Source: Luteibacter sp. dw_328
Lineage (GTDB): Bacteria > Pseudomonadota > Gammaproteobacteria > Xanthomonadales > Rhodanobacteraceae
Assembly: GCF_018449605.1 (NCBI RefSeq)
Contig: NZ_JAAVUW010000007.1
Coordinates: forward strand, 1-64,000
Direction: 5' to 3'
DNA: 64,000 bases
In this document: positions 1 to 64,000 of the stretch, in pieces
Layout: each line of letters opens with the position of its first letter
How positions within the stretch are numbered: position 1 is the first letter of the stretch
Made by a program: the position numbers and the translations under genes
Notes under the pieces: model-generated
What the model was told of the DNA's origin: nothing
What the model saw: only the letters and a program-made list of their open reading frames with translations
Databases searched by the model: none

Positions 1-8
1 TCGGCCCC

Positions 9-90
9 TGTGGGAGCCGCTTCAGCGGCGATAACCAGATTGCGGCGGCCCAGCCCGCTGCCGCGGGATCGCCGATGAATCGGCTCCTGC
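9..90. repeat. REPIN (inverted REP pair) upstream of glpR
   Basis: A forward REP of the TGTGGGAGCCGC/TTCAGCGGCGAT subtype (9-32) faces an inverted REP of the ATCGCCGATG/AATCGGCTCC subtype (68-90). The spacer contains the CCCGCTGCCGCGGG block seen in other copies. The pair mixes two stem subtypes. Confidence 0.85.
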
Positions 91-183
91 GGGGGTACGT
101 CCGGCCCTGCATCGCAACCGCCGCATGACACGCTTGTCGCGACCCGGCATCATGCTCGCGTGTTGTGCAGTAACGGGAAAACG

Positions 184-954
184 ATGGATCCACGATTGAA
201 CCGACGTCAGGAAGAGCTCATCGCGATCGTGCAGCGCGAGGGTTTCGTTGGTGTCGATGAACTGGCCAGTCATTTCGACGTTGCACCGCAGACCATTCGC
301 CGTGACCTGAACCTGCTCTCCGACAGCGGCCTGATTCGTCGATACCACGGCGGTGTGAGTCCTTCCTCGAGCGTGGAGAACGTCGCCTACGCGGCGCGTC
401 AGACGCTCCAGGCCGCAGAGAAGAACCGTATCGCGGCGTCGATCGCAAAGCAGATCCCGGATGGCTCCTCGCTCTTCATCAACCTGGGCACCACCAACGA
501 GGGCGTCGGCCGCGCGCTGCTCGATCACCGCGACCTGCGTGTGATTACCAATAACCTCAACATCGCGCTCCTGCTCAGCGACAACCCGACCTTCGAGGTG
601 ATTGTCGCCGGCGGCGTCGTGCGCGGTCGCGACCGTGGTGTGACCGGCGAGGCGACGATCGAGCTCATTCGTCAGTTCAAGGTCGACTACGGGATCATCG
701 GAATCTCCGGTATCGAGCTGGACGGGACCCTGCTGGATTTCGATTTCCACGAAGTACGCGTTGCGCAGGCGATCATCGAGCACTCGCGGCAGGTGTACCT
801 GGGCGCCGATCACACCAAGATCGGACGCAACGCGATGGTTCGGCTGGGTGATTTCTCGCGGGTGGATGCCTGGTTTACCGACAAGGCGCCGCCTGAGCCG
901 TTGATGCCCGTGCTGGAGGCTGCGGGGACGCAGTTGCATGTCGCGGGGGACTGA
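184..954 (+). CDS. glpR: DeoR-family glycerol-3-phosphate regulon repressor
   Basis: This is a DeoR-family transcriptional repressor, expected to bind operators of the glp genes and release them when glycerol 3-phosphate binds. The N-terminus (about residues 5-55) has the family helix-turn-helix, with VDELASHFDVAPQTIRRDL and then a YHGG motif. The rest is the sugar-phosphate sensor domain, with NLGTTNEGVG and the late GADHTKIGRNA stretch. I place the start at the ATG at 184, giving 256 residues; a GTG at 160 is in frame but adds eight residues not typical of the family. The gene precedes glpD, glpF and glpK, and ATGTTCG half-sites lie in front of glpD. Identity as GlpR rather than another DeoR member rests on this context. 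Confidence 0.88.
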   Translation: MDPRLNRRQEELIAIVQREGFVGVDELASHFDVAPQTIRRDLNLLSDSGLIRRYHGGVSPSSSVENVAYAARQTLQAAEKNRIAASIAKQIPDGSSLFINLGTTNEGVGRALLDHRDLRVITNNLNIALLLSDNPTFEVIVAGGVVRGRDRGVTGEATIELIRQFKVDYGIIGISGIELDGTLLDFDFHEVRVAQAIIEHSRQVYLGADHTKIGRNAMVRLGDFSRVDAWFTDKAPPEPLMPVLEAAGTQLHVAGD

Positions 955-966
955 GGTGATGTGTTT

Positions 967-989
967 TCGCCGATGAATCGGCTCCTACA
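967..989. repeat. Single inverted REP after glpR
   Basis: One inverted REP (TCGCCGATG...CGGCTCCTACA) lies 12 bases after the glpR stop. No forward partner is visible nearby. Confidence 0.75.
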
Positions 990-1140
990 GCAGCACGAAT
1001 TGCGGTTTCTTTTAGGGGAGGCTGCCTGGGCAGCCGTGGACTGAAACCACGCCGAGGGCAGAAAGTGTCGATCTATCAGGCATCTACCCACGACTGAGGG
1101 CCTTGTTTCAAACAAACCCTGCGCTGCACTGCAGCGTGCC

Positions 1141-1261
1141 ATGTTCGTTTATGTTCGAATATGCTCACTTTTAACGCAGGCGCCGCTTGCTGACCGTGTG
1201 AAATGTTCGTTTATGCGCCCCTCGGGCGCCTCCGCAAGGAAAAACGAGCGCAGCCGAACAT
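1141..1261 (+). promoter_or_regulatory. Cluster of GlpR operator half-sites before glpD
   Basis: ATGTTCG occurs at 1141-1147, 1151-1157 and 1203-1209, a weaker ATGCTCA at 1161-1167, and the complementary CGAACAT at 1255-1261. The first three are exactly 10 bases apart, one helical turn. E. coli GlpR recognises ATGTTCG/CGAACAT-type half-sites, so this 357-base gap is the likely glpD operator/promoter region. The direct-repeat arrangement differs from a simple palindrome. Confidence 0.65.
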
Positions 1262-1311
1262 GGCTATTCCCCTCTCAGTGAAGTGGTGCCTCCAGCCAAG
1301 CGGAGTGCGCG

Positions 1312-2823
1312 ATGGTCGAGCAGGTCGATGTTCTGGTGGTCGGTGGTGGCGTCAACGGCGTCGGTATCGCACGTGATGCGGTAGGGCGCGGGCTATCGGT
1401 GTGGCTGTGCGAAAGGGACGACCTGGCATCGCACACATCCAGCGCGGCGACCAAGTTGATCCACGGCGGGCTGCGTTACCTCGAGCAATTCGAGTTCGCC
1501 CTCGTCGGCAAGGCGCTTGCCGAGCGCGAGGTACTGCTCAGGGCCGCGCCGCACATCATCTGGCCGCTGCGCTTCATCCTCCCGCACCAACCGCATCTGC
1601 GTCCGGCATGGATGATTCGCATCGGGTTGTTCCTCTATGACCACCTGGGTCGTGGCCGCCGTACCCTGCCGGGTTCGCGGCGTGTGCGCTTTGCCAAACA
1701 CGTCACCGGTGAGCCGCTGCGCAGTGAGTTCCACCAGGGCTTCGTTTACTCCGATGCCTGGGTGCAGGATGCACGCCTGGTCGTCCTCAATGCGATGGAC
1801 GCCGTGCATCGTGGCGCGAAGGTCGAGACCCATACCAAATGCATCAGTGCACGTCGCGATGCGGATGGCTGGACGGCCGAGCTCGAATCGCGCGACGGCA
1901 GCCGCCACTTCGTCAAGGCGCGCGCGCTGGTCAATGCCGCCGGTCCCTGGGCGGCGAGCTTTCTCGACGACGTCGTCCACCTGAAGCATTCGCATACGCT
2001 ACGCCTGATCAAGGGCAGCCATATCGTCGTCCCGAAGATCTTCGATCACCGCTACGCGTACATCTTCCAGCAGCCGGATCGTCGCATCGTCTTCGCCATT
2101 CCGTACGAGCGCGACTTCACGCTGATCGGCACGACCGATATCGAATACAAGTCGGATCCGTCGCACCCGGTGATCGAAGCGGAGGAAACGCAGTACCTGT
2201 GCGAGGCCGTGAACCGCTACTTCAAGAAGCAGCTCACGCCCGCCGACGTTGTCTGGAGCTATAGCGGCGTCCGGCCGCTGCTGCAGGACGAATCCGGTAG
2301 CGCGTCCGAAGTCACACGTGACTACCTGCTCGACATCGACCAGGACGGTGCGCCGCTGCTGAACGTCTTCGGCGGCAAGCTCACGACGTTCCGCAAGTTG
2401 TCCGAAGAGGCTGTCGATAAACTCGCCCCGCTGCTGGGTAACGACAAACCCGCATGGACAGCCGATGCGCGTCCGCTTCCGGGTGGTGGCGAACGGGATA
2501 TCGATGCGCTCACCGACGACATCCGCTCGTCGCGCCCCTGGCTGCCGGAAACCTTTGCCTGGCGGCTCACGCATATGTACGGCACGCGCGCCCGCGACCT
2601 GCTGGGTGAAGCGGACGGCCTCGCCGCGCTCGGCGAGCACTTCGGCTCGGATCTGTACCAGGTGGAGGTGGACTACCTGATCCGCCACGAATGGGCGACC
2701 GAAGCTGAAGACATCCTGTGGCGCCGAAGCAAGATCGGCCTGCGCGTCGGCCCCGACGACGTGCGTCGCCTTACCGAGTACCTGAACCGGCGCGTCCCCC
2801 AGGGGCCTGCCACCAACCCGTAG
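1312..2823 (+). CDS. glpD: Aerobic glycerol-3-phosphate dehydrogenase (FAD)
   Basis: GlpD oxidises sn-glycerol 3-phosphate to dihydroxyacetone phosphate at the cytoplasmic membrane and passes electrons to quinone. The protein is 503 residues, the usual length. It opens with the FAD dinucleotide-binding motif VVGGGVNGVGIARDA (about residues 9-23), followed by the family TSSAATKLIHGGLRYLE segment that holds the flavin. It ends in the C-terminal DAO domain (RHEWATEAEDILWRRSK). It stands between glpR and glpF, with operator half-sites in the preceding gap. The ATG at 1312 starts directly at the conserved N-terminus. Confidence 0.96.
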   Translation: MVEQVDVLVVGGGVNGVGIARDAVGRGLSVWLCERDDLASHTSSAATKLIHGGLRYLEQFEFALVGKALAEREVLLRAAPHIIWPLRFILPHQPHLRPAWMIRIGLFLYDHLGRGRRTLPGSRRVRFAKHVTGEPLRSEFHQGFVYSDAWVQDARLVVLNAMDAVHRGAKVETHTKCISARRDADGWTAELESRDGSRHFVKARALVNAAGPWAASFLDDVVHLKHSHTLRLIKGSHIVVPKIFDHRYAYIFQQPDRRIVFAIPYERDFTLIGTTDIEYKSDPSHPVIEAEETQYLCEAVNRYFKKQLTPADVVWSYSGVRPLLQDESGSASEVTRDYLLDIDQDGAPLLNVFGGKLTTFRKLSEEAVDKLAPLLGNDKPAWTADARPLPGGGERDIDALTDDIRSSRPWLPETFAWRLTHMYGTRARDLLGEADGLAALGEHFGSDLYQVEVDYLIRHEWATEAEDILWRRSKIGLRVGPDDVRRLTEYLNRRVPQGPATNP

Positions 2824-2869
2824 CGCCCTGGCGCTTTCCCAGTCATGAAACCCGATGGAGAGACGGATC

Positions 2870-5232
<2,363 letters not shown>

Positions 5233-5253
5233 GCTGGCAAGGCCTGCTTACGT

Positions 5254-5336
5254 TGTAGGAGCCGATTCATCGGCGATCCCGCGGCAGCGGGCCAGGTTGT
5301 CGCCATCTGGTTATCGCCGATGAATCGGCTCCTACA
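5254..5336. repeat. REPIN between glpK and the PfkB kinase
   Basis: Forward REP 5254-5277 and inverted REP 5313-5336, both of the GATTCATC subtype, surround the usual CCCGCGGCAGCGGG spacer block. Confidence 0.88.
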
Positions 5337-5353
5337 TAGAGCGGGGCTGACGC

Positions 5354-5394
5354 AAAAAAAAGGGGCGGCGCAGTGATGCGCCGCCCCTTTTTTT
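5354..5394. terminator. Bidirectional rho-independent terminator
   Basis: A perfect 10-bp stem, GGGGCGGCGC at 5362-5371 with GCGCCGCCCC at 5378-5387, has an A-run on the left and a T-run on the right. It therefore serves both glpK and the convergent kinase gene. Confidence 0.92.
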
Positions 5395-5402
5395 AAGGTA
5401 CT

Positions 5403-6338
5403 TCAGGGTAGCGCGTAGCCGAACTGTTCGTTGAACTCCGCGGCGAACTGGTCGTACGTGAAGTACTGGTTCTGCGTGCCGGGGTGTTCGACCTTCAGCG
5501 CGCCCATGAGCGAGGCCATGTTGCCGATGGTCTTCCAGTCGTAGTTCTTCATGATGCCGAAGATGAGGCCGGCGCGATAAGCATCGCCGCAACCGGTCGG
5601 GTCGACAACCTTGCGCTCGCGTGCCGGCGGCACCGTGATGATCTCGCCACCGACATGGATGAGCGAACCGCGCGGGCCCTGCGTGATGATGTACGCGGTG
5701 ACCTTCGACGCGATGTCGTCCGCGCTCCAGCCCGTGCGCTGCTGGAGCAGCTGCGATTCGTAGTCGTTGACGATGACGTACGTGGACTTCTCGATCATCG
5801 CGCGGAACTCGTCGCCGTTGAACAGCGGCATCGCCTGGCCCGGATCGAAAATGAAGGGAACGCCGCGCGCGGCGAACTCGTTCACGTGCTGCAGCATCGC
5901 TTCGCGACCGTCCGGTGCGACGATGCCGAACGAGTAGTCCGGGATGTCGCGCACGTGGTTCTCGTGAGCGCTGGACATGGCACCGGGATGGAAGGCCGTG
6001 ATCTGGTTGTTGTCCAGGTCCGTGGTGATGAAGCACTGCGGCGTGAACTGGTCGTCGAACTGGCGCACGCCGTCGAGGCGGATGCCGAACTTCTCCAGGT
6101 GCGCGCGATACGGCGCGAAGTCCTGGCCCACCGTGGCCACCGGCATCGGTGCGCCGCCGAGCAGCTTGAGGTTGTACGCGATGTTGCCGGCGCAGCCGCC
6201 GAACTCGCGACGCATGGCCGGCACCAGGAACGACACATTCAGGATATGGACCTGGTCCGGAATGATGTGGTTCTTGAACTGGTCCTGGAACACCATGATG
6301 GTGTCGTAGGCGAGCGATCCGCAGATAACGGCAGTCAT
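5403..6338 (-). CDS. PfkB-family carbohydrate/nucleoside kinase
   Basis: This is a 311-residue ribokinase-fold (PfkB) kinase that transfers phosphate from ATP to a sugar or nucleoside hydroxyl. The C-terminal PfkB signature DPTGCGDAYRAG is clear; its Asp is the catalytic base and the glycines form the anion hole. The N-terminal glycine-rich stretch GGCAGNIAYNLKLLGG is the first family signature. The extended form resembles proteins annotated as adenosine kinase in related bacteria, but the substrate cannot be read from the sequence. It is transcribed toward glpK, ends at the shared terminator, and diverges from mreB. Confidence 0.85.
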   Translation of the reverse strand: MTAVICGSLAYDTIMVFQDQFKNHIIPDQVHILNVSFLVPAMRREFGGCAGNIAYNLKLLGGAPMPVATVGQDFAPYRAHLEKFGIRLDGVRQFDDQFTPQCFITTDLDNNQITAFHPGAMSSAHENHVRDIPDYSFGIVAPDGREAMLQHVNEFAARGVPFIFDPGQAMPLFNGDEFRAMIEKSTYVIVNDYESQLLQQRTGWSADDIASKVTAYIITQGPRGSLIHVGGEIITVPPARERKVVDPTGCGDAYRAGLIFGIMKNYDWKTIGNMASLMGALKVEHPGTQNQYFTYDQFAAEFNEQFGYALP

Positions 6339-7657
<1,319 letters not shown>

Positions 7658-7698
7658 TGGCCGCGCGCGACGGCGCGCTGGCCGGAACGCGCTGAGCC

Positions 7699-8727
7699 AT
7701 GGCCCTCAATCGCGACGATCAGTCGCCGCTGTTCGCGCCCGGTGTGGCGGGGACCCTGCGCCTGATCGTCTATCTCGCGCTCGCCTGTGTGCTCATGGTG
7801 CTCGATCACCGCGGCGGTTGGCTCGGTAACGTTCGTTACGGGCTGTCCATCGTGGTCGAACCGATCTACCGGATCGCCGGCCTGCCGTCGCAGGGTTTCC
7901 AGGCGGCGACGGTGGCGTTCGCCGATCGCCAGCGCCTTACCGAAACGAACCAGCGCCTGCGGGAAGATCTCCTGCTGGCCAACGCCAAGCTCAATCGCAT
8001 GGCGTCCGTGGCCGAGCAGAACCAGCGTCTCAAGGAACTGCTGGACACCCAGCACAGCCTCTCGCTCAACGTGCAGCTCGCGCGCCTCATCGGCGTGGAC
8101 CTGGGCACCTTCCGTCACCGGATCGTGCTCAACGTCGGCGCGCGCGACAAGGTGCAGGCCGGCCAGGTGGTGATCGACGCACGCGGCGTGATGGGCCAGA
8201 TCGTCGAAGTGATGCCGACCACGTCCGTGGCTATGCTGATCACCGACCCGAACCACGCCATTCCCGTGACGATCGAGCGCACCGGCCTGCGCACCGTGGC
8301 CTATGGGTCGCGCGGCGGCGACATGCTGGTGCTACCCAATATTCCCGTCTCCGCCGACGTGCAGTCCGGCGACAAGCTGGTCACCTCGGGCCTGGGCGGG
8401 CGCTTCCCGCCGGGCTTCCCGGTCGGCGAGATCCGCGACGTGGCGCAGACGGCCTCGGGCACCTTCCTGTCTGCGCAGGCCCGGCCCGCCGCCGACCTCG
8501 ATCGCAGTGAGGATGTGCTCCTGCTCCACGATCTCGCCGAACAGGACGGTCCGCCACCCCTCGCACCCAATGCAGGGCCGCCGGCCGGCATGGCGCCGGA
8601 TCCGAACGCGCCGCCGACCGCACCGGTGACCCCGACCCTGCCGAAGGTGACCTCGCCGACCACGACGCCGGTGCCCGCCCGCGCGGCCTCGTCGACGGAA
8701 ACATCGCCAGCGGGGACGACGCCATGA
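7699..8727 (+). CDS. mreC: Rod-shape-determining protein MreC
   Basis: MreC is a bitopic inner-membrane protein that links MreB to the periplasmic wall synthases PBP2/RodA. The 342-residue sequence has one N-terminal transmembrane segment (about residues 18-37), a coiled-coil-like stretch (RLTETNQRLREDLLLANAKLN), then the beta-rich periplasmic domain with VMPTTSVAMLITDPNHAIPV. A low-complexity Pro/Thr/Ala tail of roughly 70 residues follows. It sits 41 bases after mreB, and its last codons overlap the mreD start by 4 bases (ATGA), implying translational coupling. Confidence 0.94.
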   Translation: MALNRDDQSPLFAPGVAGTLRLIVYLALACVLMVLDHRGGWLGNVRYGLSIVVEPIYRIAGLPSQGFQAATVAFADRQRLTETNQRLREDLLLANAKLNRMASVAEQNQRLKELLDTQHSLSLNVQLARLIGVDLGTFRHRIVLNVGARDKVQAGQVVIDARGVMGQIVEVMPTTSVAMLITDPNHAIPVTIERTGLRTVAYGSRGGDMLVLPNIPVSADVQSGDKLVTSGLGGRFPPGFPVGEIRDVAQTASGTFLSAQARPAADLDRSEDVLLLHDLAEQDGPPPLAPNAGPPAGMAPDPNAPPTAPVTPTLPKVTSPTTTPVPARAASSTETSPAGTTP

Positions 8728-9215
8728 ACAAGCTTCGTGTCCGCCAGCTGTGGTTCGCCGCAACGCTGTTGCTGTCGCTGTTCCTGATGCTGATTCCGCT
8801 ACCGGGACCGCTCACGCCGTTCAAGCCGTACTGGCCGGCGCTGATCCTGCTGTACTGGTGCCTGCAGTCGGGCGATCGCGTCACGCTCGGCCTGGCGTTC
8901 TGCCTGGGCGTGGGCGCCGATCTGTTCGACGGCGTGCTGCTCGGTGAACAGGCGCTGCGCCTTACGGCCATGGTCTTCATCGCGCTGCGCTTCCGCTCGC
9001 GTTTGCGCTTCTTCCCGATGTGGCAGCAGTCGTTGGCCGTGCTCGGCCTGCTGCTGAACGACCGCGTGCTCCTGCTGCTCATCCGGGTGTTTGCCGGCGA
9101 TCCGCTACCGCCGCCGGAATACTGGATCTCGCCGCTGGTGGGCGCAGTGCTGTGGCCGTTCGTCTTCCTGATCCTCGACGACCTGCGCGCGCGTCTGCGC
9201 ATCCACGACACATGA
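8724..9215 (+). CDS. mreD: Rod-shape-determining protein MreD
   Basis: MreD is a small polytopic inner-membrane partner of MreC. The 163-residue protein is almost entirely hydrophobic, with about five predicted membrane spans and the family segment FKPYWPALILLYWCLQ near the N-terminus. It overlaps mreC by 4 bases at its start and mrdA by 4 bases at its end, consistent with a tightly coupled operon. Confidence 0.93.
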   Translation: MNKLRVRQLWFAATLLLSLFLMLIPLPGPLTPFKPYWPALILLYWCLQSGDRVTLGLAFCLGVGADLFDGVLLGEQALRLTAMVFIALRFRSRLRFFPMWQQSLAVLGLLLNDRVLLLLIRVFAGDPLPPPEYWISPLVGAVLWPFVFLILDDLRARLRIHDT

Positions 9216-11242
9216 GCCGGCGTCGCGCCTCGATCAAGGAGGTCCGCGGCGAGGTAGCGCTGTTCCGACGGCGCGCCCTGGCGGGATTCTTCCTGCTCCT
9301 GCTCGGCCTCATCGCCGTGTGCAGCCGCTATGTCTACCTGCAGGTATTCCATCACGACGAGTTCGTGACGCGTTCGGAGCAGAACCGCGTGAAGCCGCGT
9401 TCGATCCCGCCCGCGCGCGGTCTCATCTACGATCGCAACGGCGTGTTGCTCGCCGACAACGTGCCCGCTTTCCGCCTCGAAGTGACGCCCGAGCAGGTCG
9501 CCAACATGGACGACATGCTGCAGAAGCTCAGCGCGGTGGTGCCGATCAGCGACGACGACATCGTCACGTTCAAGAAGCAGGTGAAGCTGGGCCGGCGCTT
9601 CGAAGGCATTCCGCTCAAGCTCAAGCTCACCGAGGACGAGATCGGTCGCTTCGCCGTGAATCGCTGGCGATTCCCTGGCGTCGACGTCGTGCCGTATCTC
9701 ACCCGGCGCTACCCGCTGGGACCCTCTCTGGCGCATGTCATCGGCTACGTGAGCCGCATCGACGTGGACGACCTGAACAACATGGACGACGACGAGGAGG
9801 CCAGCTACAAGGGCACCACGCACATCGGCCGCATCGGTATCGAGAGGTCCTACGAAAAGCTGCTGCACGGTGAGCCAGGCTACGAGCTGGTCGAGGTGAA
9901 CGCGGACGGCCGCACCCAAGCCGTACTCGACACCACGCCGCCGACACCGGGCAAGAACATCTACCTCAGCATCGACGTGCGCCTGCAGAAGGCAGCGCTC
10001 GACGCGATGGCGGGTCGTTCCGGTGCCGCCATCGCCATCGATCCGCGTAACGGACAGGTCCTGGCCTTCGCCAGCGTCCCCGACTTCGACCCCAATCTCT
10101 TCGTCAACGGCATCAGTTCGGTCGATTACAAGAACCTGATGACGGCACCTGACAAGCCGCTCTACAACCGTGCTCTACGCGGCGTGTATCCGCCCGGTTC
10201 CACGGTGAAGCCGTTCCTGGCGCTCGGCGGCCTCACCATGGGCATTCGCCGGCCGTCGGATACGGTGCTCTCCACGGGTGAGTTCTGCATTCCCGGGCAA
10301 TCGCGTTGCTATCGTGACGATGTTCGCGGCGGCAACGGCACGGTGAATATGGTTCGCGCGATCGAATTGTCCACCAACACGTATTTTTACCGGCTCGCGC
10401 TCGACATGGGCATCGACCGCCTTGCGCAGTGGATGGGCAGCCTGGGTTTCGGAAGCAAGACCGGCATCGACCTCACCGGTGAAGTCGAAGGCGTGCTGCC
10501 CTCACGCGAATGGAAGGCGAAGCACAGCAAGGCGGGCTGGTATCCGGGCGAAACGATCATTTCCGGTATCGGCCAGGGCTATTGGGCGGTGACACCGATT
10601 CAGCTGGCCCACGCCGTCGCGACGTTTGCTGGCCACGGCGTGCCTTATGCGCCGCATTTGCTGATGGATACGCAGGACGGCGTGGATGCCGCGCGCGTGC
10701 CGCAGTCGTTCCCGCCGACGGGTCCTTCGGTGATCCGCAAACCGCAGGATTGGGACACCGTGAACGAGGGCATGATCGCGGTGATCAACTCGGGCGCAGG
10801 TACCGGCAAGAAGCTCGGCATCGGTTTCCCCTTCGTCATCGCCGGCAAGAGCGGCACGGCCGAGCGCTTCTCGCGCAAATCCGACGCCTATGACAACAAC
10901 AAGAACACTGCATACCTGGCGAACCGCCACCGTGCATTGTTCATCGCTTACACGCCCGCGGAGGATCCGAAGATCGCCGTGGCCGTGGTGCTCGAGGCGG
11001 GTGCGTGGGGTGCGGCGGATTCCGGCCCTATTGCCCGCAAGATTCTTGACCAGTGGGTTGTCGACTCGGGCGGCGCGCGCCCGACCGCGCTGCCGCCGGG
11101 TCCCATTACGCTCTCCGATGCGCCGGCCGAGGCCGCGCCTGTCGAAGACGCACCGGCCAGCGCTGGCTCTGTACAGGGTGCACAGCCTGCCGCACCGTCC
11201 AGCGCGGAACTGCCACCCGACGACAATGGCGAGGATCAATAA
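9212..11242 (+). CDS. mrdA: Penicillin-binding protein 2 (elongasome transpeptidase)
   Basis: PBP2 is the transpeptidase that cross-links new lateral-wall peptidoglycan, working with RodA. The 676-residue protein starts with a cytoplasmic stub and one membrane anchor (AGFFLLLLGLIAVCSRYVYL), then the dimerisation domain with PPARGLIYDRNG. The transpeptidase domain has the nucleophile motif STVK (Ser330), STN (387-389) and KSGT (546-549). The frame is open upstream to 9020, but the ATG at 9212 overlaps the mreD stop (ATGA) and gives the usual N-terminus. An Ala/Pro-rich tail of about 45 residues follows the catalytic domain. Confidence 0.95.
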   Translation: MSRRRASIKEVRGEVALFRRRALAGFFLLLLGLIAVCSRYVYLQVFHHDEFVTRSEQNRVKPRSIPPARGLIYDRNGVLLADNVPAFRLEVTPEQVANMDDMLQKLSAVVPISDDDIVTFKKQVKLGRRFEGIPLKLKLTEDEIGRFAVNRWRFPGVDVVPYLTRRYPLGPSLAHVIGYVSRIDVDDLNNMDDDEEASYKGTTHIGRIGIERSYEKLLHGEPGYELVEVNADGRTQAVLDTTPPTPGKNIYLSIDVRLQKAALDAMAGRSGAAIAIDPRNGQVLAFASVPDFDPNLFVNGISSVDYKNLMTAPDKPLYNRALRGVYPPGSTVKPFLALGGLTMGIRRPSDTVLSTGEFCIPGQSRCYRDDVRGGNGTVNMVRAIELSTNTYFYRLALDMGIDRLAQWMGSLGFGSKTGIDLTGEVEGVLPSREWKAKHSKAGWYPGETIISGIGQGYWAVTPIQLAHAVATFAGHGVPYAPHLLMDTQDGVDAARVPQSFPPTGPSVIRKPQDWDTVNEGMIAVINSGAGTGKKLGIGFPFVIAGKSGTAERFSRKSDAYDNNKNTAYLANRHRALFIAYTPAEDPKIAVAVVLEAGAWGAADSGPIARKILDQWVVDSGGARPTALPPGPITLSDAPAEAAPVEDAPASAGSVQGAQPAAPSSAELPPDDNGEDQ

Positions 11243-11244
11243 GC

Positions 11245-12360
11245 ATGTTCGCCAACCTCTCCGTTCGTCTCAAACGCTTCGGCCTGCGCCTGCTCACGCG
11301 GCCGCGTCTCGATCTGCCGCTACTGCTGGCTTTGTTCCTGCTCGCCTGCGCCGGCCTCGCCACGCTTTACAGCGCCGGCAACGCCAACCTCTCGCTGGTC
11401 GGCGGTCAGGCGGCGCGCTTCGTGCTCGGCGCGGTGTTGCTGGTGGTGATCTCGCGTATTCCGCCGCCCGTGCTGCGCTCGTGGACGCCCTGGCTCTACA
11501 TGGGCAGTACGGCGCTGCTGGTGGTGGTGGCGGCGCTGGGTGAAGGGCGCGGCGCGTATCGCTGGCTGGATCTCGGCTTCATGCGCTTCCAGCCGTCCGA
11601 GCTGCTCAAGCTCACCATGCCGATGATGGTGGCGTGGTACCTGCATCCGCGGCAGCTGCCGCCAGGCTGGAAGGACATCATCGTGGTCGGCCTGATGATC
11701 GCCGTGCCGGCGGCGCTGATCGCCGAGCAGCCTGACCTGGGCACCGCCTTGCTGGTGGCGGCGGCCGGCGCCTTCGCGCTGTTCCTGTCCGGCATGGCCT
11801 GGTGGCGCATCGGCCTGCTCGTCGGTGGCGCGGGCGCGGCCATTCCCGTGGCCTGGCAGTTCCTCCACGAGTACCAGCGCAATCGCGTGCGCACGCTGCT
11901 CGATCCCGAATCGGATCCCCTGGGCAACGGCTGGCACATCATCCAGTCGAAGATCGCCGTGGGTTCGGGCGGCATCTTCGGCAAGGGCTGGCAGCACGGC
12001 ACGCAGTCACGCCTGGAGTTCCTGCCCGAGCACACCACCGACTTCATCTTCGCCGTGTTCTCGGAAGAATTCGGGCTGATCGGCGTCATCACCATCATGC
12101 TGCTCTACGCCTTCATCATCGGCCGTTGCCTGTGGATCGCGATGAATGCGCGCGACACCTATTCGCGCCTGCTCGCCGGTGCCATTGGCATGAGTTTCTT
12201 CGTTTACGTGGCGGTGAACGGCGGCATGGTCGCGGGCATCCTGCCGGTGGTGGGCGTGCCGATGCCGCTGATCAGTTACGGCGGTACGTCCGCGGTGTCG
12301 CTGCTGGTCGGCTTCGGGGTCTTGATGTCGATCCATGCCAATCGCAAGCTCCACGATTGA
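11245..12360 (+). CDS. rodA: SEDS peptidoglycan polymerase RodA
   Basis: RodA is the SEDS-family glycosyltransferase that polymerises lipid II and pairs with PBP2. The 371-residue protein is polytopic. Family landmarks are RFQPSELLKL, AEQPDLGTALLV (with the essential Asp), SRLEFLPEHTTDFIFAV and the C-terminal PLISYGGTS. The ATG at 11245 starts 2 bases after the mrdA stop. The longer open frame from 11053 only runs through mrdA in another phase. Confidence 0.95.
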   Translation: MFANLSVRLKRFGLRLLTRPRLDLPLLLALFLLACAGLATLYSAGNANLSLVGGQAARFVLGAVLLVVISRIPPPVLRSWTPWLYMGSTALLVVVAALGEGRGAYRWLDLGFMRFQPSELLKLTMPMMVAWYLHPRQLPPGWKDIIVVGLMIAVPAALIAEQPDLGTALLVAAAGAFALFLSGMAWWRIGLLVGGAGAAIPVAWQFLHEYQRNRVRTLLDPESDPLGNGWHIIQSKIAVGSGGIFGKGWQHGTQSRLEFLPEHTTDFIFAVFSEEFGLIGVITIMLLYAFIIGRCLWIAMNARDTYSRLLAGAIGMSFFVYVAVNGGMVAGILPVVGVPMPLISYGGTSAVSLLVGFGVLMSIHANRKLHD

Positions 12361-12422
12361 TGCCTGAACGCTTCCCGAAGCGCGCCCCGGACGCGCCTTT
12401 CCTGCGTGCTACGCTTCGGCGC

Positions 12423-13454
12423 ATGGATGAAGTTCTCGCCGCGCACTGCGCACGCCTCGCACGTTTATTCCCGCGCCTCGCTGGCGCGATGATCCTCTTC
12501 CCCCTGATGTTCGCCCCCGCGGTGTTCGCCGAGACCCATCCGGGCCAGGCGCAACTGGTGAGCGAAGTCGCGAAAGACACGGGTAAGAGCAAGGCATCGC
12601 TGAACGCGATCCTCGACGGCGCGAAGATGCAGCAGTCCATCATCGACGCGATGAACCGCCCGGCGGAAGGCAAGCCCTGGCGCGATTACCGGCCTATTTT
12701 CCTTACCGAGCAGCGGATCCAGGCCGGCGCCGACTTCTACCAGACGCATCGCGCCCTGCTCGATGCGATCGGCAAGAAGTACGGCGTGCCGCCGGAATAC
12801 ATCGTGGCCATCGTCGGCGTGGAAACCTTCTACGGCAAGAACACCGGCAAGTACAAAGTGCTCGATGCGCTGGCCACGCTGGCGTTTTATTACCCCAAGC
12901 GTGGGCCGTTCTTCCGCGAGCAGCTGAAAACCCTGCTGGAACTGCCGCCGAACCATCTCGCCGGTCCGCTGGACACGCTCACGGGCTCGTATGCCGGTGC
13001 GCAGGGCTGGGGCCAGTTCATGCCCTCGTCCATCCGTGACTGGGGCGTGGATTACGACGGCGACGGCAAGATCGACATGAAGGGCTCGATGGGCGACATC
13101 TTCGCCAGCGTGGCCAACTATTTCTCCCAGCACGGCTGGGAAACCGGCGGCCCGCTCGCCGTGCGCGCCCAACCGGATGCGCGCGTGGTCGATCCCGCCC
13201 TGCCGAAGGACTGGCGTCCCGTGGCGCCGGTCGAAACCTTCGTCGCCGAGGGTTTCGCGCCGTTGCAGCATTTGAATCCGGGGCGCGACGCGCAGCTGGT
13301 TCGTCTGGAGGGGCCATCGGGTCCGGAGTACTGGTTCGTCTTCCAGAATTTCTATGTGATCACCACGTACAACCGTAGTCCGATGTATGCGATGGCGGTG
13401 AATCAGCTGGCGCAGGCGATTCGGGAACGGACGCATGGGTCTGCGGCGCGATGA
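12423..13454 (+). CDS. mltB: Membrane-bound lytic murein transglycosylase B
   Basis: MltB cleaves glycan strands non-hydrolytically to 1,6-anhydromuropeptides in the periplasm. The sequence has the family core YGVPPEYIVAIVGVETFYG (catalytic Glu in VETFYG) and GSYAGAQGWGQFMPSS, then DYDGDGKIDM. I prefer the ATG at 12423 (343 residues), which gives a signal peptide ending in FAPAVFA. A second candidate ATG at 12360 overlaps the rodA stop (TGATG) and would add 21 residues. There is no clear lipobox, so membrane attachment is uncertain; a soluble periplasmic form is possible. Confidence 0.9.
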   Translation: MDEVLAAHCARLARLFPRLAGAMILFPLMFAPAVFAETHPGQAQLVSEVAKDTGKSKASLNAILDGAKMQQSIIDAMNRPAEGKPWRDYRPIFLTEQRIQAGADFYQTHRALLDAIGKKYGVPPEYIVAIVGVETFYGKNTGKYKVLDALATLAFYYPKRGPFFREQLKTLLELPPNHLAGPLDTLTGSYAGAQGWGQFMPSSIRDWGVDYDGDGKIDMKGSMGDIFASVANYFSQHGWETGGPLAVRAQPDARVVDPALPKDWRPVAPVETFVAEGFAPLQHLNPGRDAQLVRLEGPSGPEYWFVFQNFYVITTYNRSPMYAMAVNQLAQAIRERTHGSAAR

Positions 13455-13505
13455 GCGGCGCTGGCGGGGGGAATGTCGCTGATGTGATCTCCGTGCTTCG
13501 CAGGG

Positions 13506-13589
13506 ATCGCCGGCATAGCCGGCTCCCACATACAGCCGGCAGCCTGCAGGCTGCGGTGGGCTCCCTGTGGGAGCCGCTTCAGCGGCGAA
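13506..13589. repeat. REP pair in tail-to-tail order before rlpA
   Basis: An inverted REP of the GGCATAGCC subtype (13506-13530) is followed by a forward REP of the GCTTCAGC subtype (13566-13589). The second ends directly against the AAGGATG of the rlpA start, so the REP contributes to the ribosome-binding region. Confidence 0.8.
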
Positions 13590-13591
13590 GG

Positions 13592-14914
13592 ATGCTGGCG
13601 ACACGCCTCACCTTCATCTGCCTCGTAGCCATGCTCCTCGCCGCCTGCGGCGGTTCGAAAAATACCCGCCCGTCGGCACGCAGCAGCGGTGGCTCGTCGT
13701 CCTCCTCCTCGCGGGGCGGTCACGACGACATCAGCAAATCGCAGGGCTCGCGCTATCGCTCCAGCTCGGACAGCGTGCCCACCGAGATACCGGATGTCAG
13801 CAAGCTTCCGGAGCCGGTCCCGAAGGTGGAGCCGCGCGCGCTCTACGGCAACAAGTCGCCGTATTCCGTTCTCGGCCAGACCTACAACGTACTGCCCACG
13901 CCGCGCGGGTACGTCGAGCGCGGCATAGCCTCGTTCTACGGCAACAAGTTCCACGGCTACAAGACCTCGAGCCTCGAGGAATACGACATGTATCAGTTTT
14001 CCGCCGCGCATAAGACGCTGCCGCTGCCGAGCTATGCGCGTGTCACCAATCTCGAGAACGGCAAGAGCGTCATCGTCCGCATCAACGACCGCGGTCCCTT
14101 CCACGAGAACCGCATCATCGACCTGTCCTTCGCGGCGGCCGTGAAGCTCGGCGTCTGGCCGAAAGGCACGGGCCTGGTCGAAGTGCGCGCCATCGATCCC
14201 AGTGAAGCGAACAGCGATCGCGGTGCGCCGTACGTGAACACCGCACCCAAGCCGGCGCCCGTGACCGCGCCGGTGCCGCCGCCGCGCCCGGCCTTTGCCG
14301 CTGCGCCGCCGGCTGCGCGCACGGCGCCGACGCCGGAGATGGCGACCTCGTCGCCGCCGTCGTCCTCACGCTTCGTCGGGGCCGCCGCTACCGCGCCGGT
14401 CGTCGCTTCCGGTACGCGTGCGCCGAGCGCCGCCATATCTGCGCCTGTCGGTGCCGTACCGCTGCGCGCCACGCCGAGTGGAACACCGCCCGCGAGCGCC
14501 GTAGCCGACGGCGAGGGCGACGACGGCCCCGTACCCGGGATGACCGGTGTTTCCGCCGCCGAGGCGTTACCGCCGATGCCGGGCCAGAAGTCAGTACCGG
14601 GTCCCGCCGCCTCGTCCGGCGCGATGCCGCGCCTCGCAACGCCTGCCCAGGGGCCGACCGTCGCTTCCGTCCCGGGCAAACCCACGATTTACCTCCAGGT
14701 CGGCGCCTTTTCCGACGTGGCGAATGCCAATCGCGTGGCCGACCAGCTGAACAAAGCGGGTCTGGGCCCTGTCAGTGTTATCGAGACCGCCGTGGGCGGC
14801 CGCAGCGTGCGCCGCGTGCGCGTGGGCCCTCTGGCCGATGTCGACACCGCTGACCGCGTGACCGACCAGATATCCGGCATGGGCCTGCCTCGCCCGTCGG
14901 TCGCGGTAGACTGA
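13592..14914 (+). CDS. rlpA: Septal-ring lytic transglycosylase RlpA (lipoprotein)
   Basis: RlpA is an outer-membrane lipoprotein that cuts peptide-free glycan at division sites. The 440-residue protein begins with a lipoprotein signal peptide ending at the lipobox LLAAC. A Ser-rich linker follows, then the double-psi beta-barrel domain (GIASFYGNKFHGYKTSS, and RINDRGPFHENRIIDLS with the catalytic Asp). About 180 Pro/Ala-rich residues lead to a C-terminal SPOR domain (IYLQVGAFSDVANANRVADQL) that binds denuded glycans. The start is set by the signal peptide; the 47 codons upstream in frame are translated REP sequence. The linker is unusually long. Confidence 0.92.
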   Translation: MLATRLTFICLVAMLLAACGGSKNTRPSARSSGGSSSSSSRGGHDDISKSQGSRYRSSSDSVPTEIPDVSKLPEPVPKVEPRALYGNKSPYSVLGQTYNVLPTPRGYVERGIASFYGNKFHGYKTSSLEEYDMYQFSAAHKTLPLPSYARVTNLENGKSVIVRINDRGPFHENRIIDLSFAAAVKLGVWPKGTGLVEVRAIDPSEANSDRGAPYVNTAPKPAPVTAPVPPPRPAFAAAPPAARTAPTPEMATSSPPSSSRFVGAAATAPVVASGTRAPSAAISAPVGAVPLRATPSGTPPASAVADGEGDDGPVPGMTGVSAAEALPPMPGQKSVPGPAASSGAMPRLATPAQGPTVASVPGKPTIYLQVGAFSDVANANRVADQLNKAGLGPVSVIETAVGGRSVRRVRVGPLADVDTADRVTDQISGMGLPRPSVAVD

Positions 14915-14951
14915 CCTCCTTTTTTCTTGCTTTGACTGGATCGCTGAAACG

Positions 14952-16175
14952 ATGAAGCTCTTCCCACGCTCCCTGTTCGCTTTCGCCGCCGCTGCGCTCG
15001 TCGCCGGCGTCACCGTGGCGCAGCAGACCCCGCCGCATCCCACGCCCGTTCCGCGCCCGGTCGTTCCCGAAGCGCCGGTACCGCCGCCGCCGGACGTCGA
15101 GGGCAAGAGCTGGGTGCTGATGGATTACAACACCGGGCAGATCATCGCCTCGAAGGATCCGGACGTGCAGCTGGAGCCGGCCTCGATCACCAAGATCATG
15201 ACCGACTACGTCGTCTCGGCCGAGCTGGGCAACGGCAAGATCCACAACTCCGATCCGGTCACGATCAGCGAGAACGCCTGGCGCGGCGGCGGTGCGAGCA
15301 CCGACGGCTCGACCAGCTTCCTCAAGCTCAACAGCCAGGTGCCGCTGAAAGACCTGCTCTACGGCATGATCATCCAGTCCGGTAACGACGCCGCCATCGC
15401 GCTGGCCGAGCACACCGCGGGCTCCGAGCCGGCGTTCGCCAACCTGATGAACGCGTACGCCAAGCAGATCGGCATGACGCATTCGCAGTTCCAGAACGCC
15501 TCGGGTTACCCGGTAGCGAATCACTACACGACGGCTCATGACATCGCGATCCTGTCGCGCGCACTCATCCACGACTTCCCCGAGGATTACGCGATCTCGG
15601 CCGTGAAAGAGTTCGAGTGGAACGGCATCAAGCAGCACAACCGTAACCTGCTGCTGTGGCGCGACAACACCGTCGACGGCATCAAGACCGGTCACACCGC
15701 CGCTGCCGGCTACTGCCTGGCCGCTTCGGCCAAGCAGGGCGATGCCCGCATGATCGCCATCATCATGGGTGCCAGCAGCGAGAAGGGCCGCGCCGACGCC
15801 GCGCTGGCGCTGCTCAACTACGGCTTCCGTTTCTACGAATCGCACAAGCTGTACGAAGCCAACAAGCCGCTGGCAACGCCCAAGCTGTGGAAGGGCGCTG
15901 AAAACACGATCCCGCTCGGCGTTGCCGAAGACGCACTGGTGTCGGTCAAGCGCGGCGATTACGACAAGCTCAAGGCCAATCTCGACATCCCGGCCACGCT
16001 GATCGCTCCCTTCAAGAAGGGCCAGCAGGTCGGTACGCTGCGCGTGACGCTTGATGGCCAGCCGGTGCTCACCACGCCGTTGGTGGCCCTGAACGATGCA
16101 CCGGAAGGCGGCTTCTTCTCCCGCTTCTGGGACACGATCATGCTGTGGTTCCACAGCGACAGCGACAAGAAGTAA
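14952..16175 (+). CDS. dacC: D-alanyl-D-alanine carboxypeptidase (PBP5/6 type)
   Basis: This low-molecular-mass penicillin-binding protein trims the terminal D-Ala of pentapeptides in the periplasm. All three active-site motifs are present: SITK (Ser78, Lys81), SGN (143-145) and KTGHT (245-249). The 407-residue protein has an N-terminal signal peptide and, after the peptidase S11 domain, the PBP5 C-terminal domain. It ends in a probable amphipathic membrane anchor (FFSRFWDTIMLWFHSDSDKK). Its place between rlpA and the ybeD homologue matches the E. coli dacA order. The name dacC versus dacA is arbitrary here. Confidence 0.93.
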   Translation: MKLFPRSLFAFAAAALVAGVTVAQQTPPHPTPVPRPVVPEAPVPPPPDVEGKSWVLMDYNTGQIIASKDPDVQLEPASITKIMTDYVVSAELGNGKIHNSDPVTISENAWRGGGASTDGSTSFLKLNSQVPLKDLLYGMIIQSGNDAAIALAEHTAGSEPAFANLMNAYAKQIGMTHSQFQNASGYPVANHYTTAHDIAILSRALIHDFPEDYAISAVKEFEWNGIKQHNRNLLLWRDNTVDGIKTGHTAAAGYCLAASAKQGDARMIAIIMGASSEKGRADAALALLNYGFRFYESHKLYEANKPLATPKLWKGAENTIPLGVAEDALVSVKRGDYDKLKANLDIPATLIAPFKKGQQVGTLRVTLDGQPVLTTPLVALNDAPEGGFFSRFWDTIMLWFHSDSDKK

Positions 16176-16187
16176 GAGGGCGGCACC

Positions 16188-16478
16188 ATGCGTGAGATCG
16201 ACTTCAGCGATGCGCAGAAAGACGGCAAGGGCTTCCAGTTCCCGGGCGAGTTCGAGATTACGGCCATCGGCAATGCCGCGGCCGGCCTCGACAAGCACAT
16301 CCCGGCGCTGCTCCACGCCATCGGCCTGGAAGTACTGCACGAGACCCTGTCGACCAAGCTCACCCCGGCTGGGAATTACCAGTCGGTCACGGTGAGCTTC
16401 GTCGCACCGAGTCGTGAGAAGTACCTGGAAGCGCACAGCACCTTGCGGGCTGACGAGAACATCCGCTTTACGATGTGA
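16188..16478 (+). CDS. ybeD: YbeD/DUF493 family protein
   Basis: A 96-residue DUF493 protein with the small alpha/beta ACT-like fold of E. coli YbeD; its biochemical role is not established. The family pattern is visible in FQFPGEFEITAIG near the start, the central hydrophobic core, and the C-terminal SPSREKYLEAHSTLRADE-like segment followed by a short strand. It begins 12 bases after dacC and is followed by lipB, the conserved dacA-ybeD-lipB order. Confidence 0.88.
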   Translation: MREIDFSDAQKDGKGFQFPGEFEITAIGNAAAGLDKHIPALLHAIGLEVLHETLSTKLTPAGNYQSVTVSFVAPSREKYLEAHSTLRADENIRFTM

Positions 16479-16485
16479 CGCCCTT

Positions 16486-16585
16486 TGTGGGAGCCGATTC
16501 ATCGGCGATGCCTTGTGTGGGAGCCGCTTCAGCGGCGATGGGCCTTGCCGGCTGCCGCCGGATCGCCGCTGAAGCGGCTCCCACA
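16486..16585. repeat. Three-REP cluster after ybeD
   Basis: Two forward REPs of different subtype (GATTCATC at 16486-16509, GCTTCAGC at 16515-16539) are followed by an inverted REP (16562-16585) matching the second. The cluster directly abuts the 12-bp tandem repeat. Confidence 0.85.
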
Positions 16586-16588
16586 CAG

Positions 16589-16659
16589 AGCCCCACCATC
16601 AGCCCCACCATCAGCCCCACCATCAGCCCCACCATCAGCCCCACCATCAGCGCTCCATC
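16589..16659. repeat. 12-bp tandem repeat (minisatellite)
   Basis: The unit AGCCCCACCATC occurs five times without error at 16589-16648, with a degenerate sixth copy (AGCGCTCCATC) to 16659. It lies between a REP cluster and lipB, 61 bases before the lipB start. Confidence 0.95.
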
Positions 16660-16719
16660 AGCCTTGTAACACTGGGCCAGCGCCCACAATTCCTCGACAT
16701 CCCCTCCGACCCGATCCCG

Positions 16720-17388
16720 ATGACCCTCCCGCTCAACGTCCGCCGGCTGGGGCGCGTCCCCTACGAATCCACGTGGAAGGCCATGAGCGCCTTCACCGAC
16801 AACCGCACCGACGACACCGTCGACGAGCTGTGGCTGCTGGAGCATGACCCGGTGTTTACCCTGGGGCAGGCGGGTAAGGAGGAACACGTGCTGGCGGCGG
16901 GGGATATCCCGGTGGTGCGTGTGGATCGCGGTGGCCAGGTGACCTATCACGGTCCCGGCCAGATCGTGGCTTATCCGATGATCGACCTGCGCCGCGTCGG
17001 CGTGGGCGTGCGCGAGCTGGTCAACCGGATCGAGCAGGCCATCATCGACACCATGGGCGAATGGAATATCGGCGCCGAACGCCTTGAGGGCGCCCCGGGC
17101 GTCTACGTGGCCGGGGCCAAGGTCGCGGCCCTCGGGCTGCGCATCCGCCGGGGCTGCAGCTTCCATGGGCTGGCCTTCAACGTGGACATGGACCTCGAGC
17201 CCTATCACCGCATCAATCCCTGCGGCTACAAGGGTTTGGAGGTCACCCAGGTGTTAGACTTGGGCGGTCCGTCGCGGTTGGCAGACGTGGAAGACGTCCT
17301 GGTACAGGAATTCTGCAAGCAGTTTGGCTTCCACGCCGTATCAGCCGAACCCTCCCTCCCCGAACTCCCCGCCCGCATTGCGGTCTGA
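16720..17388 (+). CDS. lipB: Octanoyl-[acyl carrier protein]:protein N-octanoyltransferase
   Basis: LipB moves octanoate from acyl carrier protein to lipoyl-domain lysines, the first step of lipoate synthesis. The 222-residue protein carries the family signature [12 protein letters not shown] near residues 63-74 and the catalytic-site [14 protein letters not shown] (Lys). The [13 protein letters not shown] segment supplies the conserved Cys. The tail ([15 protein letters not shown]) is slightly longer than in E. coli. It overlaps nothing and ends 13 bases before lipA. Its products are needed by the E2 and E3 lipoyl domains encoded further along the window. Confidence 0.95.
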
Positions 17389-17401
17389 GGTCGTAGCCGT
17401 T

Positions 17402-18400
17402 ATGAGCCAACCCTCCACTTCCCCCTCCCGCAGCATTCCCATCGCCGTCGTCGACAAGCCGGGCGAGAAGATGCTCGGTAACGACAAGATCGCGCTCAAC
17501 CGCGCGAACTTCGATACCGACGTGCCCACGCTGCGCAAGCCGAGCTGGATCCGCGTGCGACTGCCCCAGGGCAATGCCGTGCAGCAGCTGAAGGCGCGCC
17601 TGCGCGAGAACTCGCTGGTCACGGTGTGCGAAGAAGCCTCCTGCCCGAACATCCACGAGTGCTTCTCCAAGGGCACCGCCACCTTCATGATCCTCGGCGA
17701 GGTCTGCACCCGCCGTTGCTCGTTCTGCGACGTGGCCCATGGCCGCCCGCAGCCGCCGGATCCGATGGAGCCGGCACGTCTGGCCGAGACCATCCGCGAC
17801 ATGCGCCTGAAGTACGTGGTGATCACCTCCGTCGATCGCGACGACCTCCGCGACGGTGGTGCCGAGCATTTCGCCTCGTGCATCCGTGCGGTGCGCCACG
17901 CCAGCCCGAACATCCGCATCGAAATCCTCACCCCGGATTTCCGCGGCAAGGGCCGTATGGAGCGCGCGCTGGAAGTCATGAAGGACTTCCCGCCGGATGT
18001 CTTCAACCACAACCTCGAGACGGTGCCGCACCTGTACCGCGAAGTCCGTCCGGGTGCCGATTACCAGTGGTCGCTCGACCTGCTCAAGCGTTTCAAGGCA
18101 CAGCACCCGGAGGTGCCGACCAAGTCCGGCATCATGCTGGGCCTGGGCGAGACGATGGAGCAGGTGCTCGAGACCATGCGCGATCTACGTAACCATGACG
18201 TCGACATGATCACCATCGGCCAGTACCTGCAGCCGACGGCGCATCACCACCCGGTGGTCCGTTACTGGACGCCGGACGAATTCGAGGCGCTGCGCGTCGC
18301 CGGTGAAGAGATGGGCTTCGGCCATGTCGCTTCCGGCCCGTTGGTGCGATCCTCCTACCATGCCGACCTGATGGCTCACGCCGCCGGCGTCGTCGAATAA
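17402..18400 (+). CDS. lipA: Lipoyl synthase (radical SAM)
   Basis: LipA inserts two sulfurs into protein-bound octanoyl groups using S-adenosylmethionine and two [4Fe-4S] clusters. Both cysteine sets are visible: the auxiliary-cluster [12 protein letters not shown] and the radical-SAM CTRRCSFC. The C-terminal RSSYHAD serine ligand region is also present. The protein is 332 residues from the ATG at 17402; earlier in-frame codons overlap lipB and lack homology. It follows lipB in an operon-like arrangement. Confidence 0.96.
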
Positions 18401-18431
18401 ACGCCCCAAAGCAATCCGAGGCTTCGACTAC

Positions 18432-20759
18432 ATGACCCTTCGCCCCGCGTTCGCCCTCCTGCTGGCCCTTTCCGCCGCAGGTGCCCAGGCACAGACAGCC
18501 GCCCCGCAGCAGCCGGGCGCGGCCGCGCCGGCGACGAAGGCCGCGACACCGCAGCCGAAGGACGCCTCCGAAGCGGCGACCTCGCCGGAGCCGCAGCGCA
18601 AGGAGTCCAGCCTCCCACTGAAGCCGACCGCCGCCGAAGCGCAGGCCTCGCAGCTGTCGGCGCGCTTTCTCACGCGCTTCCACTACCAGGCGCAGCCGCT
18701 CGACGACGCCATGTCGGCCAAGATCTATAAGGCCTACTTCGACTCGCTCGATGCCGAAAAAGTCTTCTTCACCCAGGAAGACATGGACAAGTTCGCGCCG
18801 CTGAAGACGCAGTTCGACGACGCGATCTGGAACCAGGACCTCACCGGTCCGTTCTCGGTGTTCAACCTTTACGTGACGCGCGCCGTGGATCGCATGAACT
18901 ACGCGCGCGGCCTGCTCAAGAAGGGCTTCGACTTCAGCGGCAACGACAGCTTCAACTTCGACCGCAAGAAGGCCGCGATCCCGAAGAACCAGGCCGAGCT
19001 CGACGACGTGTGGCGCAAGCGCACCATGAACGACTGGCTGCGCCTGAAGCTTGCCGGCAAGAGCGACGACGACATCCGCAAGACGCTCGACAAGCGCTAC
19101 GCGACGTACATCAGCCGCGTGCGCCAGCTCGATGACGAAGACGCGACGCAGGCCTTCATGACCGCGTACGCCAACTCGACCGATCCGCACACCGACTACC
19201 TCGGCCCCCGTGCCGCGGACGCCTTCGATATCGCCATGCGCCTGTCGCTGGAAGGTATCGGCGCGGTGCTGCAGGCACGCGACGACTACACCACCATCCG
19301 CGAGCTCGTCCCGGGTGGCCCGGCGATCAAGTCCGGCAAGATGAAGGCGGGCGACCGCATCGTCGCCATCGGCCAGGGCGAAACCGGTCCCATGGTCGAC
19401 GTGGTTGGCTGGCGCCAGGACGACGTGGTCAAGCTCATCCGCGGCAAGAAAGACACCACGGTCCGCATCGAGATCCTTCCGGCCGATGCCGGCGTGGACG
19501 GCAAGCACGACATCGTGACGCTGATCCGCAAGAAGGTCACGATGGAAGAGCAGGCCGCCAAGTCCAAGGTCATCGACGTGAAGGACGGCGATGTCACGCG
19601 CAAGATCGGCGTGATCGACCTGCCCACGTTCTACCAGGACTTCGGTGCACGCCGCGCCGGCGATACCAATTTCAAGAGCGCCACCCGCGACGTTGCCAAG
19701 CTGCTCACCGAGCTCAAGGCGCAGAAGGTCGAGGGCGTGGTGATCGACCTGCGTAACAACGGCGGCGGTTCGCTGTCCGAGGCGACCGAGCTCACCGGCC
19801 TCTTCATCGATACCGGTCCGGTCGTGCAGGTGCGCGATGCGCGCGGCCAGATCGACGCCCAGGGTGACGACGTGCCGGGCATGTCGTGGGATGGCCCGAT
19901 GGCCGTGCTGGTCAACCGTGGTTCGGCATCGGCGTCGGAGATCTTCGCCGCGGCGATCCAGGATTACGGTCGCGGCGTCATCATCGGCGAGCCGACCTTC
20001 GGCAAGGGCACCGTGCAGAACCTGGTCGACCTCGACAAGTTCGGCAAGGCTGCAACGGGTGAAGATGCCAAGTACGGCGAACTCAAGATGACCATCGCCG
20101 AGTTCATCCGCATCAACGGTGACAGCACGCAGCTGCGCGGTGTCACGCCCGACGTCATGTTCCCGCAGAACGGCGACGCCAAGGAATTCGGCGAGTCCAC
20201 CTACGACAACGCACTGCCGTGGCGTCACATCGATCCGGCGGACTACAAGCCGGTCGCCGACCTGAAGCCGATCGTCGGTCCGCTCAACGCCAAGCACGAA
20301 GCGCGCGTGGCGAACTCGCCGGCGTGGAAGCTCATGCTCGACGAAATGGCCGAGTACAAGAAGCTGCGCGACAAGACCGACATCTCGCTGAACTTCGCCG
20401 CACGCCAGGCCGAGCGCAAGCAGTACGACGCGCTGCAGACCGACTTCCGTAACCGCCGCAAGGCGATCTTCGGTGGCGATGGCAGCCCGGCGGGCGCCGG
20501 TGACGACGCGAACAACGGCGACGACGGCCTCAATGCCAACGAGCGCAGCCTCAAGACCGAGATCAAGGCGGAAGCCGATGCGAAGAAGGCGAAGGACACG
20601 CCGCTCGATGAAGCCGCTCACATCGTTGGCGATGAGGTTTCGCTGATCAAGGCGGACCCGAAGGTCGCTGCGCAGGTGCTGCCGTACGGCGGGCGGAAAA
20701 TCGACGCCCCGCAAACGGCGCAGGTGCCGTCGAGCCCTCCGGCGTCGACCACGCCGTAA
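18432..20759 (+). CDS. prc: Tail-specific periplasmic protease Prc (CtpA family, S41)
   Basis: Prc degrades periplasmic proteins with non-polar C-termini and controls peptidoglycan hydrolases and PBP processing. The 775-residue protein starts with a signal peptide ending AGAQA, then an Ala/Pro-rich stretch, an N-terminal helical domain, a PDZ domain (about residues 270-350), and the S41 peptidase core. The catalytic dyad is Ser498 in GSASASEIFAAA and Lys525 in FGKGTVQNL; the DLRNNGGGSL motif precedes them. A long helical C-terminal domain follows. It is longer than E. coli Prc, mainly through the N-terminal linker. A terminator lies just after the stop. Confidence 0.93.
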   Translation: MTLRPAFALLLALSAAGAQAQTAAPQQPGAAAPATKAATPQPKDASEAATSPEPQRKESSLPLKPTAAEAQASQLSARFLTRFHYQAQPLDDAMSAKIYKAYFDSLDAEKVFFTQEDMDKFAPLKTQFDDAIWNQDLTGPFSVFNLYVTRAVDRMNYARGLLKKGFDFSGNDSFNFDRKKAAIPKNQAELDDVWRKRTMNDWLRLKLAGKSDDDIRKTLDKRYATYISRVRQLDDEDATQAFMTAYANSTDPHTDYLGPRAADAFDIAMRLSLEGIGAVLQARDDYTTIRELVPGGPAIKSGKMKAGDRIVAIGQGETGPMVDVVGWRQDDVVKLIRGKKDTTVRIEILPADAGVDGKHDIVTLIRKKVTMEEQAAKSKVIDVKDGDVTRKIGVIDLPTFYQDFGARRAGDTNFKSATRDVAKLLTELKAQKVEGVVIDLRNNGGGSLSEATELTGLFIDTGPVVQVRDARGQIDAQGDDVPGMSWDGPMAVLVNRGSASASEIFAAAIQDYGRGVIIGEPTFGKGTVQNLVDLDKFGKAATGEDAKYGELKMTIAEFIRINGDSTQLRGVTPDVMFPQNGDAKEFGESTYDNALPWRHIDPADYKPVADLKPIVGPLNAKHEARVANSPAWKLMLDEMAEYKKLRDKTDISLNFAARQAERKQYDALQTDFRNRRKAIFGGDGSPAGAGDDANNGDDGLNANERSLKTEIKAEADAKKAKDTPLDEAAHIVGDEVSLIKADPKVAAQVLPYGGRKIDAPQTAQVPSSPPASTTP

Positions 20760-20765
20760 AACAAG

Positions 20766-20790
20766 AAGCCCGCCACTGGCGGGCTTTTTT
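20766..20790 (+). terminator. Rho-independent terminator after prc
   Basis: A 9-bp stem (AAGCCCGCC at 20766-20774 with GGCGGGCTT at 20778-20786) has a 3-base loop and a T-run. Confidence 0.9.
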
Positions 20791-20800
20791 TCTGCTCCGT

Positions 20801-20882
20801 GTAGGAGCCGATTCATCGGCGATCCCGCGGCAGCGGTCCAGGTTGTCGCAAGCACCCATTCGCCGATGAATCGGCTCCTACA
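20801..20882. repeat. REPIN between prc and mscS
   Basis: Forward REP 20801-20823 and inverted REP 20860-20882, both of the GATTCATC subtype, lie downstream of the prc terminator. Confidence 0.88.
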
Positions 20883-20939
20883 GAAGGGCTTGCGATGCTA
20901 GCCTCAGTGCCGAATTAGAAACGGCAGGAGGCACACCCC

Positions 20940-21800
20940 ATGAACGACTTTCTCGATCATCTCGGCATCGACGCGGCCACGCGCGCGCTGATCGTCACCT
21001 ATTCGATCCGCATCGCCCTGGCATTGCTGCTGTTGCTGATCGGCTTCTGGATCTCCGCACGCGTCGCCAACCTGGGTCGGCGTGCTCTAGAGCGCGCCCG
21101 CGTCGATGTCACGCTGGCGATGTTCCTGCGCAACATCATCTACGGCATCCTCATCGCGCTGCTGCTGATCCAGGTGCTCGGCATGGCCGGTATTCCCACG
21201 GCCTCGTTCATCGCCGCGATCGGCGCCGCCGGGCTGGCCATCGGCCTGGCCCTCAACAGCTCGCTGTCCAACCTCGCCTGGGGCGTGCTGTTGATCCTGT
21301 TCCGTCCGTTTCGCGTGGGCGATCACGTCACCATCGGCGGTGTCGAAGGTGACGTGCAGAGCGTGAACCTCATGCACACCTACCTGATCACGCCGGACAA
21401 TCGCCAGGCCGTTCTGCCGAATGCCAAGGTCGGCGGTGACGCGATCATCAACTTCAATGTTCGCGGTACGCGTCGCTTCGAGATCAAGGTCGGCATCGGC
21501 TACAACGACGATATCGGCAAGGCCATGCAGGTGGTGCGCGACCTGTTCGCCGCCGACTCGCGCATCCTCAAGGATCCTGTCCCGGGTGTCTGGACCGAAG
21601 CCCTCGGCGATTCCAGCGTGAACCTCGTCGTCCGGGGCTGGACCGCTACCGGCGATCTGTGGGAGACCCAGACCACGCTGATCCGCAGCATCAAGGAGCG
21701 GTTCGACGAGTCCGGCATCACTATCCCGTATCCGCAGAGCGAGATTCGCCTGGTCCAGGCCCCCACGCCCGCAGCCCCGGACGCGACCAGCCCCTCGTAG
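20940..21800 (+). CDS. mscS: Small-conductance mechanosensitive channel (MscS family)
   Basis: This inner-membrane channel opens under membrane tension to release solutes after hypo-osmotic shock. The 286-residue length matches E. coli MscS. Three N-terminal hydrophobic segments are visible, the third being the Gly/Ala-rich pore helix GAAGLAIGLALNSSLSNLAWG. The beta domain then has RPFRVGDHVTIGGVEGDV, and a C-terminal alpha/beta domain follows. The TAG stop codon lies inside the GTAGGAG start of a REP element, so the last codons and stop are formed at the repeat junction. Confidence 0.93.
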   Translation: MNDFLDHLGIDAATRALIVTYSIRIALALLLLLIGFWISARVANLGRRALERARVDVTLAMFLRNIIYGILIALLLIQVLGMAGIPTASFIAAIGAAGLAIGLALNSSLSNLAWGVLLILFRPFRVGDHVTIGGVEGDVQSVNLMHTYLITPDNRQAVLPNAKVGGDAIINFNVRGTRRFEIKVGIGYNDDIGKAMQVVRDLFAADSRILKDPVPGVWTEALGDSSVNLVVRGWTATGDLWETQTTLIRSIKERFDESGITIPYPQSEIRLVQAPTPAAPDATSPS

Positions 21801-21876
21801 GAGCCGATTCATCGGCGATCCCGCGGCAGCGGGCCAGGTTGCCGAGGGCCCGAATCGCCGATGAATCGGCTCCTAC
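21797..21876. repeat. REPIN overlapping the mscS stop codon
   Basis: Forward REP 21797-21819 begins GTAGGAG, whose TAG (21798-21800) is the mscS stop. The inverted REP is at 21854-21876. Confidence 0.88.
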
Positions 21877-22053
21877 CGGGCACAGGCGGCGTTAACGCCC
21901 TTTGGTTCTAGCTGAAATACTGGCAAACAACCGTTTGAATCGTGGGAAACGCCGCCTGAGGGATTACAATCGACCGGTTGCGCCGTCCAGCGGCGCCCGT
22001 CCTTCCCCCGCCGGTGGGTTTGCCGCCCGCCGACGCCTGCTTCAGGAGTTCCT

Positions 22054-23769
22054 ATGGCCGACGTCAAAGAAGCCCGTGTCCCCGATATTGGTGGCAGCGC
22101 GGTCCCCGTCATCGAAATCATGGTCAAGGTCGGCGATCGCGTCGAGAAAGACCAGAGCCTGGTGACGCTCGAATCCGACAAGGCCACGATGGAAGTGCCG
22201 GCGCCGTTCGCTGGCGTCATCAAGGAACTGAAGGTCAAGGTCGGCGATGAAGTCGACGAAGGCCACGTGATCGCTCTGGTCGAAGCCGACGGCGACGCCC
22301 CGGCTGCCGCCGCACCGAAGGCGGAAGCGCCCAAGGCTGAGGTCGCCAAGGCCGATGCTCCGAAGGCCGATGCGCCCAAGGCCGCCGCACCCGCACCCGC
22401 GCCGGCTCCGGCCGCCGCCAAGGCGCCGTCCGCGTCCAAGTCCTCCGGCCCGATCAACGTCACCGTGCCCGACATCGGCGGTAAGCCGGTGCCGATCATC
22501 GAGCTCATGGTCAAGGTCGGCGACACCGTCACCAAGGACCAGAGCCTGATGACGCTCGAGTCCGACAAGGCCACGATGGATATTCCCGCGCCGTCCGCCG
22601 GCGTGATCAAGGAACTGAAGGTCAAGGTCGGCGACGAGGTCAACGACGGCGACCTGATCGCCGTGCTGGAAGGCGAGGGCGGCGACACCGCTGCCGAAGC
22701 CGACGCACAGCCGGCCGCCGCAGCCGCCAAGCCGGCCGCTGCCGAGGCGCCTGCCGAAGCACCGAAGCGCGAAGCCGCCGCCGACGTTCCGGCCGGTGGC
22801 GCACCGCGCACGCCGCCCGTGTCGTTCGATGCCAGCGTCGTCATGCCGGACTCCGTGCCTTACGCCAGCCCGTCCGTGCGCGCTTACGCTCGCGAACTCG
22901 GCGTGGACGTGGCCCAGGTCAAGGGCAGCGGCCGCGGTGGTCGCATCCAGCGCGAAGACATTTCCGGCTACGTGAAGCAGGTCATGACCGCGGGCGTGCC
23001 GACGTCCGCCGGTGGTACGGCTGCTGCCGGTGGCGGTCTTTCGCTGCTGCCGTGGCCGAAGGTCGACTTCTCGAAGTTCGGCGAGATCGAAGAGAAGCCG
23101 CTCGGCCGCATCCCGAAGATTTCCGCCGCGAACCTCGCCCGCAACTGGGCGATGATCCCGCACGTCACGCAGTTCGAAGACGCCGACATCACCGAGCTGG
23201 AAGCCTTCCGCAAGAAGCTCGGCGAAGAGAACAAGGACGTCAAGGTCAGCCCGCTGGTCTTCCAGATCAAGGCGGTCGTTGCGGCGCTGAAGAAATTCCC
23301 GCAGTTCAACGCCTCGCTCGACGCGGCGGGCGAGACGCTCACGCTGAAGAAGTATTTCAACGTCGGCATCGCGGTCGATACGCCGGACGGACTCGTCGTT
23401 CCGGTCATCCGCGACGCGGACAAGAAGGGCCTGCTCGAGCTGGCGGCGGAACTCAGCGAGATCTCGAAGAAGGCGCGCGACAAGAAGCTCACCGCTGCGG
23501 ACATGCAGGGCGGCTGCTTCTCGATTTCCTCGCTTGGCGGCATCGGCGGCACGGCGTTCACGCCGATCGTCAACGCCCCGGAAGTGGCGATTCTCGGCGT
23601 CTCGAAGGCCGCGATGAAGCCCGTCTGGAATGGCAAGGAATTCGCTCCGCGCCTGATCCTGCCGTTGTCGCTGTCGTACGACCACCGCGTCATCGACGGC
23701 GCGCTCGCCGCTCGCTTTGCCGTCTTCCTCGCCAACCAGCTCGGCGACATCCGTCGCCTGCTGCTCTGA
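22054..23769 (+). CDS. aceF: Pyruvate dehydrogenase E2, dihydrolipoamide acetyltransferase
   Basis: E2 is the core of the pyruvate dehydrogenase complex and transfers the acetyl group from lipoate to coenzyme A. The 571-residue protein has two lipoyl domains (about residues 1-80 and 130-210), each with a lipoylated lysine in the ESDKATM motif, joined by Ala/Pro/Lys-rich linkers. The peripheral subunit-binding domain follows ([17 protein letters not shown]). The catalytic domain ends with [15 protein letters not shown], which carries the His/Asp active site. It is followed by the E3 gene 15 bases later. The E1 gene (aceE) is not in this window. Confidence 0.95.
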
Positions 23770-23784
23770 CGGGGACGCATCGCC

Positions 23785-25623
23785 ATGGCAAACACGATTG
23801 AACTGAAAGTCCCCGACCTCGGCGGTTCGCACGACGTGCCGGTCATCGAGATCCTGGTGAAGGTGGGCGACACCGTCGCCAAGGACCAGAGCCTGGTCAC
23901 CCTCGAATCCGACAAGGCCACGATGGACGTGCCGGCCTCGCAGGGTGGCACCATCGTCGAGATCAAGGTCAAGGTCGGCGACGAGCTCAACGACGGCAGC
24001 GTGATCGCACTGATCGAGGCCGAGGCTGGCGCTTCGGCTTCGGCTGAGAAGCCAGCGGGCGACAAGGCTTCTGCGGCTGCGAAGCCGGCCGCTGCGGCGC
24101 CTGCCGCTTCGAAACCTGCGACGCCGTCCACGACGGTATCGGAAGCGCCGGCTCCCGCTCCTGTCGCGACGTCCGCTGCGCCAAAGGCGGCCGCCGACTC
24201 CGGTCGCAAGGCCGACATCGAGTGCCAGCTCGTCGTCCTCGGCTCCGGTCCGGGCGGGTATACCGCCGCGTTCCGTGGTGCGGACATCGGCCTGGATACC
24301 GTCCTCGTCGAGCGTTACGCCATCCTCGGTGGCGTCTGCCTCAACGTCGGCTGCATTCCGTCCAAGGCGCTGCTTCACGCCGCTGCCGTGATCGACGAGG
24401 CCGAAGCCATCGCCGCGCACGGCATCACCTTCGGCAAGCCGACCATCGACCTGGACAAGCTGCGCTCGTTCAAGGAAAAGGTCGTCGGCAAGCTCACCGG
24501 CGGTCTCGCTCAGATGGCGAAGGCACGCAAGGTCCGCACCGTCACCGGCGTCGGCACCTTCATCTCGCCCAACGAAATGGAAGTCCAGACGGCCGAAGGC
24601 ACCAAGCTCATCCGTTTCGAGAATGCCATCATCGCGGCAGGCTCGCAGTCGGTGAAGCTGCCGTCGTTCCCGTGGGACGACGAACGCGTGATCGACTCGA
24701 CCGGCGCGCTCGAACTGCGTGACGTACCGAAGACCATGCTCGTCGTCGGCGGTGGCATCATCGGCCTGGAAATGGCCACGGTGTACGCTCGCCTCGGTTC
24801 GGAAGTCACCGTGGTCGAACTCGCCGACCAGCTCATGCCAGGTGCCGATCTCGACCTGGTGAAGCCGCTGCAGGCGCGTATTGCCAAGCGTTACAAGGGC
24901 ATCCACCTCAAGACCAAGGTCGTCGAAGCGAAAGCCACCAAGGCCGGCATCGAAGTCACCTTCGAAGGCGAAAGCATTCCCGAGACCAAGGTGTTCGACC
25001 GCGTGCTCGTTTCCGTCGGCCGCTCGCCGAACGGTAACAAGGTCGGTGCGGACAAGGCCGGCGTCGAAGTCACCGACCGCGGTTTCATTCCTGTCGATCG
25101 GCAGATGCGCACCAACGTGAAGAACATCTTCGCCATCGGCGACCTCGTCGGCCAGCCCATGCTGGCGCACAAGGCCACGCACGAAGCCAAGGTCGCTGCG
25201 GAAGCGGCCGCCGGCCAGAAGAGCTTCTTCGACGCACGCGTGATTCCGTCGGTGGCCTATACGGATCCGGAAATCGCCTGGGTCGGCGTGACCGAGCGCG
25301 AGGCGAAGGAAAAGGGCCTGAAGATCGGCGTCGGCAAGTTCCCCTGGGCGGCCTCCGGCCGTGCCATCGGCATCGACCGCACCGAAGGCTTCACCAAGCT
25401 CCTGTTCGATGAAGAGACCCACCGCATCGTCGGTGCCGGCATCGTCGGTGTCCACGCTGGCGATCTCATCTCCGAACTCGCGCTCGCCATCGAAATGGGC
25501 GCCGAAGCCGGTGACATCGGCCGCACCGTCCACCCGCATCCCACGCTCGGTGAATCCGTCGGCATGGCTGCCGAGGTGTACGAAGGCACGATCACGGATC
25601 TGTACATTCCGAAGAAGAAGTAA
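23785..25623 (+). CDS. lpdA: Dihydrolipoyl dehydrogenase with N-terminal lipoyl domain
   Basis: E3 reoxidises dihydrolipoamide using FAD and NAD+. At 612 residues it is about 130 longer than a plain Lpd because it begins with its own lipoyl domain (about residues 1-78, ESDKATMD lysine), followed by an Ala/Ser-rich linker. The flavoenzyme part has the FAD motif GSGPGGYTAAFRG, the redox disulfide GGVCLNVGCIPS, the NAD motif GGGIIGLEMA and the C-terminal HPHPTLGE with the catalytic His/Glu. It sits directly after aceF. Together E2 and E3 carry three lipoyl domains for LipB/LipA to modify. Confidence 0.95.
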   Translation: MANTIELKVPDLGGSHDVPVIEILVKVGDTVAKDQSLVTLESDKATMDVPASQGGTIVEIKVKVGDELNDGSVIALIEAEAGASASAEKPAGDKASAAAKPAAAAPAASKPATPSTTVSEAPAPAPVATSAAPKAAADSGRKADIECQLVVLGSGPGGYTAAFRGADIGLDTVLVERYAILGGVCLNVGCIPSKALLHAAAVIDEAEAIAAHGITFGKPTIDLDKLRSFKEKVVGKLTGGLAQMAKARKVRTVTGVGTFISPNEMEVQTAEGTKLIRFENAIIAAGSQSVKLPSFPWDDERVIDSTGALELRDVPKTMLVVGGGIIGLEMATVYARLGSEVTVVELADQLMPGADLDLVKPLQARIAKRYKGIHLKTKVVEAKATKAGIEVTFEGESIPETKVFDRVLVSVGRSPNGNKVGADKAGVEVTDRGFIPVDRQMRTNVKNIFAIGDLVGQPMLAHKATHEAKVAAEAAAGQKSFFDARVIPSVAYTDPEIAWVGVTEREAKEKGLKIGVGKFPWAASGRAIGIDRTEGFTKLLFDEETHRIVGAGIVGVHAGDLISELALAIEMGAEAGDIGRTVHPHPTLGESVGMAAEVYEGTITDLYIPKKK

Positions 25624-25630
25624 CCCACGC

Positions 25631-25662
25631 TCACCCGCGGTGCCGGACGGCATCGCGGGTGA
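25631..25662 (+). terminator. Hairpin after lpdA, before the RAYT gene
   Basis: An outer 9-bp stem (TCACCCGCG with CGCGGGTGA) encloses an inner TGCCG/CGGCA stem. There is no T-run, so it may be a weak terminator or a leader hairpin of the transposase gene. Confidence 0.55.
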
Positions 25663-25685
25663 CGCGTTGGCGGCATCGTGGGGTG

Positions 25686-26147
25686 ATGCATTCCCCCCTG
25701 CTGCAATCCCATCGGCTTCGCCTGGCCCGTGTGTCGGAACCCGGCCGCATCTATCTGATTACCTCGGTGTGCTGGAATCGGGCACCTGTCTTTCGCGATG
25801 TGCGCAACGCACGTATCGCTTCCCGTGTGTGTCATAGCCCGAAGACATGGCCGAATGCCACGTGTCTTGCGTGGGTGGTCATGCCTGATCACTGGCATGG
25901 GTTGATTGAACTGCATGAGGGTGATCTTTCCCGGACGATCGCCCGGTTCAAGGCGATGGTTTCGAGCAACATCAAGCGGAAGACGGGGCGGAAGTCGCCG
26001 GTCTGGCAACGGACGTTTCATGATGCGGCGTTGCGGTCGGATGACGATGTTAAGGCTGCGGCGAGGTATCTGGTGGCCAACCCGTTGCGTGCGGGGCTTG
26101 CTGAGAGCGTTGGGGAGTATCCGTATTGGAATGCTGCTTGGCTTTAA
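25686..26147 (+). CDS. rayT: REP-associated tyrosine transposase (RAYT, TnpA_REP)
   Basis: This is a 153-residue Y1-transposase-like protein of the RAYT group, single-copy HUH endonucleases believed to mobilise REP/REPIN sequences. The HUH motif is seen as MPDHWHGLIEL (His69 and His71), and the catalytic tyrosine is Tyr128 in ARYLVANPLRAGL, the typical RAYT context. The ATG at 25686 follows GTGGGG; a GTG at 25659 is possible but begins inside the hairpin. A REPIN lies 34 bases after its stop, and REPs with the GTAG/GTGG head that RAYTs recognise are scattered through the window. It lacks IS200/IS605 end structures, so it looks domesticated rather than part of an insertion sequence. Confidence 0.88.
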   Translation: MHSPLLQSHRLRLARVSEPGRIYLITSVCWNRAPVFRDVRNARIASRVCHSPKTWPNATCLAWVVMPDHWHGLIELHEGDLSRTIARFKAMVSSNIKRKTGRKSPVWQRTFHDAALRSDDDVKAAARYLVANPLRAGLAESVGEYPYWNAAWL

Positions 26148-26180
26148 TGCCGCCTCGCTGACGCATCGGCCCCCTGCTTG

Positions 26181-26249
26181 GTAGGAGCCGATTTATCGGC
26201 GATGGGTTGTGCGACACGGTTAGGGGTTCGCCGATGAATCGGCTCCTAC
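26181..26249. repeat. REPIN flanking the RAYT gene
   Basis: Forward REP 26181-26203 (with TTTATC instead of TTCATC) and inverted REP 26228-26249 lie just downstream of the transposase gene. The spacer is shorter than in most copies and lacks the CCCGCTGCCGCGGG block. Confidence 0.88.
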
Positions 26250-26327
26250 CGAGCGGGGGCGCGGTGCCCTGTACGGATCTGCGTCCTGCCTCGGGACAAA
26301 TTCTCAGCCTTATGGCATCGTCCGGGG

Positions 26328-27650
26328 ATGTCTGCCCCTCAGCCTGCTCACTACCTCCGTCGCCTGGGTATCTGGGATGCCGCGATGATCGTCATCGGCG
26401 GTGTCATCGGTGCGGGTATTTTCCGTACGCCGGCCACCGTCGCGCAGCTCACCAGTTCGGGCGGGGAAGTCATCCTCTTCTGGACGTTGGGTGGCCTGCT
26501 TACCCTGGCCGGGGTGCTTTGTTATGCCGAACTCGGTGCGCGGCGGCCGCAGGCGGGTGGCACGTATGTGTATCTGCGCGAGGCCTTCGGTCAGTTGCCG
26601 GCCTTCCTGTTCGGCTGGACCATGGCGCTGATCAACTACCCGGGCAGCGTGGCCGCGGTGGCGACCACGTTCGCCGACTATGCGTGCCGCGCCATGGGCC
26701 TGCCGCATGAGTGGGTCAAGCCACTGGCCGTGGGTGCGATCAGCTTCATCGTCGCGGTGAACCTGTTCGGCATTCGCGCCGGTGCCCTGGTGCAGAACAT
26801 CTTCACCGTGCTCAAGCTCGGCGCCGTGGCCTTGCTGATCGTGGTCGGACTCTTCCTTGCGAAGGGTCATCTCGGTGCCGCCTTCGCCGCCGATCCGACG
26901 CACGACGTGCCCGTGAGTACGGTGATCGGTGCGATCCTTCCGGCCTTGTTCGCCTATGGCGGCTTCCACTACCTCAACGACCTCGCGGGTGAAGTGCGTG
27001 ATCCGCAACGTACGCTGCCGCGTGCGTTGGGTCTGGGCATGCTTAGCGTCGTGGTCTGCTACGTGCTGGTGAACATCGCTTACATGACCGGCCTCGGTCA
27101 TGCCGGTCTGGCCGCGAGCACCGCGCCGGCAGCCGACCTCATGCGTCGCGTCTTCGGCGAATCCGGCGCGACCATCATCGCCGTCGGTATCGCATGCTCC
27201 ACGTTCGGTTACTGCAGCATCGCCATTGCCGGTGGTGCGCGCGTGCTGCAGGTGATGAGCGCGGACGGGATGTTCTTCAAGCCGATCGCGCGTATCGAGC
27301 CGCGCACGGGTGCGCCACAGTTTGCGCTCGTCGCGCTGGGTGGCTGGGCGATCGTCCTGCTGGTTTCCGGCAGCTTCAATGCACTGCTCAATTACACGAC
27401 CGTGGGCGAGTGGCTATCGCATGCGTTCGGCATCGCGACCATCTTCTGGTATCGCAAGAAATTGAAGTCGGAACCGTCGCCGTATCTGGTGCCGGGGTAT
27501 CCGGTGTTGCCGTTGATTTTTACGGTGACGGTGTTGTGCGTGATTGCCGCCTCGGCGATTACGCAGCCGGGTGATGCGGGGATGAGCCTGGTGATTATTG
27601 CGATTGGTGTGCCGGTTTATTACATGTGGCGGAAGAGGCGGGCGGTTTAG
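26328..27650 (+). CDS. APC-superfamily amino acid permease
   Basis: A 440-residue polytopic inner-membrane transporter of the amino acid-polyamine-organocation superfamily, probably importing an amino acid by proton symport or exchange. The N-terminal consensus MIVIGGVIGAGIFRTPA (substrate-binding unwound helix, GAGIF) is clear, followed by about 12 hydrophobic segments. The first-loop motif CYAELGARRPQAGGTYVYL is also typical of the APC/LAT type. The ATG at 26328 is preceded by CCGGGG. Its substrate cannot be assigned from sequence. It stands alone between REP loci. Confidence 0.85.
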   Translation: MSAPQPAHYLRRLGIWDAAMIVIGGVIGAGIFRTPATVAQLTSSGGEVILFWTLGGLLTLAGVLCYAELGARRPQAGGTYVYLREAFGQLPAFLFGWTMALINYPGSVAAVATTFADYACRAMGLPHEWVKPLAVGAISFIVAVNLFGIRAGALVQNIFTVLKLGAVALLIVVGLFLAKGHLGAAFAADPTHDVPVSTVIGAILPALFAYGGFHYLNDLAGEVRDPQRTLPRALGLGMLSVVVCYVLVNIAYMTGLGHAGLAASTAPAADLMRRVFGESGATIIAVGIACSTFGYCSIAIAGGARVLQVMSADGMFFKPIARIEPRTGAPQFALVALGGWAIVLLVSGSFNALLNYTTVGEWLSHAFGIATIFWYRKKLKSEPSPYLVPGYPVLPLIFTVTVLCVIAASAITQPGDAGMSLVIIAIGVPVYYMWRKRRAV

Positions 27651-27690
27651 GGCTTGCTGGTGATGTAGCGCTTGCCGGTGGAATAGAGCT

Positions 27691-27747
27691 CGCCGATGAA
27701 TCGGCTCCTACCGGGCGGGGGCCTCGCTGATGAATCGGCTTCCACAA
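27691..27747. repeat. Two inverted REPs in the same orientation
   Basis: An intact inverted REP (27691-27711) is followed by a decayed one (27722-27747, CGCTGATG...CGGCTTCCACA). They lie directly before the glycoside hydrolase gene. Confidence 0.75.
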
Positions 27748-27764
27748 CGTGGGAGCATCGGGGG

Positions 27765-29864
27765 ATGCGAACCCTTCTTTCATTTTTGCTTGTGGGTGCC
27801 ACCGTGTCGGCGCAGGCCGCGACGGTGGATCTGGCTCATCCGGATGCCGTGCGTATGACGCCGAAGGGTGCCTCGCTGGATCCCACCATCTGTAAAGCGG
27901 CGGATGGAAGTGAGCTGGTCGCGGTGACCTTCCAGCCGTCGCCTTCGCCCTCGCTGGTGATCGCTCCAAAGCAGGGGAGTTGGGCGTGGCCGGCGAACGG
28001 CGCCATGCGCCTTCGCGTGCAGAACGGCATGCCCTGGCCCGTCACGCTCATCGTCGACATCGCCTCGAACGGCAAGCACATCATGACCACGGTCGGCGTG
28101 CCTCCGGGACCGCCGCAGACACTGTCGGTCTCGCTGAAGCCGACCTCGCCGCGTGCCTTCGGCATGCAGGTCGGGCCACCGATGCCGTTCGACGAAGGCA
28201 GGGAAAAGTGGCTCGTCGCCACGGCGGTCGAAGGCCAGGTCGACGCTGGCGCGATCACCTCGGTGACGCTGTCGATGCCACAGCCGGGCGCGGCGCAGAC
28301 GCTGCTGTTCGGCAAACTGGACACCGTGGCCGACGATGTCGATCTTCGCCAGGCATATGCCGTCCTCGTCGATCGATCTGGCCAGTACACGCGCAGCGCA
28401 TGGCCGGAGAAGGTGGCCAACACCGAAGCGCTCAAGCAGCGCGCGAACGCGTTGCCGGCCGCGGCCCCTGTCAAAGGCCTCGATCAATACGGCGGCCGCA
28501 CCGATCTGCCCGCCTTGCAGAAAACCGGATGGTTCCACACGCAGAAGCAGGGCAATCGCTGGTGGCTGGTCACGCCGGAAGGCCACGCCTTCTTCTCGCT
28601 CGGCGTCAACGCCGTGAACATGACGGACGGCCGCACCTACGTGCAGGGACGCGAGTTCATGTTCGCCGACCCTGCCGTGGCGAACGGACCGTTCAGTGGC
28701 ACCTCGGACAGCCGCAGCGACGCCGGCTCGCAGCGCGAAAACGGCATGAACCACGGCCGTTGGTGGGACATCTACGCGAACAATATCGCGCTGACCCTGG
28801 GCGACCATCCGGAAGCCGCGTGGCGCAAGCGCACGGTCGATCGCCTGAAGGCCTGGCGCTTCAACACGCTCGGCAACTGGAGCGATCCGGGCTTCGCTGG
28901 CGACCACCGGATTGCCTACACCGTGCCGATCCTCATCCACGGCGACTTCAACACGGTGAGCACGGGCTACGACTACTGGGGCCGCATGCCGGATCCCTTC
29001 GACCCGCGCTTCGTCAAGGCCACCGAAGCCGCCGTCGCCGCGGCGAGCAAGGGCGTGCGCGACGATCCCTGGCTGCTCGGCTACTTTGCCGACAACGAAC
29101 TGGCGTGGGCAGGGCAGGGACCGCAAGGCCGCTGGGCGCTCGCCGTCGGCAGCCTCGCGCAGGGGCCGGAGAGTCCGGCGAAGCAGGCGTTTCTCGCCTA
29201 CCTGAAGAAGACGCATGGTGAGGCCGCGGCGTTTGCCAAGGCGTGGGGCGTCGAAGCGTCATCGTGGGACCAGGTGGCCGCGAAAGGCTTCAAGGCACCC
29301 GACCCGAGCGAAGCGCATCCCGCCGTCGCGGTGGACTACATCGCCTTCCTGAAACTCTATGCGGGACAGTATTTCCGCACCGTCGCGCAGACGCTGAAGA
29401 AGGCCGATCCGCATCATCTCTTCCTTGGCGGCCGGCTTGCCGTGCGCACGCCGGAGACCGAAGAGGCGAGCGCCACGTACGCCGACGTGACCAGCATCAA
29501 CACCTATACCGATCTGCCCGAGCACGGCTTCGACGTGGCCGAGTTTCGCAAGTTCGACAAGCCGGTGATGATCACCGAGTTCCATTTCGGCTCGGCCGAT
29601 CGCGGGCCCTTCGGCAATGGCGTCGCCGCGGTAGGCAGCGAGGACGAGCGGGGTAAGGCTTACGCGCGCTTCGTGGATGCCGCCGTTGCATCGGGCGTCA
29701 TCGTCGGCACGCATTGGTTTCAGTATGTCGACCAGCCGGTCACCGGTCGCATCCTCGACGGGGAGAACAGCCATATCGGCCTGGTCGGCATCACCGACAT
29801 CCCGTTCGAGGGTTTCACGCGCGCCGTCACCGACGTGAACGCGCGCTCAGGCGGCGGGCGCTAG
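27765..29864 (+). CDS. Secreted glycoside hydrolase, GH50/beta-agarase-like
   Basis: A 699-residue secreted polysaccharide-active enzyme. A signal peptide (MRTLLSFLLVGATVSAQA) is followed by a beta-rich N-terminal domain of about 220 residues, then a TIM-barrel. The barrel starts near GWFHTQKQGNRWWLVTPEGH and FFSLGVNAVNM. LLGYFADNELAW offers the acid/base Glu, and MITEFHFGSADRG the nucleophile Glu. This resembles GH50 beta-agarases and relatives, but the organism need not degrade agar; another plant or microbial polysaccharide is possible. The ATG at 27765 has GGGG upstream; earlier in-frame codons are REP-derived. Its last 18 bases overlap the minus-strand DUF2061 gene. Confidence 0.65.
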   Translation: MRTLLSFLLVGATVSAQAATVDLAHPDAVRMTPKGASLDPTICKAADGSELVAVTFQPSPSPSLVIAPKQGSWAWPANGAMRLRVQNGMPWPVTLIVDIASNGKHIMTTVGVPPGPPQTLSVSLKPTSPRAFGMQVGPPMPFDEGREKWLVATAVEGQVDAGAITSVTLSMPQPGAAQTLLFGKLDTVADDVDLRQAYAVLVDRSGQYTRSAWPEKVANTEALKQRANALPAAAPVKGLDQYGGRTDLPALQKTGWFHTQKQGNRWWLVTPEGHAFFSLGVNAVNMTDGRTYVQGREFMFADPAVANGPFSGTSDSRSDAGSQRENGMNHGRWWDIYANNIALTLGDHPEAAWRKRTVDRLKAWRFNTLGNWSDPGFAGDHRIAYTVPILIHGDFNTVSTGYDYWGRMPDPFDPRFVKATEAAVAAASKGVRDDPWLLGYFADNELAWAGQGPQGRWALAVGSLAQGPESPAKQAFLAYLKKTHGEAAAFAKAWGVEASSWDQVAAKGFKAPDPSEAHPAVAVDYIAFLKLYAGQYFRTVAQTLKKADPHHLFLGGRLAVRTPETEEASATYADVTSINTYTDLPEHGFDVAEFRKFDKPVMITEFHFGSADRGPFGNGVAAVGSEDERGKAYARFVDAAVASGVIVGTHWFQYVDQPVTGRILDGENSHIGLVGITDIPFEGFTRAVTDVNARSGGGR

Positions 29865-30029
29865 CTGCAAGCCGTTGCGGGTCTCGCGGGCCACTTCACG
29901 GCCGAAGGCGAAGGCCAGCGGCTCGGCGAGGCCGACGATGGCGCTGAGGGCCACGTTCTGGTTCACCGCGTAACTCATCGAGAAGGCGATGCTGAAGTGC
30001 GTCGCCGCGTATTTGATTTTCCTGGCCAC
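29847..30029 (-). CDS. DUF2061 small membrane protein
   Basis: A 60-residue protein with the DUF2061 pattern: Lys/Arg-rich start (MARKIKYAATHFSIAF), one hydrophobic segment, then VGLAEPLAFAFGREVAR. The function is unknown; members are short membrane proteins. I choose the GTG at 30029 because GGAGAG lies 7 bases before it and the length fits the family; a TTG at 30044 is the alternative. The gene tail overlaps the hydrolase gene by 18 bases. A Fur-like box lies about 17 bases upstream. Confidence 0.7.
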   Translation of the reverse strand: MARKIKYAATHFSIAFSMSYAVNQNVALSAIVGLAEPLAFAFGREVARETRNGLQLAPAA

Positions 30030-30045
30030 GGCCGGACTCTCCAAT

Positions 30046-30064
30046 AAGAATGACTCTCATTATG
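30046..30064 (-). promoter_or_regulatory. Fur-box-like palindrome
   Basis: Read on the minus strand, CATAATGAGAGTCATTCTT matches the 19-base Fur consensus GATAATGATAATCATTATC at 14 positions. It lies upstream of the DUF2061 gene. Assignment is by pattern only. Confidence 0.45.
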
Positions 30065-30136
30065 GGGATGGCGGGCCCCGAGTCCAACTGATGGTTCGCA
30101 TCGAATCGATAGGAGTTCCCTATCGACCGACGACCC

Positions 30137-30547
30137 TCAACGACGAATCGTTGTCCCGAGCACCATCGCCACGACCATGACCAGCGCGACGGCCATGCAG
30201 GCGCTGGTCGGCTTGACCCGGCGGGCGTCGATCCGCGGAACCAGCCGCCAGATGAGGAAGGCGCCGATCAGCATGTCCAGCACCAGCGAGGCGCGCATCC
30301 AGGGCAGGACGAAGATCGACTGTCCCGGCGCCTGGCCGTGCTGCGCGGCGATCGCCAGGCCGCCGGTAAGCACTGCGATGAGCGCCCAGATCAGGCTGGC
30401 CATATAGGCACGGTTGAACACCACCGGTGTCTTCTCGAGTAAGCGTAGGGCTCCCCAGACGATAAGGGCAGGGATGACAGCGGCGGCGCTGGAGTAGATC
30501 ACCCACCAGATAGCGGCGGAGAGGAAGGTCAGGAGAGGCTGGGTCAC
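30137..30547 (-). CDS. Hypothetical four-helix membrane protein
   Basis: A 136-residue protein with four hydrophobic stretches (around residues 8-33, 45-68, 78-101 and 113-132) and short charged loops, so an integral inner-membrane protein. I recognise no family. It begins 10 bases after the Mpo1-like gene ends and shares its direction, so the two may be co-transcribed. Confidence 0.7.
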   Translation of the reverse strand: MTQPLLTFLSAAIWWVIYSSAAAVIPALIVWGALRLLEKTPVVFNRAYMASLIWALIAVLTGGLAIAAQHGQAPGQSIFVLPWMRASLVLDMLIGAFLIWRLVPRIDARRVKPTSACMAVALVMVVAMVLGTTIRR

Positions 30548-30557
30548 ATGGCTTCCA

Positions 30558-31025
30558 TCAGTACGCCGGGCCGAAGCGGCCGAGTGCCTTGCTCATCAGC
30601 CATGCCGGCCCGATGAGAAGGTACTGGAGGTCGGTCAGGAACGAGGGACGCTTGCCTTCGATCTTGTGTCCGATGAACTGGCCGATCCAGGCCACCACGA
30701 AGATGCAGATGGCCAGCCAGAGCAGACCGCTGCTGCCGATGTTGCGGTAGAGCGAATCGGTAACCAGCGCCAGCGAGAGGAAGGCGCCGGCCATGGCCAG
30801 TCCGATCTTGCGCGACAGCCGGTAGTAGTAGAAGCAGAAGGCCAGGAACATGGCCAGCACGGCCCACAGGCCCGGACGACCGAGCCAGCCGGGCACCGGG
30901 ATCAGCCAGATCAGTGCGACCACCGTCCAGGTGATGGCCGGTACGCAGATCCAGTGAATCAGCCGATTCGTCGGGTTCTGATGATCGGCTGCGTAGTTGT
31001 CGAACCAGGTGGCTGCGTCGCGCAT
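30558..31025 (-). CDS. Mpo1-like (DUF962/YGL010w) membrane protein
   Basis: A 155-residue polytopic protein of the Mpo1/DUF962 family. The yeast member is an iron-dependent dioxygenase that shortens 2-hydroxy fatty acids. The N-terminal YAADHQNPTNRLIHWICVP and C-terminal GHKIEGKRPSFLTDLQYLLIGP contain the family histidines expected to bind iron. Four to five hydrophobic helices lie between them. The in-frame start at 31130 would run into purC; the ATG at 31025 begins at the conserved MRDAATWFDNYAADH. It starts 34 bases after purC ends. Confidence 0.8.
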   Translation of the reverse strand: MRDAATWFDNYAADHQNPTNRLIHWICVPAITWTVVALIWLIPVPGWLGRPGLWAVLAMFLAFCFYYYRLSRKIGLAMAGAFLSLALVTDSLYRNIGSSGLLWLAICIFVVAWIGQFIGHKIEGKRPSFLTDLQYLLIGPAWLMSKALGRFGPAY

Positions 31026-31059
31026 GGTCGTACCCCTGTAAGAACCTTCCAGCCAGAGC

Positions 31060-31995
31060 TTAGTCCAGTCGGATGCCCGCGAGCTTGTCCAGCGCCTCGG
31101 CATACTTGGCCGCGGTGCCGTCGATGACATCCGCCGGCACCTTCGGTGCGGGTGGCGTCTTGTTCCAGCCGATCTGCTCGAGGTAATCGCGGACGAACTG
31201 CTTGTCGTAGCTCGGCGGGCTGATGCCGACCTGGTAGTCGTCGGCCGGCCAGAAGCGCGAGGAATCCGGGGTGAGCATCTCGTCCATGATGTGCAGCACG
31301 CCGTTCTCGTCGGTACCGAACTCGAATTTCGTATCGGCGATGATCACGCCGCGCTCGGCGGCATAGGCCGCGGCCCAGGCGTAGATCTCAAGCGTGGCCT
31401 TGCGCACGGCGTTCGCCATGTCCTCGCCGACCAGGGCGACGACAGCCTCGAAGCTGACGTTCTCATCGTGGTCGCCCACGGCGGCCTTGGTCGACGGGGT
31501 GAAGATCGGCTCCGGGAGCTTCGCGGCCATCTGCAGGCCTTCGGGCAGCTTGATGCCGCAGATGTCACCGGTGGCCTGATACGCCTTCCAGCCCGAGCCG
31601 ATGATGTAGCCGCGGGCGATGGCTTCGACCGGGACGGGCTTGAGGCGCTTGGTGATCACGGCGCGCTTCGCGTACAGCGCGGCATCCACGCCGGCCGGCA
31701 GCACCGAGGCGACGTCTTCGCCGGTGAGATGATTCGGAATGATGTGGGCGGTCTTGCCGAACCAGAAGTTGGAGATCTGCGTGAGCATCTCGCCCTTGCC
31801 CGGAATCGGATCGGGCAACACCACGTCGAACGCCGAGAGCCGGTCCGTCGCCACCATGAGCAGGCGGTTGCCCGGCAAGGCATAGACGTCGCGGACCTTG
31901 CCGCGATGGATGAGGTCCAGGCCGGGCAGGTCGGATTGGCTCAGGGTCGTAGGCACGGCGAGGACTCCGGGGTAGGGCGGTTCGAAGTCCGCCAT
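31060..31995 (-). CDS. purC: SAICAR synthetase
   Basis: PurC joins aspartate to CAIR in purine synthesis using ATP. The 311-residue protein is of the longer, yeast-like class rather than the roughly 237-residue E. coli form. Recognisable motifs are [55 protein letters not shown], and [15 protein letters not shown] with [12 protein letters not shown]. The ATG at 31995 begins [10 protein letters not shown]; the frame extends upstream only into a REP. Confidence 0.95.
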
Positions 31996-32014
31996 TGTAC
32001 CGGGCCCCCGCTGG

Positions 32015-32096
32015 TGTAGGAGCCGATTCATCGGCGATGGGGTGCTGGCGACAACCTGGCCCGCTGCCGCGGGATCGCCGATGAATCGGCTCCTAC
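32015..32096. repeat. REPIN upstream of purC
   Basis: Forward REP 32015-32038 and inverted REP about 32074-32096 with the CCCGCTGCCGCGGG spacer block, between divergent purC and the cytochrome gene. Confidence 0.88.
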
Positions 32097-32165
32097 CGAG
32101 CAGGATGGAAAGGCCGTAGGCGTTGGCCTGCTAGAATTTAGGGTTACTGCCCCCATTGCCCTGCC

Positions 32166-32477
32166 ATGCGAATCCTGACGACCGCGGCGCTTGCCCTGGC
32201 CTTATCCGCCCCTGTCCTTGCCACGCCGCCCACGAAGCCGGCGCGCCTGGGACTGTGCGCGGCGTGCCACGGTGAAGACGGCATGGCACGCATTCCCGGC
32301 GCACCCAATCTGGCCGGGCAGAAACTCGATTATCTTCGCGAAGCGCTTCGCCAGTACCGCGATGGCCGCCGCGACATCCCCGTGATGCGCGCAGCCACCG
32401 GCCCCCTCACCGATGCGGAACTGGACCAGCTGGCCCAGTGGTTCTCCGCGCAAACCCCTTCCAGAGCGGCTCCATGA
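32166..32477 (+). CDS. Small periplasmic c-type cytochrome (class I)
   Basis: A 103-residue secreted cytochrome c. A signal peptide (LALALSAPVLA) precedes the heme attachment site CAACH at residues 31-35. The distal methionine is probably in DIPVMRAATGPLT. This is the c553/c5-like single-heme type, an electron carrier. Its TGA stop overlaps the djlA start by 4 bases (ATGA), suggesting co-translation. Confidence 0.85.
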   Translation: MRILTTAALALALSAPVLATPPTKPARLGLCAACHGEDGMARIPGAPNLAGQKLDYLREALRQYRDGRRDIPVMRAATGPLTDAELDQLAQWFSAQTPSRAAP

Positions 32478-33289
32478 ATTTTACCGGTACCTTCATCGGC
32501 ATCGTCGCGGGCATCTGGTTGACCCACAACCTGCTCGGTGCCCTCATCGGCGGCGCCCTCGGCTTCATGTTCGACGCCAGTCGCCAGCAGAACCAGCGCC
32601 GGCGCGCCCCCGCACAGGGCGGCTACATCTCGCCGCTGTTCGCGCTGATCGGCGCGGTGGCCAAGGCCGATGGACGCATCTCCGAAGCCGAGATCGCCAT
32701 CGCCGAACGCCTCATGGCACGCATGGGCCTGGACCAGGACCAGCGCACGATCGCGGTGGGCGCCTTCAATGAAGGCAAGCAGCCGGAGTTCAACGCCGCC
32801 GAAGTGATCGACGAGCTTCGTCAGTGGGTCGGCCACCGTCGCGACCACGCGTTCCCGGTGATCGACGTGGTGATCGAAACGGTGCTCGCCGAGGGCAACC
32901 CGTCGCCCGAGAAGATGGCCATCCTGCGCCAGCTCGCCTTCGCCCTGCGCGTGAGCGACATGGAGCTGATGGCCCTCATGGCCATGAAGGGTTATGCCTG
33001 GAATGCCAACGCCGGCGGCCGCTCGTACGGCGGTAGCCAGGGTCGTACCGGTGGTGGCTATGTGCCGCCACAGCGCAGCGCGCAAGGGCCGGACCCTTAC
33101 GCGGTGCTCGGCATCCAGCGCGACACCGACGACCGCGGCATCAAGCGCGCCTACCGCAAGCTGATTTCCGAGCACCACCCGGATCGCCTCGGCGATCTGC
33201 CGGAGGATATGCGTCGGCGTGCCGAGTCGCGGGCCAGCGAGATCAACGCGGCGTATGAGCGGATCAAGGCCGAGCGCGGCTTCAAATAA
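32474..33289 (+). CDS. djlA: Co-chaperone DjlA
   Basis: DjlA is a membrane-anchored J-domain protein that stimulates DnaK. The 271-residue protein has the N-terminal hydrophobic anchor ([21 protein letters not shown]), a TerB-like helical middle ([19 protein letters not shown]), a Gly-rich linker and a C-terminal J domain ([17 protein letters not shown] in SEHHPDRLG). That order and length match E. coli DjlA. The start at 32474 overlaps the cytochrome stop. Confidence 0.93.
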
Positions 33290-33294
33290 GGCAA

Positions 33295-33442
33295 TGTGGG
33301 AGCCGATTCATCGGCGATAGGGTGCTCGCCCAAAGCGCACACACACTAGAAATAACCGCCCCACTGGATCACGCTTGGCCAGGCCCCATGTTCTTCGGTA
33401 GCTGGCCCGCTGGCGCGGGATCGCCGATGAATCGGCTCCTAC
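33295..33442. repeat. Widely spaced REP pair between djlA and rpe
   Basis: Forward REP 33295-33318 and inverted REP 33419-33442 are about 100 bases apart, versus about 35-45 in most copies. The interval is not the usual spacer. Confidence 0.8.
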
Positions 33443-33465
33443 ACAACCTCTACATGGTATCGATC

Positions 33466-34140
33466 ATGTCCAAGCAATCCCCTGTCATCGCCCCGTCCAT
33501 CCTCTCGGCCGACTTCGCCCGCCTGGGCGAGGACACGCGCAAGGTGCTCGACGCCGGCGCGCAGTGGGTGCATTTCGACGTGATGGACAACCACTACGTG
33601 CCCAACCTCACCATCGGACCGATGGTGCTCAAGGCGCTGCGTGACTACGGCATTACCGAGCACATCGACGTGCACCTCATGGTCAAGCCGGTGGACCGCA
33701 TCGTGCCGGACTTCGCCAAGGCTGGCGCGCGCAGCATCAGCTTTCATCCGGAAGCCAGCGAGCACGTGGATCGCACCATCCAGCTGATCCAGGGCGAAGG
33801 CTGCGAGGCTGGCCTGGTGTTCAACCCGGCCACGCCGCTGTCGTGGCTGGACTTCGTCATGGACAAGATCGACATGGTGCTTATCATGTCGGTGAACCCG
33901 GGCTTCGGCGGGCAGAAGTTCATCCCCTCGGCGCTGGAGAAGATCCGCCAGGTGCGCGAGCGTATCGACGCCAGCGGCCGCAAGATCCGTCTCGAAGTGG
34001 ACGGCGGCGTCACCCCCGACAACATCGGCGCGATCTCGGCGGCCGGTGCCGACACCTTCGTGGCCGGCTCGGCCATCTTCAATGCGCCCGATTACGCCGA
34101 CGTGATCCGCCGCATGCACGCGGCCATCGACGGCAAGTAA
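33466..34140 (+). CDS. rpe: Ribulose-phosphate 3-epimerase
   Basis: Rpe interconverts ribulose 5-phosphate and xylulose 5-phosphate in the pentose phosphate pathway. The 224-residue TIM barrel has the expected metal and phosphate motifs: [58 protein letters not shown] and [12 protein letters not shown]. The ATG at 33466 begins [14 protein letters not shown]; an ATG at 33454 would add MVSI and cannot be excluded. Longer starts run back through the inverted REP. Confidence 0.95.
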
Positions 34141-34243
34141 TTGCGCCGGCGCGGCCGGTCATAAAAAAGATTTCACGAATAAAAAGCAAACTGGGTGGTA
34201 CTGTAATCAAGACTCGGGGTGGGTCACAGTCGAGGATGTGCTT

Positions 34244-34990
34244 ATGAAAGCGTTGTCCGTACTGAGCCTTACCGCCGCATTGTTTATCGCATCGACGGCC
34301 GCCCAGGCCGCCGATCGCCCGGTCCCCTTGCCTGACCAGCAGGCCAAAGTCGCCGACTCGTTGCAGCCCTGTCCGGGTGGCCTGGAGCGCTTCTTTCCGG
34401 GTGAATATTATTTCTGCGCAGCCGCCAACGACTTCTGGAGCGGCCATATGGGCCGGGCGCGCGAAAACCTGAAAGACGCCGCCCGCTGGGCGAGCAAGCC
34501 GGCCCAGTACGCGCTTGGCGTCATGTACTTCAACGGCGACCACGCCGACAAGAATCGGCCACTCGGCCTGGCGTGGCTCGCGATCGCCGCCGAGCGACAC
34601 GACCCCGCGTACGAGCCCGCCTTCATCTCCGCCTACCGCCAGGCCACGCCCGAAGAACTCGCGCAGGCCGACGCGTATTGGAAGGAGCTCAAGCCCGTGT
34701 ACGCCGATGCCGTCGCCGCGCCGCGCGCCGGAAAGCAGTTCGACCGGGCTTACCACGAGATCGAATGGGCCGCGAATTTCGGCGGCAGTGTCTTTATCGA
34801 TGGCGTGTTCATGCCCACGGTCTCCACGCCGACGGCGGACAACGAACCCCTGCTGAGCGGCTTCAGTGTCGCGCGGTTGCTTCAGTCCCAGAAAGCCATG
34901 TACTTCTATGGTTACGATAGCCATGTGTTCGTAGGCGAAGCCGAGCTCGTGCCCGTCAGCCAGGTCGTGGCACGCAAGACCGACGATTGA
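34244..34990 (+). CDS. Secreted Sel1-like repeat protein (paralogue 1)
   Basis: A 248-residue secreted protein of unknown function. A signal peptide ends AAQAA. The middle has a Sel1/TPR-like unit (ARWASKPAQYALGVMYFNGD ... RPLGLAWLAIAAERHDP). Two conserved cysteines occur in QPCPGGLERFFPGEYYFCAAAND. The ATG at 34244 has GAGG 8 bases upstream. It is followed 16 bases after its stop by a clear paralogue, so the pair is a tandem duplication and probably co-transcribed. The region before it is AT-rich for this genome, consistent with a strong promoter. Confidence 0.75.
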   Translation: MKALSVLSLTAALFIASTAAQAADRPVPLPDQQAKVADSLQPCPGGLERFFPGEYYFCAAANDFWSGHMGRARENLKDAARWASKPAQYALGVMYFNGDHADKNRPLGLAWLAIAAERHDPAYEPAFISAYRQATPEELAQADAYWKELKPVYADAVAAPRAGKQFDRAYHEIEWAANFGGSVFIDGVFMPTVSTPTADNEPLLSGFSVARLLQSQKAMYFYGYDSHVFVGEAELVPVSQVVARKTDD

Positions 34991-35006
34991 TCAAGGAGAG
35001 AACCCC

Positions 35007-35783
35007 ATGAAGCATTTTCATGTCGCCGCACTTGCCCTTCTCTGTGCCGTCACCGGTGTCGCTTCGGCATCGGACGCCGCCACCTCGGCGTCCGATGCGA
35101 AGGCGCAGATCCGCAAGACCATCCAGGGCTGTGCCCAGGGCCTGGAGCGCCTGCTGCCCGGGGACTATTACTTCTGCGCCGCCGCGCGCGACCTCAGCCA
35201 CGGGCATAACAGCTTGTCGCGCGAACGCCTGCGCGACGCCGCGCATTGGGCGAGCAAACCGGCGCAGTACGCCCTCGGCCTGATGTACTTCAACGGTGAC
35301 GAAGGCCCGTCGAACCGGCCGCTCGGGATCGCGTGGCTGGCACTGGCCGACGAACGCCACGACCCGCGTTTCGAAGGTTCCTTCATCAAGGCCTACGCGC
35401 AGGCCACGCCAGCCGAGCGCGCACAGGCCAATGAATACTGGTTGCAGCTGAAAGAGGATTACAGCGACGCCGTGGCTGGGCAGCGCGCGCGCCGCCGGTA
35501 TACCAATGAAATGCGCAACATCGAGGCCGCTTCGATGTTCGGCGGCTCGGTCTTCATCGACGGCATCACGCCGCCCAATGGTCCGGGGTTTGGCGAGTTC
35601 GCCAACGGCGAAACCTCACGCGTCTCCGGTCAGACGGGCTTCGCCGTCAACCGGACGCTGAACAAGGCGGGCGAGGAGTTCTTCCGTGGCATGGCCGGTA
35701 CCGTCACCGTCGGCGAAGTTACGCCCGTCAACCTCGTGCCGATCGGCCAGGTCGTCGCCGAAACGCCAAAAGCCCCGGATTAA
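35007..35783 (+). CDS. Secreted Sel1-like repeat protein (paralogue 2)
   Basis: A 258-residue secreted paralogue of the preceding gene. It keeps the signal peptide, the two-cysteine segment (GCAQGLERLLPGDYYFCAAARD), the Sel1-like unit (HWASKPAQYALGLMYFNGDEGP), the FGGSVFIDG stretch and a C-terminal VPIGQVVA close to the first copy's VPVSQVVA. It differs in the region after the Sel1 unit. AAGGAGAG precedes the ATG. The TAA stop lies in the loop of a GCCCCGG/CCGGGGC hairpin. Confidence 0.75.
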   Translation: MKHFHVAALALLCAVTGVASASDAATSASDAKAQIRKTIQGCAQGLERLLPGDYYFCAAARDLSHGHNSLSRERLRDAAHWASKPAQYALGLMYFNGDEGPSNRPLGIAWLALADERHDPRFEGSFIKAYAQATPAERAQANEYWLQLKEDYSDAVAGQRARRRYTNEMRNIEAASMFGGSVFIDGITPPNGPGFGEFANGETSRVSGQTGFAVNRTLNKAGEEFFRGMAGTVTVGEVTPVNLVPIGQVVAETPKAPD

Positions 35784-35790
35784 CCGGGGC
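35772..35790. terminator. Hairpin between convergent genes
   Basis: Stem GCCCCGG (35772-35778) with CCGGGGC (35784-35790) and a 5-base loop containing the TAA stop of the Sel1-like gene. No T-run; it may end transcription from both sides. Confidence 0.55.
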
Positions 35791-35801
35791 GTGCGGAATC
35801 G

Positions 35802-35921
35802 CTAAATCGGCAGCCACTCGGGATCAGGCTCCGCCACCCCAGCGGCTGGCGCACTTCCGTGCGCACCAGCCGCGCCGAGGCCTTCCATGGCCGGTTCCAC
35901 GAAGTCGTCGAAAAGATCCAT
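35802..35921 (-). CDS. Putative 39-residue microprotein
   Basis: A short minus-strand frame encodes 39 residues beginning MDLFDDFVEPAMEG and ending PDPEWLPI; it is acidic with a Gly/Ala-rich middle. GGGAG lies 7 bases before the ATG, a good ribosome-binding site. It starts 14 bases after another microgene in the same direction. I recognise no family. Evidence is only start, ribosome-binding site and spacing. Confidence 0.5.
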   Translation of the reverse strand: MDLFDDFVEPAMEGLGAAGAHGSAPAAGVAEPDPEWLPI

Positions 35922-35935
35922 AGGATTCTCCCGTC

Positions 35936-36049
35936 TCAGTGCATGCCGAACAGGACGCCCAACACGAGGGCGCCAATGGCCAGGGCCACGCGGAGCGGCT
36001 CGAAGTCGCGTTCCAGTTCGGTGTTGTCAGCGTCGGGTTTGGTTTTCAT
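35936..36049 (-). CDS. Putative 37-residue single-span membrane microprotein
   Basis: A 37-residue frame starting MKTKPDADNTELERDFEPL, then one hydrophobic helix (RVALAIGALVLGVLFGMH) at the very C-terminus. AGGA lies 3 bases before the ATG. The layout, a charged N-terminus with a tail anchor, is that of a small membrane protein. It precedes the 39-residue microgene and diverges from the response-regulator gene. No family recognised. Confidence 0.5.
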   Translation of the reverse strand: MKTKPDADNTELERDFEPLRVALAIGALVLGVLFGMH

Positions 36050-36266
36050 GGTTCCTATCCTCGGCGCCGGGTCGGTAGGCGGAGCGTCCGCATTCGGGCA
36101 ATCCGCAGGCCGTTTGTGGCAAATCCCGGGCAAACAAAACGTGTAGGCGCCCGGGCCGGGCAGGGGTGCGAGAAGGGGCAAGACGCGGGCAATCGCTGCC
36201 GGGGCCTTGCGGACGGGCCGTGCGCATAGGAACCTGCGCTGGCAAATTCACCTCAACGGAATGCCC

Positions 36267-36956
36267 ATGGCCCGCAGCATCGCCATCGTCGAAGACGAAC
36301 CCCTCATCCGCGCCAACTACGTCGAGGCGCTCAACCGCTTCGGCTACGAGGCCCGCGGCTACGGCTCACGCGGGGAGGCTTCCATGGCCTTCGCCATGCG
36401 CCTGCCGGAACTGGTCATCATCGACATCGGCCTGGGCGACGAGCCGGAAGGTGGCTTCGACCTCTGCCGCGAGCTCCGTGCAAAGTCGGCCACCCTGCCG
36501 ATCATCTTCCTCACCGCGCGCGATTCGGATTTCGACGTCATCTCGGGCCTGCGCCTGGGCGCCGACGACTACCTGTCCAAGGACACCAGCCTGCACCAGC
36601 TCGCGGCGCGCATCGCGGCGCTGTTCCGCCGTATCGAATCGCTGAAGGCCCCGGCCTCCAGCGAGACGGTCATCGAGCACGGTCCGCTGAAGCTCGAGTC
36701 CGAGCGCATGCGCATCCTGTGGAACGGCATCGAGATTCCGCTCACCGTCACCGAGTTCTGGATGGTCCACACGCTGGTGCGTTTCCCGGGCCACGTGAAG
36801 AACCGCGACCAGCTGATGCGCGAAGCCGAGCTGGTGGTGGACGATGCCACGATCACCTCGCACATCAAGCGTATCCGCAAGAAGTTCATCGCGCTGGCGC
36901 CGGAGTTCGACGCGATCGAGACGGTGCATGGGGTCGGTTATCGTTGGACCTCCTGA
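36267..36956 (+). CDS. OmpR-type response regulator, PdsR-like
   Basis: A 229-residue response regulator. The receiver domain has the acidic pocket (EDE at 10-12), the phospho-acceptor Asp53 in IIDIGLGD, Thr in FLTARDSDFD, and Lys in DYLSKD. The C-terminal winged helix (TVTEFWMVHTLVRFPG ... IKRIRKKF) binds DNA. The IDIGLGDEPEGGFDLCREL signature and the paired kinase resemble the proteobacterial dedicated sortase system regulator PdsR. No sortase gene is in the window, so that label is structural only. The ATG at 36267 has CGGA upstream; an ATG at 36261 is also in frame. Confidence 0.8.
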   Translation: MARSIAIVEDEPLIRANYVEALNRFGYEARGYGSRGEASMAFAMRLPELVIIDIGLGDEPEGGFDLCRELRAKSATLPIIFLTARDSDFDVISGLRLGADDYLSKDTSLHQLAARIAALFRRIESLKAPASSETVIEHGPLKLESERMRILWNGIEIPLTVTEFWMVHTLVRFPGHVKNRDQLMREAELVVDDATITSHIKRIRKKFIALAPEFDAIETVHGVGYRWTS

Positions 36957-36960
36957 TTTC

Positions 36961-37043
36961 TGTAGGAGCCGATTCATCGGCGATTGGGTGCTTGCGGCAC
37001 CGTTGCCCGCTGCCGCGGGATCGCCGATGAATCGGCTCCTACA
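36961..37043. repeat. REPIN inside the two-component operon
   Basis: Forward REP 36961-36984 and inverted REP 37019-37043 fill almost the whole 102-base gap between the response regulator and kinase genes. Confidence 0.88.
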
Positions 37044-37058
37044 ACAGCGCGTTTACGT

Positions 37059-39056
37059 ATGACTCTTCGCCAGAAACTCCTCCTTGTTGCGCTTTGCACG
37101 CTGGCCCTTCCTGTGGCTGGGTGGCTGTATGTGCGGCAGATGGAAACGCTGCTTCGCGAAGGCCAGGCGCAGGCGCTGGTCGCGTCGGGGCGGGCGCTGG
37201 CGCGCAGCCTGGTGGTGGTCGATGCACCGCTGCCGCCGGCGGGCAACGCCTGGTACATCCAGCACACGCCGACCCCCATCACGATGGACGGCTATGCGGA
37301 CGACTGGGCCTCGCTGAGTGCCTGGGCGCAGAGCTTCGGCAAGAACGCGCGCGTGATGCTCGCCGAGGACGACCGCTGGCTGTACTTCTACATCGACGTA
37401 CGCGCCACGCAACGCCACCGTGCGGATGCGGGCGACCGCCTCGCGCTCAACGCCGACCACCTCATCATTTCCATCGCCAGCGCGGACGATGCGCAGCGCT
37501 ACCTCATGGCCAGCGCGGCGCCGGGTGCGACGACCGCCATCGCGCTCGACCCCGAGGCAGGCGTGCTGCCCGACCGCATCAACGCCCAATGGCAGGAAGA
37601 CGGCAGCGGTTTCCGTGCGGAATTCCGCCTGCCGCGTGGACTGCGGCTGGATCACTTCGGCCTCGGCGTGCACATTACGTCCGATGGCGACAGCGAGCCG
37701 CTCACCGCCGAGACACGACCCTTGATCGATTTCTCCACGCCGCTCTCGCAGGAGCTGGCGCGGCTGGCGCCCGACGGCGTGCGCGTGCGCGTGCTCTCGC
37801 CCGATGCCTGGCTGGTGGCACAGAGCGGCAAGCTCGACCTGCCGGACCTTCCCGCCAACGAACGGCCGGGCTGGTTCGCCTCGCTGGTGTATCGCTCCTT
37901 GCTGGCGACGCGACTCGACGCCGAAGGTGGCTGGGCCGAAGACGCACCGCGCATCGACCTGCCGGAAGTGCGCGAAGCGCTGCAGGGCAAACCCGCGACC
38001 GCATGGCGCGCCGGCGAATCGCGCGGCAGCGTCGTGCTCGCCGCGGCCTTGCCGATTCAGAGCGGTGGCAAGCTGCACGGCGTGGTGCTGCTCGAACAGC
38101 CCAGTCGCGCGGTGCCGCTGCTGGCCAACCGCGCACTCTTCGGCCTGCTGCTGACCAGCTTCGCCGTACTGCTGATTGCCGGCGGCGTGTTGTTGCTGTT
38201 CGCCACGCGGCTCACCTTCCGCCTCCGTCGCCTGCGCAACGCCGCCGAGCGGGCGCAGGACAACGACGGCCGTCTGGATGGCCCGTTCCCGCTGATCGAT
38301 GCCACGGACGAACTCGGCGACCTCGCACGGAGCTTCGCGCGGCTGTTCGAGGTGGTGGGTGGCTATACGGACTACCTGCGCACGCTGGCGTCCAAGCTGT
38401 CGCATGAGCTGAACACGCCGCTGGCGATCGTGAAGTCGTCGCTGGACAACCTCGACCATGCCGGCCTTCCGCCGGAAGCGGAGCCTTACCTCGCCCGAGC
38501 GCGCGACGGCGTGGCTCGTCTCGGGGCGCTCGTTCGCGCCATGAGCGAAGCGAGCCGCATGGAGCGCGCCATCGCGTCGGCCGAAGCGGAAGACGTGAAC
38601 CTCGCGGACATCGTGCGTGGCTGCGCGGACGGCTATCGCGGCCTGGCCGGCGACCGCACGCTCGACGCCGTCCTGCCGCCCGGGCCCGTGCCGATGCATG
38701 TCTCGCCGGAACTGATCGCGCAGGCCCTGGACAAGCTGTTCGACAACGCCTTGTCGTTCACCCCACCGGGCGGCTGGCTACGCATCACGCTCAGCCCGAC
38801 CGCCGAAGGTGCCGATGTGGAGCTGGCCAACGAAGGTCCGTCGTTGCCGGCCGCCATGCAGGGGCGTCTGTTCGACTCCCTGGTCAGCCTGCGCGACAAG
38901 GCCACCCCTGGCGACGCACCGCACCTGGGCCTGGGCCTCTACGTGGTCCGTCTGGTCGCGGAGCGTCACCAGGGCAGCGCCAGCGCGCGGAATATCGAGG
39001 GTGGCGTGGCGTTTACGCTGCACCTGAGGGGTCTGCCGCGCCAGCGTCTGGCGTAA
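37059..39056 (+). CDS. Sensor histidine kinase with periplasmic CBM9-like domain, PdsS-like
   Basis: A 665-residue inner-membrane kinase. Transmembrane helix 1 (about residues 6-22) and helix 2 (about 360-385) bracket a large periplasmic region. That region contains a carbohydrate-binding-family-9-like fold (TPITMDGYADDWASLSAW ... WLYFYIDVRAT), as in PdsS kinases. HAMP follows helix 2, then the H-box SHELNTPLAIVKSSLDN (His449) and a HATPase domain with DNALSFTPPGGWL and GLGLYVVRLVAERH. It should phosphorylate the regulator encoded upstream. The start lies 15 bases after a REP and has no strong ribosome-binding site. Confidence 0.82.
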   Translation: MTLRQKLLLVALCTLALPVAGWLYVRQMETLLREGQAQALVASGRALARSLVVVDAPLPPAGNAWYIQHTPTPITMDGYADDWASLSAWAQSFGKNARVMLAEDDRWLYFYIDVRATQRHRADAGDRLALNADHLIISIASADDAQRYLMASAAPGATTAIALDPEAGVLPDRINAQWQEDGSGFRAEFRLPRGLRLDHFGLGVHITSDGDSEPLTAETRPLIDFSTPLSQELARLAPDGVRVRVLSPDAWLVAQSGKLDLPDLPANERPGWFASLVYRSLLATRLDAEGGWAEDAPRIDLPEVREALQGKPATAWRAGESRGSVVLAAALPIQSGGKLHGVVLLEQPSRAVPLLANRALFGLLLTSFAVLLIAGGVLLLFATRLTFRLRRLRNAAERAQDNDGRLDGPFPLIDATDELGDLARSFARLFEVVGGYTDYLRTLASKLSHELNTPLAIVKSSLDNLDHAGLPPEAEPYLARARDGVARLGALVRAMSEASRMERAIASAEAEDVNLADIVRGCADGYRGLAGDRTLDAVLPPGPVPMHVSPELIAQALDKLFDNALSFTPPGGWLRITLSPTAEGADVELANEGPSLPAAMQGRLFDSLVSLRDKATPGDAPHLGLGLYVVRLVAERHQGSASARNIEGGVAFTLHLRGLPRQRLA

Positions 39057-39081
39057 CCCCCACGGTGTGTGCCCAGCTCTC

Positions 39082-39182
39082 TGTAGGAGGCGATTCATCG
39101 GCGATGCTCCCTGTGGGAGCCGCTTCAGCGGCGAATGGAGTTCGCGGCAACCTGGCTATCGCCGATGAATCGGCTCCTACAT
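39082..39182. repeat. Three-REP cluster before trpE
   Basis: Forward REPs of two subtypes (39082-39105, GATTCATC with a GGAGGC variant; 39112-39135, GCTTCAGC) and an inverted REP (39158-39182, GATTCATC). Confidence 0.85.
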
Positions 39183-39266
39183 AAGACCTGCGTGTATCTG
39201 GGCAGGGTCTGCCCGGGTCCCGATATCCTACAATCCCCGGTCACCCCACCCGATTCGACGCCCCGA

Positions 39267-40742
39267 ATGATTTCCCGCGAACAATTCGATGCCTACGCCG
39301 CGCAGGGCCATACGCGCATTCCGCTGGTGCGCGAGGTCTTCTCCGACCTCGACACGCCGCTGTCGGTGTACCTGAAGCTGGCCGATGGCCCGTATACCTT
39401 CCTCTTCGAGTCGGTCGAGGGCGGCGCCACGTGGGGACGCCATTCCATCATTGGCCTGCCGGCGCGGCGTGTGTATCGCCTGCGCGGTCATGAGCTGGAA
39501 GTGGAGGAGAGTGGGGAGGTCATCGAGCGTCGTCATCTAGAGGATCCGCTCGCCGAGATCGAAGTGCTTCGCAAGCAGTACGACGTGCCCAAGCTGCCGG
39601 GCCTGCCCGACTTCACCGGTGGCCTCGTCGGCTACTTCGGTTTCGAAACCATCGGCTATATCGAAAAGCGCCTCGCCCAGTGGGACAAGCACGACGAACT
39701 TGGCACGCCCGACGTCCTGCTGATGCTCGCCGACGAAGTGGCGGTGTTCGACAACCTGAAGGGCCGCCTGTACCTCATCGTCCACGCCGACCCGTCGAAG
39801 CCGCAGGCCTATGCCGATGCCTCGCGCCGTCTCGATGCGCTCGCCTTCCGCCTGCGCCAGGGTGGCGTCTCGTACCCGCAGATGCTGCAGCCGGCGGCGA
39901 TCGACGAGTCCGATTTCAAATCCTCGTTCACCCGCGAGGAGTACGAGGAAGTGGTGCGCAAGGCACAGGAATACATCCGCGCCGGCGACATCTTCCAGGT
40001 CGTTCCGTCGCAGCGCCTTAGCGTCAAGTTCAATGCACGGCCGGTGGATGTTTACCGCGCACTGCGCGCGATGAATCCCTCGCCGTACATGTTCTTCATC
40101 GACATGGGCCCGACCCAGATCGTCGGCTCGTCGCCGGAGATCCTCGTGCGCCTGAAGGCGGGTCGCGTCGTGCTGCGGCCGATCGCCGGCACGCGTCGTC
40201 GCGGAGCCGATGAAGCGGAGGATGTCGCGCTGGAAACCGAGCTGCTCGCCGATCCGAAGGAACGCGCCGAGCACCTCATGCTGATCGACCTCGGTCGCAA
40301 CGACGTCGGCCGCGTGAGCAAGACGGGCACGGTGGAATTGTCCGAATCCTTCGTGGTCGAGCGTTACTCGCACGTCATGCACATCGTGTCCCAGGTCGAA
40401 GGCGATATTCGCGACGACCTCTCCTACATGGATGTCATCAAGGCGACGTTCCCGGCCGGTACGGTGAGTGGCGCGCCGAAGATCCGCGCGCTGGAGATCA
40501 TCCAGGAACTGGAACCGTTCAAGCGCAACATCTACGCCGGCGCCATCGGCTGGCTCGGCTGGTGGGGCGACGCGGATACCGCCATCGCCATCCGCACCGC
40601 CGTGATCCAGGACGGCCGCCTGCACGTGCAGGCCGGCGGTGGCGTTGTTTACGATTCCGACCCCGCGGCCGAGTGGGAAGAGACGATGAACAAGGGTCGC
40701 GCACTGTTCCGCGCAGTAGCCCAAGCCGCGAAAGGCCTCTAA
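39267..40742 (+). CDS. trpE: Anthranilate synthase component I
   Basis: TrpE makes anthranilate from chorismate with the TrpG glutaminase, opening the tryptophan pathway. The 491-residue protein has the N-terminal regulatory part (LADGPYTFLFESVEGGATWGRHSIIG, which includes the tryptophan-binding ES motif). The chorismate-binding domain carries VVPSQRLSVKF, GSSPEILVRL, PIAGTRRRG, IDLGRNDVGRV, FPAGTVSGAPKIRA and QAGGGVVYDSDP. The ATG at 39267 is chosen from homology; longer frames run through the REP cluster. trpG does not follow in this window. Confidence 0.95.
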   Translation: MISREQFDAYAAQGHTRIPLVREVFSDLDTPLSVYLKLADGPYTFLFESVEGGATWGRHSIIGLPARRVYRLRGHELEVEESGEVIERRHLEDPLAEIEVLRKQYDVPKLPGLPDFTGGLVGYFGFETIGYIEKRLAQWDKHDELGTPDVLLMLADEVAVFDNLKGRLYLIVHADPSKPQAYADASRRLDALAFRLRQGGVSYPQMLQPAAIDESDFKSSFTREEYEEVVRKAQEYIRAGDIFQVVPSQRLSVKFNARPVDVYRALRAMNPSPYMFFIDMGPTQIVGSSPEILVRLKAGRVVLRPIAGTRRRGADEAEDVALETELLADPKERAEHLMLIDLGRNDVGRVSKTGTVELSESFVVERYSHVMHIVSQVEGDIRDDLSYMDVIKATFPAGTVSGAPKIRALEIIQELEPFKRNIYAGAIGWLGWWGDADTAIAIRTAVIQDGRLHVQAGGGVVYDSDPAAEWEETMNKGRALFRAVAQAAKGL

Positions 40743-40755
40743 CTGCTAGCGCTGT

Positions 40756-40872
40756 TGTAGGAGCCGATTCATCGGCGATGCTCTGTGTGGGAGCCGATTC
40801 ATCGGCGATAGGGTGCTAGCCGCACCCTTTCCCCCGCTGCCGCGGGGATCGCCGATGAATCGGCTCCCACAG
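40756..40872. repeat. Three-REP cluster after trpE
   Basis: Two forward GATTCATC REPs (40756-40779 with GTAG head; about 40785-40809 with GTGG head) and one inverted REP (40848-40872). Confidence 0.85.
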
Positions 40873-40954
40873 AAAGCGGGCGTTGCCGTCGGAAGAATGC
40901 GTTGCCGTTGAACAGTGCGTTGCCGTCATCCGTGTCGAAAGGAGATCGTCGGGT

Positions 40955-41656
40955 ATGAATCGTTATCTGCTTGCTGTCGCTCTTGCCGCCTTACCTGTGC
41001 TCGCCTCGGCGTCCGAGACGCCATCCTCTCCCTACCTTTCCGCCAAAGGCCACGCCGAGCGCAGCGTCCAGCCGGACCGGTTCGGCATCGATCTGCGTGT
41101 CATCGCCGTGGACATGAAGCCGGCCGTGGCGCGCACCCGCGTCGAGAAACTGATGGCCGGTGTACTCGCCGGCTTCAAGGCGCACCACGCGATACCGGAG
41201 TCAATCGACGCGACGGCGATCAGCGTCGACGCCAAGTCGGAGTACCGCGACGACAAGGACGCCTTCCTCGGGACGCAGGTCTCGCGTACGGCCCATGCGG
41301 TGTTCGCGAACCTGGACGACCTTCGCCAGTTCATCGACGGCGTCGAGGCCGACCAGGAGTTGCAGATCACCGGAACCACCGTCACCCGTAGCGATATCGA
41401 AGCGGTCCGGCAGGACGTGCGTCGCGACGCGATTAAGGATTCCATCCGCTCCGCCAAGGCTATGGCGGACGCTTACGGGGTCAAGCTCGGCACGCTCTAT
41501 ACCGTCACGGATTCACCGGCCTACGTCGGGGGACGAAGCGATCTCTCCAGCGTCACGGTCACCGCGGCGACCCTTCCGAAAATCGATCTGCAAGTAGGCA
41601 GCATCAAGGTCGAAGAGAACGTCTTCGCGATCTTCTTCATGGATACGGGCAAATAA
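40955..41656 (+). CDS. Periplasmic SIMPL-domain protein
   Basis: A 233-residue secreted protein of the SIMPL/DUF541 family, widespread and poorly understood, with oligomeric periplasmic members. A signal peptide (YLLAVALAALPVLASA) is followed by YLSAKGHAERSVQPDRFGIDLRV, the typical opening, and by DAIKDSIRSAKAMADAYGVKLG near the end. AAGGAG lies 10 bases before the ATG at 40955. It stands alone between REP clusters. Confidence 0.82.
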   Translation: MNRYLLAVALAALPVLASASETPSSPYLSAKGHAERSVQPDRFGIDLRVIAVDMKPAVARTRVEKLMAGVLAGFKAHHAIPESIDATAISVDAKSEYRDDKDAFLGTQVSRTAHAVFANLDDLRQFIDGVEADQELQITGTTVTRSDIEAVRQDVRRDAIKDSIRSAKAMADAYGVKLGTLYTVTDSPAYVGGRSDLSSVTVTAATLPKIDLQVGSIKVEENVFAIFFMDTGK

Positions 41657-41680
41657 AGCCCCTGTGCCACACGCTCCTTC

Positions 41681-41773
41681 GGTAGGAGCCGATTCATCGG
41701 CGAACGGGTGCTAGCGGTATCCTTATGGCTACCTACCCGCTGCCGCGGGATCGCCGATGAATCGGCTCCTACA
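41681..41773. repeat. REPIN between SIMPL and chorismate-lyase-like genes
   Basis: Forward REP 41681-41703 (ending CGAAC rather than CGAT) and inverted REP 41749-41773, with the CCCGCTGCCGCGGG spacer block. Confidence 0.86.
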
Positions 41774-41829
41774 GAAAAACCTGCGGCGCAACCGATTCCG
41801 ATACCTCTGGCACCAACGTCACGGACCGA

Positions 41830-42513
41830 ATGAAACTCATGAGCAGCACGCGTACCTTCATCGCCGCCGGAAGTCTTGCCGTCATGGCCGCCACCTCGGC
41901 GCCGTCGGTACAGGCGCGCGAGCCCTTCAGTGACGATGTCGCCTCGCGCACGCAGGCGCTGGCGCTGCTGGAAACGCTCAATGCCGACCTGCTCAGCCAC
42001 CCCAGCGCGACGCTCACGCTGGAGCGCTGGTGCAGCGACCACGCGCTGGCTGGCGACGCGAAGATCCTCGCCCGCCGCGTGAAGGGGCAGGACAAGCCCC
42101 TCCCGGATGACGGACGGCAGACGCTCGGTATCGGTCCGGAAGAGCCGGTGAAATATCGTCGCGTCCAACTGGCCTGCGGGGAGCATGTGCTCTCCGAGGC
42201 GGACAACTGGTACGTCCCGTCGCGCCTCACCCCGGAAATGAACCAGATCCTCGACAGCACCGACCAGCCGTTCGGCAAGGTCGTCCAGCCGCTGCATTTC
42301 CGCCGCCAGACGATCAGCGCGGACCTCCTGTGGTCGCCGCTGCCCAAGGGCTGGGAGATGGATGCGCCGCTGCCTGCATCCGCCAAGGGCCCCCTGACGA
42401 TCCCCCACGAGCTGCTGCGCCACCGCGCCGTCCTGTTCAACGAGGCCAGCCAGCCCTTCAGCCTGGTCATCGAGACCTATACCTCGGAAGTGCTGGCCTT
42501 CGGCCGCCGCTAA
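41830..42513 (+). CDS. Secreted protein with possible chorismate-lyase-like fold
   Basis: A 227-residue protein with a signal peptide ending APSVQA. The body reads WYVPSRLTPEMNQILDST, FGKVVQPLHFRRQTISADLLW and ELLRHRAVLFNEASQPFSLVIETYTSEVL. This spacing of Arg, hydrophobic strands and a late Glu recalls UbiC-like chorismate lyase folds. UbiC itself is cytoplasmic, so a secreted copy is unlikely to serve ubiquinone synthesis. The assignment is weak. An ATG at 41839 is an alternative start. Confidence 0.55.
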   Translation: MKLMSSTRTFIAAGSLAVMAATSAPSVQAREPFSDDVASRTQALALLETLNADLLSHPSATLTLERWCSDHALAGDAKILARRVKGQDKPLPDDGRQTLGIGPEEPVKYRRVQLACGEHVLSEADNWYVPSRLTPEMNQILDSTDQPFGKVVQPLHFRRQTISADLLWSPLPKGWEMDAPLPASAKGPLTIPHELLRHRAVLFNEASQPFSLVIETYTSEVLAFGRR

Positions 42514-42528
42514 AGCTTGCCTCCCCCT

Positions 42529-42612
42529 TGTGGGAGCCGATTCATCGGCGATCCGGCGGCAGCCGGCCAGGTTCCCGATACCTGGTTATCGCCGATGAAT
42601 CGGCTCCCACAC
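42529..42612. repeat. REPIN before the DUF4019-like gene
   Basis: Forward GTGG-headed REP 42529-42552 and inverted REP 42588-42612. Confidence 0.86.
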
Positions 42613-42727
42613 AAAGCCGCCGTCCGTAGCAGAGCAGCCTCCACCAACCGCCGTATACCCTCCGGCCGACTTGGCACAGCCGCCTGCGCGCCGGAAGCTG
42701 GACCCCACGATAAGGTGGAGGCAACTC

Positions 42728-43216
42728 ATGGCCCCGGCGAGCGCCGTTGCACGAAAGATTCCCGCGCCGCGGCTGACGGGCACGAATGCCCTCGGGGCAC
42801 TGCTCACCGTTGCCCACGAGCCACGTCTCGGGCCCCAGCCGAACTCGCTGGACAATGCCGTCGCCAACGCCACGCACTGGGTACAGCTATCCAACACAGC
42901 GCGCCGCCCCGATGCCATGTGGCTCGAAGCCGGCGCGATGATGCAGCGCCTGGTGCCGCGTGCGGATTGGGTTCGGTATCTGCGGAAGATTCGTCTCGAT
43001 CGCGGGGCACTGAACAGCCGCGAGTGGTTCGAAGTCACCCGCGTTCGCGACCCGGTCGGGTTGCCCCCCGGCGATTACCTCAACGTGATCTTCATCGCGC
43101 AGTTCGCCCGGGCGATTCTTTTCGAGACCGTATCGCTGGCGCCGGGCAGTGCAGGGTGGATGCCCGTTGGTTACGTCATCCGGCCCGTGCAGCGCGAGAT
43201 TTCATTCGTGCAGTGA
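42728..43216 (+). CDS. DUF4019-like protein
   Basis: A 162-residue protein resembling the DUF4019 pattern: ANATHWVQLSNTARRPDAMWLEAGAMMQ, then LNSREWFEVTRVRDPVGLPPGDYLNVIF and GWMPVGYVIR. The function is unknown. GGAG lies 7 bases before the ATG. No signal peptide is evident, although many relatives are secreted, so the N-terminus may be atypical. Confidence 0.6.
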   Translation: MAPASAVARKIPAPRLTGTNALGALLTVAHEPRLGPQPNSLDNAVANATHWVQLSNTARRPDAMWLEAGAMMQRLVPRADWVRYLRKIRLDRGALNSREWFEVTRVRDPVGLPPGDYLNVIFIAQFARAILFETVSLAPGSAGWMPVGYVIRPVQREISFVQ

Positions 43217-43243
43217 GTGTGGGGCCGATTCATCGGCTCCTAT
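43217..43243. repeat. Decayed REP remnant
   Basis: A shortened forward REP (GGGGCCGATTCATCGGCTCC) sits between the DUF4019-like gene and the tetR end. It is a compact palindrome that could act as a hairpin between the convergent genes. Confidence 0.5.
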
Positions 43244-43839
43244 TCCGTCGCGGTGCGCGCCGCGAAGGCCGCCGCAATCGCATCGCGCGTCGCCACTAGC
43301 ACTTCATCCGACAGCGCGGCGTCGGTCTTGGCGACCGCACGCGAGACGGCGATCGCGCCGATCTGCGCCGCAATCGACGCCACCGCCAACTGCCGCCGCA
43401 CGTCCTGCGGCACCGTCTCGTCGATAGCGCCGGCCATCATCGCTACCTCTTCCTCGAACGCCTGCGCAAAGCTACGGCTGAGTGCCTCGCCCTGGCGTCC
43501 GACATCGCTGGCAGATGCTGTCATCGGGCAACTCGTAGTCAGGTCGTCTCGCTGGAGCGTGGTGTAGAGGCTGCCCAGGTATTCCTCGAACGAGGGATGC
43601 CGATCACCCGCCCAGGCACGTGCACGGTCCATCCGCTGCGCGAAACCGTGCGAGAACGCCTCGGCCGCGAGCAAGTCCTTAGAGGGGAAGTGGGCATAGA
43701 GGGCGCCGTGGGTCAGCCCGGCTTCCTTTGCCACTTCCGCCACTCCGACGCCATCAACGCCCTTCTCCCGGAACAGCCGACTCGCCGCTGCGAGCAGGGC
43801 TTCGCGGTTCTCGGCCGATTTTTCCTTGGAAACACGCAT
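43240..43839 (-). CDS. TetR-family transcriptional regulator
   Basis: A 199-residue TetR repressor. The N-terminal helix-turn-helix is clear (RLFREKGVDGVGVAEVAKEAGLTHGALYAHFPSKDLL, about residues 20-58), with a helical ligand domain of the TetR_C type after it (CPMTASASDVGRQGEA). AGGAG lies 7 bases before the ATG at 43839. It diverges from the alpha/beta-hydrolase gene, with a perfect palindrome in the shared gap, so it probably represses that gene and itself. The ligand is unknown. Confidence 0.88.
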   Translation of the reverse strand: MRVSKEKSAENREALLAAASRLFREKGVDGVGVAEVAKEAGLTHGALYAHFPSKDLLAAEAFSHGFAQRMDRARAWAGDRHPSFEEYLGSLYTTLQRDDLTTSCPMTASASDVGRQGEALSRSFAQAFEEEVAMMAGAIDETVPQDVRRQLAVASIAAQIGAIAVSRAVAKTDAALSDEVLVATRDAIAAAFAARTATE

Positions 43840-43896
43840 TTCACACTCCTGAACCGTTCCGACGGTTTTGATTGCAACCGCCACGAAAAGATATTA

Positions 43897-43912
43897 GATT
43901 GCAGTTGCAATC
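43897..43912. promoter_or_regulatory. Probable TetR operator
   Basis: GATTGCAGTTGCAATC is a perfect 7-bp inverted repeat with a 2-base centre, in the gap between tetR and the hydrolase. A second half-like GATTGCAACC begins at 43870. Confidence 0.65.
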
Positions 43913-43938
43913 ATAACCCGCCACGAAGGAGATTCGCC

Positions 43939-44700
43939 ATGTCGAGGTTTTCCACGCTGTTCGCACTCAGTGCCCTGACCCTGGGTGTTGCAGGTACCCC
44001 CGCCGCCCAGGCGGCCCCGATCCACAACGTCGTACTCGTCCATGGCGCCTTCGCCGACGGCTCAGGCTGGCGCGCCGTCTACGACTCGCTCGTCGCCAAG
44101 GGCTACGAGGTGTCGATCGTCCAGATTCCCGAAACCAGCCTCGCCGCCGATGTCGACGCCACCAAGCGCGTGATCGACCAGCAGGACGGCCCGACCGTGC
44201 TTGTCGGCCACAGCTGGGGCGGCCAGGTCATCACCGAAGCCGGTGCCGACCCGAAGGTGAAATCACTCGTGTATCTCGCGGCGCTCGTGCCCGATGTCGG
44301 TGAGAGCACCCAGACGCTCGAGACGATGGCGAAGTACCCGGCGCCGAACAACGACGTCAAGAAGACCGCGGACGGCAAGTTCTTCTACATGGACCCCACG
44401 AAGTTCCGCGAAAACTTCGCCGCGGACTCATCGTCGGCGCTGGCGTCCTTCATGGCGCATTCGCAGGTGATCCTGTCCGTCGAGGCTTTCGGCACGCCAG
44501 CGAAGGCGGCGGCGTGGAAGACCAAACCCTCCTGGGCCGTGCTGCCCGGTGCCGACAAGACCATCAACATGGACCTGCAGCGCTGGATGTACGACCGCGC
44601 CAAGGCCAAGGTCACGACGGTGCCTGGCTCGAGCCACACCGTGTTCCTCTCGCACCCCGACGTGGTGGTCAAGGTCATCGAAGAAGCCGCCGGCAAGTAA
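43939..44700 (+). CDS. Secreted alpha/beta hydrolase
   Basis: A 253-residue alpha/beta hydrolase with a signal peptide (GVAGTPAAQA). The oxyanion motif is VVLVHGAFADGSGW and the nucleophile elbow is GHSWGGQ (Ser). The late histidine is in VPGSSHTVFLSHPD. It resembles the salicylate-esterase/hydroxynitrile-lyase-like group of small esterases. GAAGGAG precedes the ATG. Divergent TetR control and the following aldo/keto reductase suggest an inducible detoxification or small-molecule modification locus; the substrate is unknown. Confidence 0.83.
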   Translation: MSRFSTLFALSALTLGVAGTPAAQAAPIHNVVLVHGAFADGSGWRAVYDSLVAKGYEVSIVQIPETSLAADVDATKRVIDQQDGPTVLVGHSWGGQVITEAGADPKVKSLVYLAALVPDVGESTQTLETMAKYPAPNNDVKKTADGKFFYMDPTKFRENFAADSSSALASFMAHSQVILSVEAFGTPAKAAAWKTKPSWAVLPGADKTINMDLQRWMYDRAKAKVTTVPGSSHTVFLSHPDVVVKVIEEAAGK

Positions 44701-44706
44701 GCACTC

Positions 44707-44734
44707 AGGCCCTCGCCCGAGGGGTGAGGGCCTT
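44707..44734 (+). terminator. Hairpin between hydrolase and aldo/keto reductase
   Basis: AGGCCCTC (44707-44714) pairs with GAGGGCCT (44726-44733). It has only a short T-run, so it may attenuate rather than stop transcription. Confidence 0.55.
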
Positions 44735-44760
44735 CTCGCATAACAGAGGAATCGGACATC

Positions 44761-45807
44761 ATGCGTTACAAGCTCTTTGGTAAGCACACGGGTTTGCGCG
44801 TCTCCGAGCTGGTGCTCGGCACCGGCAGCTTCGGCACGCGGTGGGGCCATGGCAGCGAGCAGGACGAGGCGAGCCGAATGCTCGACGCGTACGCCGACGC
44901 CGGCGGCAACTTCATTGATACCGCCGACAGCTATCAGTTCGGCGAGTCGGAAGAGATCCTCGGCCGACTGCTCGTGGGTCGCCGCAACGAGTTTGTCCTG
45001 GCCACCAAGTTCAGCCAGAGTGCCCAGGCCAACGCAGGCCTCCTGGTCACCGGTAACAGCCGCAAGGCGATGGTGGCCTCGCTCGAGGCGAGCCTGAAGC
45101 GACTCAACACCGATCACCTCGATCTCTACTGGGTGCATTACGCCGACGGTGTGACACCCATGGAGGAGATTGTCCGCGGCTTCGACGATCTCGTACGCGC
45201 GGGGAAGATTCTCTACGCCGGCTTGTCCGACTTCCCCGCATGGCGCGTGTCACGCGCGGCAACCATCGCCGAACTGCGCGGCAGCATCCCGATCGCCGGC
45301 CTGCAGGTCGAGCACAGCCTTGTCGAGCGCACGACGGAACAGGAGCTGCTGCCGATGGGCGAAGCGCTGGGTCTGGGCGTCGTCGCGTGGTCGCCGCTCG
45401 GCGGCGGCATGCTCACCGGCAAGTACCGTCAAGGTGAGAAGGGTCGCGCCGAAGGCTTCGGCGGGCGTGTGTTCCAGGCCGAAGACACGACGCAACGCAC
45501 GGCGATCCTCGATGCCGTGATTGCGACGGCCGACGAACTGAATGTCACGCCGGGTGAGGTCGCTATCGCCTGGGTAGCGTGCAAGGGCGCGCTCCCCATC
45601 ATCGGCCCGCGCAGCGTCGCGCAGCTTCAGGCGAATCTGGCGGCAACGAAGGTCACGCTGTCAGCTGAGCAGATCGAACGGCTCGATGCGGTCAGTGCCT
45701 TGCGTCCGGTGTTTCCGCGTTCGCTGCTGGAAGATCCCGCTAACCGTGACCGCATCTTCAGCGGCAAGCTCGACCGCTTCATACCACCTCGCGAGCAAGT
45801 CGCCTGA
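44761..45807 (+). CDS. Aldo/keto reductase
   Basis: A 348-residue NADPH-dependent aldo/keto reductase. The catalytic tetrad context is visible: Asp in FIDTADSYQFGESEEILG with the Tyr, Lys in FVLATKFSQS, and His in LDLYWVHYAD. Later motifs bind the cofactor (LGVVAWSPLGGGMLTGKYR and IIGPRSVAQLQANL). The substrate cannot be assigned. It follows the alpha/beta hydrolase in the same direction with a hairpin in between. Confidence 0.9.
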   Translation: MRYKLFGKHTGLRVSELVLGTGSFGTRWGHGSEQDEASRMLDAYADAGGNFIDTADSYQFGESEEILGRLLVGRRNEFVLATKFSQSAQANAGLLVTGNSRKAMVASLEASLKRLNTDHLDLYWVHYADGVTPMEEIVRGFDDLVRAGKILYAGLSDFPAWRVSRAATIAELRGSIPIAGLQVEHSLVERTTEQELLPMGEALGLGVVAWSPLGGGMLTGKYRQGEKGRAEGFGGRVFQAEDTTQRTAILDAVIATADELNVTPGEVAIAWVACKGALPIIGPRSVAQLQANLAATKVTLSAEQIERLDAVSALRPVFPRSLLEDPANRDRIFSGKLDRFIPPREQVA

Positions 45808-45827
45808 TGGTGCAAGGCCACGCTTTT

Positions 45828-45909
45828 TTAGGAGCCGATTCATCGGCGATAACCAGGTTGCGGTAACCGTGCCCGCTGCCGCGGGATCGCCGATGAATCG
45901 GCTCCTACA
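45828..45909. repeat. REPIN between convergent genes
   Basis: Forward REP 45828-45850 (head altered to TTTAGGAG) and inverted REP 45885-45909 with the CCCGCTGCCGCGGG spacer block. Confidence 0.86.
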
Positions 45910-45925
45910 AAGAGCGAGAGTGCCG

Positions 45926-46930
45926 TTACAGGGCCTCGTCGAGCGCTTTATAGAAGCGCTCGGGTGCTTCGATCATGGGTGCGTGGCCTAACCCATCGAG
46001 CGGAATCAGTTTCGCCCCTGGAATCTTCGCCGCCGCTTCCTTACCCAGCGTCGCGTAATCCCCAAGCTTCTCCTGCACAGACGACGGCGCGGCATCCTTG
46101 CCGATCGCCGTCTTGTCCGCCTGCCCGATGATCAACACCGTGGGCACGCGGATATCGGGAAACTCGTAGACCACGGGCTGGCTGAAGATCATGTCGTACG
46201 TAAGCGCGCCCGCCCAGGCCACCGTCTCGCGGCCGCTGCCTTCATACATGCCGGCCTGCATCACCGCCCAACGGCCGTAGTCGGACTTCCACTTGCCGTC
46301 GTAGTAACTTTTCAGCTGGTAAGCGCGGATGGTGGCGTACGAGGTCTTCATCTCGCTCGCGTACCACGCGTCCACGCTGCGCCACGGCACGCCCTTGGCC
46401 TTCCAGTCTTCCAGGCCCAGCGGATCGACCAGCACCAGCTTCTCCACGCCCTGCGGGAACATGAGCGCATAGCGCGCACCGATCATGCCGCCCATCGAAT
46501 GCGCGACGACCGTGACCTTGTCGACGCCAAGACTCGCCAGCAACGCATGCGTGTTCGCGGCGAGTTGGGCGATGCCGTACTGGTAGCCGCGCGGCTTGGA
46601 TGATTTGCAGAAACCGATCTGGTCGGGGATGACCACGCGAAAGCCGGCGACACGGAGATGCTCGGCGGTCGCTTGCCAATACGGTCCGCAGAAATTCTTG
46701 CCGTGCAGGAGGACGACGGTGCGGCCGTTCGGTTTCTCCGGCTTGAGATCCATGTAGGCCATCTCGAGCGATTGGCCCTGGTTCTGCACGGGGAACATCG
46801 TGACCGGGTAAGGGTAGTCGACGCGTTCGAGGCGCGGGCCGAGTTCCTTGATGGTGGGCGTGTCGTCGGCGAGGAGCGGCGTGGTGATGCAGAGCAGGGC
46901 GAGGGCGAGGGCGATGAGCGTGCGACGCAT
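45926..46930 (-). CDS. Secreted alpha/beta hydrolase
   Basis: A 334-residue alpha/beta hydrolase with an N-terminal signal peptide (LIALALALLCITTPLLA). Motifs are VVLLHGKNFCGPYW, DQIGFCKSSKP, the nucleophile elbow AHSMGGMIG and the late His in LDGLGHAPMIEAPERF. Unrelated in detail to the hydrolase at 43.9 kb. The length and cap region suit an epoxide-hydrolase/esterase-like enzyme; the substrate is unknown. It converges on the aldo/keto reductase gene across a REPIN. Confidence 0.85.
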   Translation of the reverse strand: MRRTLIALALALLCITTPLLADDTPTIKELGPRLERVDYPYPVTMFPVQNQGQSLEMAYMDLKPEKPNGRTVVLLHGKNFCGPYWQATAEHLRVAGFRVVIPDQIGFCKSSKPRGYQYGIAQLAANTHALLASLGVDKVTVVAHSMGGMIGARYALMFPQGVEKLVLVDPLGLEDWKAKGVPWRSVDAWYASEMKTSYATIRAYQLKSYYDGKWKSDYGRWAVMQAGMYEGSGRETVAWAGALTYDMIFSQPVVYEFPDIRVPTVLIIGQADKTAIGKDAAPSSVQEKLGDYATLGKEAAAKIPGAKLIPLDGLGHAPMIEAPERFYKALDEAL

Positions 46931-47266
46931 GACGGAACTCCGGTGCAGTCAGATGCCGACCATATCCCAAGCTCCGTGTAGGAGCCGATTCATCGGCGAT
47001 CCTGCGGCAGCGGGCCAGGGCGCCGCGAACATCCGATCGCCAATGAACCGGCTTCAACAGCCCCCGGCGGGGCTGACTCGCCCGCGGGTTTATCCCGGTC
47101 GCAATTTTTGTATGCGAAATCGGACGCTTTCCAGCTAACGGCAACAAGCACGGGCTCTTTCGAGAGCGCTGACTTTTCCCGCCCTGCGCCATCTGCGGCG
47201 GTACCGGGAGATACTCTTCCCGGGGGCCATGCAGTCAACCGGGTAGTTCGCCCGAAAGGATTCGTG
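46931..47266. other. Intergenic region with one REPIN
   Basis: This 336-base gap holds the REPIN at 46977-47060 and then about 200 bases without a recognisable gene, promoter or structure, leading to the hypothetical gene at 47267. Confidence 0.5.
46977..47060. repeat. REPIN with a decayed right half
   Basis: Forward REP 46977-47000 is intact. The inverted partner 47035-47060 carries several substitutions (GCCAATGAACCGGCTTCAACA). Confidence 0.78.
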
Positions 47267-47938
47267 ATGAACATGAAGGGATGCAGGTACTATTTTTTAG
47301 CGGTGTGCGCTCTGTTTTCTATGCCATCTCTCGCCGGTGTGGTGACCGGGGTAGTAGACAAGACGCCGGGGTGTCTCAAGCAGGTCGACTGGCGGAAAGA
47401 CGCGTTTCGGAACGCCGATGAATCAAAAGTCGTTTACATCACATCCCAGCGCTTCGACGAGTTTGCGAAATGCGCCTCCGAGGGGGTCGACTTCAGTGCC
47501 GCCGTCAGGATGCGAGGTCCTAACGAGTCAAAGGATGATGCCTACGAATCGGCGCTTGCCAAGATTGACGCGCTGAGGGCGAAGTATCCATCACTTAAAC
47601 GGCCGGTGGGTTTATACCTTCGCATGGCTTCCCACGACCTGGTCATCGGAGAGGGCACCGAGCAGGAGCCGACGTCATTCAAACGGGCGAACTTTTTTGA
47701 TGGCACCGTCCTCATGACGCCCATTTCAAAAATCACCCACCGTGACATCGTGTACGTAAGATCTCCTGAATATCCCGGGGTCTGCGACGATCTGAAGAGC
47801 AATCTGGTTGCGTACGAATGGTGTACCGGCGCGCGCGGTCCATCCTCGCAGGATCAACGTCTTTATGAATGCAAGGACGAGCAGTGCGATAGCGGACTGC
47901 CGCCTGATACTTTAGACGCCGGGCCCAAGTCACGATGA
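47267..47938 (+). CDS. Secreted hypothetical protein of atypical composition
   Basis: A 223-residue protein with an N-terminal signal peptide (YYFLAVCALFSMPSLAG) and about six cysteines in the mature part, three of them near the C-terminus (YECKDEQCDSG), suggesting disulfides in the periplasm. I recognise no domain. AAAGGA lies 6 bases before the ATG at 47267; MKG at 47273 is an alternative. Codon use looks less GC-biased than its neighbours (many A/T third positions), a hint of acquisition. Confidence 0.6.
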   Translation: MNMKGCRYYFLAVCALFSMPSLAGVVTGVVDKTPGCLKQVDWRKDAFRNADESKVVYITSQRFDEFAKCASEGVDFSAAVRMRGPNESKDDAYESALAKIDALRAKYPSLKRPVGLYLRMASHDLVIGEGTEQEPTSFKRANFFDGTVLMTPISKITHRDIVYVRSPEYPGVCDDLKSNLVAYEWCTGARGPSSQDQRLYECKDEQCDSGLPPDTLDAGPKSR

Positions 47939-48051
47939 CCGGGAGCGAGCCTGAGGAATAAGGCCCGCCTGCTCCTACCGAACGGGGTGCGGTGCCGATC
48001 GGAGGAGGTCGATGCCATAATCGGGCGTACGGGCCAAAACAGGGGTTTCTC

Positions 48052-48417
48052 ATGAGCGATTTTGACGCGCCGTCGCGCGAATACACGCGTCCGCCGATGA
48101 CGCGCGGTGTCGATCCGCAGCGCATGAACTGGCTTTGGCAGTTGATCCTGCAGGCGACCGACCTGGATCCGAACGAGGTCCGTGCGGCACTGGTGGCTTC
48201 CGGTGTGGCAGTTACCGGGAAGCGCCTGCATAGCTGGGAAGTGAACGATCAGGACGACGCGTACTTTCCGCTGTCGATCGCGGAGCTGGAGCGGAACCTG
48301 CGCTCGGTGGTTGCGATGAAGAAGCAGAAGGCCGAGGCGATTGATGCGGCGGCGGAGGCGGCTTCGGTTGGGGTTGTGGTCGACGATGATGCGGCGAAAA
48401 GCGAGCCTCAGGAATGA
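48052..48417 (+). CDS. Hypothetical protein, possibly DUF1456-like
   Basis: A 121-residue cytoplasmic protein. The core MNWLWQLILQATDLDPNEVRAALVASG and VTGKRLHSWEVNDQDDAYFPLSIAELERNLRSVV looks like a small helical DNA-binding-type fold and loosely recalls DUF1456 (YehS). The similarity is weak. An acidic low-complexity tail follows. AGGGG lies 6 bases before the ATG. Confidence 0.55.
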   Translation: MSDFDAPSREYTRPPMTRGVDPQRMNWLWQLILQATDLDPNEVRAALVASGVAVTGKRLHSWEVNDQDDAYFPLSIAELERNLRSVVAMKKQKAEAIDAAAEAASVGVVVDDDAAKSEPQE

Positions 48418-48440
48418 GGGTCGCGGAATAAGGGCCGCTT

Positions 48441-48508
48441 TGTGTGTGCCTGCTCTCTGTGGGATCCGGCTCTATGTGTGTGCCGGCTCTCTGTGGGATC
48501 CGGCTCTA
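48441..48508. repeat. 34-bp tandem duplication abutting a REP
   Basis: Two 34-base copies (48441-48474, 48475-48508) differ at one base (CCTGCTC versus CCGGCTC). The unit ends GGGATCCGGCTCTA and the second copy touches the forward REP at 48509. Confidence 0.9.
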
Positions 48509-48634
48509 TGTGGGAGCCGCTTCAGCGGCGATGACCCGATTGCCGAAACCTGGCCCGCTGCTGCGGGATCGCCGGCAATAGCCGGCTCCCACACTGTTGT
48601 TGCAAGCACCCATCGCCGATGAATCGGCTCCTAC
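48509..48634. repeat. REP cluster with three subtypes
   Basis: Forward GCTTCAGC REP (48509-48532), inverted GGCAATAGCC-type REP (48568-48593) and inverted GATTCATC REP (48612-48634) stand together before the aminopeptidase gene end. Confidence 0.85.
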
Positions 48635-48704
48635 CGAGCACAGGCCCGGCAGGGCCTGAAGAGAAACGTTCGCGTTAGCGAACCTTCCTTTTCATCGGGC
48701 GAGG

Positions 48705-50081
48705 TTACGAATAACGCTCGGACAAGAACCGATAAAATGCACGCAGCCCCTGCGCTTCACCACCGCGCGGATGGGCCGGGCGGTCGGTGTCGTTCCACGA
48801 GTAGGTATCCAGGTGCATCCAGTTCTGGGTCTCGGGAATGAAGCGCTCGAGGTAGAGCGCGGCGGTGACGGCGCCGGCGTGACGTGAGGGGCCGGCGTTG
48901 GCGAAGTCCGCCACGTACGACTCCAGCATGCGACGGTACGGACGCCACAGCGGCAAGCGCCAGAGCGGATCGCCGACGAGTTCCGCTGAGCCGATGACGT
49001 GGTCGGCGAGCTGGTCGCGGTTGGTGAACAGCGCGGGCAGCTCGGGACCGAGTGCCACACGCGCGGCGCCGGTCAGCGTCGCGAAATCGATGATCAGATC
49101 CGGGGCCTGCTCCACCGCGTAGGCGATGGCGTCGCAGAGAACGAGGCGACCTTCGGCATCGGTGTTGTCCACTTCCACCGTGTGTCCGGCGCGCGTCTTG
49201 ATGACATCGCCCGGGCGCATGGCATTCCCGGCGATCGCATTCTCGACCGCAGGAACTAGGAGGGTGAGGCGTACCGGCAGGCGCGCCTGCATCACCAGGC
49301 CGGCGAGCGCGATAGCGTGTGCCGCGCCGCCCATGTCCTTCTTCATCCAGCGCATGCCATCGGACGGCTTGATGTCCAGGCCGCCGGTGTCGAAACAGAC
49401 GCCCTTGCCGATGATGACCAGCTTCGGGTTGGAGTTCTTGCCCCAGGTCAGTTCGATCATGCGCGGCGCACGATGGCTTGCGCGGCCTACGGCATGAATG
49501 GTCGGGAAGTTCGCAGCGAGTAGTTCATCGCCTACCCATTCCTGCACCTTCGCCTTGTGTTCCTCGGCGTGCGCGCGGATGGCGGCGGCGAGATGTTCCG
49601 GGCCCATATCTTCGGTGGGCGTATTGACCAGGTCGCGCACCTGCGTCGTGGCGTCGATCACCGGCTGCACGGAGCGCAGCGTCGCGGCGTCCACGACCAG
49701 CTGTGCCGGCGGACGCGCACGCGCGCGGTAACGATCGAAACGGTAGGCACCGAGTGCCCAGCCGAGTGCCAGCAGGTCGCGGTCTTCGATGACGCTCTCA
49801 GCGGCGAGCTCGTACAGACCTTCGGGCAGGCGCGAGGGCAGGGAGCCGAGCGCCGCGATGGGATCCGCGCGGTCGACGCCGACAAGAATGCGGGCGATGG
49901 CGCCACTGGCATCGGGGAGCACGAGGATGGCGCCCGGTGTCGGACGAAAGGCCGTCGAGATCAACCACTGCCGATGCACCGCATCGAGCCGACCCTCGGC
50001 CGCCGGCATGCCTGCCATATCGACGGTCTCGATGGGGATGACGATACGTTTCCCGGACTTGCGTTCGATCAGCGGCGACAT
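48705..50081 (-). CDS. Leucyl aminopeptidase (M17 family)
   Basis: A 458-residue cytosolic M17 metallo-aminopeptidase that removes N-terminal residues from peptides using two metal ions. The catalytic motifs are visible: GKGVCFDTGGLDIKPSDGM, KKDMGGAA and the family signature NTDAEGRL. The N-terminal domain is shorter than in E. coli PepA, closer to PepB-like forms. It is the last gene of a minus-strand block and starts 69 bases after the HAD gene. Confidence 0.92.
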   Translation of the reverse strand: MSPLIERKSGKRIVIPIETVDMAGMPAAEGRLDAVHRQWLISTAFRPTPGAILVLPDASGAIARILVGVDRADPIAALGSLPSRLPEGLYELAAESVIEDRDLLALGWALGAYRFDRYRARARPPAQLVVDAATLRSVQPVIDATTQVRDLVNTPTEDMGPEHLAAAIRAHAEEHKAKVQEWVGDELLAANFPTIHAVGRASHRAPRMIELTWGKNSNPKLVIIGKGVCFDTGGLDIKPSDGMRWMKKDMGGAAHAIALAGLVMQARLPVRLTLLVPAVENAIAGNAMRPGDVIKTRAGHTVEVDNTDAEGRLVLCDAIAYAVEQAPDLIIDFATLTGAARVALGPELPALFTNRDQLADHVIGSAELVGDPLWRLPLWRPYRRMLESYVADFANAGPSRHAGAVTAALYLERFIPETQNWMHLDTYSWNDTDRPAHPRGGEAQGLRAFYRFLSERYS

Positions 50082-50150
50082 CAGGCCTCCCGTGCCTCGC
50101 GGTCATTGGCAACCGCGTCAATGGATTGTTGCAATCGGTGAACCGCTATT

Positions 50151-50849
50151 CTAGCTGTCCGTAACCGCCGACGCTTCTACCCAATCGGCTAAATGGGTCA
50201 TATCCGGAAATTCCATGTCGGGCGCCGGTCCATGCGACCACACCTCACCCGTGCGATTGAGCCAAACGGTGCGCAAGCCTGCCTCGCGCGCGCCGACGAC
50301 ATCCAGCAAGGGATCGTCGCCGACATGCAGGATCTCGCCGGGCTCGATACCCAGGGCTTCCGCGGCGGCCAGGAAAATACGAGCGTCCGGCTTGGCCACG
50401 CCCAGTCCACCGGCGCTGATGCGCGTGTGGAAGAGGTGGTGCAGGCCGATGATCTCCAGGTCCGCGTTGCCGTTGGAGATGCTGACGATGGGCACGCGGT
50501 GCGCAATGCGCTCCAGCGCCGGCAGGCTGTCGGGGTAGAGCTCCACGTTATTGCGGGCGGCGAAGTACAGCCGCCACAGTTCATCCACCGGGGCATCGTC
50601 GATGCCGCAGTGCGCGAAGGCGGCGCGGATGGTCATCCGGCGCTGTTCGCTGAAGTCGTGGGAAAGATGGGTGTTGTCGCGGGCGATCTGCTCGCGAAGC
50701 TCACGCATGGCCTCGATAGGCCATGCGCTTGCGACATCGGGATGGTGTTGCCTGAGCCAGCGGTCGACGACGTGCTCGGCCTCGATAAGGGCCGGCAGAA
50801 CCGGCCACAGGGTATCGTCGAGGTCGAGGGAGACGGCGCGGACGGCCAT
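50151..50849 (-). CDS. HAD-superfamily hydrolase (YigB-like)
   Basis: A 232-residue haloacid dehalogenase-type phosphatase. Motif I is LDLDDTLWP (nucleophile and acid Asp), motif II is SISNGN, the motif III Lys is in GLGVAKPDARIF, and motif IV is VGDDPLLDVVGA. The alpha-helical cap between I and II is of the class C1 type. It resembles YigB (FMN/flavin phosphatase) but the substrate is not certain. It begins 5 bases after the PstS-like/LysM gene ends, implying one operon. Confidence 0.88.
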   Translation of the reverse strand: MAVRAVSLDLDDTLWPVLPALIEAEHVVDRWLRQHHPDVASAWPIEAMRELREQIARDNTHLSHDFSEQRRMTIRAAFAHCGIDDAPVDELWRLYFAARNNVELYPDSLPALERIAHRVPIVSISNGNADLEIIGLHHLFHTRISAGGLGVAKPDARIFLAAAEALGIEPGEILHVGDDPLLDVVGAREAGLRTVWLNRTGEVWSHGPAPDMEFPDMTHLADWVEASAVTDS

Positions 50850-50854
50850 AGGGC

Positions 50855-52345
50855 TCAGCGTGCGCTCACCTTGAGCACCTGGCCTGCATGGACATTGTTG
50901 TCCTTCAGGCCGTTCATGGCGCGCAGCTGGTTCACGTCCACCGCGTTCTTCTTGGCGATGGAATAGAGCGTGTCGCCGGCGGAGACCTTATAGGTGCGCG
51001 AAGCGACCATGGCGGCCGGCTTCTTCGCTTCCTTGACGGCCGCGACCTTGGCTTCCGGCTTCGCAGCGGCCGGCTTGGCCTCGCTCAGCTTCGGCAGGAC
51101 GACCTTGTTCGACTTCTCGGAGCTGTCGATCGGCGGCTTGGCGGCGATCTTGCCCTTCACCGTGACGGCATCGGCCAGGACCTTGGCGAACTTGCCGCCG
51201 ACCTTGGCGTTGTCGGAGACCGAGAAGGCTTCCGAATGGACGCCGGAGAAGCCGACATGCGCCGAGGTGCTGACGCTGGCGACGACCGCGGCGAACTGCG
51301 ACGGCTCAGCCGTGGTGGCAACGGAGCCCTTGGCTTCTTTAGCCGCCTTGGCGCCCTTGCCCTTGGTCTCTGCCTTGGCGACAGCGACTTCCCTCGCGGC
51401 TTCCGCCGGAGCGGCAGCGGCGACGGTCGGCGCGGTGGTCATCGCCTGGCCTACGTTGGCACGGGTGCCGACGGTGGAAGCGATCGTCGCGCGGCGAGCG
51501 GCATCGCCCGAGGCGAGCGAGGCGCCATCGGCGTACGGCACGAGGCTGTGCGAACGAAGCAGGGCGCTACCCGTGCTCGAGGTGACGAAAGCAAGGAATT
51601 CCTTGATCTCGGCAGCCTTCGGGTTGGTGTCGTTGGTGACCAGGTAGATCTCGCTGTAGAGCACGTAGGCGCCGCTGGCGACCGTCGATGCCGACGGCGT
51701 GACGCCGTCGATCTGCAGGATCTTCACCTTCTTGTTCGAGGCCACGCCCGCGAGGGTGGTAGCGCCCAGGCCCTGCTTGTCGAGGGTCACGCCCTCTTCG
51801 AGCTTGGCCACGTTGACGTACAGGCGCGGTGCGGCGACGGGCTGGTTGCCGCGTCCGAACAGCAGGCGACGCATGCTGTATTCCACACCGTCGGCCGGGC
51901 TGGCCACGGCGTAGAGGTTGATCGGGGCATCGGCACCGCCGAGCTCCTTCCAGTTCGTGATGTGCCCCATGTAGATCTCATGGAGCTGCTTGAGCGTGAT
52001 GTTGCTCACCGGGTTGGACGGGTAGGTGACCATCACCAGGGCGTCCCACGCGACAGGCGTGAAGGTGAGCGACTGCTCGGCAGCGCCGACACCCGGACGC
52101 GCGGAGCCGGCGATATCCGCCGTGCCCTTGACGACAGCGTCGATACCGGAGGCCGTATTGAAGGGCTGCAGTTCGAACTTGCCCTTGCCGGATTTCTCCC
52201 AGGCCTTGGCGACGTCGATGACCACGCCGCGCGCGGTGGTGATATCGCCACGCCAGATGAGAGCCGTATCGGCAGCGAAAAGGGTTGCAGAGGCGCTAAG
52301 GCCGATCAGCGTGGCGGTAAACAGTCGCGCAAGACGGAGAGACAT
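50855..52345 (-). CDS. PstS-like substrate-binding domain fused to LysM
   Basis: A 496-residue secreted protein with an unusual layout. A signal peptide (LFTATLIGLSASATLFA) is followed by a type-2 periplasmic phosphate-binding-like domain (residues about 25-290): GIDAVVKGTADIAGSARP, then LTFTPVAWDALVMVTYPSNPV and LKQLHEIYMGHITNWKELGG, the PstS core. A roughly 150-residue Ala/Lys-rich linker leads to a C-terminal LysM domain (YKVSAGDTLYSIAKKNAVDV ... MNGLKDNNVHAGQVLKV), which binds peptidoglycan. No pst transporter genes are nearby. The start is chosen for the signal peptide; longer frames run through a REP hairpin. Confidence 0.82.
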   Translation of the reverse strand: MSLRLARLFTATLIGLSASATLFAADTALIWRGDITTARGVVIDVAKAWEKSGKGKFELQPFNTASGIDAVVKGTADIAGSARPGVGAAEQSLTFTPVAWDALVMVTYPSNPVSNITLKQLHEIYMGHITNWKELGGADAPINLYAVASPADGVEYSMRRLLFGRGNQPVAAPRLYVNVAKLEEGVTLDKQGLGATTLAGVASNKKVKILQIDGVTPSASTVASGAYVLYSEIYLVTNDTNPKAAEIKEFLAFVTSSTGSALLRSHSLVPYADGASLASGDAARRATIASTVGTRANVGQAMTTAPTVAAAAPAEAAREVAVAKAETKGKGAKAAKEAKGSVATTAEPSQFAAVVASVSTSAHVGFSGVHSEAFSVSDNAKVGGKFAKVLADAVTVKGKIAAKPPIDSSEKSNKVVLPKLSEAKPAAAKPEAKVAAVKEAKKPAAMVASRTYKVSAGDTLYSIAKKNAVDVNQLRAMNGLKDNNVHAGQVLKVSAR

Positions 52346-52493
52346 GGACGGCAAGAACCTCGGGACGGAAGCGGGGTTGGGCATTGGGGCGCAATTGTGG
52401 GCTATTGAGGCCGTCGGCGCACCCTTTGACGTCAATCGGCATCCTGCCGGGGGGAAACGGAACGTAGGCTGTCGGGGATTTGTGGGGAGAGCA

Positions 52494-52558
52494 TCGCCGA
52501 TGAATCGGCTCCTACCGAGCAAGGGGCTCTTGCTCGGTAGGAGCCGATTCATCGGCGA
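52494..52558. repeat. Perfect 30-bp inverted REP hairpin
   Basis: An inverted REP and a forward REP back to back, each extended by CCGAGCAAG/CTTGCTCGG, make two perfectly complementary 30-base arms (52494-52523 and 52529-52558) around a 5-base loop. It lies 6 bases beyond the degQ stop and upstream of the PstS-like gene. Confidence 0.95.
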
Positions 52559-52564
52559 AAGGCG

Positions 52565-53935
52565 CTACAAAACCGCGTAATACACATCCCCATCACGAAC
52601 CACCGTCAACAACAACTGCCCCCCACCCAACCCGCGGCCCAAGGGCAACGCCTTCACCGACGCCACCTTCCGCTGCTGAATCCCCACAACAATATCCCCA
52701 TCCTTCAACCCCGCCCCCGCCGCGGCCGACCCACGCTTCACCCCACTCAACACCACACCAAACGCCCCCGCCGCCTTCTGCTCCGCCGTGAGATCGCTCA
52801 GCGTCACCCCGGCCAACCGCGGATCCACCTTCCCGCCATCCAACGACGCAATCGCCACGGCGGCGATCGTCGCCACCACATCGCGAGACGCTCCCTCGCG
52901 CTGCACCGCCAGCTTCACCTTCGCGCCCAGCGGCAGCAGCCCCTCCGTATTGCGCACATCCTGCGCCGAGCGCACCGGTTTCCCATCGATCGCGGTGAGC
53001 ACATCACCCGTCTGTAGACCCGCGCCCTCCGCCGGCGAGCCCTCATTGATCCGCGTGACCACCGCCCCGTTCGCGTCCTTCAATCGAAGCGCCTGGGCGA
53101 TGCGCGGCGTGATGTCCTGCACCTCCACGCCGAGGTTCCCGCGTCGCACCTTGCCGTAAGACAGCAGCTGCTTCATCACGCCCGTCGCCAGATCCGTCGG
53201 AATGGCGAAGCCGATACCGACATTGCCGCCGGACGGCGTGAAGATCATCGAATTGATGCCGACCAGCTCGCCGCGCAGGTTCACCAGGGCGCCGCCGGAG
53301 TTGCCGGGATTGATCGAGGCATCGGTCTGGATGAAGTTCTGGAAGCCCTTGCCGAGCCCCGACCGACCCAGCGCCGAGACCATCCCCGACGTCGCCGTCT
53401 GCCCGAGACCGAAGGGATCGCCCACGGCCACCACGAAGTCACCGACACGCAACGCGGACGAGTCCGCGATCGGCAGCGCCTGCAAGCGCTCCGCCGGAAT
53501 CTGCAGCACCGCCACGTCCGTCTCCGGGTCGCTACCGAGCAGTTTCGCCTTGAAGTCGCGACCATCCTGCAGCGTCACCGTGATATCGTCCGCGCCCCCG
53601 ACGACATGGTGGTTGGTCAGCACATAGCCTTTATCGGCATCGATGACCACGCCCGAGCCCAGGCTCTGCTCCACGCGTTCGCGCGGGACGCCCTGGTTGC
53701 CGAACAGCTGGCGGAAGGTCGGATCGTCGAAATACGGATTGCGCGTACGCACGCGGGTCTTCGTCGAGATGTTCACCACGGCTGGCGTCACCTTGGCCAG
53801 CATCGGTGCCAGTGAAGGCATCGGCTCACCGTTGATGGACGGTGGCAGGCCGGCAAAGGCGGGCGAGGCCAGGGCAAAACCCAGGGTCGCGAGGACGGAA
53901 AAAATCGTGGTTCGCCGATAAGCGCTGGCGGTCAT
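52565..53935 (-). CDS. degQ: Periplasmic Do/DegQ-family serine protease
   Basis: A 456-residue HtrA-type protease/chaperone for envelope quality control. A signal peptide (GFALASPAFA) precedes the trypsin-like domain, with the catalytic triad His110 (TNHHVV), Asp140 (DPETDVAVL) and Ser213 (NPGNSGGAL). Two PDZ domains follow (about residues 265-355 and 375-455). The short linker after the N-terminus suits DegQ/MucD rather than DegP. AAGGAG lies 7 bases before the ATG. It heads the minus-strand block and ends at a large REP hairpin, which may protect its mRNA end. Confidence 0.94.
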   Translation of the reverse strand: MTASAYRRTTIFSVLATLGFALASPAFAGLPPSINGEPMPSLAPMLAKVTPAVVNISTKTRVRTRNPYFDDPTFRQLFGNQGVPRERVEQSLGSGVVIDADKGYVLTNHHVVGGADDITVTLQDGRDFKAKLLGSDPETDVAVLQIPAERLQALPIADSSALRVGDFVVAVGDPFGLGQTATSGMVSALGRSGLGKGFQNFIQTDASINPGNSGGALVNLRGELVGINSMIFTPSGGNVGIGFAIPTDLATGVMKQLLSYGKVRRGNLGVEVQDITPRIAQALRLKDANGAVVTRINEGSPAEGAGLQTGDVLTAIDGKPVRSAQDVRNTEGLLPLGAKVKLAVQREGASRDVVATIAAVAIASLDGGKVDPRLAGVTLSDLTAEQKAAGAFGVVLSGVKRGSAAAGAGLKDGDIVVGIQQRKVASVKALPLGRGLGGGQLLLTVVRDGDVYYAVL

Positions 53936-54251
53936 GCAAGAACTCCTTTTTGGTGAATTTCAAACCCTGAGACAACGATCACCGACACTTTACTTCGACC
54001 CCTTCCGGGTTTAAGGTTCACTCCGGTCGTAACCACAACATCTTGTGTTCCCAGGCTGACTTGTTACCTAGCACTGGTGCTGCGGTTACTCAGGTTCAGG
54101 CTTCAAACCATCGTCGGCAAAGGCTTTTCGGGGGTCGACGAGGGAGCAAGGATGGTCGGCAGAGGCTCCGGGGGGAGAGCTGTCGAGGTGGTTGCGTTAC
54201 CGCATACCAATAAAAGGCCTACAAAGGCCGAGACTCGAGGACGACACATAC
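53936..54251. other. Divergent promoter region degQ / nrdJa
   Basis: These 316 bases separate degQ and nrdJa. They contain an NrdR-box-like sequence at 54033-54048. I found no cobalamin riboswitch-like B12 box, which some class II reductase genes carry. The rest shows nothing I can name. Confidence 0.5.
54033..54048 (+). promoter_or_regulatory. NrdR-box-like operator
   Basis: CCACAACATCTTGTGT fits the 16-base NrdR consensus (acaCwAtATaTwGtgt) at 13 positions, including all the strongly conserved ones. A second box at the usual 31-base spacing was not found. Confidence 0.5.
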
Positions 54252-56399
54252 ATGAGCACTGCACGTGCGCAAGCCATGGGGCTTGAGACCGCGGCCATTC
54301 CGCTTCAGCCCGCCTCGTACGACATCTGGGACAAGAAGTACCGTCTGAAGGCGAAGTCGGGTAACCCCGTCGACGAGTCGGTGGACGGCACCTACCAGCG
54401 CGTCGCCCGCGCACTGTCCGATGTCGAAGGCACCGACGAGCTGCGCGCACACTGGTTCGAGCGTTTCCTCTGGGCCCTGCGCCGCGGTGCCATTCCCGCT
54501 GGCCGCATCACGTCCAATGCTGGCGCGCTCGAGCACAAGCCGGCCACCTCCACGATCAACTGCACGGTCTCGGGCACCATCCACGACTCGATGGACGACA
54601 TCCTCGAGAAGGTGCACGAAGCCGGTCTGACGCTGAAGGCCGGTTGCGGCATCGGCTACGAGTTCTCGACGCTGCGCCCGCGCGGCGCCTACGTCTCCGG
54701 CGCCGGCGCCCACACGTCGGGCCCGCTGTCGTTCATGGATATCTACGACAAGATGTGTTTCACCGTCTCCTCCGCCGGCGGTCGCCGCGGTGCGCAGATG
54801 GGTACCTTCGACATCGCGCATCCGGACGCCAAGGAATTCATCCGCGCCAAGCGCGAAGACGGTCGCCTGCGCCAGTTCAACCTGTCGCTGCTGATCACCG
54901 ACGGCTTCATGGAAGCAGTCGAGAACGACCAGGACTGGCCGACGGTCTTCCCGGTGCACGTCAAAGAGCAGCACGAGATCGACCTCAACGACGCCGCCAA
55001 GGTCCTCTGGCGCGAGTGGCCGACCAAGCAGAATTACGTCACGCGCGAAGACGGCCTGGTCGCCTGCAAGATCTACGGCCACATCCGTGCGCGGCACCTG
55101 TGGGACATGATCATGGTCTCGACGTATGACTACGCCGAGCCGGGTTTCATCCTCATCGACCGCGTCAACGAGATGAACAACAACTGGTGGTGCGAGCACA
55201 TCCGCGCGACCAACCCCTGCGGCGAGCAGCCGCTGCCGCCGTACGGCTCGTGCCTGCTGGGCTCGATCAACCTCACCGTGTTCGTCCGCGATCCGTTCGG
55301 CCCCAAGGCCCGGTTCGACTGGGAGGAATACCGCGAGGTGGTCCGCGTGTTCACCCGCATGCTCGACAACGTGGTCGAGATCAACGGCCTGCCGCTCGCC
55401 CAGCAGCGCGAAGAGATCATCTCCAAGCGTCGCCACGGCATGGGTTTCCTGGGCCTCGGCTCCACGGTCACCATGTTGAAGATGCGCTACGGCAACGCCG
55501 ATGCGGTCGCCTTCACCGAGGAAGTCTCGCGTGAGATGGCGGTCGCCGGCTGGGAAGTGGCCCTGGAGCTCGCCAAGGAAAAGGGCCCGGCGCCGGTCCT
55601 CAGCCGCGAGTACGACGTCACCGCCGAGATGCTGCGCAAGCGCCCGGAGATGGTCACCGACGGCTGGAAGGTCGGCCAGGCTATCCGTGGCAGCGTGCTG
55701 CACGCGAAGTATTCTCGCTACATGCAGCGCGTGGCCGACGTGGCCCCGGAGCTGATCGAAGCCCTGGCCGAGACCGGCGCGCGCTTCACCCACCACTCGT
55801 CCATCGCGCCCACCGGCACGATTTCGCTCAGCCTGGCCAACAATGCCTCCAACGGCATCGAGCCCAGCTTTGCGCACCACTATTCCCGCAATGTGATCCG
55901 CGAAGGGAAGAAGTCGAAAGAGAAGGTCGAGGTCTTCAGCTACGAGCTGCTGGCCTACCGCGCCCTCATCAATTCCGAGGCGCTGCCGTTCTCCGACGAC
56001 CCGAAGACCCGCCTGCCGGATTACTTCGTCTCCGCCGACGACATCAGCCCGAAAGAACACGTAGACATCCAGGCGGCCTCGCAGAAGTGGATCGATTCTT
56101 CCATTTCCAAGACCGCGAACGTCCCGACGGATTATCCGTATGAGGACTTCAAGGACATCTATATGTACGCCCATAAGCAGGGTCTGAAGGGCTGCACAAC
56201 CTTCCGTTTTAACCCCGCCGCGTTCCAGGGCGTGCTCGTAAAAGAAACCGACCTGGAGAACACCCTCTATCGCTTCGAATTGGAAGACGGTAGCGTTGTC
56301 GAACTGAAGGGTAATGAAGAGGTCGAATACGACGGTGAAATGCACACCGCCGCGAACCTCTTTGATGCTTTGAAGGAAGGCTATTACGGTAAGTTCTGA
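54252..56399 (+). CDS. nrdJa: Class II (B12-dependent) ribonucleotide reductase, catalytic part
   Basis: This is the large part of an adenosylcobalamin-dependent ribonucleotide reductase, which makes deoxyribonucleotides with or without oxygen. The 715-residue protein has the class II landmarks STINCTVSGTIHDSMDDI (one redox Cys), NPCGEQPLPPYGSCLLGSINL (the NPCGE motif with the thiyl Cys), the IAPTGTISL loop and GLKGCTTFRFNPAAFQG near the end. It lacks the C-terminal cysteine pair and the TSCPD domain, which are encoded separately by nrdJb two genes on. The ATG at 54252 gives MSTARAQAMG; upstream in-frame codons lack homology. Confidence 0.94.
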   Translation: MSTARAQAMGLETAAIPLQPASYDIWDKKYRLKAKSGNPVDESVDGTYQRVARALSDVEGTDELRAHWFERFLWALRRGAIPAGRITSNAGALEHKPATSTINCTVSGTIHDSMDDILEKVHEAGLTLKAGCGIGYEFSTLRPRGAYVSGAGAHTSGPLSFMDIYDKMCFTVSSAGGRRGAQMGTFDIAHPDAKEFIRAKREDGRLRQFNLSLLITDGFMEAVENDQDWPTVFPVHVKEQHEIDLNDAAKVLWREWPTKQNYVTREDGLVACKIYGHIRARHLWDMIMVSTYDYAEPGFILIDRVNEMNNNWWCEHIRATNPCGEQPLPPYGSCLLGSINLTVFVRDPFGPKARFDWEEYREVVRVFTRMLDNVVEINGLPLAQQREEIISKRRHGMGFLGLGSTVTMLKMRYGNADAVAFTEEVSREMAVAGWEVALELAKEKGPAPVLSREYDVTAEMLRKRPEMVTDGWKVGQAIRGSVLHAKYSRYMQRVADVAPELIEALAETGARFTHHSSIAPTGTISLSLANNASNGIEPSFAHHYSRNVIREGKKSKEKVEVFSYELLAYRALINSEALPFSDDPKTRLPDYFVSADDISPKEHVDIQAASQKWIDSSISKTANVPTDYPYEDFKDIYMYAHKQGLKGCTTFRFNPAAFQGVLVKETDLENTLYRFELEDGSVVELKGNEEVEYDGEMHTAANLFDALKEGYYGKF

Positions 56400-56419
56400 C
56401 CCCGCGGAGAGGGAAAAAC

Positions 56420-57607
56420 ATGTCCAACGAAAACCAGGTTGTCGAGGGTGAGCTGCCCGATATCGACACCAATGACACCGTCGAGACGCCCGAAGCGGAG
56501 ACGAATGTCGCCGCTGAAGTGACGCCGTCGCCGGTGGTTGCGAAGAAAGTCGTCAAGAAGAAGCCGGTCGCGATCAAGACGATCGACCCGACGCCCGAGC
56601 CGGCTGCTGCCGCTTCGAGCGACCACGATCTTGGCGAACCCGACTTCGTGTCGGAGCCGGCTTCCGAGTCGGTTGTGTCGGAGCCGTACTCGGCCCCGGT
56701 CGTCAAGAAGGCTCGCAAGGCGCCGGTGAAGAAGGCTGCCGTTGTCGAGGTTGCCCCGGTGGAGACGCCGGCTCCGGCCAAGAAGGCTGCGAAGAAGGCA
56801 ACTCGCAAGGCGGCTCCGAAGGCGGCTCCGAAGGCGGCACCTGCTGAAGCTGCGCCGAAGAAGGCTGCCGCTAAGAAGGCTGCGCCGAAGAAGGCTGCTG
56901 CTGCCAAGAAGGCTCCGGCCAAGAAGGCGGCGGCAAAGGCTGCTCCGAAGAAGGCGGCTGGTAAGAAGGCTGCTGCCAAGAAGGCTGCGCCGACCAAGGT
57001 TGCTGCCAAGAAGGCTACGGCTAAGAAGGCCGTCAAGAAGGCTGCGGTGAAGAAGGTGGCTGCGAAGAAGGCAGTCGCCAAGAAGGCACCGGCCAAGAAG
57101 ACTGCCGTGAAGAAGGCTGCGGTCAAGAAGGTTGTTGCTAAGAAGGTTGCCGCCAAGAAGGCCACGAAGAAAGTCGCGGTCAAGAAGGCAGCTTCCAAGA
57201 AGGTCGCTTCCAGGAAGGCTGTGACTAAGGCCGTCAAGAAGGCGCCGGCTCGTAAGGTTGCCTCGAAGAAGGTCGCCAAGAAGGGTTCGACCCGTAAGGC
57301 AGCAGCAGTCAAGAAGGTTGTCCGCAAGGCAGCCGGTCGCGTCGTGAAGAAGGCAGCCGCCGTCCGCAAGACGGTCAAGAAGGCTGCCGGTCGCGTTGCG
57401 AAGAAGGTCTCGACGGCTCGCAAGGCCGTCAAGAAGGGCGTAGCCAAGGTAGCTCGCAAGAGCGCCGGCCGCGTCGCAGCTGTAAAGAAGACGGTCCGCA
57501 AGGCCGCCAGCAAGAAGATCGCCCCCAAGGCGGTCAAGAGGTCCACTGCCAGCAAGACCGGTCGTACGGCGGCACGCAAGAGCGCCGTTCGTGGCCGTCG
57601 TAAGTAA
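56420..57607 (+). CDS. Lys/Ala-rich histone H1-like protein (AlgP-like)
   Basis: A 395-residue low-complexity basic protein. An acidic N-terminal part (residues 1-95, ending EPYSAPVVKK) precedes about 290 residues of KKAAAKKA/KKVAAKK-type repeats, with Arg increasing toward the C-terminus (KTGRTAARKSAVRGRRK). This resembles eukaryotic H1 tails and AlgP/Hp-like bacterial nucleoid proteins, so it probably binds DNA nonspecifically. Such repeats are prone to length change. It lies 20 bases after nrdJa and is followed by a long hairpin and nrdJb. Confidence 0.85.
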   Translation: MSNENQVVEGELPDIDTNDTVETPEAETNVAAEVTPSPVVAKKVVKKKPVAIKTIDPTPEPAAAASSDHDLGEPDFVSEPASESVVSEPYSAPVVKKARKAPVKKAAVVEVAPVETPAPAKKAAKKATRKAAPKAAPKAAPAEAAPKKAAAKKAAPKKAAAAKKAPAKKAAAKAAPKKAAGKKAAAKKAAPTKVAAKKATAKKAVKKAAVKKVAAKKAVAKKAPAKKTAVKKAAVKKVVAKKVAAKKATKKVAVKKAASKKVASRKAVTKAVKKAPARKVASKKVAKKGSTRKAAAVKKVVRKAAGRVVKKAAAVRKTVKKAAGRVAKKVSTARKAVKKGVAKVARKSAGRVAAVKKTVRKAASKKIAPKAVKRSTASKTGRTAARKSAVRGRRK

Positions 57608-57615
57608 GTAGCACC

Positions 57616-57648
57616 TATTCCGCCCGGCGCCAGGCGCCGGGCGGAATA
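57616..57648 (+). other. Long perfect hairpin between histone-like gene and nrdJb
   Basis: The 16-base arm TATTCCGCCCGGCGCC pairs perfectly with GGCGCCGGGCGGAATA around one base. There is no T-run, so it is more likely an mRNA-stability or processing element than a terminator; it lies 18 bases before the nrdJb ATG. Confidence 0.7.
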
Positions 57649-57665
57649 CCTATAAGAGAAGAGTC

Positions 57666-58445
57666 ATGGCGATCAAGATCGAAAAGAAGATCAAGGGCTA
57701 TAACGTCGTTAAGCCCGAAGACAAGGCCGCTCCGGCCCCCGCGCCCGTGCCGGTGAAAGAAGCCGCGCCCGTGGCTGAAGTCATCCAGATGCACGAAAGC
57801 CTGGAACGACCGGAGACCCTCGTCGGCAGCACGTACAAGATCAAGTCGCCGCTCTTCGAGCACGCGCTGTACGTGACGGTCAACGATATCGTCCTGAACG
57901 CCGGCACCAAACACGAAATGCGCCGCCCCTTCGAGCTGTTCATCAACTCGAAGAACATGGACCACTTCCAGTGGATCGTGGCGCTCACCCGAATTTTGTC
58001 CGCCGTCTTCCGCAAGGGTGGCGACGTGACGTTTATTGTTGAAGAACTCAAGGCGGTCTTCGACCCGCGCGGCGGCTACTTCAAGGCTGGCGGCGTTTAT
58101 ATGCCGAGCATCGTTGCCGAGATCGGCGCGGTGGTTGAGCAGCATATGAAGTCGATCGGCCTGATTCACGACCCGGAAATGAGCGACGCGACTCGCGCGC
58201 TGATTGCCGAGAAGCGTGCTGCTTACGAAAAGGCCGCCAAGCCTGCCGTTCCCGCAGCTGTTCCTGTAGGAGCCGGCTCCGCCGGCGATGCTCCTGCTTC
58301 CCAGGCCGCCGCAGAAGCCGCCCACATGAACGCCTCAGGCTTCCCCGCTGGCGCCACGCTCTGCGCTAAGTGCAATACCCAGGCGTTGGTGCTGATGGAT
58401 GGGTGCCAGACTTGTTTGAATTGTGGGTATTCGAAGTGCGGGTAA
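57666..58445 (+). CDS. nrdJb: Class II ribonucleotide reductase, TSCPD subunit NrdJb
   Basis: NrdJb supplies the C-terminal part missing from NrdJa. The 259-residue protein has the TSCPD domain (EMRRPFELFINSKNMDHFQW ... GGDVTFIVEELKAVFDPRGGYF, about residues 75-150) and a C-terminal cysteine-rich tail, CAKCNTQALVLMDGCQTCLNCGYSKCG. The tail carries the cysteines that re-reduce the active site and may bind zinc. The linker between them includes VGAGSAGDAPAS, which is the translation of a REP element inserted in frame. The split NrdJa/NrdJb form is known from Pseudomonas and Xanthomonadales. Confidence 0.9.
   Translation: MAIKIEKKIKGYNVVKPEDKAAPAPAPVPVKEAAPVAEVIQMHESLERPETLVGSTYKIKSPLFEHALYVTVNDIVLNAGTKHEMRRPFELFINSKNMDHFQWIVALTRILSAVFRKGGDVTFIVEELKAVFDPRGGYFKAGGVYMPSIVAEIGAVVEQHMKSIGLIHDPEMSDATRALIAEKRAAYEKAAKPAVPAAVPVGAGSAGDAPASQAAAEAAHMNASGFPAGATLCAKCNTQALVLMDGCQTCLNCGYSKCG
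58266..58289 (+). repeat. REP inside the nrdJb coding region
   Basis: GTAGGAGCCGGCTCCGCCGG followed by CGAT is a complete forward REP of the GGCTCCGCC subtype. It is read in frame as Val-Gly-Ala-Gly-Ser-Ala-Gly-Asp in the linker before the Cys-rich tail. Confidence 0.88.
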
Positions 58446-58521
58446 AGCCTCGTCGTTGCCAGGTGACCGCTGATCGTTGATAAATTGCCCTGAATCTTGG
58501 TCTTTAGGCCTCGCCCCCAGT

Positions 58522-58545
58522 AGCCCTGTTTTTTCAGGGCTTTTT
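58522..58545 (+). terminator. Rho-independent terminator after nrdJb
   Basis: AGCCCTG (58522-58528) pairs with CAGGGCT (58535-58541), loop TTTTTT, followed by a T-run. Confidence 0.9.
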
Positions 58546-58786
58546 CGTTCTCAGGATTTTTGTTGTGGTGCAAGTCTCTCGCTCAACACGCCATACGCCT
58601 TAAGCATCAATTGGTTTACCGTTCCAGTGTCCTGCTTTGTCATAGCGCTGAGCCTTCTCGCTCAGGCCGGTTGGGCTGTCGTCGAGCGGCCGTTAAGCGC
58701 GAGCTATCAAGCTGCAGCTAAGCCCGCGCTTACGCCCCTGACTCCAAGTATGCTGCGGCTTCGCAGTACCTCGGGGGCCGGTTCAA

Positions 58787-58900
58787 ACCTAACTGACAGC
58801 AAGGCGGTGTTTCGACAGCGGGCCTGCGCCCCGGAGAACGCTGAGTGGCTGGCGCGCTTCCACAAAGGCGGCGCCCGCCGGTAGTGCCGCCGAGTTAGGC
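58787..58900. other. attC-like site (possible integron recombination site)
   Basis: ACCTAAC (58787-58793) fits the attC R-box form RYYYAAC, and GTTAGGC (58894-58900) fits its partner GTTRRRY; the two pair at six of seven bases. Between them, GGCGG/CCGCC and GCGGGC/GCCCGC make further imperfect stems, total 114 bases. The next ORF begins 15 bases after, as in gene cassettes. No integrase gene and no second clear site are visible, and such boxes can arise by chance. Confidence 0.3.
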
Positions 58901-58914
58901 GGTAGTACTTTCTT

Positions 58915-60618
58915 ATGGAGAAGGGGGGCGAAGTGCCAAACATCAAAGTGAAGAGTATCGAATTCGGTGATATTGGATTCCGTAAGCTGAAGGACTTCAG
59001 TGTCGACATCGCGAGCAGGATTACTTTGGTGTCTGGGCATAACGGCATCGGTAAATCCACCATCTTGGGGCTTCTGGCAAATAGCTCAGGACTGACACAG
59101 CTCACTAAGGCCCCGAAATCGTATTTCGGCAAGACCTTCCAAGCGAATCTGTCTGAAATCATCTTCATCGACTACGAAGGCGAATTCCTGAGCGCGCAGG
59201 AAGCAGACGCCCTACCGCGGCCCATCATCACCTACGAAATTAACGGACAGGAAAGTTTCCAAAAGCGATGCGCGCTGACCGACCGCAGCACAGAAGGACG
59301 TGCCCGCATCGTGCCCCGTAATTTCTATCCGTCCAGTAAGAAGTTTGTGTCAGCTGACGACACCATCACTATTGGTGATGCTTCCAAAGTACCGCTTCCT
59401 ACGCTTTACCTGGGCATGACCCGAGTGTTTCCCTTGGGCGAAGCAGAAGAAGGGTCAGGTTACAGTGAGGTGTTGAAGACGATGCCCGACGCGGATAGGC
59501 AGCTCATTGCTGACTTCATGAACGCAGTCATCGTTGGCACGGACGCGAAGCAGGCGTCGGTCACCTCGAATCGCATCAAAGGGACAAGTAAGTTCTCTAG
59601 CCATCCCCAATACGGCTACGACGCTAGGTGCGTCTCGCTCGGGCAGGACAGCCTAGGTAGCATCGCAGCGGCTATCGCATCCTTTCAAATGCTGAAAAGG
59701 GACTGGGTGGACTACCCTGGTGGCCTCTTGGTCATCGACGAACTGGATTCAGGATTTCATCCCCATGCGATTAAGCGGCTCGTTGAGCAGCTGGCGAAAG
59801 CGGCCGAAGATCTCAATTTGCAGATTGTGGCCACCACACACTCCACCAAGCTCATCGAAGCCATTTACCCTCGGGCTAACAGTCGGTCCGCGAAGAATGT
59901 TGTCGCGTATCTTATGGATACCCGTGCGCCTCGTTTGATGAGCTCCGGAACGCTCCAAAGCATCCTAGATGACATGGATCTGATTCCGCCAGGTCTTGAG
60001 ACAGTATCAAAGCGACCGGTGCTCAGGACCTATCTGGAAGACAAAGAAGCGGAAACCATCTTCAATTTGCTCATTCCGGCGGCGCGCAAGCGCGCGCTAG
60101 GCGCAGCGTACGATGTGGCCATCAAGCCCATCGCTATGGGCGTGGGATGCGATAGCTTGGCAAACCTGACCTCGATTGACTCGCACTTTAAGCTCGCTTT
60201 GTTCGCACTAGATGCTGATGCCAATATCCGGGCAAAGCACCTTAAATACCAAAACATCGTGAAGCTGCCGGGCGCTGCGAAAGCCTCCCCGGAGCGTACT
60301 CTTTTTGCGTTCATTCAAGACTTGATCAGCAACCGAGACGCGCATCCCGAAACGTGGCGCATCTTGACCGAGAAGAACATAACGACCGACCAGATCAATG
60401 CCCACCTTTTAGACTGGAAGGACGATCTGTCGAAGAGATCCCATGCAAAGAAGTGGTGGAAAGATCGGGCTAACGTCATTAAGTCTTGGAAGCTGTTCGA
60501 GGCTTGGATGGCTGAAAACCAAGCAATGGTCGAGCAGTTCCATAAGGATTTCGAGGCCGCGGTGAAAGTGGTCGCCAAGCGGTTGCGGACGCTCGCCAAA
60601 ATGCCTGTTAACCCCTAG
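58915..60618 (+). CDS. ABC-type AAA ATPase with probable C-terminal TOPRIM domain (OLD-like)
   Basis: A 567-residue ATPase resembling OLD/AAA_15 defence proteins. Walker A is GHNGIGKST (residues 41-49), the signature-like segment is VSLGQDSLGS, Walker B is LLVIDELD (Asp275, Glu276), and ATTHS is the switch. The C-terminal third has a TOPRIM-like pattern: Glu375 in TYLEDKEAETIF and DAD (433, 435) in LFALDADAN, the acidic residues expected to hold metal for DNA or RNA cleavage. The gene ends 10 bases before a D12 adenine methyltransferase, so the pair may act as nuclease and protective methylase. I do not recognise it as a named system. Composition looks less GC-rich than the core. Confidence 0.72.
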   Translation: MEKGGEVPNIKVKSIEFGDIGFRKLKDFSVDIASRITLVSGHNGIGKSTILGLLANSSGLTQLTKAPKSYFGKTFQANLSEIIFIDYEGEFLSAQEADALPRPIITYEINGQESFQKRCALTDRSTEGRARIVPRNFYPSSKKFVSADDTITIGDASKVPLPTLYLGMTRVFPLGEAEEGSGYSEVLKTMPDADRQLIADFMNAVIVGTDAKQASVTSNRIKGTSKFSSHPQYGYDARCVSLGQDSLGSIAAAIASFQMLKRDWVDYPGGLLVIDELDSGFHPHAIKRLVEQLAKAAEDLNLQIVATTHSTKLIEAIYPRANSRSAKNVVAYLMDTRAPRLMSSGTLQSILDDMDLIPPGLETVSKRPVLRTYLEDKEAETIFNLLIPAARKRALGAAYDVAIKPIAMGVGCDSLANLTSIDSHFKLALFALDADANIRAKHLKYQNIVKLPGAAKASPERTLFAFIQDLISNRDAHPETWRILTEKNITTDQINAHLLDWKDDLSKRSHAKKWWKDRANVIKSWKLFEAWMAENQAMVEQFHKDFEAAVKVVAKRLRTLAKMPVNP

Positions 60619-60628
60619 AGTCGGGTCC

Positions 60629-61495
60629 ATGTATTCGAACAAACTCTTTACTCCGCTGCGATACCCCGGTGGTAAGGGCCGCTTTGCACCCTACATCGCC
60701 GACATCATGCGAGCCAACGGGTTGGAAGGCGGTCACTACTTTGAGCCCTACGCGGGAGGTGCCGGCGTAGCGCTTGAACTGCTGTACGACGGCGTGGTGA
60801 CCGACATCCATATCAACGATGCTGACCCAGCTCTACACGATTTCTGGATGGTTGCGACGCGCCAGACCGATGCCCTGATTCGTCTCGTGCAGGACGAGCC
60901 GGTCACGATGGACGCGTGGCACCATTGGCGCTCGGTTCTCTTCGGGGAGACCAAAGCGAGCCTTCTCCACCGTGGCTTCGCCACCTTGTTTATGAATCGC
61001 ACCAACCGGTCTGGAATTCTTAAAGCCGGGGTGATTGGGGGGAAGGCGCAGTCCGGAATCTACCGATTGGACGCGCGATACAAGCGCGATGTTCTGGTCG
61101 GTCGCCTAGAACTCCTGAAGCAGCATTCGACGGCAATCAACGTCTACGGCGAGGACGCGCTCGCACTGCTGGCGCGGTGCAAGGACTTTCTTCCATCGCG
61201 CTCGCTCATCTATTTAGACCCTCCGTACTACCTCAAGGGGCAGGGGCTCTACCGTAATTTCTACGAGCACGATGATCATTTGGCCATTTCTCGCTTGCTG
61301 CAACGCTCGAAGTTTCCGAGGCGCTGGGTGGTTTCCTATGACGACGCGCCAGAGATTCGAGCAATGTATTCAGGGGTCCAGGGAATGGGGTACGGCCTTA
61401 GATATACGGCCCGTCGTCGATACATCGGGTCTGAGGTGATGTTCTTCAGCCCCAAGCTGACAGATATTCCTGACGAGCTGCCCGTGGCGGCTTAG
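60629..61495 (+). CDS. D12-class N6-adenine DNA methyltransferase (Dam-like)
   Basis: A 288-residue D12-class adenine methyltransferase. The S-adenosylmethionine-binding region is FTPLRYPGGKGRFAPYI and FEPYAGGAGVALEL. The catalytic motif is DPPYY (Asp197-Tyr200). MNRTNRSGILKAGVIGG is the family central segment. The target site cannot be read from sequence; GATC is common in this class. It is 10 bases after the OLD-like ATPase and probably co-translated. No classic restriction enzyme adjoins it. Confidence 0.88.
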   Translation: MYSNKLFTPLRYPGGKGRFAPYIADIMRANGLEGGHYFEPYAGGAGVALELLYDGVVTDIHINDADPALHDFWMVATRQTDALIRLVQDEPVTMDAWHHWRSVLFGETKASLLHRGFATLFMNRTNRSGILKAGVIGGKAQSGIYRLDARYKRDVLVGRLELLKQHSTAINVYGEDALALLARCKDFLPSRSLIYLDPPYYLKGQGLYRNFYEHDDHLAISRLLQRSKFPRRWVVSYDDAPEIRAMYSGVQGMGYGLRYTARRRYIGSEVMFFSPKLTDIPDELPVAA

Positions 61496-61760
61496 GCGGC
61501 GCCATCGATAGAGGGTTCGCTTGCTTCGAGGTCGTGCGGCCTCCTTGGTCATCTGACCCCGAGCGTCTACGCACAACAAGGACGGGAAGCAACGTGAGAA
61601 GCGGCTCGACTCTAGTTTTAAAGTGTCTGAAAGAAGGTCCGACGTCACTTCCGACTAACGCATCGAGGGGCGACGCGGCACTTCTCGCGTAGCTCGAAGG
61701 TGCCGAACAGGCTTCAGCGAAGGACTCTGCTCTCGGAGCCGGCTAACTCGCTAACTGCCG
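61496..61760. other. Gap between adenine methyltransferase and vsr
   Basis: These 265 bases separate the convergent adenine-methyltransferase and vsr genes. I see no gene, REP or clear terminator. The composition is mixed, consistent with an acquired region. Confidence 0.4.
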
Positions 61761-62255
61761 CTACGGCGAGCTCACAAGCGTTGGGGCAGCTTGCCTCGAT
61801 CCTATCGAGAATATATCCGCATGTCGGCTCGATCCATCTAGCCATTCTACAATTCCATTACGAAGCGCTTCCGAATCGCTTTTAAAGGGGCTGGCTTTGA
61901 GTGCGCATTCCCAGATGACGAGCGTCCGCCAGCCACCTTCATGCAGCGCATTGAGCGCGGCAAGGTCTCTCTGTCGGTTCCTGATCAGTTTCTCCCGCCA
62001 GAATTCAGGTCGCGAACTTGGCCACTTGAACAGGTAACAATCGTGGTTGTGCCAGAAACATCCATGAACGAACACCGCGGTGCGATAGCGTGGAAGGACT
62101 AGGTCGGGGTGTCCCGGCAGATCCTTTCGATGGAGTCGAAACCGTAAGCCAGCGGCATGAAGGAGACGGCGAACGGTCAGCTCCGGCTTGGTGTCCTTAC
62201 CGCGAATTCCGGCCATCATCCGTGAGCGCCTAGCTGAGTCTACAATGTCTGTCAC
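61761..62255 (-). CDS. vsr: Very short patch repair endonuclease (Vsr)
   Basis: Vsr nicks next to T:G mismatches formed by deamination of 5-methylcytosine and so protects sites methylated by a partner cytosine methyltransferase. The 164-residue protein has the family opening DIVDSARRSRMMAGIRGKDTKPEL, then HPDLVLPRYRTAVFVHGCFWHNHDCY with the catalytic Asp and zinc-binding His/Cys, and the later GWRTLVIWECAL. The GTG at 62255 is chosen because CCAGGAG lies 7 bases upstream and family members begin there. It diverges from the cytosine methyltransferase with 65 bases between. Confidence 0.92.
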   Translation of the reverse strand: MTDIVDSARRSRMMAGIRGKDTKPELTVRRLLHAAGLRFRLHRKDLPGHPDLVLPRYRTAVFVHGCFWHNHDCYLFKWPSSRPEFWREKLIRNRQRDLAALNALHEGGWRTLVIWECALKASPFKSDSEALRNGIVEWLDGSSRHADIFSIGSRQAAPTLVSSP

Positions 62256-62320
62256 GCGACAACTCCTGGCGAAAGTCCCTCGACTTGATATCCTATGCGT
62301 CTCTAGGGGCGCGTACATCT

Positions 62321-63901
62321 ATGTCGAGTAAAATCAGCGTCATTGACCTTTTCGCTGGGCCAGGGGGGTTGAACGAGGGATTCTCTTCGTTTGTCAATGG
62401 AAAAGGCCAATCGCCTTTCCAGACAGCCATTTCGATCGAGAAGGAAAGCAGCGCTCATTCGACGCTGCTCCTCCGTGCGTTCTATCGCCAGTTCCCTCAT
62501 GGCGAGGCCCCCTCTGAATACTACGATTTTATCTCCGGCAGGCTCGGGCCGCGTCCGGAGTCTTCGTTGTACTCACTCGCAAAATTCCGGAAACAAATTG
62601 CCCGTGCTCGCGAAGAGGCTCGCTGTCTTACCTTAGGCGAGCACGACGACGAGATCGATGCCGCTCTCCATACTTCAATGGGCTCGAATCGTGAATGTGT
62701 CGTCATCGGCGGTCCACCCTGCCAAGCCTATTCGCTTGTCGGCCGATCGAGAAGAATGAGCGACGCCTCATACGTGGCGGAAAACGACGGCAGAAACTTC
62801 TTGTACCAACAGTACTTGCGTATTATCACCAAGTGTCGTCCTGTCGCGTTCGTTATGGAGAACGTAAAGGGGATGCTATCTGCGGAGGTCGGGGGGGAGC
62901 GCGTCTTTCATCGCATTCTGGAGGACCTGCAGCGCCCTTGGGGGCGCTCTAAGAAGGGCGGACTGGGCTATCGCATTTACTCGCTCGCGGTTCCTTCGGG
63001 CGTCGATGCTGGGGTTCTGGACGACCCCGCGGATTACGTGGTTAAGATGGAGCGATTCGGGATTCCCCAAGCGAGACACCGCGTTCTTCTGTTCGGCATC
63101 CGCGAGGACGTTGCGCCGCGATGGCGGCCGAACCTGCTGTTGGAGCAAGCCGCTGAGTTAACGGTAAGAGATGTCATTGGCGGCTTGCCGAAATTGCGCA
63201 GCGGCGTCTCGCGGACCGATGACAATCGCGATACTTGGCGCGCCGCTATGTCGGGCCTGAAGGCCAACTTGGCTGAGGTGCGAGCTCATGCAGGGGCACG
63301 TGTCGTCGAGCAAATTCGAGCAGCGATCGACGAATCGCTTACCGTTCCCGATTCTCGTGGGCAGAATTTTTCGCCGGACTCTGTTCCGGCGCGGATTTTC
63401 GGGAGCATGCCTCGATCGCTGCGCCGTTGGTACGCGGACCCATCGGGTAGGGGGTTGCTATGCAATCACGAGTCGCGAAGTCATATGCCCGGTGACTTGC
63501 AGAGGTATCTATATTGCTCCGCCTGGGCAAAGGTGGCACAGGGCAATCCTTCATTGCACCCTTTTCCCAAGCCATCTGACTATCCTGAGTCGCTAATCCC
63601 AGCCCATAGTAATTTCGCTTCGGGTCACTTTGCGGACAGGTTTCGAGTGCAGGTTGAGAATAGATTCGCGACGACCGTAACGAGTCATATTGCGAAAGAC
63701 GGCCACTACTTCATTCACTACGACCCGGCACAATGCCGCAGCCTCACCGTGCGCGAGGCTGCTCGCATCCAGACGTTCCCAGATAACTATTTTTTTGTAG
63801 GCAATCGAACACAGCAATATGTACAAGTCGGCAACGCTGTGCCACCGCTTCTTGCCGCAAAAGTTGCACAAATAGTGGCTACTCTTCTAAACGTGCATTG
63901 A
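62321..63901 (+). CDS. dcm: C5-cytosine DNA methyltransferase
   Basis: A 526-residue cytosine-5 methyltransferase of a restriction-modification type. Motif I is VIDLFAGPGGLNEGF, motif IV with the catalytic Cys134 is GGPPCQAYS, motif VI is MENVKG, motif VIII is QARHRVLLFG and motif X is QVGNAVPPLLA. A long variable region (about residues 320-420) contains the target-recognition part. The sequence specificity is unknown. It diverges from vsr. Downstream a new gene starts in the same direction, where a restriction component would be expected. Confidence 0.93.
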   Translation: MSSKISVIDLFAGPGGLNEGFSSFVNGKGQSPFQTAISIEKESSAHSTLLLRAFYRQFPHGEAPSEYYDFISGRLGPRPESSLYSLAKFRKQIARAREEARCLTLGEHDDEIDAALHTSMGSNRECVVIGGPPCQAYSLVGRSRRMSDASYVAENDGRNFLYQQYLRIITKCRPVAFVMENVKGMLSAEVGGERVFHRILEDLQRPWGRSKKGGLGYRIYSLAVPSGVDAGVLDDPADYVVKMERFGIPQARHRVLLFGIREDVAPRWRPNLLLEQAAELTVRDVIGGLPKLRSGVSRTDDNRDTWRAAMSGLKANLAEVRAHAGARVVEQIRAAIDESLTVPDSRGQNFSPDSVPARIFGSMPRSLRRWYADPSGRGLLCNHESRSHMPGDLQRYLYCSAWAKVAQGNPSLHPFPKPSDYPESLIPAHSNFASGHFADRFRVQVENRFATTVTSHIAKDGHYFIHYDPAQCRSLTVREAARIQTFPDNYFFVGNRTQQYVQVGNAVPPLLAAKVAQIVATLLNVH

Positions 63902-63968
63902 GCCATCTCGAAGCTCTCGTAGCCCAAGATAAGAATCGTAACTAATGATTTCCAAGGGGGAGATCAAC

Positions 63969-64000
63969 ATGCAGATCGATCGGTCATTCAAGGTGAACGG
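63969..64000 (+). CDS. Start of a further island gene (truncated by window edge)
   Basis: Only about ten codons are present, starting MQIDRSFKVN at the ATG at 63969, preceded by GGGGGAG at a spacing of 6 bases. The frame continues off the end. In other genomes Dcm-Vsr pairs are followed by a GHKL (MutL/Hsp90-like) ATPase gene, and the FKVNG segment is compatible with such a start, but this is only an inference. Confidence 0.4.
   Translation, partial: MQIDRSFKVN

What the first reader, a model, noticed from the sequence alone, without database searches (positions are those of the whole stretch)
58915..61495. Candidate two-gene defence module: OLD-like ATPase/TOPRIM nuclease plus Dam-like methyltransferase
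Seen: Walker A/B and switch motifs in the 567-residue protein, acidic pairs typical of TOPRIM (Glu375, Asp433/Asp435), and a D12 adenine methyltransferase 10 bases downstream in the same direction. Known: OLD-family ATPase-nucleases act in phage defence (GajA, retron effectors, PARIS-like proteins) and D12 methylases mark self DNA. Inferred: the ATPase-nuclease may act on unmethylated DNA, with the methylase as antidote, a restriction-like system without a classic endonuclease. I do not recognise a named system with this two-gene layout.
Basis: partly seen in the sequence, partly recalled or inferred. Interest (0 to 1): 0.75.

Follow-up and report, generated by a model that had tools for sequence, protein, structure and literature searches.

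The report
OLD-like ATPase-nuclease paired with DNA methylase
A bacterial gene pair, one gene for a putative ATP-driven nuclease and the next for an enzyme that marks DNA, turns out to be a widely shared module, often carried by prophages, that probably protects cells by attacking unmarked foreign DNA; it resembles known phage-defence systems but matches none of those checked.

Summary
In detail: an intact OLD-type ABC ATPase (567 aa; real start probably GTG 58933, 561 aa) lies 10 bp upstream of a D12 adenine methyltransferase. The pairing is not accidental: of 138 distinct ATPase relatives gathered with ATPase sequence alone, 124 have a relative of this methylase in the locus, 112 within 400 bp; 0 of 28 control loci do. 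The C-terminal domain models well (pLDDT 95.9) and has E375, D376, D433 and D435, invariant in 111 of 111, placed as in TOPRIM nucleases; no sequence or Foldseek match is significant, so 'TOPRIM' is probable, not shown. The methylase is of the PD-lambda-5_B type (352 bits). In PD-lambda-5, an experimentally proven defence system, its partner is a ParB-like protein; here it is the ATPase. Loci with all three genes exist, and the ATPase also occurs with type I restriction genes, other D12 and C5 methylases. Best reading: a restriction-modification-like or RM-guard system in which methylation marks self and the ATPase-nuclease is the effector. Defence, target and trigger are untested. New variant of a known kind.

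The parts
58915..60618 (+). OLD-type ABC ATPase with C-terminal TOPRIM-like domain (567 aa; more likely start GTG 58933, 561 aa)
   Evidence: start: and homologue N-termini
59035..59058 (+). Walker A GHNGIGKS (residues 41-48)
   Evidence: translation; G41, N43, K47 invariant in 111 of 111
59635..59649 (+). ABC-signature-like SLGQD (residues 241-245)
   Evidence: S241, G243, D245 invariant
59725..59742 (+). Walker B LLVIDE (residues 271-276)
   Evidence: D275 invariant, E276 at least 90%
59839..59841 (+). switch histidine H309
   Evidence: invariant
59986..60615 (+). C-terminal TOPRIM-like domain, residues 358-567
   Evidence: AlphaFold2 pLDDT 95.9; VIA-align Z 5.6 to AriB, 5.4 to the Burkholderia OLD TOPRIM, tied with unrelated folds; no significant Foldseek or sequence match
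60037..60042 (+). E375-D376, putative metal-binding pair directly after strand 1 of the domain
   Evidence: invariant in 111 of 111; strand 369-374
60211..60219 (+). D433-x-D435, putative TOPRIM DxD directly after strand 3
   Evidence: invariant in 111 of 111; strand 429-432
60629..61495 (+). D12-class N6-adenine DNA methyltransferase of the PD-lambda-5_B type (288 aa)
   Evidence: PDLC04018 5.7e-106; Pfam MethyltransfD12; DPPY invariant
61217..61228 (+). DPPY catalytic motif of the methyltransferase (residues 197-200)
   Evidence: alignment A4, invariant in 31 of 31

Best explanation
A two-gene, restriction-modification-like defence module. The D12 methyltransferase puts an N6-methyl mark on a short site in resident DNA. 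The OLD-type ATPase surveys DNA, or the methylation machinery, and when it meets unmodified foreign DNA (or sabotage of modification) its C-terminal TOPRIM-like nuclease cuts nucleic acid and stops the phage, directly or by aborting the infection. Shown: both genes intact, conserved putative catalytic residues, conserved adjacency, recurrent linkage of this ATPase to several unrelated kinds of DNA methylase. Inferred: methyl mark as self signal, ATPase as sensor and effector, nuclease activity, defence.
For: Adjacency: a relative of this methylase in 124 of 138 distinct ATPase loci, 112 within 400 bp, against 0 of 28 control loci of other ATPases or canonical OLD proteins, whose flanks are only about 1.5 kb. 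Of the 9 loci that lack it and are not cut off downstream, 7 carry another methylation system: another D12 methylase (L051, L072), type I restriction genes (L174, L180, L182) or a C5 methylase (L184, L187) (ORF tables; Pfam for one protein each of L072, L174, L180, L184, L187; L051 and L182 read by eye). So DNA methylation is the common factor, not one protein. In the window no classical restriction endonuclease was found among the five proteins scanned around the pair; the next gene, on the other strand, is a Vsr mismatch endonuclease. The ATPase is OLD-like (profile-profile 99.2% over residues 240-322; top Foldseek match TsOLD, E 1.4e-10). E375, D433 and D435 are placed as described for the Retron-Eco8 TOPRIM (passages). 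The methylase family is that of PD-lambda-5, a proven defence system (passages, section 7). Setting: viral contigs, phages, a plasmid and, in the window, a defence-rich island.
Against: No experiment. TOPRIM homology of the C-terminal domain is not significant by sequence or Foldseek; receiver and lumazine-synthase folds score as high or higher (Z up to 6.8). 2 of the 9 loci lacking this methylase show no methylase that I recognised (L104, L185). In the 369-genome class sample the ATPase profile matched 6 genomes at E <= 1e-10, and the 3 weakest (G188, G372, G402; 47-82 bits) have no such methylase in the roughly 1.5 kb flanks. Many relatives of the methylase have the ParB-like partner instead: 14 of 22 genomes. 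The relatives gathered are the best 80 of 154 and best 80 of 250 confirmed, and all five seed sequences came from loci already seen to carry the methylase.
Confidence: 0.55

Rival explanations
1. Guard/abortive-infection module: the ATPase does not restrict unmodified DNA but watches over a DNA-modification system, much as PARIS AriA senses the anti-restriction protein Ocr, and releases a suicidal nuclease (possibly a tRNase, as AriB is) when a phage attacks it. The methylase is the guarded partner or a brake.
For: Same ATPase family among type I restriction genes that include an HsdR-like nuclease (Pfam for L174; L180 and L182 by eye), where a second restriction nuclease is unneeded; loci that combine the ATPase with both PD-lambda-5 genes. 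A 2026 survey describes OLD-ABC modules as backup effectors beside BREX (passages). PD-lambda-5 was described as a compacted RM+Abi system (passage).
Against: In the window no classical restriction endonuclease stands beside the pair, so there is little to guard except the methylase itself; I did not count this across the other loci.
Confidence: 0.3
2. The pair is cargo without shared function: an OLD-like nuclease and an orphan Dam-like methylase that protects the mobile element from host restriction, kept side by side in prophage cargo zones.
For: Many relatives are in viral contigs (79 loci); phages often carry a related methylase without the ATPase (295 phage records match the methylase, while 7 match the ATPase, both at E <= 1e-5).
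Against: Adjacency across phyla at a median gap of 40 bp in one orientation (97 of 138) and also in the reverse order (12 of 138), 0 of 28 in controls, and distance correlation of the two proteins (Mantel r 0.43, maximum of 500 permutations 0.07; only 0.15 among distant pairs).
Confidence: 0.1

Closest known systems
PD-lambda-5 (Vassallo et al. 2022, PMC9519451)
   Same: Same methyltransferase family (PD-Lambda-5_B, 352 bits); mobile-element setting; two-gene layout.
   Different: Its A component is a ParB-like protein (PADLOC PD-Lambda-5_A; examples of 413-514 aa), not seen beside the window pair; here an OLD-type ATPase stands in its place. Some loci have all three.
OLD nucleases, classes 1-3 (TsOLD, GajA, retron-Eco8 effector)
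   Same: N-terminal ABC ATPase followed by a C-terminal domain with E after strand 1 and DxD after strand 3.
   Different: Partner is a DNA methylase, not GajB helicase, reverse transcriptase or nothing; C-terminal domain too divergent for significant TOPRIM matches; E-D-x-E instead of the E-G-x-x-E spacing of the canonical OLD proteins seen.
PARIS (AriA/AriB)
   Same: OLD-like ATPase linked to a TOPRIM-type nuclease; ATPase domain aligns with AriA (Z 16.3), C-terminal domain weakly with AriB (Z 5.6).
   Different: One fused protein here, with a methylase partner.
Type II restriction-modification; type I RM with a linked guard protein (PrrC, RloC: recalled)
   Same: Methylase next to a putative nuclease; relatives of the ATPase sit among type I RM genes.
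   Different: No classical restriction endonuclease found beside the pair; the putative effector is an ATPase.
ABC-ATPase-anchored RM-like conflict systems (Krishnan et al. 2020, NAR; cited in PMC12839542)
   Same: May include this very arrangement; [quoted passage not shown]
   Different: Paper not held, so not compared.

Membership tests
OLD family of ATPase-nucleases | N-terminal OLD-type ABC ATPase | tested here: met
   Pfam AAA_15/AAA_21; hhalign 99.2% to a profile of 10 canonical OLD-type proteins, over residues 240-322 only; Foldseek top hit TsOLD
OLD family of ATPase-nucleases | C-terminal TOPRIM nuclease domain | tested here: inconclusive
   Strand order and E375/DxD placement fit; Z 4.7-5.6 to AriB and OLD TOPRIM, tied with unrelated folds; Pfam OLD-like_TOPRIM_1 in 2 of 111 members, best E 0.0084; hhalign and Foldseek not significant. 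RloB against OLD TOPRIM scored as low in the same set-up, so the hhalign negative carries little weight
OLD class 2 / Gabija | adjacent UvrD-like helicase GajB | tested here: not met
   neighbours are a TSCPD-domain protein and a D12 methylase, then Vsr and a C5 methylase
PARIS (class 4) | ATPase and TOPRIM on separate genes | tested here: not met
   one 567-aa ORF
PD-lambda-5 | PD-Lambda-5_B methyltransferase | tested here: met
   PDLC04018 5.7e-106, 352 bits
PD-lambda-5 | PD-Lambda-5_A ParB-like partner | tested here: not met
   the adjacent gene is the ATPase; no PD-Lambda-5_A among its 25 best PADLOC rows of 100, none for its C-terminal or middle part; scan of the own genome with one of the 25 models (PDLC04017) found none
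Type II restriction-modification | cognate DNA methyltransferase | tested here: met
   D12 class with intact DPPY; activity not tested
Type II restriction-modification | adjacent classical restriction endonuclease | tested here: not met
   none among the five proteins of 57666-63901 that were scanned with Pfam, NCBIfam and PADLOC; Vsr, present at 61761-62318, is a mismatch endonuclease family
Type II restriction-modification | cleavage blocked by the cognate methyl mark | not testable with these tools
   needs biochemistry

The most novel reading that the evidence does not exclude
A widespread, unnamed class of OLD-type ATPase-nucleases whose defining partner is DNA methylation rather than any one protein. 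It plugs into whichever methylase is at hand (PD-lambda-5_B-type D12, other D12, type I HsdMS, C5) and uses ATP-gated TOPRIM-like cleavage to act on unmodified DNA or on modification failure, so that PD-lambda-5 and these pairs are interchangeable versions of one modular 'methylase plus swappable effector' system.
Probability: 0.4. Interest if true: 0.75.

Novelty: new variant of a known kind. Interest (0 to 1): 0.6.

Why it matters
It ties an OLD-family effector to DNA methylation, a link not in the OLD class scheme that I read in passages (classes 1-5), and shows that the methylase of PD-lambda-5 is a shared part with exchangeable partners. If the ATPase discriminates by methylation, it would be a restriction system whose effector is an OLD ATPase-nuclease, and would offer a simple two-gene model for how OLD nucleases are kept silent on self DNA.

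Tried and rejected
TOPRIM by sequence: PDB profile search with the C-terminal alignment gave only chance rows; Pfam on 111 members gave scattered rows, 2 of 111 OLD-like_TOPRIM_1; hhalign to canonical OLD TOPRIM and to RloB not significant; PF24395 found in none of 114 sampled genomes or 14 controls, so no profile could be built from it; DUF4435 (AriB) matched 2 of 114 genomes and was not used. Foldseek with the domain alone: nothing at E <= 0.001 in the PDB or viral library.

PD-lambda-5 membership was the first hypothesis; dropped when PD-Lambda-5_A proved to be a ParB-like protein ('ParB-like' is my reading of the EGNRR-type motif; Pfam gave no ParB match for the five tested).

A single-protein scan of genome contigs with the window ATPase found nothing; the alignment scan did. 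A search of 147 family genomes matched 22, but beyond the window itself only one match (G066) was strong; the other loci of that call served as controls.

Literature: searches listed no paper whose title, abstract start or read passages describe this pair; the library lacks most subscription papers and bioRxiv preprints, and Krishnan et al. 2020 is not held, so priority is not settled.

Full report
OBSERVATION. The two genes are as described: ORF 58915-60618 (567 aa) and ORF 60629-61495 (288 aa), same strand, 10 bp apart. The ATPase start is probably GTG 58933, preceded by AGGGGGG; homologues such as L072, L127 and L128 begin at the equivalent place, giving 561 aa. Pfam sees AAA_15/AAA_21 and MethyltransfD12. 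PHROG 3940 (unknown function, 537 positions) covers the ATPase almost end to end (2e-94), so the family is known to phage genomics but unnamed there.

THE ATPASE. AlphaFold2 with a 111-sequence alignment gives pLDDT 94.1. Foldseek's best PDB match is the Thermus OLD nuclease 6p74 (E 1.4e-10), followed by retron PtuA, SMC heads and GajA; TM-scores on the query are low, 0.26-0.38 in the 50 rows shown. VIA-align places residues 1-358 on PtuA, SMC, Rad50 and AriA with Z 15.7-19. A profile of 10 OLD-type proteins pulled in with PF20469 matches residues 240-322 at 99.2%. The ATPase is therefore OLD-like.

THE C-TERMINAL DOMAIN. Residues 358-567 fold alone with pLDDT 95.9. Order: strand 369-374, E375-D376, helix, helix, strand 402-407, helix, strand 429-432, D433-x-D435, strand 448-450, then helices. 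Passages on retron-Eco8 (PMC12887533) place the canonical TOPRIM glutamate immediately after strand 1, a second glutamate in helix 1, and DxD between strands 3 and 4; E375, E378 and D433/D435 sit likewise. E375, D376, D433 and D435 are invariant in 111 of 111 aligned sequences; E378, K512 and R508 are kept in at least 90%. Against this: no PDB sequence match, 2 of 111 members near OLD-like_TOPRIM_1, no Foldseek match at E <= 0.001, and VIA-align Z of only 5.6 to AriB (153 aligned, 5.5 A) and 5.4 to the Burkholderia OLD domain (160 aligned, 6.9 A), below receiver domains at 6.8 (105-108 aligned). By the aligned ranges, E375 would fall on AriB E26, whose E26A mutant is inactive (passages), if no gap intervenes; I could not superpose coordinates. 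I put divergent TOPRIM at about 0.8.

THE METHYLASE. Its best PADLOC match is PD-Lambda-5_B (5.7e-106); the family profile matches solved structures 7m6b and DpnM 2dpm. DPPY is intact. Target motif unknown.

CONSERVED PAIRING. Loci were gathered with the ATPase alignment alone: best 80 of 154 in viral contigs (79 loci) and best 80 of 250 in genome contigs. After removing near-identical ATPases, 138 remain: methylase downstream same strand within 400 bp in 97 (median gap 40 bp), upstream same strand within 400 bp in 12, downstream opposite strand within 400 bp in 3, further away in 12, absent in 14, of which 5 end at a contig edge. Control: 0 of 28 loci of other ATPases or canonical OLD proteins has such a methylase; their flanks are about 1.5 kb. 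The five seeds of the alignment all came from loci with the methylase, so the sample is of near kin. In an unselected sample of 369 genomes of the class the profile matched 6 at E <= 1e-10: the window, G335 and G420 have the methylase adjacent, while the three weakest (G188, G372, G402; 47-82 bits) have none in the short flanks. Hosts span Pseudomonadota, Bacillota, Bacteroidota, Planctomycetota, Nitrospinota and others (record titles; tree labels). The pair is also in phages phiNP and GBSInt4, in ValB1MD-2 (convergent), and on a Psychrobacter plasmid (ATPase in two pieces).

PARTNER SWAPPING. In PD-lambda-5 the methylase's partner is a ParB-like protein (PD-Lambda-5_A). In the same 369-genome sample 22 carry a PD-Lambda-5_B methylase at E <= 1e-25: 14 with the ParB-like gene nearby, 3 with the ATPase (window, G335, G420), 5 with neither in the short flanks. 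Fourteen ATPase loci (two of them the same locus from two collections) carry all three genes; 10 of 10 ParB-like proteins tested hit PD-Lambda-5_A, two weakly (1.1e-8 and 2.4e-8). On a methylase tree of 82 rows the partner state needs at least 14 changes (shuffled mean 25.2), and the window methylase lies in an all-ATPase group of 20 (support 99; quick method, 25 of 79 inner branches open). ATPases can be close while methylases are far: 101 of 1005 locus pairs with ATPases over 40% identical have methylases under 40%. Nine ATPase loci not cut off downstream lack this methylase: L051 and L072 have another D12 methylase, L174, L180 and L182 sit among type I restriction genes, L184 and L187 have a C5 methylase, L104 and L185 none recognised (Pfam support for L072, L174, L180, L184, L187).

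MECHANISM. The steady factor is a DNA methylase, whatever its kind; in the window no classical restriction endonuclease stands beside the pair (a Vsr mismatch endonuclease follows on the other strand). The simplest account is methylation as self mark and the ATPase-nuclease as conditional effector. Whether it restricts unmodified DNA directly or guards modification and aborts infection cannot be decided here. The loci among type I genes favour guarding; the bare pair favours restriction. [quoted passage not shown]

SETTING. The island begins just after the TSCPD gene (57666-58445). In sister genome G089 the same site holds 11.8 kb of other sequence before homology resumes at contig base 82193; in G518 homology resumes at 95546 after 0.8 kb. 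Beyond the pair lie Vsr, a C5 methylase, SspF/G/H-like genes, a DUF262-type protein (domain name recalled; PADLOC HEC-06 match) and putative dynamin-like genes: a defence-rich hotspot.

LITERATURE. PMC9519451: section 7 and passages read. PMC10568477, PMC12839542, PMC10853773, PMC12707154, PMC12796447, PMC12629846, PMC12824646, PMC10952713, PMC12409363, PMC8136825, PMC12887533: passages only. The OLD class scheme (classes 1-5) has no methylase-linked class in what I read. Krishnan et al. 2020 could not be read and may hold prior description.

VERDICT. Real, conserved, not a member of the named systems tested; a new variant of RM-like/OLD/PD-lambda-5 defence. Function inferred, not shown.

Noticed in passing
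61761-63901 and contig C19 63945-72189 (L228): Vsr endonuclease, C5 methylase, then proteins with PADLOC matches to SspF, SspG and SspH: SspFGH-like restriction genes beside a C5 methylase.
   Followed up: partly
contig C19 72473-80988 (L228, L229): DUF262/GmrSD-type protein (HEC-06 match; domain name recalled), two putative dynamin-like GTPases (weak LeoA/LeoBC matches) and a WYL regulator.
   Followed up: no
57666-58445 and onward; L253, L254: The site after the TSCPD gene is a variable hotspot: G089 has 11.8 kb of other genes, G518 an element matching C19 95546-125291.
   Followed up: partly
54192-58445: A 735-aa ORF that reads as the ribonucleotide reductase (by eye) and a separate TSCPD-domain protein matching the end of the B12-dependent enzyme, with a lysine/alanine-rich histone-H1-like ORF (56420-57607) between them.
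   Followed up: no
L174, L180, L182: Relatives of the ATPase sit among type I restriction genes, next to specificity or modification genes and HsdR-like genes.
   Followed up: partly
L149, L152, L194, L204 and others: Three-gene loci combining the ATPase, the ParB-like PD-Lambda-5_A protein and the methylase in varying order.
   Followed up: partly
L259 (own genome, contig C1 131046-131246): The same genome also has a protein with a canonical OLD TOPRIM domain, PF20469.
   Followed up: no
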